Shown in pieces: positions 1-37,124 of a stretch of DNA of 37,124 bases. The notes beneath the pieces are model-generated. The model was not told the DNA's origin, did not search any database, and saw nothing but the letters and a program-made list of their open reading frames with translations. The translations under genes and the position numbers were made by a program. Position 1 is the first letter of the stretch. Each line of letters starts with the position of its first letter. The stretch comes from a virus: positions 277-37,400 of the IMG/VR virus record IMGVR_UViG_3300030390_000743. One strand, 5' to 3'.

Positions 1-101
1 CAATATATTCAGAGCCTGATGATGGATTGCGTACTACAAAAGCCTTGATAAATGGAATATCGGATAATTTGTCTGTGGGTTTTATTGGATCTTTAACCAT
101 A
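1..101. repeat. Left copy of the terminal overlap (circular assembly)
   Basis: Bases 1-101 match 37024-37124 in direct orientation with a single difference (A at 99, G at 37122). The repeat lies inside an open reading frame that continues in frame across the join, so it is best read as the overlap left when a circular or circularly permuted genome was linearised, not as a packaging repeat. The mismatch changes one codon of the minus-strand gene (Met versus Thr), which fits strain variation or a read error. Confidence 0.93.
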
Positions 102-3100
102 CCAGTAGCAATTAATGCTTTGTCAGCAGCATCTAAAACGTATTTACCTAAAGTACCTGTCCAATTATTAATTATATTTTCAATTCTTGCTGGACTAGTC
201 ATACCGTTTTTATCACCTAATATGTGTTGTAATGATTTACCAATAAATTTAGCTGTTTCTGATGTATAACGAGTATATTGATATTCAGGCAAAATATTTT
301 CTTGTCCAAAAGGTATAATAGGTTGACCAGTAAATAAACTTTTATTTGACCATTGTTCTACAATCGGTTTTATCAACTCAGGCACTGGTCCTAAATTTTT
401 AAGATTAGTAAGAGCTAATTCTTTTATAAATTTTTTGATACTGCTTGGATCTTCACTAAACACATAATCTAAAGCTCGTTCAGTACCAGTTCCAAATAAA
501 ATACCAGGCTCAAATGGTTTTGGTATTCTATACACAACTTCATCATCACCTTCACCTGTAATAACAATCCAAAATAAATCTTTTTGCCATCTTGGTAATT
601 GTTTATAAGTTTCATTATCGTGGTTTTTAATCCACAACAAAACACTTGGAGTAACAATAAATGCACCAACTTTAGTCATGGTTCCAACTGGTCTATTTTT
701 AAAACCATCATACATTTTTGCATAGCCTTGTAATCGAGCATTAAAAAAAGCAGCAATCCTATTTACACCTTGTATAGTGCTACCCATTTTTTTAAAATCA
801 ATGGTAATATCTCGACCTTCAAAGCCCCCACGTTCTAAGGCTTCACGTTTAGTAAGTTTTTGTTTTTGTGCTTGTTTATATGCTCTTGAAAATTCACCAA
901 CTCTAGTCATGCTTTCTGCAAAAGATGATACATCACGCAAAACATCTAAAGTACGACCTGGTAATTTTATAGGATTACTTAAATCTAACATTACTTTAAT
1001 TAGCTGTTTAGGTTCTGTAATTAAATTATGTACTTTGGTTTTTGTAAGTTCACTTTTAATATTTTTATCAAAATAATTTTTATCCATGCTAACAATCATG
1101 GATTGAATACCACCAGATTTAATCCATTTATCATACAGTGGGCCACGTTTAACCATGTGAAACGCACCTTCCATAGATGTTAAAAATGGTATTCTTAAAC
1201 CTTTAGAAAAAATTGCAGCAGTTGTAGTATCTCTTATCATATTACGAACAAAAAAATCAGGAGCTAAAGTTGCACCAGCTCTTAACCATGATGCGGGTTT
1301 GGTAGCCCAACTACCCCAACGAGATAATAATAATTCAGTCACGACACCATTAGAATCTTTTAGTGCTTTAGCTATGTCTGGGCCAACTTCCCAAATTTCT
1401 TTTTTACCGTTTCTGTAAAGTGCTATTTGTGTGTCAGTAACTTGTTGTCCATTTTTTCTAAAAATAGTTAAATTATCTAATGTTGTTTTATCAAGTTTAC
1501 TGGTGTCAATAATTCCTTCTAATTCTTTGACTGAAATTTTTATAGGTTTTGCTTTTTTTTCAACTTTGTAAATTTCACTAAATTTATTATCTTTAATAAT
1601 TTTATTAGCTTCTACCATTTCAATTAATTTAACAAACGCATTATTACGTTCAGCCATGGTTATAACTTGATAGGTATTATTAAATATACTATTAATTGGA
1701 TCTTGAATAACTTTAGTGCTGCCTTTCATTTCCATTATAGGATTACTGACCGATTTATTAATTGGTCCATCTTTACCTTCTAACACTCTAAAAAAAGGTA
1801 CATAATCTTTATTAGCTTCTAAAATAACTTCAAATGTTTTGGTATCTAAAACTCCAGCATCTTTTAAATAAGTCAATAAAGATGTATTATATTGTTGTAA
1901 TTCTTTGTGTATTTTTTCAAATTTAGTATTATTTTCTTTTACTGTTTGTTTTGCAGCTTCTAGTGGTACTCCAGTTTTAATACCTTGTGCTTCTTTTTCC
2001 ATAGCTCGTTTAGCTATAGCATAAGCTGAAAATTCTTTATACACAGTTGGATCTTTTATAGGCTCCATTATTTGCAATAAAGATTTACCTTTTATATCTA
2101 AAGTAGCAAAATCTAAAGTGCCACGATTTATAAATGTTTCAGCACGACCAATCATGCCAGGTTGAATACGCAATGTTTCGTATGGATTTAAAGCACCTTC
2201 TTTTAAAGTGCTTTTATCAGCTTCTTTAACAGCACGATATATTGGATGTAGTTTGTCAAAAAATAAAGTTGCTGCATCATTTTTAGCTTCTTTAGAAACT
2301 TCAACAATTTTTTCAAAAGTAATTTTTTCAGTTGGTATATCTATCTCAATACGGTCTAATACTTGTTCAGTTGCTTCAGACTTTAATTTGCCTTCTTGTT
2401 GTAATTTTTCTAATGCTTTAAATTCAACAATTTCTATTGCATTACGTTCTGTTAAACCTATTTTGTTTAATTCTGCTAATCTTTCTATAGTAGGTTTAGT
2501 TTTAACAGTTTCTACTTTTTTTTCAGATTCAAAAATTCTTGGTTTTTCTATATTAGTGCTAACTAAATCTTCTTTTAATCTGGGATCAAGTAAGGCTTCT
2601 TGAATTAATCTATCTCCAGTAATATTTTCAGTTTTCATGGTATCATTAACTTTTTTAATACCTCTAGAACCAACACCTAATGCAGTAAAAACTAATGCCG
2701 TATTAATCAATTCATCTTTAGTTGGTAGTTGTTGTTCTAACAATGCTCCTGTAGCATTAAAGGCAGCATATTGAGTTATTAATGAGGGCAACAATTTATT
2801 CATACCAAATAAAGCTGGTGCTTGTGCTGTTACTCCAAGCTGTAAGCCTTCTTTAACCCCAGCTTCTAGGGCTTCATCGGTAAAAATACTCCACCATTCC
2901 CCAAATGTATTAACATCACCTCTAGTTAATGCCCCCACATACATCTGTCTTATTGTACCTACTGCTAATCCAGCAGATCCAGCCGTAGCAAACGGATTTC
3001 CTTTTGTAACGATAGCTGCTGGTATTGCAGCTGCGGCATATAAAGGTAAATCGGGAACAATCTGACTTAGTGTTTCAATAGCTCGTTCTATATAACCTGT

Positions 3101-3511
3101 ATCATTGCGTTCAGGCTCACTAAATGCTTTAGGCAATTCCCCTTCTCCGTGATATTCCATCATTAAATTAATAACAGATGTAGTGGCACCACTTTTTACA
3201 TAAGGTTTAATTTCAAATGTTTCCCCCACTAAAGATTTTTTAACTTTTTTACCAAAATCTTGATTAACTTGTTCCGTGGGAGTTAATGGCACTCCTTCTT
3301 CTTTTATTTTATTTTTATAATCTACAATTTTTTGCCAATAACTTTTTACTTCTGAAGTATCAGGATCTGATATTCCCCAATAGTTTTTTATTTCATTATT
3401 TGTAAAACCACCAGATTTTAATTTTTGAGATTCTCTTTTTCTATATTTTTCAATTTCATTAATTGAAAAACCACCAGATTCTAATGCTTTTAATTTTTCT
3501 ACACCACTCAT
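1..3511 (-). CDS. Large internal virion protein (T7 gp16 position), N-terminal ~1,170 residues; continues at 36641-37023
   Basis: The frame opens with ATG at 3511 and has no stop down to base 1. Rejoined through the terminal overlap it ends at 36641, giving 1,297 residues. It lies between the gp15-like gene and the tail fibre, where T7 encodes gp16, the ejected internal core protein. The N-terminus carries two copies of a short motif, SGGFSINEIEKY near residue 12 and SGGFTNNEIKNY near residue 33. A region around residues 155-275 is rich in Ala, Gly and hydrophobic residues and could touch membrane. I do not see a lytic transglycosylase motif at the N-terminus as in T7 gp16. There is no good ribosome binding site before the ATG, and the gap to the upstream gene is only 6 nt, so translation may be coupled. 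The role comes from synteny and size; the family is not recognised by sequence. Confidence 0.85.
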   Translation of the reverse strand, partial: MSGVEKLKALESGGFSINEIEKYRKRESQKLKSGGFTNNEIKNYWGISDPDTSEVKSYWQKIVDYKNKIKEEGVPLTPTEQVNQDFGKKVKKSLVGETFEIKPYVKSGATTSVINLMMEYHGEGELPKAFSEPERNDTGYIERAIETLSQIVPDLPLYAAAAIPAAIVTKGNPFATAGSAGLAVGTIRQMYVGALTRGDVNTFGEWWSIFTDEALEAGVKEGLQLGVTAQAPALFGMNKLLPSLITQYAAFNATGALLEQQLPTKDELINTALVFTALGVGSRGIKKVNDTMKTENITGDRLIQEALLDPRLKEDLVSTNIEKPRIFESEKKVETVKTKPTIERLAELNKIGLTERNAIEIVEFKALEKLQQEGKLKSEATEQVLDRIEIDIPTEKITFEKIVEVSKEAKNDAATLFFDKLHPIYRAVKEADKSTLKEGALNPYETLRIQPGMIGRAETFINRGTLDFATLDIKGKSLLQIMEPIKDPTVYKEFSAYAIAKRAMEKEAQGIKTGVPLEAAKQTVKENNTKFEKIHKELQQYNTSLLTYLKDAGVLDTKTFEVILEANKDYVPFFRVLEGKDGPINKSVSNPIMEMKGSTKVIQDPINSIFNNTYQVITMAERNNAFVKLIEMVEANKIIKDNKFSEIYKVEKKAKPIKISVKELEGIIDTSKLDKTTLDNLTIFRKNGQQVTDTQIALYRNGKKEIWEVGPDIAKALKDSNGVVTELLLSRWGSWATKPASWLRAGATLAPDFFVRNMIRDTTTAAIFSKGLRIPFLTSMEGAFHMVKRGPLYDKWIKSGGIQSMIVSMDKNYFDKNIKSELTKTKVHNLITEPKQLIKVMLDLSNPIKLPGRTLDVLRDVSSFAESMTRVGEFSRAYKQAQKQKLTKREALERGGFEGRDITIDFKKMGSTIQGVNRIAAFFNARLQGYAKMYDGFKNRPVGTMTKVGAFIVTPSVLLWIKNHDNETYKQLPRWQKDLFWIVITGEGDDEVVYRIPKPFEPGILFGTGTERALDYVFSEDPSSIKKFIKELALTNLKNLGPVPELIKPIVEQWSNKSLFTGQPIIPFGQENILPEYQYTRYTSETAKFIGKSLQHILGDKNGMTSPARIENIINNWTGTLGKYVLDAADKALIATGMVKDPIKPTDKLSDIPFIKAFVVRNPSSGSEYI

Positions 3512-3517
3512 AATATT

Positions 3518-5326
3518 TTAATTATTATTTAAATTGGTATTAGGTATGACACCAATTCTGATTAAAAATTCATCTTCAGTTTCACCTGGTTGTCTTGGAA
3601 GCACATTTATTGTTGTTTCAGTTTTTGCTTCATTTACACCTAAACTTTGATTTACTTCTAAAGACTGTTCTCTTAATGAACGAGAATATTTTGCCACAAT
3701 ATCAGGTGTTAATATATAGTCAGGGCTTTCAGAATTTAATAACTGAATAGCTGTTTTGCCTTGAGATAATCCTGATCTAAATTGTTGTTGCATAACAAGT
3801 GAAAAATCAAAAAATCGTATATCTGAAAATTTATTAAATTTATCTAATGATTTTAGTACACCTTTAATTGTAGCTTGATTAGATTTTAAAAATTCTTGAA
3901 ATTTATCTTGATTGTCACGTTCTGATTTATTATTACGAGTTGCCATGTAAGTGTATAATTGATCTGATTGATTCATACCAATACCATCTGGACCAACACG
4001 ATCTAATATACTAATTGCCTTAGTTTCTCCTGGTAAAGTAATAGGAGTTGTAATGGAATTTACTGTGCCGTTTCTAACAAGTTGATATAATTTATCATAC
4101 ATATCCAAACCATTATCGTTAGGTACAGTTCCAGTATATCTTTTAACTACTATTGCTTTTAAGCTGTTTCTTAAATCTTCACCTTGTTTTCCATACCAAG
4201 GTATTTGATCTATTTCCTTAATACCAAATTCACCTGTTAATATTTTTGCTGATGCGTCAACGTAATAAGCCTCATTAGCTTTAGTTTCTTTGTAATCATT
4301 TTGATTTTGTTGCCAAGCTATATCACTTTGTAATTGATTAAATCTCGTTGTTAGTTTTTGTTTAAAAACCGTTTTTTGAGTTTCATCTAAATTATCATAA
4401 ACTGATTTAACTTGATTATCTACCGTTCCATCTTTTTTAATAAAAGATCCATCAAGACTAGTTGCATAGGCTAATGATGCATCATCAGCAGACATATCAG
4501 GATTAATCGGTATATAACTATCTAAAATATAACTAATTTTTTGATTTGTAGAATTAGTTTTAGCCGTTTCAGTAAATTTTAATAAATTGTCAGAACTTAA
4601 ATTTAAAAATTCACCTTCTTTAATTTTGGCAAGAAATAAATCAGGATTGTTTTCAACTAAATAATTACCATTACTAGTATCTAGTTCAGTTTTTAATTTT
4701 AAATTATATTGTTCTTTGCTAGTACCGATAGGAGTTTCATAAACATCATCTAAACGATCATACATGCCTTTTATACCCAATTCTTCATTGCCAAATATAT
4801 TGTTTGTAGCAGTAAGTTTTTGAGCTTGATTGCCAGTATTATACATATTAATATTACGATTTGTGTCTAAGGCTATATTTTCTTGCAACATTGCACGATT
4901 ATTTTTGCGTACTGTTTGTGATACTTCCAATCCGTATTGACTATTAGTTTGTAAAGCCCAGTTGTTAAATGCTTTTCTAACTCTTTTATTGGTAATATTG
5001 TTGCCAATTACATTTTGCCAATTTTCAGTTTCTGTGTTGTAATTATTTATAGATTCTTCAATATTATTTGACTCTTGGTTTTTTCTAACAATTTCATATA
5101 ACCCATCATTATCATCAAAACCATCAGTGTAATCTGTTTGTGCTTTTATTAAATCATTTTCGTCTTGCACTTTTCTATGAGCATCTTCAATAGCTGTTGC
5201 CACTTTTAAAAGTGATTGTTGTCCTTGAAATACTTCTTGACCAAAATTTGGATTTAGTTTTGCAGTTTCAACTGTAGAAGGTTGCTGACTAATATTTATT
5301 TGTGATTTGTATAATTTTATAGCCAT
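3518..5326 (-). CDS. Internal virion protein, T7 gp15 position (602 aa)
   Basis: A 602-residue, Asn/Gln/Lys-rich and largely helical protein. It has no signal peptide or membrane segment and no recognised catalytic motif. It follows the gp14-like gene by 1 nt and precedes the largest virion gene by 6 nt, the position of T7 gp15, which forms part of the ejectosome core and crosses the periplasm with gp16. Residues ~35-160 look coiled-coil prone (for example AIEDAHRKVQDENDLIKAQ). The C-terminus carries the run LPRQPGETEDEFLIRIGVIP. Function is inferred from position, length and composition; confidence that it is a real structural gene is high. Confidence 0.8.
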   Translation of the reverse strand: MAIKLYKSQINISQQPSTVETAKLNPNFGQEVFQGQQSLLKVATAIEDAHRKVQDENDLIKAQTDYTDGFDDNDGLYEIVRKNQESNNIEESINNYNTETENWQNVIGNNITNKRVRKAFNNWALQTNSQYGLEVSQTVRKNNRAMLQENIALDTNRNINMYNTGNQAQKLTATNNIFGNEELGIKGMYDRLDDVYETPIGTSKEQYNLKLKTELDTSNGNYLVENNPDLFLAKIKEGEFLNLSSDNLLKFTETAKTNSTNQKISYILDSYIPINPDMSADDASLAYATSLDGSFIKKDGTVDNQVKSVYDNLDETQKTVFKQKLTTRFNQLQSDIAWQQNQNDYKETKANEAYYVDASAKILTGEFGIKEIDQIPWYGKQGEDLRNSLKAIVVKRYTGTVPNDNGLDMYDKLYQLVRNGTVNSITTPITLPGETKAISILDRVGPDGIGMNQSDQLYTYMATRNNKSERDNQDKFQEFLKSNQATIKGVLKSLDKFNKFSDIRFFDFSLVMQQQFRSGLSQGKTAIQLLNSESPDYILTPDIVAKYSRSLREQSLEVNQSLGVNEAKTETTINVLPRQPGETEDEFLIRIGVIPNTNLNNN

Positions 5327-5327
5327 G

Positions 5328-5798
5328 TTAATTTCCTATCATTCCACCAGCAGCTTTTTCTGCTGTGCCTAATAATGTAGCACCAGCTTCAAGCCGTGAT
5401 GCAAATTTTTTATATTTACCAGTTTGTATAGCAGCAGCTCCTTGAAATCTTGAACGGCCAGCTTGATTTCTTAAATTGGTTTTTTGAAGATTGGCATTGT
5501 ATTGAATTAATGCTTCATCTACTTTAGCATTTTGATAATTTTGTTCTAGTACATCCATTGGTGTACCTTGAGATACATCGACTCCTGATGAAGCATATCC
5601 TTGAACTACCTGACCTTGTAATCCCCTAATGTTTTGCCTAAAACGACTAATCTCCATATCAGCTTTAGCTTGAGTTGTTATAGCTTCGTTTTCAGAATTA
5701 ACTGCATCTATTTCATACAGTTGTGCATTATATTGAGCTGTTTTTACAGCTTGCCTTCCAGCTTGTATTTGTGAAAATGCTGTTAATGGTCCTGACAT
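5328..5798 (-). CDS. Internal virion protein, T7 gp14-like (156 aa)
   Basis: This small Ala/Gln-rich helical protein has features often seen in gp14-type internal virion proteins of T7-like phages: an N-terminal helix with SQIQAGRQAVKTAQYNAQ, a central GYASSGVDVSQGTPMDVLEQ stretch, and a Gly/Ala-rich C-terminal segment (ATLLGTAEKAAGGMIGN) that may insert in membrane. In T7, gp14 is ejected and sits in the outer membrane. It lies 1 nt from both neighbours in the 13-14-15-16 order, so it is surely co-transcribed with them. The assignment rests on motif pattern and synteny. Confidence 0.82.
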   Translation of the reverse strand: MSGPLTAFSQIQAGRQAVKTAQYNAQLYEIDAVNSENEAITTQAKADMEISRFRQNIRGLQGQVVQGYASSGVDVSQGTPMDVLEQNYQNAKVDEALIQYNANLQKTNLRNQAGRSRFQGAAAIQTGKYKKFASRLEAGATLLGTAEKAAGGMIGN

Positions 5799-5799
5799 A

Positions 5800-6234
5800 T
5801 TATATGATCCTTGCTGTCATTAAATAATCTTTGCCTTCAGGTCCGTACTTTTGCATCACACCTTCTGATGTCATGCCAAACCATTTAGCAAATCGTATTC
5901 CGTTTTTAAAATCCGTTCTTACCGCAGCTTGTATTCTATGGTATTCACGTTTTTGTATTGTTGTTTCAAATTTATCTTTAATATTCTTCAACATAAAAAA
6001 TTTATGTTGGTTAGTTTCTTGTTTCATAATGATCCAAACTTCGGCTACATGCTCCCATATAGGGGTTATGCCACCGCAAACAATCGGCTCATTATTATAA
6101 AATCCAGTCCAAGCATCTTCTGTTTCCAATGCATGAGTAGGGTAGCTACCACCGTAATCTTCGTATTCACCATATTTTAAAATTGCATCAGCATGAGCTG
6201 CTTGATATGGTTTTATAATATAACTAGCCATCAA
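5800..6234 (-). CDS. GNAT-like protein in the T7 gp13 position (144 aa)
   Basis: The protein reads like a small GNAT-fold (acetyltransferase-like) polypeptide: an ETEDAWTGFYNNEPIVCGGI strand region, then VAEVWIIMKQ, a helix, and a C-terminal NGIRFAKWFGMTSEGVMQKY segment typical of the acetyl-CoA-binding half. Phages of this type often carry such a protein (DUF2833 / internal virion protein A) between gp12-like and gp14-like genes, as here. Whether it still acetylates anything is unknown; in virions it may be an assembly factor. Its start overlaps the 3' end of the gp12-like gene by 11 nt. Two Met codons stand in tandem, and either could be used. Confidence 0.8.
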   Translation of the reverse strand: MMASYIIKPYQAAHADAILKYGEYEDYGGSYPTHALETEDAWTGFYNNEPIVCGGITPIWEHVAEVWIIMKQETNQHKFFMLKNIKDKFETTIQKREYHRIQAAVRTDFKNGIRFAKWFGMTSEGVMQKYGPEGKDYLMTARII

Positions 6235-9200
6235 ATGTATTGAGTCTTGGAAACAAGGCTGTCACCGTTAATGGTAATGGTTGTTTTTGTCTAACAAACA
6301 CAAAACCTTCTTTATTATAATCATCTCTAAATTCAGCATCCTTATCTCCAGTAAATAGTGGAGTGGCAGCTGATATAGCCATGGATGAATCTCTAAAGGG
6401 TATTATTTCCATGTTTTCTAAATCAGGACCAACTTCACAACCTAAAGTATTATCTAGTCTAACTGTGACTCCATGAATACGTTTAATTTTACCTTGAGCT
6501 GTACCATCTTGTGAGCCTGATTCAATCCGCATAGTTTGCAAGATTGATTCATAATTGTACCCAACTTGTACAGTTTCTGCAAAAGCATCTAAAGTTATTT
6601 TTCCAGCTGCTACTATTTCATCAGTATGAGCTGCACCATTAGATAATACATTAACAGTTTCACCTTCTAAATGATGTATTCCAGTTATAGTTTTAGTTTT
6701 ACCACCTGAATAAGTTAAGCCACTATCAACAAAGAAAGCATCTTCTTGATTGTTGCCATAATCAAATGGAGTTAGGTATTCAATATAATTTACCGTTGCT
6801 CTATTAACATAGCGTTGCACTACCATATACAATTCATCTTCAGCATTTTCAGTTGGTATGGTAGCAATACTTTTAACTTTAGCATGTGTGAGCCAAGTGT
6901 GAGTAGTAGCCGTAGTGCTAACTGTGCCAATGCTAACTCTAGTATTAGTAGAGTAAGGTGAACGTAAAGTATTATTTAATTGAAACTGGTTAGCATCAAT
7001 CGTACTCATAAAATAAGTTTGATTAGTATCAATACCAGTAAAAGCATTAGCACTTACTCCAGGGCTATAATAAATTTGCTGATCGTCACCAAAACCATGA
7101 GATGTAGAATAAAACGTATTCGTTCTAATATTAACCCCTTGATATAAATGATGTGTTGACGAAGTTGTCGGTATAAAATCTAAATCTACCGCAGTACCAG
7201 CTGTAGCATCGGCTGATGTTAAAGCTAACTTTACGATATTAGCATCAGTTCGAATAATAAAATAAAAAATGCCTTGGCTTAAACCACCAATGGGATTAGC
7301 TGCTGCAAAATAACTAACTACATCACCAGTAGATAAACCATGGCTATTAATAGTAATAGTGTCATTAGTTAAATTTACCGTTGCATCACCAGGCACGGTA
7401 AACGATAAACTTTTACTGACCGTACTTTTACCAGTATCACAATATCCACCAATAATATGTCGATGCCAAGCAATTACATTTTCAGTTCGTTGATATGTTA
7501 GACCAGCTAAAACACCATCAGTTCTAGCTACCCATAAGATAGATGCTGGTTCTTGTTGGTATGCAAACTCATGCACTAAACTTTCCGTTACATGATCGGC
7601 TAAGACGGTTAAGTCAGGGGCTATGTAGTTGTCACTATCATAGTTGTAAGTAAGTTCTCGTATTTTACGTTTAGCTCGATGCACAAATAAAACTAAATTA
7701 CCAACTGAAATAGCATCTTTATTAGCTGCACCATAAGCTGATTGTTTACGAATATTTATATTGGTTGGTGATAAACCATTCACGGAATCTGAACCTGTCA
7801 CTAAAAATTCTGCACCAACTGTACCAACTAGCAAAGATCGTGAGGCTGCTAAATATCGGATAGCATTAACTTTGTTACTAGCAATAGTAAAATTCATGGC
7901 ATCATCTGAGTCTGTGCCTTCAGTAAAGTTTTCATAATCACCAGATTGAGAAAACCATAATGTTTGGGGGTTGTTATTGGTATTAGCAAACACAAGACGT
8001 TGTTCAAAAAAAGTTACACATGATGGATAGTTGTCAGTGCTAGAATTTAATAAAGGATTGTTAAGTTTAGTGACCGTACCAGTAGAACCACTAAATGTAC
8101 CAAAACTTGATGTATTTAAATTTGTACCTGAACTATTTTGTAATTGAAAGTGTTGATCTGGACCAGTTAATGTGCCTGAAACAAACGTAGTGTAAGCAGA
8201 CGTATCAATGTTAATACCATTGCCGTTTTGCAAATTAAATGTAGTGGTTGATGGCACAGTACCAACTTTAAAAGCATTACCATTAAGTTGGGTCATACCC
8301 ACAACATCAGTAATATCAAAGCTATCACCAGCAATAAGTCCATGAGCTGCTGAAGTAGTGACTACACCAGGATCAGCTTTAGTTACACCTGAGATCGTAA
8401 TTTTGTTTTGCAATTCTCCAACTGTAAACGTATTAGTGTTTAATTCAGTCATGCCACCAATACCAGTAAATTTAATTTGATCCCCTTTGACTAAACCATT
8501 ATTTAAAGTTGTAGAAATAACTCCAGGATTAGCTTTGGTAGCTGCTGATACAATAAAATCAGTACCAGTTGTTAATGTGGGGGTTGCAAAAGTCCATGCA
8601 GTATGTCCAGTGCGTGATAGTTTACGAATAGCAACTGATGGATGCGTGATGTACATAACATCAGCCGATTGAGCAAATTTTAATTCAGATAGTATATTAT
8701 ACGCATAAGGTGAGGCAATTTCGTATATAGGAAAAACTACACCACCAGAACTATATGCAGTTAATGATCGTGTATCAAAATCTGTACCATCAGTTAATTT
8801 TAAATTAAAAGTTGTAGTAGAGCCAACTGTCCCAACTTTGAATTGTCGACCATTTAATTCAGTCATGCCCACAATGCCACTTAAAATAACATAATCACCA
8901 GCCGTCAAACCATGCGTAGCTGAAGTCACTACACCTGGAGCAGCCTGTGTTATACCTGAAATGTTTAAACCAGCTTTAGTTATGATACCATTATCTTTGT
9001 GAAATCGTACATATTGATCCCCAAACTCCATCATGTAAGTTTGAGTAGTAGAAAATTCAAAAGGTATCAGTCTGTGTGCTGTACCATCTATTCCACGTTT
9101 AGCTTCAGCAATAAATTTAGTACCTGGCCTTCTGGATGCCGCACCATGCGGATAGACAATCATATTTTCTAAAGTTTTACAGCCAACTTTATATTTGTCT

Positions 9201-9277
9201 AAATCAATTCGACCATCTAGTTGATCGGATAATTCTCCACCAGTAAAGCTAGTATAAGGATAGGCAGTTCTAACCAT
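6224..9277 (-). CDS. Tail tubular protein B (T7 gp12-like) with inserted FCCH-like repeats (1,017 aa)
   Basis: The N-terminus (FTGGELSDQLDGRIDLDKY, then NMIVYPHGAASRRPGTKFI) is the typical opening of gp12-type nozzle proteins. The core includes CVTFFEQRLVFANTNNNPQT, SNKVNAIRYL and the VLADHVTESLVHEFAYQQEP region. T7 gp12 is ~794 aa; the extra length here comes from repeated modules. Residues ~109-180, ~246-290 and ~295-370 share the pattern PGVV-HGL-GD-GMTELN-F-VG-TFNL, like FCCH domains found in many environmental phage tail proteins. A second repeat type (TITINSHGLSTGDVVSY) lies at ~640-800. It overlaps the gp11-like stop by one base (TAATG). It likely forms the tail nozzle that binds the fibres. 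Confidence 0.92.
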   Translation of the reverse strand: MVRTAYPYTSFTGGELSDQLDGRIDLDKYKVGCKTLENMIVYPHGAASRRPGTKFIAEAKRGIDGTAHRLIPFEFSTTQTYMMEFGDQYVRFHKDNGIITKAGLNISGITQAAPGVVTSATHGLTAGDYVILSGIVGMTELNGRQFKVGTVGSTTTFNLKLTDGTDFDTRSLTAYSSGGVVFPIYEIASPYAYNILSELKFAQSADVMYITHPSVAIRKLSRTGHTAWTFATPTLTTGTDFIVSAATKANPGVISTTLNNGLVKGDQIKFTGIGGMTELNTNTFTVGELQNKITISGVTKADPGVVTTSAAHGLIAGDSFDITDVVGMTQLNGNAFKVGTVPSTTTFNLQNGNGINIDTSAYTTFVSGTLTGPDQHFQLQNSSGTNLNTSSFGTFSGSTGTVTKLNNPLLNSSTDNYPSCVTFFEQRLVFANTNNNPQTLWFSQSGDYENFTEGTDSDDAMNFTIASNKVNAIRYLAASRSLLVGTVGAEFLVTGSDSVNGLSPTNINIRKQSAYGAANKDAISVGNLVLFVHRAKRKIRELTYNYDSDNYIAPDLTVLADHVTESLVHEFAYQQEPASILWVARTDGVLAGLTYQRTENVIAWHRHIIGGYCDTGKSTVSKSLSFTVPGDATVNLTNDTITINSHGLSTGDVVSYFAAANPIGGLSQGIFYFIIRTDANIVKLALTSADATAGTAVDLDFIPTTSSTHHLYQGVNIRTNTFYSTSHGFGDDQQIYYSPGVSANAFTGIDTNQTYFMSTIDANQFQLNNTLRSPYSTNTRVSIGTVSTTATTHTWLTHAKVKSIATIPTENAEDELYMVVQRYVNRATVNYIEYLTPFDYGNNQEDAFFVDSGLTYSGGKTKTITGIHHLEGETVNVLSNGAAHTDEIVAAGKITLDAFAETVQVGYNYESILQTMRIESGSQDGTAQGKIKRIHGVTVRLDNTLGCEVGPDLENMEIIPFRDSSMAISAATPLFTGDKDAEFRDDYNKEGFVFVRQKQPLPLTVTALFPRLNTFDG

Positions 9278-9843
9278 TAAAACCTCGATACAATAAATGG
9301 TGAATCAGCATCTATTTCATCTGGCATACCTTCGGTAGCATCAGCAAATCGTGCATCTTTCAGTTTGGATTTGTATCGTTCTTCCATAATCTGAATAATA
9401 GTGGTAGAACCAGTCACACCATACGCAATGTCTGCTGCCAATGCAGCTGTTAGGGTTTCATTTAAACTTGTATCGTACTGTGTGGTATCAGTAATTCTTG
9501 CCACATATAAAATTTTTACTGTCTCAGCATCAGTAAGTATTTTTCTGCCTTCAACTTTAAAATCTACGTCATCTTGCATTTGAAAAGTTTTTAATACTCG
9601 AATACAATCTGCTGGTAAGGTGTATTGATATGAATATTCATATTCAGGGGTAGCAGTGTCTGCTGGTAGGGTTGCTCGTTTTAATAAACAATTCCACGGA
9701 TGCTCACGAAATACACGATCTCGAACCATCTCATATCTTTGATTTAACATTCTTGCGTTCTTGCTGTCATCAGACAGACTTACAATAGTGGATGCTCCAA
9801 TTTGATTTAAAGCTCCATTACAAATATCTACTTGTGAGGTCAT
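9277..9843 (-). CDS. Tail tubular protein A (T7 gp11-like, 188 aa)
   Basis: The sequence opens with VDICNGALNQIGASTIVSLS and continues with RVFREHPWNCLLKRATLP and YQYTLPADCIRVLK, the standard pattern of gp11-type adaptor proteins that sit between portal and nozzle. Its 188 residues are close to the T7 length (196). The C-terminus holds the helix with DIAYGVTGSTTIIQIMEERY. It lies directly before the gp12-like gene, and the stop and start share one base. Role: the ring that attaches the gp12-like tube to the portal. Confidence 0.92.
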   Translation of the reverse strand: MTSQVDICNGALNQIGASTIVSLSDDSKNARMLNQRYEMVRDRVFREHPWNCLLKRATLPADTATPEYEYSYQYTLPADCIRVLKTFQMQDDVDFKVEGRKILTDAETVKILYVARITDTTQYDTSLNETLTAALAADIAYGVTGSTTIIQIMEERYKSKLKDARFADATEGMPDEIDADSPFIVSRF

Positions 9844-9905
9844 ATAAAATATCTCTTAATTGTATGAGGGCAAACTTACGTCTGCCCCCATAGTTTGCTT
9901 AGTGC

Positions 9906-10385
9906 TTAGTTAACAACGTAAAGGATGTTGAACGACATATCACCAGCAGTACCACCAGCAGCTTGCATAGTTGCAGCCACATAATAATATCCACCTGGAT
10001 CTGTAGTATCTCCAGCCAATTCGTGAAGTTTTTGCCCAGCAGTATTGATGTTAGCAGCTTCAAAACGAACATCTGCCATTGCACCAGCGTCAGCTACTGC
10101 GGTTGCAAATACATCTTCGTCTTTTACTACTCCAGCAGAAGTGTAGATTCCAAGATTGAAAGTACACGATCCGCCAAATGTATCTGAACCAATAAATAGT
10201 TGAGATACAACAGCATTACTAGGGATAGGAGCCAGCATAACAATATCATTGTCACCACTGTCACCAGCCGCAAGTGCAATAGTACCCTGTGCTACACGGA
10301 CTACACCATGTAAAAGAGCAGGACTATTAGCAACCTGCGGAGCAGCTTCAAAGTTAGCTACTAAGTCTGAGTTTTTAGTACCCAT
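9906..10385 (-). CDS. Small head-associated protein, possible decoration protein (159 aa)
   Basis: Encoded between the major capsid gene and the tail tube genes. It is Ala/Gly-rich with alternating beta-type segments (for example GSCTFNLGIYTSAGVV and GGYYYVAATMQAAGG), no membrane segment and no signal peptide. It starts 18 nt downstream of the capsid stop, with a GGAGAA ribosome site (reverse strand). T7 has no counterpart here, but many marine podo-like phages have a compact beta-rich protein in this position, and a capsid decoration or stabilising role is plausible. I do not recognise a named family. Confidence 0.7.
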   Translation of the reverse strand: MGTKNSDLVANFEAAPQVANSPALLHGVVRVAQGTIALAAGDSGDNDIVMLAPIPSNAVVSQLFIGSDTFGGSCTFNLGIYTSAGVVKDEDVFATAVADAGAMADVRFEAANINTAGQKLHELAGDTTDPGGYYYVAATMQAAGGTAGDMSFNILYVVN

Positions 10386-10403
10386 AATTATATTCTCCTA
10401 TTT

Positions 10404-11276
10404 CTATTCGTTACACGGAATTTGGAAAACTTTGTTTTCTTCCATTCTCACAGCACCTATGTCCATGCAAGTATAAACTTGCGTAGCATAAGATTTGTCA
10501 GCACGCACATCGATTTTAGCAGTGATGTCTTTACCAATGCCAAGTTTAAGTGCGTCTTGAGAGAAAGCAAAAGCTAGTCTGTCATCCGTATTTGTTGCGT
10601 CAAAGTTTAGTCTGTTAGACAAGATAAATTTGAAACCCATGAAGGTATCAATGTCACCTTGTACAAGTGCTTTAACGGTGTTGAAGTCTGATGAAGTTAC
10701 TTGAGTTGTACCAAGTAAATCAGACATTTGTGTTGCCCCAGCTACAATGTATTTAGGGATAGAAGGATCAACGTCATTTAAATCAAAGAACTTCTTAGCT
10801 GCAATTAGTTTTGCAATAGTTAGTCCGTCTGATTGGTCAGATGTTGCAAACTTAGAGCCTGATGGCAATGCAACAGCAGTTGCTCCAGCTACTCCAGCTT
10901 GTGCTGATCCTTGTAAAGCAGAAATGATAACGTCATCCATAGCTCTGCCCATGGCTGCCGCAGCAGCTTTAGCATAACTTGAAGTTGGATCTATTAACAT
11001 TCTTACTTTGTCTTGATCGTCAATTAGGTCTGCCCATTCGTAAGAGGACAAACTTAATCTTCTTCTTGAGTGTGGTGTGTCGATTTGTGGGGTATCGGCA
11101 TGTCTTGATGTTCTTTGCACAGCAGCTGTTACACCAACTTGGTCAAAGAATCCGTTTTTACCCACGATATTTTCTACATCCACAGCTGCACGCAAACGGC
11201 TTCCCATTTGTTGTGCTAGCATACTTACATTTGACGAATATTGTTCGACAAACGCAGTTGTGATTTCTGAACTCAT
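10404..11276 (-). CDS. Major capsid protein (290 aa)
   Basis: It sits between scaffold and tail genes. The segment SSYEWADLIDDQDKVRMLID and the stretch around AMGRAMDDVIISALQGSAQ match the capsid family described as Phage_capsid_2 in T7-like and related environmental phages. KYIVAGATQMSDLLGTTQV, GFKFILSNRL and the C-terminal ATQVYTCMDIGAVRMEENK fit HK97-fold A-domain and C-terminal patterns. Start ATG at 11276 has GAAAGGACT upstream at good spacing. The gene is preceded by a 142-nt untranslated leader with several short hairpins. No protease lies near it, so maturation by cleavage is not indicated. Confidence 0.9.
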   Translation of the reverse strand: MSSEITTAFVEQYSSNVSMLAQQMGSRLRAAVDVENIVGKNGFFDQVGVTAAVQRTSRHADTPQIDTPHSRRRLSLSSYEWADLIDDQDKVRMLIDPTSSYAKAAAAAMGRAMDDVIISALQGSAQAGVAGATAVALPSGSKFATSDQSDGLTIAKLIAAKKFFDLNDVDPSIPKYIVAGATQMSDLLGTTQVTSSDFNTVKALVQGDIDTFMGFKFILSNRLNFDATNTDDRLAFAFSQDALKLGIGKDITAKIDVRADKSYATQVYTCMDIGAVRMEENKVFQIPCNE

Positions 11277-11418
11277 AATTAAGTCCTTTCGTGTTTAAGT
11301 TAAGGTTAAATTTTCAGCCAATTATCTCAAGTTGAGGTTGTCTTGCATTTAACACCTGGTAGGTGATAGTCTGTCCTATTGTCTTTTGGAGCTGGTAAAC
11401 CAGTTATTCCAAATCTTG
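11277..11418 (-). promoter_or_regulatory. Structured intergenic leader of the capsid gene
   Basis: This is the only sizeable gap within the head genes. Read on the minus strand it holds three short perfect inverted repeats: CTGGT-TT-ACCAG, CACCT-ACC-AGGTG and CTCAA-C-TTGAG. The capsid ribosome site (AAAGGA) follows at the 3' end. Such structures could mark RNA processing, partial termination or stabilisation to raise capsid expression over scaffold. No poly-U run follows any hairpin closely, so a simple terminator is not indicated. The function is inferred only. Confidence 0.45.
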
Positions 11419-12255
11419 TTAGCCTGAGATCATTGATCTCAAAGCCAAAACTTTTTGCACCGTTGCATCGTGTTGGGGGTCCATCTTATTCCAATATGCA
11501 CTGTTCGGTGATGTTAAATCATTAATTTGTTGTTGGAAGTTGCCACCTGAAGCTGCCGATTGTTTATCACCGACTAACGTATCTTCAGACACAACACTTG
11601 CCATTTTTGCCAAGCCTTTAATCAACGTAGGGTTATCTCCAAGTTGTGAGCCATCAGCCATTTGTAAACCATATATTTCTTCACCGAAAAATTGTTTACC
11701 AATATTTGAGGCTTGACTAAGATTAGCTTCATAACTGCCACCCCATTCTTCACGGAGTTCTCGTTGGCTTTGTTCTTGCACTAACACAGAATTGTTAGCC
11801 ATATCAGTCATAGATTGCGTTGAGATATTATTATAATAATCTAACAATCCTTGAGCTTGAGCTGGTGATAGTCCATGCTTGTGAGCTGTTTCTTTAAAAC
11901 TACTCATCAGTTGTGCATCAACTTCTTCACCTTCACCTAGTTCAGCTGTAAGTTCGTAAGCATCTGGAGCTGACGGTCTACCTAATTTATCGTAGATATC
12001 ACTCCATTCATCTTCAGTAGTATTTGCTCCTGGCACTACCATCTTATCTTTGCCAATCATTTGTTCGGCATTGATATAGCTTTTAGCTAATGTTGATATG
12101 TCACTAAATTTGCCTAGTGACTCGTTGCTTTTTAAATCGTCTGGTAATGCATCTCTCCAACTAACTTCAGTAGTAGTAGCCGTTGGCTCTATAGTTGCAG
12201 TAGTTTCAGACGGTTGGCTTTGTTGTTCGACTTCCGTTACCTGATCTTCTGACAT
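11419..12255 (-). CDS. Scaffolding protein (278 aa)
   Basis: An acidic, Gln/Glu/Thr-rich N-terminus (EVEQQSQPSETTATIEPTAT) leads into WRDALPDDLKSNESLGKFSD, a hallmark of podovirus scaffold proteins. The helical middle (residues ~85-180) contains HGLSPAQAQGLLDYYN, also typical of phage scaffolds. The C-terminus has NDLTSPNSAYWNKMDPQHD and ends in VQKVLALRSMISG. It lies between portal and capsid as in T7 (gene 9). The ribosome site AAGGAGAT is strong. Near the 3' end is a 17-base palindrome at 11425-11441. Expected role: transient core for procapsid assembly. Confidence 0.9.
   Translation of the reverse strand: MSEDQVTEVEQQSQPSETTATIEPTATTTEVSWRDALPDDLKSNESLGKFSDISTLAKSYINAEQMIGKDKMVVPGANTTEDEWSDIYDKLGRPSAPDAYELTAELGEGEEVDAQLMSSFKETAHKHGLSPAQAQGLLDYYNNISTQSMTDMANNSVLVQEQSQRELREEWGGSYEANLSQASNIGKQFFGEEIYGLQMADGSQLGDNPTLIKGLAKMASVVSEDTLVGDKQSAASGGNFQQQINDLTSPNSAYWNKMDPQHDATVQKVLALRSMISG
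11425..11441. repeat. 17-bp palindrome at the scaffold gene 3' end
   Basis: TGAGATCA-T-TGATCTCA is a perfect inverted repeat with a single central base, lying in the last codons of the scaffold gene. As RNA it could form a 6-bp stem with a 5-nt loop. It stands just before the structured capsid leader, so it may belong to the same regulatory stretch. It could also be a protein-binding site or chance. Confidence 0.5.
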
Positions 12256-12265
12256 AGTTATCTCC

Positions 12266-12373
12266 TTATGTTATGATTAAATAAATTAAAACTAATAAAA
12301 CTATTCCTGAAATAATTTTATTTTTTTTATTTAGGTTATTCCAAAATTTAAAAATTGCTTTTAGTTCTCCCAT
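12266..12373 (-). CDS. Mini membrane protein (35 aa)
   Basis: A 35-codon reading frame lies between the Bbp19-like gene and scaffold. Its ATG overlaps the upstream stop (TAATG), and AATAGGAAA stands at good spacing as ribosome site. The N-terminal half is basic (KAIFKFWNNLNKKNK), followed by one hydrophobic helix (IISGIVLLVLIYLIIT). The stop leads straight into the scaffold ribosome site. Coupling, Shine-Dalgarno and a clean single-pass topology support a real gene. The function is unknown. Confidence 0.68.
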   Translation of the reverse strand: MGELKAIFKFWNNLNKKNKIISGIVLLVLIYLIIT

Positions 12374-12615
12374 TATATTTTCCTATTCAAAATGTTAGTT
12401 ATAAATAATATTGCTGCTCGTTGACCTTCCATAAAAGCTGACTCATGTGAATCCCCTTTAACATTAGTGGTCGTAAATAAATGACAGCGTTTTTGTAAGT
12501 CTTGCAATACTTTTGCACCTGACTTACTTTCAAAAGTTAGTTTATAATCTTTTACTAACTCATTTAGTCTTTCTTGATTTTCTTGTTGGTCTTGATTTTG
12601 TTGCTCATCAGCCAT
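12373..12615 (-). CDS. Bbp19-like small phage protein (80 aa)
   Basis: After a Gln-rich acidic start (ADEQQNQDQQENQERLNEL) comes a compact region with AKVLQDLQKRCHLFTTTN and a C-terminal helix FMEGQRAAILFITNIL. This pattern, with a GxxxLxDL helix and a final EGxRxxxxxI helix, resembles the Bbp19-type phage domain often encoded between portal and scaffold. The role is unknown; it may help head assembly. It begins 17 nt after the portal gene with an AAGGAGAA ribosome site. Confidence 0.75.
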   Translation of the reverse strand: MADEQQNQDQQENQERLNELVKDYKLTFESKSGAKVLQDLQKRCHLFTTTNVKGDSHESAFMEGQRAAILFITNILNRKI

Positions 12616-12632
12616 TGTTTTCTCCTTGGTTA

Positions 12633-14225
12633 TTATTCAACTGCTTTAATCATTGGTGCAGCAGCTCCAGCTGCTTGAGCTGCTTCAGCCATAGCTTGAT
12701 CTTCCATAGCTGCCTGTTCTTGTTCTTGTCGTTGTTGTCTTACTTGAGCTACTTCTTGATCTGATTTTATAATAGCAGCTGGTAAGCCTAACATTTTTTG
12801 AACATACTTAACTAAGCCATCGGCATCTAAGTAATCCAAAACTGGTGCAAATTGTGACATTGATCCAAAAATTTCTATGCCCCGCATAACTGAATTTAAG
12901 TCACCTGATTTTTGAGCTTTAGCCAATGGGCTTACATACTCAATATCAATAGTCTGTTCCATTAATATTTCTGGAGCTGGTTGAAATACGTTAGCTCTCA
13001 TTAAAATATTAAATACTCGTTCAATTAATGGTTGTAATAATTCTGATTGCAGTCGACCTAACACTGGACCAAGCAATCTCATTTTTTCTTCATTACGTTG
13101 CAACACTTCAGTAGCAGTCATGTTGCCACCTTGAGCTAATAATAATTGATCGACATAAAAAGTTTTTTGTACTGCTAGTTGTCGGTCTTGGATCATGTTT
13201 ACAGTTATTGGATTGTTAGCTCCAATATTTAATGGTTCAATTCGATCACGACTACCAGAACGATAAAAGTTTAAACCACCAGGTACTGTTCGAACTGGCA
13301 ACATAAAACCATCATCAGGCACCATCAATGGTGGATCAATTTGTTTTTGTGCAGCTTTAATTGTTACCTCTGACATTTTGTTTAACATCTTAACATCAGG
13401 CAGTGCGTTCATAGCTGGTGAACGACCATAAATTTCATAACTAGCTTTTAAATATCTTGGTACAACGTATGGAAACTCACGGAAACCTGATTCATTAATC
13501 ATGTGAACATCATCAGGATCTAAATAACATGATTTAAATGGCATGTTTTGTGCATCTTCTTTAGATGCATCATAAGTATCTCTTGGTGTTACAACATGTA
13601 ATAAACTAACTTCAGCATCTAAATCTTTTTTAAATTTGTTAAAAATACCTGGACCAACATTGGCTTCACCAAATAGATTAACCGCAGCTCTAGCACTTAA
13701 AGTAAAATGTCTAAAGACTGTATCAACTTGACCTTTTTCATTTTCAGCAATAAATATTTCCTTAACATGCCGAGTATTAAATTTAATTAAATTTTTATCA
13801 TCGGCTGATACAAACATAGCTGAAGTACCAAATGAAATTAAATCTTGATATAACTCTTGAATTTCTTGTTGGAAGTTAGAACGATTAAAAGCTACATACA
13901 TATCTTGGGTGACTGAATCTAACCATCCTCTAGCTTCATCATCTTCTGATAAAGCTGCATCTTTATAAGCTAGAGTAAACCATGGGGTAGCAGAATTAGT
14001 TAGCATACCGTGCAAACTAGAACTCAATAATTCTAATGCATGAATAGCAGTGCCATCAAATATTTGCTCCATTCTCTTATCACCACGAGTTCGTTGGGTG
14101 GTAATGTCAGCTTTACGAGGTAGCATAAAATCAGCTATTTCTTGCCAATGGCTTTCCCAAGTAGAACGATTAGTACGCAATGTGGCAAAACGATTTACCA
14201 GCATCTCTGCATTTTTATTTTTCAT
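12633..14225 (-). CDS. Portal (head-to-tail connector) protein (530 aa)
   Basis: The N-terminus (RFATLRTNRSTWESHWQEIADFMLPRK) and segments GTAIHALELLSSSLHGMLTN, SNFQQEIQELYQDLISFGTS and LNKMSEVTIKAAQKQIDPPL are diagnostic of the T7 gp8-type connector family. The length matches T7 gp8 (536 aa). The TEVLQRNEEKMRLLGPVLGR helix is the usual channel region. The C-terminus is Ala/Gln-rich (RQQRQEQEQAAMEDQAMAEA), the barrel extension. Twelve copies are expected to form the DNA entry vertex, working with the terminase above and the gp11-like ring below. Confidence 0.95.
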   Translation of the reverse strand: MKNKNAEMLVNRFATLRTNRSTWESHWQEIADFMLPRKADITTQRTRGDKRMEQIFDGTAIHALELLSSSLHGMLTNSATPWFTLAYKDAALSEDDEARGWLDSVTQDMYVAFNRSNFQQEIQELYQDLISFGTSAMFVSADDKNLIKFNTRHVKEIFIAENEKGQVDTVFRHFTLSARAAVNLFGEANVGPGIFNKFKKDLDAEVSLLHVVTPRDTYDASKEDAQNMPFKSCYLDPDDVHMINESGFREFPYVVPRYLKASYEIYGRSPAMNALPDVKMLNKMSEVTIKAAQKQIDPPLMVPDDGFMLPVRTVPGGLNFYRSGSRDRIEPLNIGANNPITVNMIQDRQLAVQKTFYVDQLLLAQGGNMTATEVLQRNEEKMRLLGPVLGRLQSELLQPLIERVFNILMRANVFQPAPEILMEQTIDIEYVSPLAKAQKSGDLNSVMRGIEIFGSMSQFAPVLDYLDADGLVKYVQKMLGLPAAIIKSDQEVAQVRQQRQEQEQAAMEDQAMAEAAQAAGAAAPMIKAVE

Positions 14226-14429
14226 TTAGCTTAATAATGTTGATTGGTAAGTAGGGGCATCTCCACCTAATCCAGCTGAAGTAGTTTCAATCAATGAAGA
14301 TTGTCCTGGCTTTTTCTTTTTCTTTTTAGCTTGTACGTCTTGAGCTATGTCTTGCGTAGTTGTAGTTTGTAAGCCTTTCATAGCTGTCATAGCTACTGGA
14401 GCTGGTTTTTTTCCTATTATTGCACTCAT
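14226..14429 (-). CDS. Small basic protein with LLS C-terminus (67 aa)
   Basis: The frame extends further upstream, but the best start is ATG at 14429, preceded by AAGGAAAT; the longer version would overlap the upstream gene. Features are an MSAIIGKKPAPVAM start, a KKKKKK run near residue 36, and the ending GGDAPTYQSTLLS. That tail resembles the ends of three other small proteins in this cluster. It lies directly against the portal start. No known function; synteny suggests a virion or head-assembly accessory. Confidence 0.72.
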   Translation of the reverse strand: MSAIIGKKPAPVAMTAMKGLQTTTTQDIAQDVQAKKKKKKPGQSSLIETTSAGLGGDAPTYQSTLLS

Positions 14430-14442
14430 AGTATTTCCTTGT

Positions 14443-14697
14443 TTAAGTTTTTTTATTATTGTTAGCAAAAGTTCTAGCAGCAGCCACACTTCCAAAACCC
14501 CATTTTTTTAAAGCTAGGGCTTTCCGTGTTGGGCTACCGTCTGGTTTTTTCATCGGTCCTTGCATGCCAGCAAAACGTGCAGCAAAAGATACTCGTCTAG
14601 GATTCGTGCCTGTGCTGACTGGAGCTTTAACTCCAAAATGTTTTCGACCAGCATCATTAAGACCGCCTGATGGGCTTTGGTGTTTCTTTAACGCCAT
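14443..14697 (-). CDS. DUF6321-like small basic protein (84 aa)
   Basis: The sequence SPSGGLNDAGRKHF, then TGTNPRRVSFAARFAGMQGP and RKALALKKWGFGSVAAARTF, is a highly conserved pattern in small phage proteins (DUF6321 as I recall it). The protein is strongly basic. These proteins are common near terminase and portal genes of marine phages, but their role is not known to me. Its start overlaps the stop of the 51-residue gene before it by a few bases. Confidence 0.82.
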   Translation of the reverse strand: MALKKHQSPSGGLNDAGRKHFGVKAPVSTGTNPRRVSFAARFAGMQGPMKKPDGSPTRKALALKKWGFGSVAAARTFANNNKKT

Positions 14698-14698
14698 G

Positions 14699-14854
14699 TT
14701 AGGTGCCTATTTTTTTTTGTGCTGCCTTATGTGCTGTTGTAAAGGTATTGCCTTCAAGCATTGATTTCTCCATCAACGACATGTGTTTTTTTGTGTGATG
14801 TACAGAATGTTTTTTTAAAGTTTTAACTTGTCGTTTGGTTAACTCTTTAGCCAT
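14699..14854 (-). CDS. HTKKHM-type small basic protein (51 aa)
   Basis: ATG at 14854, stop at 14699. The protein reads KELTKRQVKTLKKHSVHHT followed by KKHMSLMEKSMLEGNTFTTA and AHKAAQKKIGT. The pattern KKHS-HHT-KHM-M-G-FT-AH recurs in small phage proteins next to structural genes. It is His/Lys-rich, helical, with no membrane segment. The function is unknown. Its stop and the next ATG are separated by 1 nt, so translation is probably chained. Confidence 0.75.
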   Translation of the reverse strand: MAKELTKRQVKTLKKHSVHHTKKHMSLMEKSMLEGNTFTTAHKAAQKKIGT

Positions 14855-14856
14855 GT

Positions 14857-14895
14857 TTATTTACCGTAAGGTTTTTTCTTTTTCTTTTTAATCAT
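14857..14895 (-). CDS. Possible 12-residue basic peptide
   Basis: ATG at 14895 has AAAGAAAGGAAAT upstream, a good ribosome site, and reads MIKKKKKKPYGK before the stop at 14857, 2 nt before the next gene's start. The spacing pattern matches the neighbouring mini genes, so it may be a translated leader or linker peptide. It could also be only the fortuitous part of an intergenic region. Confidence 0.35.
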   Translation of the reverse strand: MIKKKKKKPYGK

Positions 14896-14909
14896 TTTAT
14901 TTCCTTTCT

Positions 14910-15035
14910 TTAACCTAATAATGTTTTTGGTTTTACTTTTGGTTTGTTTCTTAATAGTGCAAAGTCTCTAGCATCTATTCTTTTGTTTTTATTTACATCA
15001 AGTTTTTTTTGTTTGCCTTTTAATGGTTCAGTCAT
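14910..15035 (-). CDS. EF-hand-like mini protein with LLG C-terminus (41 aa)
   Basis: ATG at 15035, stop at 14910. The core GKQKKLDVNKNKRIDARDFA fits one EF-hand loop: D-V-N-K-N-K-R-I-D-A-R-D, with acidic or Asn residues at loop positions 1, 3, 5, 9 and 12, and Ile at position 8. Position 7 onward is normal, but the hinge Gly at position 6 is Lys, so calcium affinity is uncertain. The protein ends in KPKTLLG. Short single EF-hand proteins occur in several marine phage genomes near head genes. Possible role: divalent-cation-dependent virion stability or a structural dimer. Confidence 0.68.
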   Translation of the reverse strand: MTEPLKGKQKKLDVNKNKRIDARDFALLRNKPKVKPKTLLG

Positions 15036-15039
15036 GTTG

Positions 15040-15198
15040 TTATCCTAATAATGTTTTCTTGGCTGTCTTAGCCGATTGAGTAAAGTTTTTAGCAGTTGGT
15101 GATCCTGGTGAGCCTACTTTACGCATTTTCTCACCTGATCCAGCTGCAATACGTTTACGTTTTGCATGGATGTTTGCATATAGTCCTGGTTTTGCCAT
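15040..15198 (-). CDS. Small basic protein, RKVGSPGSPTAK type, LLG C-terminus (52 aa)
   Basis: ATG at 15198, stop at 15040. The segments LYANIHAKRKRIAAGSGEKM and RKVGSPGSPTAKNFTQSAKT are a familiar pattern of small basic phage proteins encoded between terminase and portal. The end is AKKTLLG, almost the same as that of the next gene. No enzyme motif. Strong positive charge suggests binding of DNA or an acidic protein surface. Confidence 0.78.
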   Translation of the reverse strand: MAKPGLYANIHAKRKRIAAGSGEKMRKVGSPGSPTAKNFTQSAKTAKKTLLG

Positions 15199-15202
15199 AG
15201 TG

Positions 15203-15403
15203 TTATCCTAACAGTGAGGGGTTATAAGTTGCTTCTGGGTCATTAATTAAACCACTGTTGGAAGTAAGTATGGTAGCCTTCTTACCTTTTTTCGGTGCTT
15301 CAAGTTCTTCAACATCACCAGCAACACTACCTATAGGAGTCATAGCTACTTTTTGTTTAGGGGGAGTTGGCATGTTAATTTTGGGTTTTAATAATCTACT
15401 CAT
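15203..15403 (-). CDS. Small phage protein, MSRLLKPKINMP type, LLG C-terminus (66 aa)
   Basis: The N-terminus SRLLKPKINMPTPPKQKVAM and the later TILTSNSGLINDPEATYNPS-LLG match a recurrent small protein found upstream of podovirus-like portals. Between them is a charged Pro/Gly-rich linker, so it is probably disordered apart from the conserved ends. The start overlaps the large terminase stop by 4 nt (ATGA). I know of no assigned function; the conserved C-terminal tag suggests docking on a common partner such as portal, capsid or scaffold. Confidence 0.8.
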   Translation of the reverse strand: MSRLLKPKINMPTPPKQKVAMTPIGSVAGDVEELEAPKKGKKATILTSNSGLINDPEATYNPSLLG

Positions 15404-16680
15404 TGTAATCCTAGTGGGTTGTAGTTGTTATCGGCCATTGCTTGTGGCACTGTTTGTTCTGTTTTTAATTCTTGTAAACCTACAGCTAAACATCTCATAC
15501 TATCACTAGCATGACTGCTCCAATCGTGAACGGGTTTAGCATTAAAAGTTTGCAACATATCGTTAAATTTACGATGGTAATTTCTTAGTGCGTCTAATAA
15601 TTTTTTACAATTATCCATGTCAATCCAGCATCGGTTTAGCAATAGTTGCGTATAGTGCAGCCCATCTTCTATGCTTAGTTTAGGTACAATCTTAAATCGT
15701 AAACCTAATTCGTAAGCTATTTCTCGTCTGGATTTACCATTAGTAAACTCACGTTGTTCTAAATCGTGAGGCCCATAATGATTGTTGTAAACATAATCTT
15801 TGTTTTTAATTATCTTAATATAGTGTGGCAGCCCTTCGTTGCTGTTTTCATAATAATCTATAATTTGTATTGATCTGCCTACTTGCTGAAAAAATATAAT
15901 CGTTGTTTTATCTGACACACCTATATCCCAAGCCGTAGACACGGGATAAGTTGGATCGTAAGGAACATTACCAATTTGACCTTTATCTTCTATTTTCTCA
16001 ATAACATCTCCATAAATGGAGCCTTCTAATGCAGCTACCCAATCACACAAAAATTCTTGCCGAAATTTTTTCTTGCCCATGAGTTCTAGGGCAGCATCTA
16101 ATTCTTCTTGGTCCACAATGCCAGTTTCATCTGCTTTAGCAATCTTAGTGTACCAGGTCTTATCTTTTAGACCGTGTTGATATTTGGCATAAAAATCATT
16201 ACTCATGCCTTGTGGAGTACCAACAAAAAAACAAAAACCTTTACGATCTGATAGAGCTGGCCTGATTACTTCAGGAAACAGCCGTGGGTTTATCTGTGCA
16301 TATTCATCACAAATAATCCCATCAAAATAAGAACCCCTTAAACTGTCAGGGTTCTCTGATCCGAGTAGTACAATTTTTGCACCATTCGGAAACAAACAAC
16401 TTAGTTCTTGTTCGTTGAACTTGGTTCCAGGTATGACACCAGCATAGTATTTTAAATAGTCAAAAATAATTGACTTTGTTTGTTTATATGTCGGGCCGAT
16501 GTATGCGTACCGAGGGTTCCACTTGTTGTTTGTTAAAGCTCGTTTTATTAATTCATTAATACATAATACCGATTTACCAGCCCGTCTGTGTATTGATAGT
16601 ACAGCCCATCGGTATTTATTTAAATTTTCATGTATCTCTTTTTGTAATTCTCTTGGACTATAAGGTATCGTTATTTCCAT
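15400..16680 (-). CDS. terL: Terminase large subunit (426 aa)
   Basis: The ATPase domain has Walker A SIHRRAGKS at ~29-37, Walker B IICDE at ~122-126 with the catalytic Glu, and the coupling motif GTPQG at ~154. The nuclease domain begins near residue 245 with WDIGVSD (Asp ~252), and its late acidic residue lies in HASDS (~390-394). Length is a little short of the usual 450-600 but both domains appear complete. It packages DNA through the portal. It follows the 60-residue gene with a one-base overlap and is followed by a four-base overlap. Confidence 0.96.
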   Translation of the reverse strand: MEITIPYSPRELQKEIHENLNKYRWAVLSIHRRAGKSVLCINELIKRALTNNKWNPRYAYIGPTYKQTKSIIFDYLKYYAGVIPGTKFNEQELSCLFPNGAKIVLLGSENPDSLRGSYFDGIICDEYAQINPRLFPEVIRPALSDRKGFCFFVGTPQGMSNDFYAKYQHGLKDKTWYTKIAKADETGIVDQEELDAALELMGKKKFRQEFLCDWVAALEGSIYGDVIEKIEDKGQIGNVPYDPTYPVSTAWDIGVSDKTTIIFFQQVGRSIQIIDYYENSNEGLPHYIKIIKNKDYVYNNHYGPHDLEQREFTNGKSRREIAYELGLRFKIVPKLSIEDGLHYTQLLLNRCWIDMDNCKKLLDALRNYHRKFNDMLQTFNAKPVHDWSSHASDSMRCLAVGLQELKTEQTVPQAMADNNYNPLGLQ

Positions 16681-16862
16681 TAGTGTACTGTTGGCCCCGA
16701 ACCACTTATTTCTTCAATATCAATATTCAATGAATTGCAAATCCAGTTAGAAACTTCCTTGCCGTGAAAGTTATTTCTAAAACCTGTGACACTAATAATT
16801 AAACTCTTGCTGGTTTCATCGTAAACAATCATTGCTGTCAAATCTTTTAAATCTTCATCCAT
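16680..16862 (-). CDS. Hypothetical protein between terminase subunits (60 aa)
   Basis: An acidic protein (DEDLKDLTAMIVYDETS at the start) with a predicted beta segment SLIISVTGFRNNFHGKEV and helix SNWICNSLNIDIEEI. Its stop shares one base with the large terminase start (TAATG), which supports a real gene. It starts at 16862 after a 126-nt gap from the small terminase. No family recognised. Confidence 0.6.
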   Translation of the reverse strand: MDEDLKDLTAMIVYDETSKSLIISVTGFRNNFHGKEVSNWICNSLNIDIEEISGSGPTVH

Positions 16863-16988
16863 GCGTAGATACTTTCAGTTCGGGATATATATATATATAA
16901 AAACCTAGCCCATTTTTTCGGGGTGTGGGGGGCCAAAAACTGCCAAAAATAACCCCGCTACGGGATCAATACCCTTGCTATGCCTAGG
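16863..16988. other. Intergenic GC-rich/alternating AT segment between terS and the next gene
   Basis: Within 126 bp there is a run of alternating A and T (about 16889-16900), a G-rich tract (16919-16933, nine Gs in a row apart from two Ts), the palindrome CCCG-CTA-CGGG near 16954, and two direct copies of GCTATGCCT at 16977 and 16988. The base composition differs sharply from the surrounding AT-rich genes. Candidate roles are a packaging recognition site for the small terminase, a weak transcription attenuator on the minus strand (stem CCCG/CGGG followed by GTTATTTTT), or both. No evidence chooses between them. Confidence 0.4.
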
Positions 16989-17456
16989 CTATGCCTCGTT
17001 AATTGCTAATACTTTCTTGTCTGGGTTGTGTTCAATCTTCTGGACTCCATTTGCGTGTGCGTCTGCTGTGTTTTTATGCTCTAAGCTGGGGACTTCATCA
17101 CCCCATTTAATAGTTAACGTACTATCTCCTTTAGTTTCCACTACTTGCTTATCACCATATAACGCAATGAGTTTAGAAGCTACATACCTAATGTGGTGCA
17201 ACTTCTCCCGTATGATTTGAAATTGTTGCGGTGGTATATCTTCTCGATCTAATATCTCCATAGCTGTATCAAGCCAAGTCTGGGCTCCGGTCCGTCTGGC
17301 TTCAGTTATATCGTTAGCAAAGTCCTTATCTTCTCTAATCCATTTGTATATTGTCGATAGTCCAGGCATATTTTTTCCTTTGGCTATTCTGGTCAATGGA
17401 TGGCCGAGTTGCAACTGTTCTATTATTGCGTCTGAGTATTTGTCTAATTTCATCAT
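16989..17456 (-). CDS. terS: Terminase small subunit (155 aa)
   Basis: The N-terminal part is a helix-turn-helix: HPLTRIAKGKNMPGLSTIYK followed by WIREDKDFANDITEARR, the arrangement of many small terminases. A helical oligomerisation region follows (WLDTAMEILDREDIPPQQFQ, IIREKLHHIRYVASKLIAL), then a disordered acidic tail. It directly precedes the large subunit locus. Start: two adjacent ATGs at 17456/17453 with only an AAAACAA stretch upstream and no clear ribosome site. The start lies 122 nt inside the preceding frame, so it is probably translated by coupling or re-initiation. It should recognise the packaging site. Confidence 0.85.
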   Translation of the reverse strand: MMKLDKYSDAIIEQLQLGHPLTRIAKGKNMPGLSTIYKWIREDKDFANDITEARRTGAQTWLDTAMEILDREDIPPQQFQIIREKLHHIRYVASKLIALYGDKQVVETKGDSTLTIKWGDEVPSLEHKNTADAHANGVQKIEHNPDKKVLAINEA

Positions 17457-17661
17457 TTGTTTTATATTTCATTGAAACTAAATTTTTCAATGCCTTTATT
17501 TTACCCTCAATAGATTTTGGACCAGTACTTAATCCCGCATGATTTTTGCAACGATAATAGCCTGATTTCATCAAATTTCCTTTGGCTCTACATTGTACAG
17601 TATAATTACTAGCCCTTGTCATAGACTGACAAAATACCTTTTTACTTGCTCTACCTGGCAT
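17335..17661 (-). CDS. Small HGG/TGPK-type phage protein (108 aa), first gene of the late unit
   Basis: The pattern FCQSMTRASNYTVQCRAKGN, then GYYRCKNHAGLSTGPKSIEG and KIKALKNL, is common to short phage proteins next to terminase genes: a cysteine/histidine cluster (CQ..., QCR, CKNH) followed by a TGPKT-like basic motif. It may bind zinc and nucleic acid. The last ~40 residues are read from DNA that also encodes the N-terminus of the small terminase in another frame. It is the promoter-proximal gene of the leftward late unit. Confidence 0.7.
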   Translation of the reverse strand: MPGRASKKVFCQSMTRASNYTVQCRAKGNLMKSGYYRCKNHAGLSTGPKSIEGKIKALKNLVSMKYKTNDEIRQILRRNNRTVATRPSIDQNSQRKKYAWTIDNIQMD

Positions 17662-17690
17662 GTGATCAATTAAATCGTAATGATTTGCTA

Positions 17691-17732
17691 ATTATATCTA
17701 AATTAATAGGTTATTCGGGGCAAAATGTCTAA
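17691..17732 (-). promoter_or_regulatory. Leftward late promoter PL1
   Basis: Minus strand: -35 TAGACA (17731-17726), 17-bp spacer ending CCCCGAATAACC, -10 TATTAA (17708-17703), and a second TATAAT box at 17696-17691. The first gene starts at 17661. The 42-bp stretch is nearly identical to the one at 36598-36638 in front of the fibre gene. The CGAATA element in the spacer matches that of the divergent rightward promoter in position and sequence. Confidence 0.65.
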
Positions 17733-17768
17733 TATTATTTTATCCTTAAAATTAATTATAAATAATAC

Positions 17769-17801
17769 TTGCATGATCTGACCGAATAGGTCATATATAA
17801 T
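17769..17801 (+). promoter_or_regulatory. Rightward promoter PR1 with ACCGAATAGGT operator-like palindrome
   Basis: -35 TTGCAT (17769-17774), a 17-bp spacer, and -10 CATATA (17792-17797) overlapping a better TATAAT (17796-17801). The last 11 bases of the spacer, 17781-17791, form the inverted repeat ACC-GAATA-GGT. A bound protein here would block RNA polymerase. The downstream gene starts at 17830 after an AGAGGAT ribosome site. The shared element suggests joint control with the two leftward promoters. Confidence 0.6.
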
Positions 17802-17829
17802 ATATTAATTAACTAAGAGGATTAAAAAT

Positions 17830-18039
17830 ATGAATAAAGAGCAACCAAGAAGCCAAAATGTAATAGTTAAGGTTAAAAATGTTTTTGGGAATGATTTGAT
17901 CTATCCAGTAAATATTCAAGCTTTAAGATTTGCAGCTTTACTAAATAAAAAAACTTTTTCAGAAAGTCAACTCAGAGTTATCAATCAAATTCATCCAGAT
18001 ATAAATATTGAATGGTACGCCCAGGAGGTAAAAATATAA
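17830..18039 (+). CDS. Small conserved-type phage protein (69 aa)
   Basis: The segment IVKVKNVFGNDLIYPVNIQA, then FAALLNKKTFSESQLRVINQ, resembles a recurrent small phage protein with a KxVYGxxxxYP strand followed by a helix containing KTF. No function is known to me. It is the first gene after the rightward promoter, with ribosome site AAGAGGAT. Its stop overlaps the next start by one base. Confidence 0.75.
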   Translation: MNKEQPRSQNVIVKVKNVFGNDLIYPVNIQALRFAALLNKKTFSESQLRVINQIHPDINIEWYAQEVKI

Positions 18040-18158
18040 TGCTTATTTATTTATATGACAAATTCATAGCTTTTTATGAGCATGACTACACGCTACCAGG
18101 CATGCTAATCTTGGCTGTAATTTTATATCTAGCAAAACCTTACTTGATAGGAGTTTAA
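18039..18158 (+). CDS. Small membrane protein (39 aa)
   Basis: ATG at 18039 overlaps the upstream stop (TAATG) and follows a strong AGGAGGT. The N-terminus has LIYLYDKFIAFYEHDYTLP, then one hydrophobic helix GMLILAVILYLAKPYL. Single-pass membrane topology. Translational coupling and ribosome site support it. Function unknown. Confidence 0.68.
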   Translation: MLIYLYDKFIAFYEHDYTLPGMLILAVILYLAKPYLIGV

Positions 18159-18160
18159 AA

Positions 18161-18292
18161 ATGAGTAGCTTCACAATAACCCACTATTTGCTAGCAACTG
18201 TCATTTTATCGGGCCTGGGGCTGTTAGTGCTCCTAGCCCTTAGAGACATAGGCAAGCAAGCAATCAATTTAATTTTACAATGGAGGAAATAA
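18161..18292 (+). CDS. Small membrane protein (43 aa)
   Basis: Starts 2 nt after the previous stop, with TAGGAGTT upstream. A hydrophobic helix occupies residues ~10-27 (LLATVILSGLGLLVLLAL), followed by a basic amphipathic tail (RDIGKQAINLILQWRK). It ends in a ribosome site (TGGAGGAAA) for the next gene. A small inner-membrane protein of unknown role. Confidence 0.66.
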   Translation: MSSFTITHYLLATVILSGLGLLVLLALRDIGKQAINLILQWRK

Positions 18293-18295
18293 ATA

Positions 18296-18451
18296 ATGAA
18301 TATAGAAATATCAGAATATTTAAATGGATGTTTAACTTGTGATTACGTTAGTTATGAATGGTCGAAACATCCCATATCTAACGATTGTGTTTGTCCATCT
18401 TGTGAAAGTACTGATTATTATATAATTAAAGAAGATTTCGGGGAGTTATAA
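18296..18451 (+). CDS. Small zinc-ribbon protein (51 aa)
   Basis: Two cysteine pairs, CLTC at residues 12-15 and CVCPSC at 31-36, make a four-cysteine zinc ribbon or rubredoxin-like knuckle in a protein of 51 residues. It follows TGGAGGAAAT at correct spacing. Such mini zinc proteins in early phage regions often modulate host proteins or bind nucleic acid; nothing more specific can be said. Confidence 0.68.
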   Translation: MNIEISEYLNGCLTCDYVSYEWSKHPISNDCVCPSCESTDYYIIKEDFGEL

Positions 18452-18452
18452 A

Positions 18453-18671
18453 ATGCAATACAACAACTATAATAGAAAAACATTAATAAAAATAATTAAA
18501 AAAAGAGAGGGTTCAGATTATCGTTTTTTATTTGATGAATGTTTTAACTTGTTGCAATCTATTGTGGCTAATGAACAAAAAAAAAGAAATTATGATTATG
18601 ACGAATGCTTTGCTGATTTTAACGACTGTGTTAACAAAGCAGATTGGACACAAGATTTAATAAAAAAATGA
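18453..18671 (+). CDS. Hypothetical protein (72 aa)
   Basis: A soluble helical protein with a basic N-terminus (NRKTLIKIIKKREGSDYRFL) and an acidic C-terminal half (YDYDECFADFNDCVNKADWT). Three of its cysteines are spaced irregularly, so zinc binding is not obvious. It begins 1 nt after the zinc-ribbon gene stop, with CGGGGAG as ribosome site. No family recognised. Confidence 0.65.
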   Translation: MQYNNYNRKTLIKIIKKREGSDYRFLFDECFNLLQSIVANEQKKRNYDYDECFADFNDCVNKADWTQDLIKK

Positions 18672-18694
18672 TGAAGATAAATAGTCTTTAACTT

Positions 18695-18746
18695 ATACCG
18701 TCAATTTATATTGGCGGTATTAGATACAGACAATAAAGTATGTATC
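18695..18746 (+). promoter_or_regulatory. Twin inverted repeats in an intergenic leader
   Basis: The first hairpin, 18695-18720, is ATACCGTCAA-TTTATA-TTGGCGGTAT: a 10-bp stem with one G-U pair and a six-base loop. The second, 18723-18746, is GATACA-N12-TGTATC. Neither is followed by a U-run, so this is not a classic terminator. The pair stands 22 nt before the next gene's ATG and could be an RNA processing or control element, or a protein-binding site. Confidence 0.45.
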
Positions 18747-18768
18747 AATTTAATAGGAGTATAAAACA

Positions 18769-18897
18769 ATGAAAAATAAAACAATTTGGGAACTTAAAAA
18801 CATGGTTAAGGCTTTAAGTATGTTAGAGCTTTTAAATACACAAGAAGAAAATAAAAGACTACAAGAAGCAAAACAAGAATTAAAAAATAGAAAATAA
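18769..18897 (+). CDS. Small coiled-coil protein (42 aa)
   Basis: ATG at 18769 follows AATAGGAGTAT. The 42 residues form one charged helix: TIWELKNMVKALSMLELLNT, then QEENKRLQEAKQELKNRK, with leucines at heptad-like spacing. It may dimerise. Stop at 18897, 19 nt before the next gene. Unknown function. Confidence 0.6.
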   Translation: MKNKTIWELKNMVKALSMLELLNTQEENKRLQEAKQELKNRK

Positions 18898-18916
18898 ATA
18901 AAGGGGTATAAACACA

Positions 18917-19312
18917 ATGAATAAGAAACAACTTGAAAGATTAACAGAACTAGATCTTAGAGCTAGAAATTGCGAACATTTTACAAGTCACGTAATACAA
19001 GAACATAATGAACTGGAGTTCTTACGCAATAAAGAAAATGTAGACATGAGATTAACAGGCAAGAATAAATATTATAATGCGTATCAATGCTATGATTTCT
19101 TAACACACATTAAAACTACTGGATATAACAGATATAAAGCTAATGACATTGAAAGCGTTTATATTACTAGTTCCCCTTATTATGGGGCTAAGGTTTCAGC
19201 TCGTTTAAATTCTGGCGGTGTTGCTGACTTAAAAACTTTTAATGAGAATAAGGAATTATTAAACTTCATTATCGGATTTAATGAAGCTTTATATCAATTT
19301 CTAATTAATTAA
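18917..19312 (+). CDS. Hypothetical protein (131 aa)
   Basis: A soluble protein starting KKQLERLTELDLRARNCEHF. The middle has a possible beta sheet (NDIESVYITSSPYYGAKVSA) and the end a helix (LLNFIIGFNEALYQFLIN). AAAGGGGTAT precedes the ATG. No catalytic pattern or known family. It belongs to the rightward small-gene unit. Confidence 0.7.
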   Translation: MNKKQLERLTELDLRARNCEHFTSHVIQEHNELEFLRNKENVDMRLTGKNKYYNAYQCYDFLTHIKTTGYNRYKANDIESVYITSSPYYGAKVSARLNSGGVADLKTFNENKELLNFIIGFNEALYQFLIN

Positions 19313-19329
19313 ATAAAGGAGCATTAAAA

Positions 19330-19533
19330 ATGCAAAATAAAATAATGGCTAAGTACAGAGTACAAGGAAAATATACTTATACAGTTTTTAAAATAGTAGA
19401 GGCTATTAATAAAGAACAAGCAACATCTATTGCTTTAGATGATGAACCTTTAGCTACTTGGGATTCTATAGAACAAGATAGTTATTCTGAATTTATTGAG
19501 AGTGCAACTAAGGAGATAAACAAAGGAGAATAA
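19330..19533 (+). CDS. Hypothetical protein (67 aa)
   Basis: The strand-helix start MAKYRVQGKYTYTVFKIVEA and NKEQATSIALDDEPLATWDS resemble small phage or bacterial proteins in which a conserved YRV strand is followed by an EA-containing helix. A second in-frame ATG exists at residue 6. TAAAGGAGCAT sits before the first ATG at good spacing, so I keep the longer form. Function unknown. Confidence 0.68.
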   Translation: MQNKIMAKYRVQGKYTYTVFKIVEAINKEQATSIALDDEPLATWDSIEQDSYSEFIESATKEINKGE

Positions 19534-19535
19534 AA

Positions 19536-19883
19536 ATGGATTTTCAATTATGCTTAGTTGCTTATAGTGGTGATAAGGCTGCTGGTGGCTTATGTGATAA
19601 AAACACAGTTTATTTATTTAATAATAAATATAAAAAATACGTTGATGATTTTTTAAAAGCTCAATTAAATTTTAATTTATATTCTTTAGATTATGATTTC
19701 CCAAACGGTTATAAAAAATATTATAACAAATGCGAACGTACTTTTTTTACGCTACGCAATTTAGGAATTTTTATTGATAAATGGGATTTTAGAACTCAAT
19801 GGAGTATGCAAATATATACCGAGTTAACAGAATTAGAAATGTTTAAGCCTTATGAGGTTGTCAATAATACTAATTCAACCTAG
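19536..19883 (+). CDS. Hypothetical protein, last gene of the rightward small-gene unit (115 aa)
   Basis: An aromatic-rich soluble protein (YKKYVDDFLKAQLNFNLYSL, KKYYNKCERTFFTLRNLGIF). AAAGGAGAAT precedes the ATG, 2 nt after the upstream stop. Its 3' end overlaps the convergent gene by 14 bases, and there is no room for a conventional terminator. No family recognised. Confidence 0.68.
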   Translation: MDFQLCLVAYSGDKAAGGLCDKNTVYLFNNKYKKYVDDFLKAQLNFNLYSLDYDFPNGYKKYYNKCERTFFTLRNLGIFIDKWDFRTQWSMQIYTELTELEMFKPYEVVNNTNST

Positions 19884-20277
19884 GCAGTTTGTCCATGAGT
19901 TCCCCACTAATTACAATACGCATCCTCAGCATCCTTATAGCTTCTAAATAACGCTTTTTTGCTGTCTGTCGGCTACAATGAAGAATATTCTTGCCGATCC
20001 AATGCCAAGGTGCTCCAACCGTACGGGCCCAAACCATTTTGCGTTCTTCAACACTTAACAAAGGATTAAGATAAAATAAACAGTATTCATATATAGCTAT
20101 CTCATTGCTAGTTGCGGTAATTCTGACTGGCTTTTTGTCCCAGGCTCTATGCTCCGATTTATCGGCCACGACCTCAAAATGCATGGTTTTCATACCAGTT
20201 TTATAAGTGCTGGGCAGTTTCTTATCAGTATCTTGAGCAATTTGGAATAGATCAATAATTTGTTCTGGCCTAATCAT
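19870..20277 (-). CDS. DUF6362-like helix-turn-helix protein (135 aa)
   Basis: The C-terminal half reads NPLLSVEERKMVWARTVGAP, then WHWIGKNILHCSRQTAKKRY. The R-lvWaR-gxPWxxIxxxxxxSRxTAxxRy pattern is that of small phage proteins called DUF6362, with a helix-turn-helix at ~95-125. I choose ATG at 20277, which has GGAAG five bases upstream, over a TTG 12 bases earlier. It ends the leftward early unit. Likely a DNA-binding regulator or a terminase/recombination accessory; the function is not established. Confidence 0.72.
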   Translation of the reverse strand: MIRPEQIIDLFQIAQDTDKKLPSTYKTGMKTMHFEVVADKSEHRAWDKKPVRITATSNEIAIYEYCLFYLNPLLSVEERKMVWARTVGAPWHWIGKNILHCSRQTAKKRYLEAIRMLRMRIVISGELMDKLPRLN

Positions 20278-20362
20278 GCTGACTTCCAATAAGCTAATTT
20301 ACAAAAGACAAAATTTACGAAAATGAAAGATTTTGTTAATGCTACAAGACTGAGCAAGGACC

Positions 20363-20926
20363 TCATGCTTTGACCTTTCCCAGTTGTGGCAAATCAGAAG
20401 GCCACTCTAAAGTCCCATCAAGCAAGTTGTTCCAAAACTCAGCCTTAACTTCCTTATCCATACCACTAAAAAATTTATTGACCTTATCTTGCTCGGCTTT
20501 TTTTAGTTGTGTGCCAGCATTGATTTCTTTGACCTTAGTTTTGTAGTTTGCTTTTAGGTTCTTGCCAAGGTGTTGGGTAAGATAAGACAAATTTGTCCTC
20601 TTCTTAGTAGTCTTATAAGTATTAGATTTATTATATAGATTACTAGGTCTTCTAATAGTGGCCAAATCTGACGTTTCTTTATGCAGCAACCCTAAATGGA
20701 CCGAATAATCACAACTACTCCGCAGTCGTTTTCTTGATATATAATTATGTGCGGATAGCTCTTTAATGCAACGCACTATGGTTCTTTTACTTAAACCTAA
20801 ATCTTTGGCCATGGTAGCTTGCCGACAATACACTCGTTTATGCCTAGCCATAAATTCTTCCAGGTATAAGTAAACGATCTTAGCTTGTGGTGATACATCG
20901 GCTCTGATGAACTTGCCCCAGCTCAT
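20363..20926 (-). CDS. Winged-helix protein, probable replication initiator or transcriptional regulator (187 aa)
   Basis: ATG at 20926 overlaps the upstream stop as ATGA, which decides the start against a longer TTG version. Residues ~1-95 are a winged helix: AKIVYLYLEEFMARHKRVYC, RQATMAKDLGLSKRTIVRCI, KELSAHNYISRKRLRS. This is the HTH_36-type domain of phage and plasmid replication proteins. The C-terminal half is basic, then acidic, with no helicase or polymerase motif. With no phage polymerase in the genome, it is the best candidate for origin recognition and loading host replisome proteins, though an ordinary regulator is possible. Confidence 0.7.
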   Translation of the reverse strand: MSWGKFIRADVSPQAKIVYLYLEEFMARHKRVYCRQATMAKDLGLSKRTIVRCIKELSAHNYISRKRLRSSCDYSVHLGLLHKETSDLATIRRPSNLYNKSNTYKTTKKRTNLSYLTQHLGKNLKANYKTKVKEINAGTQLKKAEQDKVNKFFSGMDKEVKAEFWNNLLDGTLEWPSDLPQLGKVKA

Positions 20927-21108
20927 ACTAAAAATATTCTCCACAACCACGATCTTATGATTGATATGCAAGTAAATATTAGTGATATGCCGATGGTGTC
21001 ACTTATGCTTGGATACAGCCCAAACCAAGGAAAGATATGCACCTGAATTAGCATGGCTATGATAAAGCCACTACCAACATCGATACAGCTATGCTTAAAA
21101 TTTTTCAT
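20923..21108 (-). CDS. DUF7220-like two-helix membrane protein (61 aa)
   Basis: The start at 21108 overlaps the preceding stop (ATGA), and its own stop overlaps the next ATG the same way. The protein begins KNFKHSCIDVGSGFIIAML and continues QVHIFPWFGLYPSISDTIGI and FTCISIIRSWLWRIFLV. It has two membrane helices with a central FPWFG turn and a C-terminal RSW-RR-like end. This is the DUF7220 pattern seen in phages. Function unknown; its place in a chained early operon is notable. Confidence 0.78.
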   Translation of the reverse strand: MKNFKHSCIDVGSGFIIAMLIQVHIFPWFGLYPSISDTIGISLIFTCISIIRSWLWRIFLV

Positions 21109-21911
21109 ACTCCACACATGCCTTGGCAGTCGTTTTCAAATAAATTGTATTGGTCATCTTTTTTCTCAAAGTCTATTTCGTCAATAGGTTTGCAAGAACG
21201 ATGTAAAAATATTTCATCCTCTGGTCGTTTTGTGCCATGCCGAATTGCCTTATCTAGTTCGACAACCTCATCCCATTCAGCTTTATTTTGTTTAATATGT
21301 AGCCATTCTTCGTTGCTGTGAAACGGACAAAAGGTACACGCAGATCGTGGTGGCTTTGGATATCCGTAGTTTTCCATCCAGTTTATGCAGTCCTGTCTAC
21401 GCATTTTAAGATCAACCAATGGATAAACATTTTTGATATATTTAACTTGATTGGTACGCATCCTAGTCACTTCATCGTAAGAAATACCCATGTACATCTC
21501 AACTTCAGTACCCTTTTTTACATGCTGGTATCTTTTTAAGCCCAGTAAATCTCTGACCTTTTTATTGACTGGTAATATCTTATATTCCGAAGTGCATTGC
21601 CTACGCAACAACCCCTTTTTTTGCGTTTCAGCATTTACAGTATATACAGGTATAGTCACATACTTGTATTTGCCAATTCCAGTAGCAGCATCAATCGTTT
21701 CTTGTCTTAAATTGCCTTTGCTGACTATGTGTACAGGAAATGATAATTTAGTTTTTAACCACTCTAACCAATCCATCACGGCTTTAGGCTCTGACATTGT
21801 ATCGGAAAATATACATGCGTCAGGTTTTTGCACTTCACCACGTTCCATCATTAAAGCTAATGTGCTACTTTGTACACCAGCACCTAAACTTAGTATTCTT
21901 AGATCAGCCAT
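21105..21911 (-). CDS. PP-loop ATPase / PAPS-reductase-like enzyme (268 aa)
   Basis: ATG at 21911 overlaps the upstream stop (TAATG), so the longer frame is rejected. The PP-loop SLGAGVQSST at residues 8-17 binds ATP pyrophosphate. IFSDTMSEPKAVMDWLEWL follows, as in PAPS reductases and N-type ATP pyrophosphatases. Later come RRQCTSEYKILPVNKKVRDL and ACTFCPFHSNEEW, cysteines that could bind metal. The family adenylates a substrate and in various members reduces sulfate, thiolates RNA or modifies DNA. In phages its substrate is generally unknown. No dedicated partner such as DndB, DndD or DndE lies nearby. A role in DNA modification or sulfur/nucleotide metabolism is inference. Confidence 0.85.
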   Translation of the reverse strand: MADLRILSLGAGVQSSTLALMMERGEVQKPDACIFSDTMSEPKAVMDWLEWLKTKLSFPVHIVSKGNLRQETIDAATGIGKYKYVTIPVYTVNAETQKKGLLRRQCTSEYKILPVNKKVRDLLGLKRYQHVKKGTEVEMYMGISYDEVTRMRTNQVKYIKNVYPLVDLKMRRQDCINWMENYGYPKPPRSACTFCPFHSNEEWLHIKQNKAEWDEVVELDKAIRHGTKRPEDEIFLHRSCKPIDEIDFEKKDDQYNLFENDCQGMCGV

Positions 21912-22402
21912 TATTGGATTATTTCGATTGGAGTAAGTGACAAAATTGGCACCGCATAAAATGGTGGCCGATTGCCGATTTGACGTTGCCATTCTTTTTG
22001 TTTGCCATCAGCACCCTTAATATAACCAACAACTTCATAACGGGTTAGGCTATGACACAACACCAGGATGTAATAATAATTGTCCTCCATATTATCACGA
22101 ATGATTAAATAATTTTCTTGTTTTGATGCATCTATAGTTTTGTGCATCTGACATTTAACTTCGTAATGCGGTTCAATATCAGGGGCCTTAAAAGTATTTA
22201 CAGAATGGCTATAATATCGTTTTAAAGCACTCGCACAGGCCATTTCCGATGCTCCCGATACTACCTGCCAGCCAACATCATTTACGGGGTTAAAAACAGC
22301 TCCGTATGCGTCTTTATGTTCTAAAGCAATCGACTGACTTTTACGCAATATACCCGTAGAAGCTGCGGCAAAAAATTCATACCATTTTAGATCAACTATC
22401 AT
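21911..22402 (-). CDS. PD-(D/E)XK-like phage protein (163 aa)
   Basis: Residues 75-83 hold a D-N5-EVK arrangement (Asp75, Glu81, Lys83), with Glu53 in the preceding helix GASEMACASALKRYY, the layout of a PD-(D/E)XK nuclease core. The second half, LIIRDNMEDNYYYILVLCHS followed by GYIKGADGKQKEWQRQIGNR-PPFY, follows a very common phage hypothetical pattern ending G-RPP-YFVP. Whether it cuts DNA is not shown. It precedes the PP-loop gene with a one-base overlap, so the two are made together. Confidence 0.72.
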   Translation of the reverse strand: MIVDLKWYEFFAAASTGILRKSQSIALEHKDAYGAVFNPVNDVGWQVVSGASEMACASALKRYYSHSVNTFKAPDIEPHYEVKCQMHKTIDASKQENYLIIRDNMEDNYYYILVLCHSLTRYEVVGYIKGADGKQKEWQRQIGNRPPFYAVPILSLTPIEIIQ

Positions 22403-22421
22403 CTACCAACCAAACTCATCA

Positions 22422-22706
22422 TCAGGATCCATTTTTACCCTCACTTAATTCTATAATTTTTTGGCACCAATCTTTCGGTATAGCTATAGCCCGACCACTG
22501 GTACAGTCACTACAAAAATCTGAGCTTAAAACTATATGCTTATCATCCTCGGTGACGATCCAACCAACTGATACGACTTGCTCGACTTGAGCTGCCTGGA
22601 TTTTTTTTAAATCGTGCCAACCATTGTCAAAATCCATGGCATCGGTCCACTCTACTAAAACTAATTTAAATTTATCTTTAGTAAACTTATCCTTCTTGCT
22701 TACCAT
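22422..22706 (-). CDS. Hypothetical phage protein (94 aa)
   Basis: A beta-rich segment (FKLVLVEWTDAMDFDNGWHD, then VVSVGWIVTEDDKHIVLSSD) is followed by AIAIPKDWCQKIIELS. The pattern WxD followed by VGW and an IPK-I-L end is widespread among short phage hypotheticals in early operons. A CSDC pair near residue 69 may be fortuitous. It overlaps the Cro-like gene by 20 nt. No known function. Confidence 0.75.
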   Translation of the reverse strand: MVSKKDKFTKDKFKLVLVEWTDAMDFDNGWHDLKKIQAAQVEQVVSVGWIVTEDDKHIVLSSDFCSDCTSGRAIAIPKDWCQKIIELSEGKNGS

Positions 22707-22908
22707 GTGCTTCTTCCCATTGTTTTACAAAATCATTTGCAGTCACCACACCTTCAGTAAGTTTTTCAATTTTGATTAAACTTTGTGGAGTTGGAAACCG
22801 TTTACTCTTAGTCCATCTTGTGACCGTAGTGGGGGTTGCATTGCCTAATCTTTTAGACAATTCTCGTTTTGAAATATTAGTTAAATTACACCATTTTTCT
22901 AAGTACAT
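22687..22908 (-). CDS. Cro-like helix-turn-helix regulator (73 aa)
   Basis: The HTH reads SKRELSKRLGNATPTTVTRW, followed by PTPQSLIKIEKLTEGVVTAN-DF, the typical end of Cro/YdaS-type domains (I-K-TGG-V-P-DF). There is no dimerisation or peptidase extension, so this is a Cro-sized repressor, not a LexA-cleavable CI. No ribosome site precedes the ATG at 22908. It lies at the head of the leftward early unit, next to the divergent region with ACC-N5-GGT sites, its likely operators. Confidence 0.88.
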   Translation of the reverse strand: MYLEKWCNLTNISKRELSKRLGNATPTTVTRWTKSKRFPTPQSLIKIEKLTEGVVTANDFVKQWEEAHGKQEG

Positions 22909-23167
22909 GATTTACATATTAAAATATAACCAAAAAGATCATATATTAAACATGACTTAAACTTCATTTAAAAATTTAAAACCTTATAATAAACCAAAAA
23001 GGTAATAAATATATTAATTGCTGTGTCATTAAATATCATAGAAACTGCGATATATTATGGTACTTATTATCAATTATACAAAAATTTATATATTTTATTA
23101 ATGTTTTTATAAGTCATATTTAACTTTATTATTGACAAAGTATAACCAAATCATCTAATTTTGTTTT
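22909..23167. promoter_or_regulatory. Divergent early control region with operator-like repeats
   Basis: No gene is visible in these 259 bp, the most AT-rich part of the window. Sites: ACCAAAAAGAT at 22929-22939, the inverted repeat ACC-AAAAA-GGT at 22993-23003, and a weaker ACCAAATCATC at 23145-23155. A good -35 TTGACA lies at 23132-23137 with -10 TAATTT at 23156-23161 for the rightward genes, and the third site falls in its spacer. Leftward -10-like TATATT/TAATAT boxes stand close to 22908. This looks like a compact two-way switch. Confidence 0.6.
23132..23161 (+). promoter_or_regulatory. Rightward recombination-operon promoter, possibly leaderless
   Basis: TTGACA (23132-23137), an 18-bp spacer, and TAATTT (23156-23161). 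Transcription would begin about seven bases later, at or next to the A of the ATG at 23168. There is no Shine-Dalgarno sequence before this ATG, whereas the next gene has AAAAGGAGCATT. A leaderless transcript is therefore likely if this promoter is the main one. Confidence 0.5.
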
Positions 23168-24103
23168 ATGGCAAAAATAGATAATTTAGATGATGTTTTA
23201 AATATACTTCCCCAGCAATTTATTGAGTTTGATTTAGATCATTACTCACCAACTCAGCTAAACCAACCACTAGCTGTTTGGGCTTACAAATACATTGCAT
23301 GCAACCAGGAGCAAAGACGTAAATTTAAAACTAATATTAATATGTTTTTTGGCACTACCATTGGTGCCATTACCCAAATGATGTTTTGTGATGAGATATG
23401 GACCTACAGTAGCAACAAAAAAGAAAACAATAAAAAACTTTCTATGGATGAAGCCATAGAATTATTAAATCAAGAAATGAATAATTACAAACCTTGGGAT
23501 GAAAAGGACCAAGAAAAGTATGCTGCCATAAAACATTTGGCCGTTGATTATTTAAGAACTTCATACGATGGCTGGAAAAGTTTAGATTTTCAATCACCAG
23601 CTATAGCAGAACGCAATGTCACCATGCCATTAACGCATGTTGATTTGCTAGGCCGTATTGATGGTGAAGATGAACTAAAACTTTTAGAGCAAAAATGCAA
23701 ACTACCAAGATTAGGTAGACCAAAAAAAGATGGCACCAGGACTGTTAGCACTACCAAGTTGCCCGACACACCACAAATAGATCATGCCAGACAAACTGCT
23801 TTTTATCATTTTGCAAGTGGTGGTAAACGACCATTTTTATTGTATTGCAATGAGAAAGAACACAAAATTTTTGATAGCAGTAATTGTGATTTATTAACGG
23901 CAGATGCCATGCAAGAGCATTTAGAATATTACAAACGTCAATCACGATTACGGGACCGACATATTTTAAACAGTCAAGGCTCAGTCAAAACATTATTAAG
24001 CAATATGGATCCTGATTGGGAGCATGCTTTTTATTGGGATTTAGGTGATGAACAAAAAGCTAAAGCTCAAGCAATTTACCAAGAAGCCCATGAATTATCT
24101 TAA
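23168..24103 (+). CDS. PD-(D/E)XK exonuclease, recombination type (311 aa)
   Basis: GRIDG (Asp165) is followed by LLEQK (Glu174-Lys176), and QTAFY at 209-213 is the QxxxY motif that defines RecB/AddB/Cas4/YqaJ-type nucleases. The helix before it (AYKYIACNQEQRRKFK, residues ~39-54) and TTIGAITQMMF fit the same domain. It is encoded just upstream of the annealing protein, the usual exonuclease-annealase pair. Role: 5'-3' resection for phage recombination, circularisation or replication restart. No ribosome site; see the promoter entry. Confidence 0.83.
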   Translation: MAKIDNLDDVLNILPQQFIEFDLDHYSPTQLNQPLAVWAYKYIACNQEQRRKFKTNINMFFGTTIGAITQMMFCDEIWTYSSNKKENNKKLSMDEAIELLNQEMNNYKPWDEKDQEKYAAIKHLAVDYLRTSYDGWKSLDFQSPAIAERNVTMPLTHVDLLGRIDGEDELKLLEQKCKLPRLGRPKKDGTRTVSTTKLPDTPQIDHARQTAFYHFASGGKRPFLLYCNEKEHKIFDSSNCDLLTADAMQEHLEYYKRQSRLRDRHILNSQGSVKTLLSNMDPDWEHAFYWDLGDEQKAKAQAIYQEAHELS

Positions 24104-24127
24104 TCAATTAACAACAAAAGGAGCATT

Positions 24128-24784
24128 ATGATTTCAGCAGATACAATTTTAAGTAAAGCCATGAAAGAAATAAAAGATAATGAAGCTGCATTGTCTATGG
24201 ATTTTAAAGGCAAAAACTATTTAACCGTAGCAGCCAGAGTAGGAGTTGCACGCAAACATTTTGGCACTAGGCTAACTATAAAAACCTACATTATAGATCG
24301 TACTGCTAACAGTGTGTGTATGACATGTACAGTTTTAATAGATGGAATAGAAGTAGCAACTGGTTATGCCGAAGAAATACGATCACAAGGCTATATCAAT
24401 AAAACGTCAGCATTAGAAAACTGTGAAACTTCAGCTATAGGTCGTGCTTTAGGTTTTCTTGGCTTAAATAACGACACCATTGCCACAGCCGATGAAATAG
24501 TAAATGCCGAAGCAACTGTTAAGCATTTAAAAATAGTTGGTGTTAAGCACACTGGAGAATTAGAAACACCAGTTCAATCAGATGATGAAATGTATAAGAC
24601 TTTAATCACTGTATTAAAGACCGCTAGTCACGCACCAGGCATGAAAAAAATTGTTAGCCAATCTAAGTACAAAGAATGGTTAAAGAAAATCAAAGGTGAC
24701 AACGAAGTCATGTTTAAAAAATTCAGCAATGAATATCAAGAAACTCAAAAACAACTAGAGAAAGGTAAATCTACAAATGAGTAA
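24128..24784 (+). CDS. Erf/Rad52-like single-strand annealing protein (218 aa)
   Basis: Typical elements: NYLTVAARVGVARKHFGTRL, a beta segment SVCMTCTVLIDGIEVATGYA, and the conserved helix TSALENCETSAIGRALGFLG. This last motif is frequent in phage annealases of the Erf/Rad52-like group. The C-terminal ~80 residues are charged and probably disordered. It follows the exonuclease by 24 nt with a strong AAAAGGAGCAT and overlaps the SSB-tail gene by 8 nt. It should coat and anneal complementary single strands. The exact superfamily branch is uncertain. Confidence 0.78.
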   Translation: MISADTILSKAMKEIKDNEAALSMDFKGKNYLTVAARVGVARKHFGTRLTIKTYIIDRTANSVCMTCTVLIDGIEVATGYAEEIRSQGYINKTSALENCETSAIGRALGFLGLNNDTIATADEIVNAEATVKHLKIVGVKHTGELETPVQSDDEMYKTLITVLKTASHAPGMKKIVSQSKYKEWLKKIKGDNEVMFKKFSNEYQETQKQLEKGKSTNE

Positions 24785-25022
24785 TTACGAAAAAATAGGG
24801 TTCGGCACTTTGTTCCCTGAAACTGAGAAAAAAAATGCTAAAGGTCCTGATTTTAATGGTCCAATTACAGTAATAATAAACGGTAAGGAAGTTGCTGCAA
24901 GAATTGCAGCTTGGAAAAAAGACGGTAATCTTTCTTTTCAAATTACGCAAAAGAATGAAGAAGTTGCAGCAGCACCAATACCAGCTAATGACAATTCTTT
25001 AGACGATAATATCCCGTTTTAA
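24777..25022 (+). CDS. Small SSB-tail protein (81 aa)
   Basis: The C-terminus SLDDNIPF is the acidic-aromatic tail that bacterial SSB uses to bind partner proteins, preceded by an Ala/Pro-rich linker. The body is short: GPDFNGPITVIINGKEVAAR followed by IAAWKKDGNLSFQITQ, which could make a reduced OB-like or DUF736-like barrel. It lies beside the annealase and nuclease. A role as accessory single-strand DNA binder or recruiter is inferred. Confidence 0.7.
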   Translation: MSNYEKIGFGTLFPETEKKNAKGPDFNGPITVIINGKEVAARIAAWKKDGNLSFQITQKNEEVAAAPIPANDNSLDDNIPF

Positions 25023-25096
25023 TTTTTATGGGGCTGGGGGTTGTCTTTCATACTGATTTCCTTCTAGTTAAATCCTTGGCCCCACCCAGGAGTTTT

Positions 25097-25174
25097 ATGA
25101 ATTATTTTTCACCATTCGGCTTACTAATTATAGCCACAATATTATTAAGCATAGTTGTCGTGAGTCTTGTATGA
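25097..25174 (+). CDS. Mini membrane protein (25 aa; a 48-aa form from 25028 is possible)
   Basis: ATG at 25097 follows CAGGAG at close spacing and reads MNYFSPFGLLIIATILL then SIVVVSLV, one membrane helix. Its stop overlaps the next start (ATGA). The same frame is open to an earlier ATG at 25028 but that start has no ribosome site. The segment upstream (25029-25089) can fold TGGGGC with GCCCCA, next to the ribosome site. Confidence 0.6.
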   Translation: MNYFSPFGLLIIATILLSIVVVSLV

Positions 25175-25389
25175 ACGATTTAATAAACAAACCCAACCAT
25201 TATACTGAAAACAAAGAGCTTGAAACTATAGAGATTATACAAAATGAACTCAGCCATGATGAATACATAGGCTATCTTCGAGGTTCGATTATGAAGTATT
25301 TATCTAGGGCTGGCAAAAAAGGAGACATCTTACCTTGCCTTTACAAAGCTCGTTGGTTTTTAAATAAATTAATAGGATTATTCGAATGA
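25171..25389 (+). CDS. DUF3310-like protein (72 aa)
   Basis: KPNHYTENKELETIEIIQNE and YLRGSIMKYLSRAGKKGDIL, then KARWFLNKLIGL, match the DUF3310 pattern (P-HY-G-EtIdii, G-iKYl-RaGkK, KA-wyL). The family is common in phage early regions and often labelled nucleotide-kinase-associated, but its activity is not established. It overlaps both neighbours by four bases, so translation is coupled. Confidence 0.85.
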   Translation: MNDLINKPNHYTENKELETIEIIQNELSHDEYIGYLRGSIMKYLSRAGKKGDILPCLYKARWFLNKLIGLFE

Positions 25390-25586
25390 CTCCAGCACAA
25401 AAATCAGTTTTAGATTTTATTCGTAGTTATATTAAGAAGCATGAATACAGCCCAATCTTACAAGAGATAGCTGATTTTCGTGGTGTCAGTGTCCATGCTG
25501 TTTATCAAAATGTAAATCAATTAATAGAACGAGGTTTTTTGACCAAACAATTAGGTCGCAACCGATCAATAAGGATAGTAAAATGA
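25386..25586 (+). CDS. LexA N-terminal-type winged-helix protein (66 aa)
   Basis: TPAQKSVLDFIRSYIKKHEY, SPILQEIADFRGVSVHAVYQ and NVNQLIERGFLTKQLGRNRS reproduce the LexA DNA-binding domain fold (T-Q-vL-fI, P-EIa, s--av---v-qL--kG-l). The protease half is absent, so it cannot be self-cleaved. It may compete for LexA-like operators or regulate phage promoters. Overlaps the previous stop as ATGA. Confidence 0.82.
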   Translation: MTPAQKSVLDFIRSYIKKHEYSPILQEIADFRGVSVHAVYQNVNQLIERGFLTKQLGRNRSIRIVK

Positions 25587-25936
25587 ATAACAGTAGCCCC
25601 GAACAATTTGAAATAAAAGCTAACAGACGGCCAGGCAAACGTAAACCGTTCTATCACGACAATCAAAAAACTTATGTAGAAGTAGAAGTTGATCCTGATA
25701 CTGGTGATGTACGAGTTATAAATTTTTGGCCCACAACTAAAGAAGGCACCACATTATATTCAATGTTAATTGAAGTTGGATATGACTTGACTGCACAATT
25801 AAGCTCATGGCCTGATCCAATGGATGCATTAGCAGTATTGAAAACAAGATGCTTACGCAGAGCTGATGGCTCACCAGTCACATTACGAGGTAAAGTAATT
25901 GATGCGTTGTATAGTGATCCATACCTAGATCAGTGA
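25583..25936 (+). CDS. Hypothetical protein (117 aa)
   Basis: A polar start, then a beta segment KTYVEVEVDPDTGDVRVINF and a helical part with TLYSMLIEVGYDLTAQLSSW and MDALAVLKTRCLRRADGSPV. No family recognised in full, though the middle resembles short phage proteins around recombination genes. Four-base overlaps at both ends (ATGA and GTGA) place it in a translated chain. Confidence 0.68.
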   Translation: MNNSSPEQFEIKANRRPGKRKPFYHDNQKTYVEVEVDPDTGDVRVINFWPTTKEGTTLYSMLIEVGYDLTAQLSSWPDPMDALAVLKTRCLRRADGSPVTLRGKVIDALYSDPYLDQ

Positions 25937-26184
25937 GAAGTAAATGTACTTTGGAATGTGACTTATGTTCCAAAAAATTTAATCCATTTTATAGCAATAA
26001 GAAATTTACTTGGGAATATGATTTTCGTGGAATTGAAAGAATTTTCTGTCAAAAATGTTCAAATGCAGAAAAAAAAAGGTTGTCAGGTGTACGAGGATTG
26101 ACAAAACAAAAGGCCTTGGTACGTCAGGACCCCCCTAAATATACTAGTTTTGTAAAAATTGATCGATCTTATCGAGCTGCTTAA
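25933..26184 (+). CDS. Zinc-ribbon protein, GTG start (83 aa)
   Basis: Cysteine pairs CDLC (residues 10-13) and CQKC (39-42) would hold one zinc, and the rest is basic (NAEKKRLSGVRGLTKQKALV). The start is GTG overlapping the upstream stop. Its 3' end overlaps the convergent integrase gene by 41 bases, so the last residues share DNA with the integrase C-terminus. Possible nucleic-acid binder. Confidence 0.66.
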   Translation: MRSKCTLECDLCSKKFNPFYSNKKFTWEYDFRGIERIFCQKCSNAEKKRLSGVRGLTKQKALVRQDPPKYTSFVKIDRSYRAA

Positions 26185-27388
26185 ATTTGTGTTCTTCGTC
26201 ATTAAATGCTTTTGCATATACCTTGGCAGTAAAGGCCCAATCTTCATGTCCAATCATTTCTTGTAATTCAATTAAACTAATTATTTTTTTACTGTGCCAC
26301 TCAAATAGTAAACTAGCATAATAATGTCTAAGTGAATGGATACCACCTTTAAATGTTAAACCTAAATTATCTTTAATTTTATTAAAATTATCTTTAACTG
26401 TGGAATATGCAATAAATGATCCATCTCTACCAAAAACAAATTTATCATCAGACTTAGAATCTTTTTTCCATTGCTTTAGAGCTTCTAATAATTGTCCTGG
26501 TATTGGTATTAGCCTTTCACCAGCATCTGTTTTTGTTTGATCTACTAAAGTAGGTACTTTAGATATTCTGACAATGGCATGATCGATTGTGATTTGTCTA
26601 CTATTCCATCCAATTCTTGACCACATCAAACCAGCTGCTTCTTGCCATCTCATGCCAGTTAATGAAATTGCTAAAAACATTATGCCATACACTCCAGTTG
26701 CTGCATCTATAATTTGTTGCATGTCTTTTTTCTGTGGAATTTCTACTGGCTTTATTTCTCTTTTACCTTTTTTCCAAGATTTCAATCCTCTTAATTTATT
26801 ATTATCTATAATATTAGAAACTTTTTTCATCACGACTTTACCATTATTTTGTTTTTCAGGCATCAATGGTGGATTTACACAAGCATCTAACACTTGTTTT
26901 AAAGTTGCTATAAGACGGCCAATTTTATCATTACTGTAAGTTCCTTTACTTAATAATTCTTTAATAAAAACTTGTAATACTTTTTCATCAATATCTTTAA
27001 CAGCCATATTAATTAATGAAGTTTTAGCAATGTGGATATCACAATTAGTTTCACCCATACTTCTTTCATCAGCACTTAAAGATCGTGGATAACTTGTAGC
27101 TTCTTGATTTTTTCTTGCTTGTTTATACAACTCAATACCGTATGCTAATTTAGTACGATCATAAAACATATCTGGACCAGCTTGATTTATCTCTGCTGCA
27201 TAAGTGTAAGCTGCATCTTCTGCTGCTTGCTTTGGTTGTGCCATAAAAACATAAGGTGGTGAAGTTGGATTAAATTTTTTAATACGCACTCCATCTTGTG
27301 TTTCTGTTAAAACTCTAAATGCTTTCTTATTATGTTTTGTTAAAGTGTATGGTTGTACAACAGCTCTTTTTCTTTGCTCAGATGTCAT
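26144..27388 (-). CDS. int: Tyrosine integrase (414 aa)
   Basis: Catalytic set: Arg247 in SLTGMRWQEAAG, the Lys-containing beta hairpin at ~280-295, HSLRH (His351, Arg354), His381 in MIGHEDWAFTAKVY and nucleophile Tyr391. The N-terminal ~100 residues should be the arm-binding domain, residues ~110-205 the core-binding domain. All parts appear complete, so the phage can probably integrate. The gene is read in the same direction as the late lysis genes. I see no tRNA-like attachment core next to it. Confidence 0.93.
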   Translation of the reverse strand: MTSEQRKRAVVQPYTLTKHNKKAFRVLTETQDGVRIKKFNPTSPPYVFMAQPKQAAEDAAYTYAAEINQAGPDMFYDRTKLAYGIELYKQARKNQEATSYPRSLSADERSMGETNCDIHIAKTSLINMAVKDIDEKVLQVFIKELLSKGTYSNDKIGRLIATLKQVLDACVNPPLMPEKQNNGKVVMKKVSNIIDNNKLRGLKSWKKGKREIKPVEIPQKKDMQQIIDAATGVYGIMFLAISLTGMRWQEAAGLMWSRIGWNSRQITIDHAIVRISKVPTLVDQTKTDAGERLIPIPGQLLEALKQWKKDSKSDDKFVFGRDGSFIAYSTVKDNFNKIKDNLGLTFKGGIHSLRHYYASLLFEWHSKKIISLIELQEMIGHEDWAFTAKVYAKAFNDEEHKFKQLDKIDQFLQN

Positions 27389-27506
27389 TTGTTATCTTTC
27401 TATGTGTGTTATCAAAAGTCACTACGGAGTGATAATAGCACATGACCTTTATGGATCAAGATAAAAAGTTGGAATTATGATTGTGAATTATAGATGAACT
27501 TTATGG
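27389..27506. other. Intergenic region upstream of int, candidate attP or int promoter
   Basis: It includes an inverted repeat TCACT-ACGG-AGTGA at 27419-27432 and two copies of CTTTATGG (near 27443 and 27499). These could be integrase arm sites, a terminator for the lysis unit or nothing special. No tRNA 3'-end pattern was seen, so the attachment core cannot be named. Confidence 0.3.
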
Positions 27507-27683
27507 TCATTCTCCACTACGGGTATATGTAGTAAAACACGATGATTCGGCCCTAGAATCATGGCATAAGTATCTTTTGTAGATGCCATCGTACTCTTCA
27601 ACAACCCAGCCTTTCTCGTTTCTCCAAATTTCTCGTGAGCATTCGGCACATTTGCCAAGCAGAGCATCTTTTACTTTACGCAT
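27507..27683 (-). CDS. Small cysteine-containing protein (58 aa)
   Basis: ATG at 27683 overlaps the upstream stop (TAATG). The start RKVKDALLGKCAECSREIWR has CxxC, followed by a GWVVEEYDGIYKRYLCHD segment with another Cys-x-His pair: the pattern C-x2-C...C-x-H suits a small zinc finger of treble-clef type. It is the last gene before the integrase on the same strand. Function unknown. Confidence 0.68.
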   Translation of the reverse strand: MRKVKDALLGKCAECSREIWRNEKGWVVEEYDGIYKRYLCHDSRAESSCFTTYTRSGE

Positions 27684-27973
27684 TACATTTTTAGCAATGG
27701 ATTATTTTGCTCTTGTTTTAACTCTTGGAGTTTGGCATCTAAATATTCTAAAGTAGCTTTGTTTATGTTAATCTCTACGTTCAGATCTTCTATAGTCTTG
27801 TTAAGAGTCTTAATATCTTTCTTGATCCCAGTAAAATTACTAGCAGCTTTACTTTGCTCTAAGGTATCTAGTCGTTGATTAAACACACCATAGCCATAAA
27901 ACCCACCACCAATAGTAGAGACTAAAGCTATTAACAATGTAATGTCTTTAAATTTAGATATTATTTCTTGCAC
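27683..27973 (-). CDS. Membrane-anchored coiled-coil protein (96 aa)
   Basis: One membrane helix (ITLLIALVSTIGGGFYGYGV, ~12-31) leads to a long heptad-like helix (LDTLEQSKAASNFTGIKKDI, KTLNKTIEDLNVEININKAT). This is the architecture of inner-membrane spanins or holin-associated proteins, but no outer-membrane partner is clear. It overlaps the upstream secreted-protein gene by 20 nt. Confidence 0.7.
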   Translation of the reverse strand: MQEIISKFKDITLLIALVSTIGGGFYGYGVFNQRLDTLEQSKAASNFTGIKKDIKTLNKTIEDLNVEININKATLEYLDAKLQELKQEQNNPLLKM

Positions 27974-29138
27974 TGATAGTCTCCATTAATTTCTTATAAG
28001 CTCGGTCTGTCACAGACTTAGCTTGTTCAAGTTTGATTTCATACTGAATGACAGGATCATTAAGCAACATAGTTAACATTTTTTTTCTACTTTGATAGAT
28101 GGCACGATCATAGCCAGGTAGTTTAATCTCATTAAATAGGTTTAAGTCTCCACTAGGTAATTCAGCAGTTTCAAATATTTCTTGATTAACTGTTGCGTAA
28201 GTTTTTAAACTAGGTTGGGTTGCCAATAGTGCAGCAGTATCAATGTTAAAACCTAATACAATATTTATTGGATTTATGAGTGGTTGATTAACAGGTACCT
28301 CTACTAGTTCAACAACTGACTCAATCTCTGCTTCAACTTCCACCACCATATCAACAGGATCGGTAGTTGGTTCTGGAGCTGTGGGTTCATCAGCAACTGG
28401 TGTTTCCATAACTGGTTCAGGATCGTATGCATTTATTACTTCCTCTGTATTAAATTGTTCTTCAGGTTGTGGTTCAGGCATGATTGGTACAGCCACAATA
28501 TCTATAGGCTCTAATATTGGATCAAGTATTGGCTCAATAGTAATTGGTTGTGGTGGCTCTGGCATAACTACATCAGGTATTTGATAAGTTAAATGTAGAG
28601 TAGGCTCGTGAACATCAGCCCCTGAATGATAGTTGTTGCCATATTGATAACCATTGTCTGTGAAATCAAATCTAACTGTGACGTTGCCTTGAGTAGCCGT
28701 ATTATTTCCTACAATCATAGTGTCGGTGTAATTTGTATAGTTATGGTTCACTGAACACTGGTTGCCACAATTACCCGTGATTGTTCTAGATTGAGAAATA
28801 ATGGTATTGTTGCCATCATTATAAGTTTGTGACATCTCTACTGTTTGATCGGATTGTGACCAAAACCAAATGTCAGCTCCAAGGGTAGATGAGAAACCGT
28901 TATTAATAATGTTATTAGATAATCCAATATCAGATTGATTTATAGTGTATTGACTATAACCATTATTTGTACCTGGTAGAACGTGGTCAGTATGCAAGGA
29001 ATCATTTATAATTGAAATATTACCGTTCCAGTTAGTAAAGTCTTGCTCTAATAAATTGTTAGTAGTTATTGTTTGCTCGGCAAGACTATCGTTTAGGATG
29101 ACTAGCAGTATCACCAATGATTTTAGCAGATGTTGCAT
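27954..29138 (-). CDS. Secreted multi-domain protein with Pro/Glu-rich linker (394 aa)
   Basis: A signal peptide (HLLKSLVILLVILNDSLAEQ) is followed by a beta-rich domain (~25-190) of jelly-roll or carbohydrate-binding look, with a CGNQC pair. A long Pro/Glu linker (~195-290; PEPPQPITIEPILDPILEPI) comes next, then a helical C-terminal domain (~295-394). Similar secreted proteins occur in marine phages beside lysis genes. It may span the periplasm during lysis or be a lysogenic-conversion surface factor. Its first 53 nt are shared with the preceding gene. Confidence 0.72.
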   Translation of the reverse strand: MQHLLKSLVILLVILNDSLAEQTITTNNLLEQDFTNWNGNISIINDSLHTDHVLPGTNNGYSQYTINQSDIGLSNNIINNGFSSTLGADIWFWSQSDQTVEMSQTYNDGNNTIISQSRTITGNCGNQCSVNHNYTNYTDTMIVGNNTATQGNVTVRFDFTDNGYQYGNNYHSGADVHEPTLHLTYQIPDVVMPEPPQPITIEPILDPILEPIDIVAVPIMPEPQPEEQFNTEEVINAYDPEPVMETPVADEPTAPEPTTDPVDMVVEVEAEIESVVELVEVPVNQPLINPINIVLGFNIDTAALLATQPSLKTYATVNQEIFETAELPSGDLNLFNEIKLPGYDRAIYQSRKKMLTMLLNDPVIQYEIKLEQAKSVTDRAYKKLMETISARNNI

Positions 29139-29721
29139 TATCTATCTCCATTATATAAGTCATGCGTTTTTTATATTCTTCGTAGTCAGGTCTGAGTTCT
29201 GGATATTTTTTCCAAGCAGTAGCAGCTTCTGCTCCAATCTTAGAATAAAATGGGCATGTAGTTCCAGCCATTTCTAAGCTGTAAAAAATTCTAGCATCTT
29301 GGCATAACAATGAAATACTAGCTACTGGTAGGTTTAAATCTTTCAGCAGTTTTGCAAGTTTCATCATTTCACAATTCATATCTCTTTTACTAGAGCCAGC
29401 TGAAATACCACCACCTAATACTTGTAAGCCACCAGTATAAGCAATCGAGCAAACATCTTGGCTGAAGTTTGATAGGGCTGGAGCTGAAGCAGTATTAGCT
29501 ACTCGTGTATCATTTTGATTAGCATTAGTAGTATTGTTGGTAGTAGTACTATTAGATGAACCAGTAGCATAAGTGGTTTCACTATTATAGCCACCACTTA
29601 TAGAAGTGTTAGTCCCACTCTGATTACTTTGAGAAATATCAGTTGCACCTGAACTAGTGACATCATTATCACCATAAGCAATAGTGCTACATAGCATAAG
29701 TATAAGTATTAATTTTTTCAT
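29086..29721 (-). CDS. Secreted protein with Ser/Thr/Asn-rich N-terminal region (211 aa)
   Basis: Signal peptide KKLILILMLCSTIAYG. Residues ~20-80 are almost only Ser, Thr, Asn, Gly and Gln. The C-terminal domain has conserved cysteines and motifs: QDVCSIAYTGGLQVLGGGIS, RDMNCEMMKLAKLLKDL and VASISLLCQDARIFYSLEMA. This cysteine pattern (C-NCE--KL-CQD-R) recurs in secreted proteins of marine podo-like phages. It is expected in the periplasm or envelope and is encoded next to the 394-residue secreted protein. Role unknown. Confidence 0.76.
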   Translation of the reverse strand: MKKLILILMLCSTIAYGDNDVTSSGATDISQSNQSGTNTSISGGYNSETTYATGSSNSTTTNNTTNANQNDTRVANTASAPALSNFSQDVCSIAYTGGLQVLGGGISAGSSKRDMNCEMMKLAKLLKDLNLPVASISLLCQDARIFYSLEMAGTTCPFYSKIGAEAATAWKKYPELRPDYEEYKKRMTYIMEIDNATSAKIIGDTASHPKR

Positions 29722-29731
29722 AAAGATTTTT

Positions 29732-29959
29732 TTATTTTATAATTTTATTACAATGTTTGATGCCAACAGTATCTGTTATCATTTCACACTGTTCTAATGT
29801 GCAAGTATATTGCACCTGATTACCGGAGTTACGCTCAGCCAGACGCTTAGCTGAAAGGCACGTACTGATATTATCCTGATGATACCAGCCTTCTATGTTC
29901 TTATTACCACCATCATAGACATATAAACTAAGTATAATAACTGTTTCAATGAGTCCCAT
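29732..29959 (-). CDS. Small exported or membrane-attached protein (75 aa)
   Basis: A hydrophobic N-terminus (GLIETVIILSLYVYDGG) could be a signal anchor. The remainder has four cysteines (CLSAKRL, CTLEQCEM, HCNKI) likely to form disulfides in the periplasm. It overlaps the coiled-coil gene before it by 14 nt. No family recognised; a place among lysis-region genes is all that supports its role. Confidence 0.62.
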   Translation of the reverse strand: MGLIETVIILSLYVYDGGNKNIEGWYHQDNISTCLSAKRLAERNSGNQVQYTCTLEQCEMITDTVGIKHCNKIIK

Positions 29960-30320
29960 TTTGTTTTTCTTCCAAGCTAATTAGACGTTCTTCGTGGAAC
30001 TGAATAGTCATATCGTTTTTTTGTATCATGGGTATTTCTTCTTCCATTTGCTCTTTAAGTTTGTCTTGGTTCTTAGATATAAATTCAACAAGCATGTAGA
30101 GTTCTTGTAATTGTGGACTAGTCATATTGCCCATGGGAACACCTTCAATAAAAGTATTTGCAGCTTCTAGGTCTTTATCTATTAATTGTAATTTAGTTTC
30201 AATACTATTAAGCCTCTCAATTACGCCAAAACCAAACCAAGCAGCCATGACTGCACCACCTATAATAGCTATAAGATTTTTAGCTGGTAAACTAACTGAA
30301 GTGTCCTCTGATAGTTTCAT
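29946..30320 (-). CDS. Membrane-anchored coiled-coil protein (124 aa)
   Basis: Membrane helix ~14-33 (NLIAIIGGAVMAAWFGFGVI), then ERLNSIETKLQLIDKDLEAA and a second coiled part SKNQDKLKEQMEEEIPMIQK with HEERLISLEEKQNG. Domain order resembles that of the 96-residue gene at 27683-27973, so the two may act together. An i-spanin-like or membrane scaffold role in lysis is possible. Start shares one base with the next upstream stop. Confidence 0.7.
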   Translation of the reverse strand: MKLSEDTSVSLPAKNLIAIIGGAVMAAWFGFGVIERLNSIETKLQLIDKDLEAANTFIEGVPMGNMTSPQLQELYMLVEFISKNQDKLKEQMEEEIPMIQKNDMTIQFHEERLISLEEKQNGTH

Positions 30321-30544
30321 TATACTTCTTCTAAATATTTAGTTTCACAAAAGAACTCAAACGATTTAAGTTCTAATCCATCACTGGTTCTAAATTTTTC
30401 TAACATGCTGTCGATCAGTTCAACTTTGTTATTCTCAATGTAAGCATGGCATGCCTGGTCATCATCAAATGTAATCAGATTATATTCTGTAAGCATACTG
30501 ACTGGTACGTTGTAGGTTAACAATACTGTAATAATCCACACCAT
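30320..30544 (-). CDS. Small exported protein (74 aa)
   Basis: The N-terminal stretch VWIITVLLTYNVPVSMLTEY looks like a short signal or anchor. The mature part is acidic with AIENNKVE-like helix and FEFFCETKYLEEV. It shares single-base stop-start overlaps with both neighbours, which supports it as a real operon member. Function unknown. Confidence 0.62.
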   Translation of the reverse strand: MVWIITVLLTYNVPVSMLTEYNLITFDDDQACHAYIENNKVELIDSMLEKFRTSDGLELKSFEFFCETKYLEEV

Positions 30545-30921
30545 TATTTTTTCTTCATAATATCGGCTGTTTTAAGTCCGTATATACTAGCTACCACGCC
30601 AATAAAAATTGATTGATACCAAAAAGGTAGACTGCCAAACTTCTCAAAGAATAGGTCTAACTTCATTTGTATATCAGGATCTCCAGAGAATACACTCCAG
30701 ATTAATAGTAGTACAGGTGCTGATACTAAGATAAGAACAAACTCATCTTTATAACCTTGGTCATTTGATTGTCGTACTTGTGCCTGGTATTCAACTTCAC
30801 CTGATGCCATCTTTTGTGCATGTAATAACTCAGCATCAGACATTAGTATCTTAGCTTTTTGTTTGTTAGCAAAGATAGCAGCTCCAGTTTTTAAAACGGT
30901 TGGCAATAATGATAACCACAT
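30544..30921 (-). CDS. Holin (3-transmembrane type, 125 aa)
   Basis: ATG at 30921 (MWLSLLPTVLKTGAAIF) has TTTGGAAAT upstream and stands 1 nt after the peptidase stop. The frame continues upstream but inside that gene. The conserved segment GYKDEFVLILVSAPVLLLIW and WYQSIFIGVVASIYGLKTAD is typical of the 3TM phage holin family. It should form the inner-membrane lesion that lets the M15 enzyme reach peptidoglycan. Confidence 0.85.
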   Translation of the reverse strand: MWLSLLPTVLKTGAAIFANKQKAKILMSDAELLHAQKMASGEVEYQAQVRQSNDQGYKDEFVLILVSAPVLLLIWSVFSGDPDIQMKLDLFFEKFGSLPFWYQSIFIGVVASIYGLKTADIMKKK

Positions 30922-30922
30922 A

Positions 30923-31276
30923 TTAGTATTTCCAAATGGTTGGATCTGATCTACGATCAAGATGTATGAATGATGGAGTGTTTACTCCGATACCGCCCCA
31001 ACGGTGGTTTGATGCAATATCAATTAGATTCCATGCATCTTCTCCACTGACTGCAACATCTATAGCTCCAGGCTCACAGTGAGTACCAGGACCGTTGGGT
31101 TTCCGTTTTTCGATTTCGTGGTCAGGGCATCTATAACCTGAAGTTATTTTCATGGGTTTGCCGTAAGCACTTCTTAGCTCTTGCAGAGCTATCAAAAATT
31201 CCTCTGATAAATTCATCGAGCCACAGTGTTGACAAGCAAGTTCCTCATAAGAGAAATTACTCCACTGACTTTGCAT
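30923..31276 (-). CDS. M15-family peptidase, endolysin (117 aa; 130 if started at 31315)
   Basis: The zinc ligands of an M15/D-Ala-D-Ala carboxypeptidase-type domain are visible: His in GTHCEPGAID and Asp seven residues later, and the late His in FIHLD. ITSGYRCPDHE is the conserved substrate-side loop. NFSYEELACQHCG is the usual N-terminus, which favours ATG at 31276 over the upstream 31315. It should cut peptide crosslinks in peptidoglycan. The lack of a signal peptide fits release by the adjacent holin. Confidence 0.9.
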   Translation of the reverse strand: MQSQWSNFSYEELACQHCGSMNLSEEFLIALQELRSAYGKPMKITSGYRCPDHEIEKRKPNGPGTHCEPGAIDVAVSGEDAWNLIDIASNHRWGGIGVNTPSFIHLDRRSDPTIWKY

Positions 31277-31583
31277 CTCGTTGAATTGTGATTTGTTTGT
31301 TATCGACATCGACATATAAAATTTCTACCATTACTGGTAGCTCCAGTTGTGCTTTAGACAAGCAACGGTTAATGTTTGGGTTGTGTGTTGGTTTGTGGTT
31401 CTTGCGTTGAGATTGATACTTCACATCAAAGTATCTTCTCTCTCCAGTAGTTTTGTTAAAGGTAATTATATCTATCGGTCCTAAACCACCAGCAGCTGTG
31501 AAGCATAAGATGTTAGGATCGTTGGCTAAGTGAGCCAAAGCTAATGCTTCAGCCACGAGGCCCCTTACATTACTTAAAGCCAT
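31257..31583 (-). CDS. PD-(D/E)XK nuclease-like protein (108 aa)
   Basis: Glu12 in GLVAEALALAH, Asp38 in GLGPIDIITF and DVK at 53-55 in YFDVKYQSQR are spaced as in small PD-(D/E)XK enzymes such as Holliday-junction resolvases and T7 gp3-type nucleases. It is a second nuclease of this fold, lying among lysis genes. It may resolve branched DNA before packaging or degrade host DNA. It overlaps the start of the M15 gene. Confidence 0.78.
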   Translation of the reverse strand: MALSNVRGLVAEALALAHLANDPNILCFTAAGGLGPIDIITFNKTTGERRYFDVKYQSQRKNHKPTHNPNINRCLSKAQLELPVMVEILYVDVDNKQITIQRDAKSVE

Positions 31584-31787
31584 TTACATAAATGATCGAT
31601 ACAGTAGGGTTATCAATCCACTAAATAATATAGTAGATACAGTTATCAAAAATTTTGTGATTCGAGATAGGTCCAAGGAAAAATGATACATGTGGTTATT
31701 TGTAAGGGTGTCAATTTTTTGATGAATAAGTTTAATTTCACCACGGAGTTCTATAATCATCTCCTTGTTGGATTGCTCCCCAGACAT
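31584..31787 (-). CDS. Coiled-coil protein with C-terminal membrane helix (67 aa)
   Basis: An N-terminal charged helix (EMIIELRGEIKLIHQKIDTL) precedes a C-terminal membrane helix (ITKFLITVSTILFSGLITLL) and a short basic end. This resembles DUF1515/haemolysin XhlA-type small phage proteins involved in lysis. It lies between the gene before the nuclease and a fibre-adjacent gene, with single-base overlaps. Confidence 0.7.
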   Translation of the reverse strand: MSGEQSNKEMIIELRGEIKLIHQKIDTLTNNHMYHFSLDLSRITKFLITVSTILFSGLITLLYRSFM

Positions 31788-32101
31788 TAGCTATCTGATA
31801 AAGTTGATACGTCAAAAGAACCATCAGTAGTTTCAACTACTGCATCAGCAGTCCATACGGTGTACTTTTTATTGTACATATCATCCCAATGGGCTACGTC
31901 AAATAAACCAAGTATCTCAGCCTTAGTGTAACCACTAGGGGCTTTAGATGGTGTGTCTATTTTAACATTACCACTAAAGGTATGTGGATGAGTAGTCTTA
32001 GTATATTTATATTCAACAGACCATTCCATTACATGCCCATCAGCATTTTTTTTAGGGATTGCTGATACCCATGCTTTTGTTGCGTCAGATGCGTGTGACA
32101 T
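31787..32101 (-). CDS. Conserved-type hypothetical, fibre-adjacent (104 aa)
   Basis: WVSAIPKKNADGHVMEWSVE, a KIDTPSKAPSGYTKAEIL stretch and AHWDDMYNKKY match a small protein pattern common behind tail fibre genes in marine phages. It is soluble and beta-rich. It follows the fibre stop by 1 nt with an AAAAGGAGAAT ribosome site. A role as fibre or tail accessory is plausible but unproven. Confidence 0.75.
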   Translation of the reverse strand: MSHASDATKAWVSAIPKKNADGHVMEWSVEYKYTKTTHPHTFSGNVKIDTPSKAPSGYTKAEILGLFDVAHWDDMYNKKYTVWTADAVVETTDGSFDVSTLSDS

Positions 32102-32102
32102 A

Positions 32103-35100
32103 TTATTCTCCTTTTAGAGTGCTTATTTCTTGTTGTAGAGTTGTAACAGTAGCCGACAACTCTTGTACGGCTTTTACTAAGATAGGTACAAACTTTTCAT
32201 ATTTCATACCATACATTTTACCATCACTAGATAAAGTAGTGACTAAATTAGTTTTATCTGCAATTTTATATCCAGCAGCTTTTTCTAAAGTTTCTACTTC
32301 TTGTGCTTTAAATCCTATGTCTAACCAATCTTCTTTATGAGTGCCATCATTAGTAATATTATCTAAATTCGTATGGTTTCTTTCTGTATCTAAAACATAG
32401 TTAATTCGTTTATCCCATCTGTAAGTAACTGGATTAAGATTATTAACAAAATCTAAGCCAATGTCTAAAGAAGTAAAATCTGTTTTATCTCTTTCATCAG
32501 AAGCCGCAGTTACACTTACTTGTGCATTAATTGTTGCAACACTTTCATCACCTAGATTAAGAATATTACTGGCAGTAGTTACTGCACCGCCAGGACTACC
32601 TGACCTACCAGCATCGTGACCTATGCAAGTATTATTACTACCTGATGTAATTTCAATTCCAGCTTTATTACCAATACAAGTATTACTAGCACCACCAGCA
32701 ATAACTTTACCAGCTTGGTCACCTATAACAGTATTGTCATTACCAGTCATTACTCCAATTCCAGCATCTTTACCAATTATAACATTTGAAGAGCCAGTAG
32801 TTAAACCAGTTCCAGCATTATAACCCATAGCTGTGTTGTTATCACCCGAAGTCAAAGCATCTAAAGTATCATTACCAATAGCTACATTAAATTCACCGCC
32901 ATTGATTGCACCGCCTAAAGCATTTCTACCGATAGCTAAATTATGGTTTTCTGCATCTGCGTTATCATAAGCATCTTTACCGATCCCAATATTAGAATCT
33001 CCACCAGCATTAATAAGTCCAGCGTTAACACCTATAAAAGTATTATTTGCTGCTGTAGTTGCCGCTCCAGCTTTATAGCCGACAGCAGTTAAATCATTTC
33101 CTTGTAGAGCCTTTCCAGCTTCAAAACCAATTAAAGTTGCATTACCACCATCTGTCATAGATCCACCAGCGTGATAACCAATAGCCACATTGTTATCACC
33201 AGAAGTCAAAGCATCTAGTGAAGCATTACCGATTGCTACGTTAAACTCTCCACCATTGATTGCTCCACCTAGTGCATTAGAACCAATAGCTAGGTTGTTG
33301 TTTTCAGTATCAGCATTATCATATGCTTGATAACCTATGGCAATAATATTACTACCTGTTGTATTATCGTTTCCTGCACTGTGCCCAATCATAATTGATT
33401 CACTCATAGTAGTTGCGGCTTGTGCCGTAAGATTACCAACAGCAACATTGTAAGCAGAAGTTCCTATTCCTGTACCAGCGGCTAAATATCCAATATATGT
33501 ATTTTCAGTGGCAGTAGTTACTTCTTTACCAGCACTCCAACCTACTATTGTACTTTTGCTTGCGGAAGTTAAATCTTGACCAGCTAAACGGCCTATGACA
33601 ACATTTTGTGCACCAGTTAAAACACCAGTGCCTGCTGCAAAAGAACCCATTATTGTATTCTCTCCACCTGAAGTTAAAGCTCCACCAGCACCATAGCCAA
33701 CAGCCACATTATTATCGGCTGTAGTTATTGCATCTAATGCAGTTAATCCATACGCCGTATTAAACCCAGCAGTATCATCTGTACCTGAAACATCATGGGT
33801 ATATATAGAATTGTCAGAAGAATAAAAAGGAATACCAGCAAGAGTTTGAACTGTACCAGCAGCACCTATAGTAACTGAATTAGTGCCACCATTTACAAAG
33901 ATTGCATTAGCGTTATCATTGGATTCTACTCTGAAGTCTATGTCTTGTGAGTCATCATTGAATACAGTTTCAGGGGTTACAGAACCCATCCATATTCTAC
34001 TTCTAGCTGTTCCTGCTAACATAACTGACGCAAGCATAGCACCATCTTCTTCACCATCAGTTACATCTTCAACAAAACTAAATATATTAGCTACAGTAAT
34101 ATCCTGTGAAGCACTATTCCTAGCATCAAATTTTATGTAACCTGCTTGGTCTCCATCAGCAGGTGAAGCAGAGTTTCTATATAATTTTAATACTGGACCT
34201 ATGTTTTCATCTTCATCTGTTGATGTTAATGTGAGTAAATCATAATTACCTGAACCTATAATTGTCAATGAACTATCAGGTATAAAAACATTTGTATTTT
34301 CATCTATTGTTATTGCAGGAGTAGTACCAAGAGTATTACCAAGACCAATAACTAAATCATCAGTTGAATCATCAAGTCCTATGTAAAAGTCTTGTGCATT
34401 ACCATCAAATAAAATCTTAGCATCTTCAGCACCACCATCACCTATTGTAAGTGTTGGTGTCGTTCCACCTATTGATGAAGCTGCATTAGATGCAAAGCCA
34501 CCATTAAATACTGTAGCTGCGGTAGTTGTTAATACACCAGTGACTAAAGCAGTAGTTGCCATATTAACTGCACCATCAATATCTACGACATCAAGGTTAG
34601 TAGTACCGTCAACATCTAAATCACCATTAAAGTCTGCATTACCAGCAAGTGTAAGTGTAGTGGCCATATCAACAGCACCGTCTATATCCACTACATCTAA
34701 ATTAGCTGTACCAGCAACATCTATTGCTCCACTAATATCTAAAGTGGCAGCATCAAGTTCACCAGTAATAGTTAAATTTCTTTGTCCTGTAGTATCTTTA
34801 CTTGCATCTGTGGTCACTACTTTACTAGCTATTGCTGTACCAGCAGTTAAACCATCTAATAATTCTAGTTCAGCTTCTGCCAAGACTGCATTACCAGCAG
34901 TAAACCCACCACCACTTATCACTCCAGTAGTAGTAATAGTTGATGATCCAGTATCAATAGTGCCAAAGCCTGAAGTGATTGAACCTGAATTTAATGCACC
35001 AGTAGTAACAACATTAGAGCTACCAGCAATAGGACTATAGATAGCAGTTAAGTTAGTGCCACCAACAGTAATTGCATCAGCTTCTAATGTGCCGTCAAAG

Positions 35101-36518
35101 TCACCATCTACTGCATCAATATTACCTTTAAATATTGTAGCTGAAACTGTACCTGTACTTGGATTGTATGCAAAGTCTCCGTCTGATTCTAAGCCCACAT
35201 TACCAGTAGCCGAAGTATCTTCTATAAATGTTATTAAATTTTCTTCATTGGTATTTTCATTGTCTGCAACAGATACATGCGTAGAGTTTACAGCATTAGT
35301 TGCATTAGTGACTGTCACTCCAGCAATAACGGTATTAAGTGCAGTACCAGCAATAGTGATTGCATCAGCTTCTAATGTACCGTCAAAGTAGCCATCTTTA
35401 AATTCAAGTGCATCTGTACCTAAATCAACAATGGCATTAGTACCTGGAGTTAATGCTCCATCAGTTAAGACTAATTGTTTTTCATTACCAGCATAGAAAT
35501 TAATTGTATCAGCAGTTTCAAAATCAACTTTAGTTTGGTCATCTTCACCTATTTTAATATCAGTTGCTAGTAAGGATGTGATTCCAGTTTGAGCTGCATC
35601 TACAGTCAAAGTAACATTGTTGCCTGAAGCTGCTGAAGTTAAACCAGTACCACCTAAGATACCTAAGACTTCACTATCTAAATCAATAGCAATAGCCGAT
35701 GAACCATCAGATACATCTAAATCTTCAGCCGTGACAGTTGCATCCACATAAGCCTTAATAGATTGTTGAGTTGCTAATTGAGTTGCTGAGTCAGATGCCA
35801 GATTATCTTCATCAAGTATAGCTGTGCCTGAAACACCAGTGTTGATGACAGGGGAAGTTAAAGTTTTATTAGTCAGAGTTTCAGTACCAGTCAATGATAC
35901 TAGACTAGCTTCGGCTGGAGTTTGGTTAATGAAATGAGCTGTGCCACTATCAAATGCCAACACTTCGTTATCAGCTGGACTAGATAGAGTAACATCCGTC
36001 ATTTCAGTTAAGGTATCTAAGTTAGTAAATGCAGTAGCTTCAACATTACCTGATGCATCGAATGATAAGATTTTATTAGCACGAGCTGAGGCTGATGCAG
36101 TAGTTTCAGAATTAGTAATGGTATTAGATTTTGCTACTTTGAATGAACGGTCTACAGCTTCGGACACTTCTTGGACTTGCATTTGCAAGTTATCAAATTG
36201 GGTTTCCAAAGATTCAGCCAAGAACGGATCGTTTTCAATCAAGTCAGTCACTTGATTTTTAGTAGTGTTTCTGAATAATAAAATCGTTTCACCTGAAGCT
36301 GGGATATTGCCTGAAGTAAAGGTGACTGTGCCACCATTAGCACCAGCATCGGCTACGGTGTAATGGGTAGTTATAGTTTTAACAGTCTCTACACCAGTTG
36401 AGGCTTTGATGATAACCGTGATTTCTGAGGTTGAGTTTATGGGAAAGCTGTAAGTAAAAGCTGTAGTTGAGCCATCTCCACTGAAACTGTTTTTTATTAT
36501 AGTTGTTGATATTGTCAT
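32103..36518 (-). CDS. Tail fibre with T7 gp17-type N-terminus, repeated head domain and S74 chaperone (1,471 aa)
   Basis: Residues ~1-150 (FSGDGSTTAFTYSFPINSTS, GETILLFRNTTKNQ) are the T7 gp17 virion-attachment domain. Next come beta-helical repeats, including copies of DFDGTLEADAIT, and a YadA-like head (~910-1330) built from NVAIG--AG turns. The end, from SDERDK at ~1340, is the S74 intramolecular chaperone that trimerises the fibre and cleaves itself at the Ser, followed by a coiled-coil tail (VQELSATVTTLQQEISTLKG). Its promoter and a hairpin lie just upstream. It determines host attachment. Confidence 0.93.
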   Translation of the reverse strand: MTISTTIIKNSFSGDGSTTAFTYSFPINSTSEITVIIKASTGVETVKTITTHYTVADAGANGGTVTFTSGNIPASGETILLFRNTTKNQVTDLIENDPFLAESLETQFDNLQMQVQEVSEAVDRSFKVAKSNTITNSETTASASARANKILSFDASGNVEATAFTNLDTLTEMTDVTLSSPADNEVLAFDSGTAHFINQTPAEASLVSLTGTETLTNKTLTSPVINTGVSGTAILDEDNLASDSATQLATQQSIKAYVDATVTAEDLDVSDGSSAIAIDLDSEVLGILGGTGLTSAASGNNVTLTVDAAQTGITSLLATDIKIGEDDQTKVDFETADTINFYAGNEKQLVLTDGALTPGTNAIVDLGTDALEFKDGYFDGTLEADAITIAGTALNTVIAGVTVTNATNAVNSTHVSVADNENTNEENLITFIEDTSATGNVGLESDGDFAYNPSTGTVSATIFKGNIDAVDGDFDGTLEADAITVGGTNLTAIYSPIAGSSNVVTTGALNSGSITSGFGTIDTGSSTITTTGVISGGGFTAGNAVLAEAELELLDGLTAGTAIASKVVTTDASKDTTGQRNLTITGELDAATLDISGAIDVAGTANLDVVDIDGAVDMATTLTLAGNADFNGDLDVDGTTNLDVVDIDGAVNMATTALVTGVLTTTAATVFNGGFASNAASSIGGTTPTLTIGDGGAEDAKILFDGNAQDFYIGLDDSTDDLVIGLGNTLGTTPAITIDENTNVFIPDSSLTIIGSGNYDLLTLTSTDEDENIGPVLKLYRNSASPADGDQAGYIKFDARNSASQDITVANIFSFVEDVTDGEEDGAMLASVMLAGTARSRIWMGSVTPETVFNDDSQDIDFRVESNDNANAIFVNGGTNSVTIGAAGTVQTLAGIPFYSSDNSIYTHDVSGTDDTAGFNTAYGLTALDAITTADNNVAVGYGAGGALTSGGENTIMGSFAAGTGVLTGAQNVVIGRLAGQDLTSASKSTIVGWSAGKEVTTATENTYIGYLAAGTGIGTSAYNVAVGNLTAQAATTMSESIMIGHSAGNDNTTGSNIIAIGYQAYDNADTENNNLAIGSNALGGAINGGEFNVAIGNASLDALTSGDNNVAIGYHAGGSMTDGGNATLIGFEAGKALQGNDLTAVGYKAGAATTAANNTFIGVNAGLINAGGDSNIGIGKDAYDNADAENHNLAIGRNALGGAINGGEFNVAIGNDTLDALTSGDNNTAMGYNAGTGLTTGSSNVIIGKDAGIGVMTGNDNTVIGDQAGKVIAGGASNTCIGNKAGIEITSGSNNTCIGHDAGRSGSPGGAVTTASNILNLGDESVATINAQVSVTAASDERDKTDFTSLDIGLDFVNNLNPVTYRWDKRINYVLDTERNHTNLDNITNDGTHKEDWLDIGFKAQEVETLEKAAGYKIADKTNLVTTLSSDGKMYGMKYEKFVPILVKAVQELSATVTTLQQEISTLKGE
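32811..33323 (-). repeat. Internal duplication in the fibre head domain
   Basis: Two 53-residue stretches beginning AYDNADTENNNLAIG and AYDNADAENHNLAIG are 118 residues (354 nt) apart and share about 80% of residues, including the run NALGGAINGGEFNVAIGN. The DNA differs at many synonymous positions, so the duplication is old and kept at protein level. Confidence 0.85.
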
Positions 36519-36535
36519 AAGTTTGGTCCTAGGGT

Positions 36536-36567
36536 AAAAAAAAAGCCAGCATTATAGCCAGCTTTTA
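36536..36567 (-). terminator. Imperfect hairpin with T-run before the fibre gene
   Basis: On the minus strand, AAAAGC-TG-GC-TATAAT-GC-TG-GCTTTTTTTTT forms an interrupted stem followed by nine Us, so it can act as a Rho-independent terminator or attenuator. It lies between promoter PL2 and the fibre start, so transcription from upstream would be reduced unless read-through occurs. It may tune the fibre level. Confidence 0.5.
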
Positions 36568-36597
36568 GTTAAATCTTGGAATAGAATATTTGGTAAA

Positions 36598-36638
36598 TTA
36601 TATATAAATTACTAGGTTATTCGTGCCAAGATGTCAAA
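36598..36638 (-). promoter_or_regulatory. Leftward promoter PL2 for the fibre and lysis genes
   Basis: -35 TTGACA (36637-36632), a 17-bp spacer ending GGCACGAATAACC, -10 TAGTAA (36614-36609), and a second TATAAT at 36603-36598. The sequence matches PL1 (17691-17732) almost base for base over 42 bp, including the CGAATA element and the downstream box, while the surrounding DNA is not alike. It sits directly after the gp16-like stop. Confidence 0.68.
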
Positions 36639-36640
36639 AT

Positions 36641-37124
36641 TTAATTAATTCCTAATTCTTCTTTTGTTGGATTAATGTTTATTTCTAATGGTTTATTAGT
36701 AGATTTTTTTACATTATTAATTCTATTTAATGCATTTTTAGCTAAATCAATCATACCTTGATAAGATTGATCTATAAGTTGTCTTTTTTCATCAGGTGGT
36801 ATAGTTGGATTTTTATATACTAAATCTATTAATTCTCTAAAACCTTGCATTGCCGTTGCTTCTCCTTCTAATGATAATTGTAATATACCATCAGGTCCTT
36901 GTTCCGTGTTTAGACCTTCTTCAGTTAAGATTTTAAATTGTTTAATAATTTCATTAGGATCTGTTAATTTATTAATAGTATTAAATCTAATTTTTGCATC
37001 ATTAAAAGTTTCATAAAAAGTTTCAATATATTCAGAGCCTGATGATGGATTGCGTACTACAAAAGCCTTGATAAATGGAATATCGGATAATTTGTCTGTG
37101 GGTTTTATTGGATCTTTAACCGTA
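36641..37124 (-). CDS. Large internal virion protein, C-terminal part (continues from 1-3511)
   Basis: This is the 3' end of the gp16-position gene: bases 36641-37023 are unique, and 37024-37124 duplicate the left end. The reading frame is continuous across the join (minus-strand codons keep the same phase). The C-terminus is helical and polar, with GFRELIDLVYKNPTIPPDEK and ending TKEELGIN. It stops three bases before the PL2 -35 box. Confidence 0.88.
   Translation of the reverse strand, partial: TVKDPIKPTDKLSDIPFIKAFVVRNPSSGSEYIETFYETFNDAKIRFNTINKLTDPNEIIKQFKILTEEGLNTEQGPDGILQLSLEGEATAMQGFRELIDLVYKNPTIPPDEKRQLIDQSYQGMIDLAKNALNRINNVKKSTNKPLEININPTKEELGIN
37024..37124. repeat. Right copy of the terminal overlap
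   Basis: This is the second copy of bases 1-101, with G instead of A at the position matching base 99. It is the assembly overlap that shows the contig is circular. The true genome should be counted as 37,023 bp. Confidence 0.93.

Follow-up and report, generated by a model that had tools for sequence, protein, structure and literature searches.

A shared C-terminal tag on small proteins encoded between terminase and portal in a relative of SAR11 phages, and its possible role in virion assembly

Why should several small phage proteins with different bodies end in the same few residues, and what might such an end do for them? The question is raised by a stretch of viral DNA (hereafter the window), 37,124 bases long and taken from an IMG/VR virus record of 37,400 bases. 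The window shares 66-68% DNA identity with the Pelagibacter phages Greip, HTVC024P and HTVC010P, and its virus, which comes from the ocean, is related to the phages of SAR11 (Pelagibacter).

The gene cluster between terminase and portal

On the minus strand, which carries all the genes of this cluster, the gene for the large terminase subunit (Terminase_6N; 15400..16680) is followed by six small genes and then by those for the portal, a Bbp19-like protein and a scaffold-like protein. The portal (Head-tail_con, phrog_332; 12633..14225), a candidate docking partner, matches Pfam PF12236 with an E-value of 1e-150, and the genes after the scaffold-like one were assigned by position and length to the major capsid protein (MCP), adaptor and nozzle.

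Four of the six small genes carry the tag. Nearest the terminase gene is a 66-aa protein of the phrog_831 family (15203..15403) with a Pro-rich N-terminus (KPKI) and the C-terminal module KKGKKATILTSNSGL...YNPSLLG, whose tag codons S-L-L-G read from the sequence at 15206..15217, ahead of a stop at 15203-15205. It is followed by a basic 52-aa protein (15040..15198) of the GLYANIHAKRKRIAAGSGEKMRK family, also called phrog_16028 or GLYANIH, to which KTLLG has been appended (end KKTLLG; T-L-L-G codons read at 15043..15054), and by a 41-aa protein (14910..15035) with a single dockerin/EF-hand-like loop (DVNKNKRIDARDF) and the end PKTLLG (T-L-L-G codons read at 14913..14924). Two untagged genes come next, one for a basic 51-aa protein (14699..14854; phrog_31838, PHROG E 7e-8; end QKKIGT) and one for an 84-aa DUF6321 protein (14443..14697; Pfam E 2e-15; end NNNKKT). 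Directly before the portal gene lies a second phrog_831 copy, a 67-aa protein (14226..14429) that ends in YQSTLLS (T-L-L-S codons read at 14229..14240) and whose ATG is preceded by a good AGGA.

Exactly four genes in the window end in [TS]LL[GS], and all of them lie between the large terminase and portal genes. The first-pass annotation had described four neighbouring small genes with a shared end on differing bodies, and all four genes and their C-termini were confirmed. They form a single cluster rather than a run of strict neighbours, since the 51-aa and 84-aa genes intervene between the third and the fourth. The bodies represent three families rather than four: the 52-aa and 41-aa proteins belong to families of their own, and the 66-aa and 67-aa proteins both match phrog_831. 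The same annotation had also seen a loosely similar tag in the YNPLGLQ terminus of the terminase, but this candidate was rejected because the end (NPLGLQ in the window) is not conserved in relatives, where it reads NPLGIQ, NHEQNF, NYEQII, PLEIRN or YDPFAA.

As a separate observation, untagged genes for GNAT-like acetyltransferases recur beside portal or tail genes, for example at 5800-6234 in the window (recognized by eye) and in the terminase-portal interval of relatives L036-L067. One of the interval GNAT-like proteins matches Pfam PF00583.

Distribution of the tag in related phages

The shared end is real and occurs far above chance. When every ORF of 30 aa or more on either strand of the window was scanned for the ending L[LM][GS].?, which allows at most one extra residue, only the four tagged genes and one antisense ORF matched. 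For a wider census, about eighty related contigs were found via the portal and the 66-aa protein and tiled into genes by a simple script; the intervals surveyed come mostly from one marine lineage, together with about a dozen diverse phages. With distinct C-terminal 12-mers as the unit and [TS]L[LMI][GS] as the pattern, 72 of the 147 distinct C-termini from the terminase-portal interval are tagged, compared with 1 of 452 from the rest of these contigs, so the recurrence in relatives that the first-pass annotation had proposed as a check is there. The corresponding Fisher p value of 4e-50 is not corrected for relatedness and is overstated because the sequences are related, and the family-level result given below does not depend on it. 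Only about 1.1% (29/2677) of other ORFs on the related contigs match the pattern, and within the interval proteins it occurs internally just 6 times in 21,002 positions. A single locus can hold up to six tagged genes, and in most loci one of them adjoins the portal gene.

By protein family, the interval census is nearly all-or-none, with at least eight tagged body families. The tag ends 91 of 98 phrog_831-like proteins, all GLYANIH (16/16), EF-hand-like (13/13) and helix-repeat (6/6) proteins and 5 of 6 SLYENINK proteins, with smaller families besides, and several of the tagged bodies are rich in Lys and Arg. Four interval families are never tagged: DUF6321 (0/22), GNAT-like (0/22), the 51-aa family (0/10) and a family of 144-167 aa (0/8). 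What is common to several otherwise unrelated phage proteins is therefore a short terminal sequence, and it is always C-terminal.

One of the tagged families is phrog_831, which is catalogued with unknown function. The 66-aa protein matches it over its full length (E 1e-4), the 67-aa protein matches with an E-value of 0.0014 and gp03 of HTVC010P with 2e-21, and these matches are nearly full-length and include the C-terminal KTLLG module. This module, with variants, reads G-[RKQ]-x-[SA]-T-[IL]-L-T-[GS]-x(2)-G-x(n)-[KR]-[TS]-L-L-G; in its simpler form, as used to compare the two window proteins with the family, it is G-R-x-S-T-I-L-T-x(2)-G-x(n)-K-T-L-L-G. The 41-aa and 52-aa proteins gave no match to the phrog_831 profile. 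As catalogued, phrog_831 is one protein, whereas here its last four residues are also found on unrelated families. Members or close relatives occur in BPP-1 (bbp22, STLLGQ), the epsilon15-like phages Tyrion and BUCT711, Ab31, HTVC010P, Greip, Caulobacter phage RapA (PALLGA), Limnohabitans phage DC33 and Vibrio phage 1.021.B, and the 66-aa protein could be aligned with homologues from HTVC010P, epsilon15-like phages, BPP-1 and others. The phrog_831-type gene sits directly upstream of a PF12236/phrog_332 portal gene or one gene removed from it, the direct position being scored for the window and for BPP-1, Tyrion, BUCT711, Ab31, DC33, RapA, HTVC010P and Greip, and the place of the 67-aa gene before the portal gene is conserved in relatives. 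Much of the pelagiphage-like group (L007-L089) has two phrog_831-type copies, one immediately behind the terminase gene and one immediately ahead of the portal gene; the small genes that separate them form a variable cassette.

Two further observations concern these relatives. Phage DC33 (L171, PQ492659.1) is filed under Inoviridae, but its 39-kb genome encodes a Head-tail_con portal, and it is thus most likely a tailed phage whose taxonomy line looks wrong. The portals of phages Ab31 and YA3 (L173, L197) end in a tag-like GQLLGA; those of other relatives do not.

The 52-aa protein is a body to which the tag has been appended. It is a member of phrog_16028 (E 1e-27), a widespread marine-phage family distinct from phrog_831, but the match covers only residues 1-48. 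Aligned homologues are 76-94% identical, yet 76 of the 77 in other phages are untagged and stop exactly before the tag, the one exception ending in SLLS; the tag is added after SAKTAKK only in the phage type of the window. The stretches of those other phages that carry phrog_16028 include only one with even a weak match to the window portal, and 1 of their 2635 ORFs is tagged, this being a single GLYANIH copy. The protein in question (L146:3995-4144) ends in KTAKSLLS and belongs to another phage type with no further tagged gene, and its tag was either a chance occurrence or borrowed.

Instructive exceptions exist in the other direction. None of the DUF6321 homologues counted is tagged (0/22 and 0/77, two partly overlapping sets scored with a pattern that leaves out MIG); in contig L284 (which holds L279), however, direct inspection shows that a DUF6321 protein and its SLYENINK neighbour both end in KTMIG. 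These two genes (8904-9053 and 9057-9350 on the reverse complement of the contig) lie between the capsid and adaptor genes, the phrog_831 protein of the same contig ends in KKTLLGG, and the pair seems to have gained a variant tag independently. L223 has yet another unrelated body, of 83 aa, which ends in KKTLLGG beside two phrog_831 proteins. Judged from these comparisons of the 52-aa, DUF6321 and 83-aa proteins, the tag is modular and follows phage type rather than protein body.

The 41-aa protein is tagged in 13 of 13 homologues from relatives. It matches Pfam Dockerin_1 with an E-value of 8e-5, just above the cut-off, and a phage-database search with it returned chance-level matches only. 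A lone dockerin/EF-hand-like calcium loop is odd for such a small phage protein.

Selection on the peptide and its possible function

Could the shared end be a by-product of the DNA, such as the ribosome-binding site of the next gene (TTAGGA) or a recombination scar left by insertion or duplication, with a peptide that does nothing? The genes are closely packed, three of the four window tags have ACATTATTA in common, and for the 52-aa and 66-aa genes TTA-GGA stands a few bases ahead of the next start, so that a ribosome-binding site could have yielded Leu-Gly. However, the tag is spelled in 45 ways among its 12-base spellings, with nearly all synonyms used for Thr, Leu and Gly, and with TCA, AGC and AGT for the Ser variants, which indicates that it is selected as protein and not as a ribosome-binding site. 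GGA is used for the Gly about as often ahead of a nearby start (52/115) as ahead of a distant one (8/20), and L284 has its KTMIG tag between the MCP and adaptor genes. A ribosome-binding-site origin of the shared codons was rejected because the spellings are so numerous and because the choice of Gly codon does not clearly depend on how far away the next start lies, and the by-product explanation as a whole is largely refuted. Inside each family the tag varies strongly at synonymous positions and little in its amino acids, a result that is partly circular because the proteins were chosen by pattern, except that all members of the GLYANIH (16/16) and EF-hand (13/13) families in the interval are tagged.

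If the peptide itself matters, where do its carriers go? Gp3 of phage YA3 is an 84-aa protein encoded between terminase and portal whose end, checked in the sequence, is ATKTLLGG. Mass spectrometry of purified YA3 particles identified 13 proteins, one of which was gp3, with a low content (PMC7326022). Virions thus contain at least one tagged homologue, as the first-pass annotation had anticipated for proteins of this kind. YA3 gp3 is phrog_831-related and is not one of the transferred bodies. For pelagiphage proteins our literature search found no proteomics; in the stretch of the HTVC010P record examined, no protein but that of the capsid is labelled structural, and the available part of the BPP-1 paper identifies only two main head proteins.

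Because one tagged relative is present in finished particles, the tag probably serves as an address label, sending small proteins into the particle close to the DNA gate. More specifically, we propose with a probability of roughly 0.55 that the [TS]LL[GS] end is a C-terminal motif, probably acting at the portal vertex, by which minor internal virion proteins are docked or packaged. Such a modular short linear motif would let small, mostly disordered or basic proteins dock on a single assembly partner and thereby enter the virion in low copy during head assembly. The most likely docking site would be the portal barrel or core region, a preference that derives from gene position and from the low content of YA3 gp3, which suggests the stoichiometry of a vertex rather than of a shell. 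The ancestral carrier was probably phrog_831, encoded just upstream of the portal in short-tailed phages of the epsilon15, BPP-1, Ab31 and HTVC010P types, and the pelagiphage-like group, with its two copies, has the tag also on exchangeable small proteins such as GLYANIH, the EF-hand-like protein and others. The proposal thus predicts that the tag causes incorporation and that the transferred bodies are likewise virion cargo.

The AF2 model of the 66-aa protein has no secondary structure (mean pLDDT 65), and that of the 52-aa protein has two helices (mean pLDDT 75) and a low-confidence end; in both, the tag lacks a confident structure. Structureless predictions are usual for motif-bearing tails. 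Neither the phrog_831 profile nor the 66-aa protein found a credible match among solved structures.

The first-pass annotation had suggested docking on one shared partner, such as the portal, capsid or scaffold. The common tag, its conservation and its modularity on proteins of different ancestry stand, and a partner of this kind is reasonably suggested by them. The presence of a portal does not by itself predict the tag, since VP2, ZP6 and L085-L088 have related portals and no tagged gene; in these phages the binding site of the partner may have been lost or never gained.

Several other destinations or uses can be weighed against the portal vertex. Docking in many copies on the scaffold or on the inner face of the capsid shell, in the manner of the T4 capsid targeting sequence or of encapsulin cargo peptides, is possible but doubtful. 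Scaffold, MCP and portal genes are mutually adjacent in the window, the Lys/Arg-rich character of several tagged bodies is expected of internal proteins that contact DNA, and the diverse internal proteins of T4, which are taken into the scaffold core, have only a capsid targeting sequence in common (PMC3012670). Nevertheless, the sole tagged protein detected in virions is there at low content (PMC7326022), and the same Bbp19-like and scaffold-position genes also occur in phages without the tag, VP2 being an example.

The remaining two uses are much less probable than docking on scaffold or shell. Small hydrophobic C-termini can, as is generally known, be read by bacterial proteases, so the tag might be a turnover signal that limits protein level or clears proteins after ejection into the host, and T7 gp6.7 and gp7.3 are indeed degraded by host proteases (PMC11784390). 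We find this improbable given that a tagged protein persists in mature virions (PMC7326022), and that the tag is confined to a single phage architecture whose hosts range from SAR11 to Pseudomonas and enterobacteria, a pattern more in keeping with a partner encoded by the phage than with a protease of the host. About as improbable is that the tagged proteins stay out of the virion and act while DNA is packaged, by binding terminase or some late regulatory factor. Their genes do lie directly behind the terminase gene, but the interval is equally directly before the portal gene, which a tagged gene adjoins in most loci, and YA3 gp3 was detected in purified virions (PMC7326022).

Known systems and biological meaning

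Portal-vertex docking has an instructive analogue in T7, where twelve copies of gp6.7 surround the portal barrel and bridge to the core (PMC11784390). The genes for T7 gp6.7 and gp7.3 are also encoded shortly before the portal gene, matching the position of the tagged genes; both are small virion proteins, and some phrog_831 members have an N-terminus resembling their M-C-x-S-x-P-K. Unlike the tagged proteins, however, gp6.7 and gp7.3 have no TLLG end. Alignment of phrog_831 with T7 gp6.7 (PF17570) by hhalign gave a probability of 5% over 7 aligned columns, and an epsilon15-like phrog_831 member had no Pfam match. Homology between the two was rejected as undetectable, so the comparison with T7 is one of analogy only.

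Short targeting peptides are familiar from other assemblies. The capsid targeting sequence of T4 is N-terminal and is removed by the prohead protease, whereas the tag described here is C-terminal, comprises four residues, belongs to short-tailed phages and would act through a putative partner. Encapsulin cargo-loading peptides, short C-terminal peptides that bring different cargoes into an HK97-fold shell, offer a possible further parallel, although encapsulins are not viruses. Our search of the literature on KTLLG in phages brought up no relevant paper and no earlier account of the tag, although phrog_831 itself was already catalogued.

A broader reading, which we hold only tentatively, is that the tag is a C-terminal capsid-loading code with which short-tailed phages of the ocean load exchangeable accessory proteins, such that any tagged protein would become cargo delivered with the DNA. 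Pelagiphages and related phages rank with the most abundant viruses on Earth, yet nearly all of their small late genes are of unknown function. The shared modular tag makes such orphan genes one testable class of candidate internal virion proteins, new members of which can be found from their last four residues alone. If cargo loading is indeed what the tag does, short-tailed phages would have in it a C-terminal counterpart of the T4 capsid targeting sequence, and it would indicate a route for addressing proteins into podophage heads.
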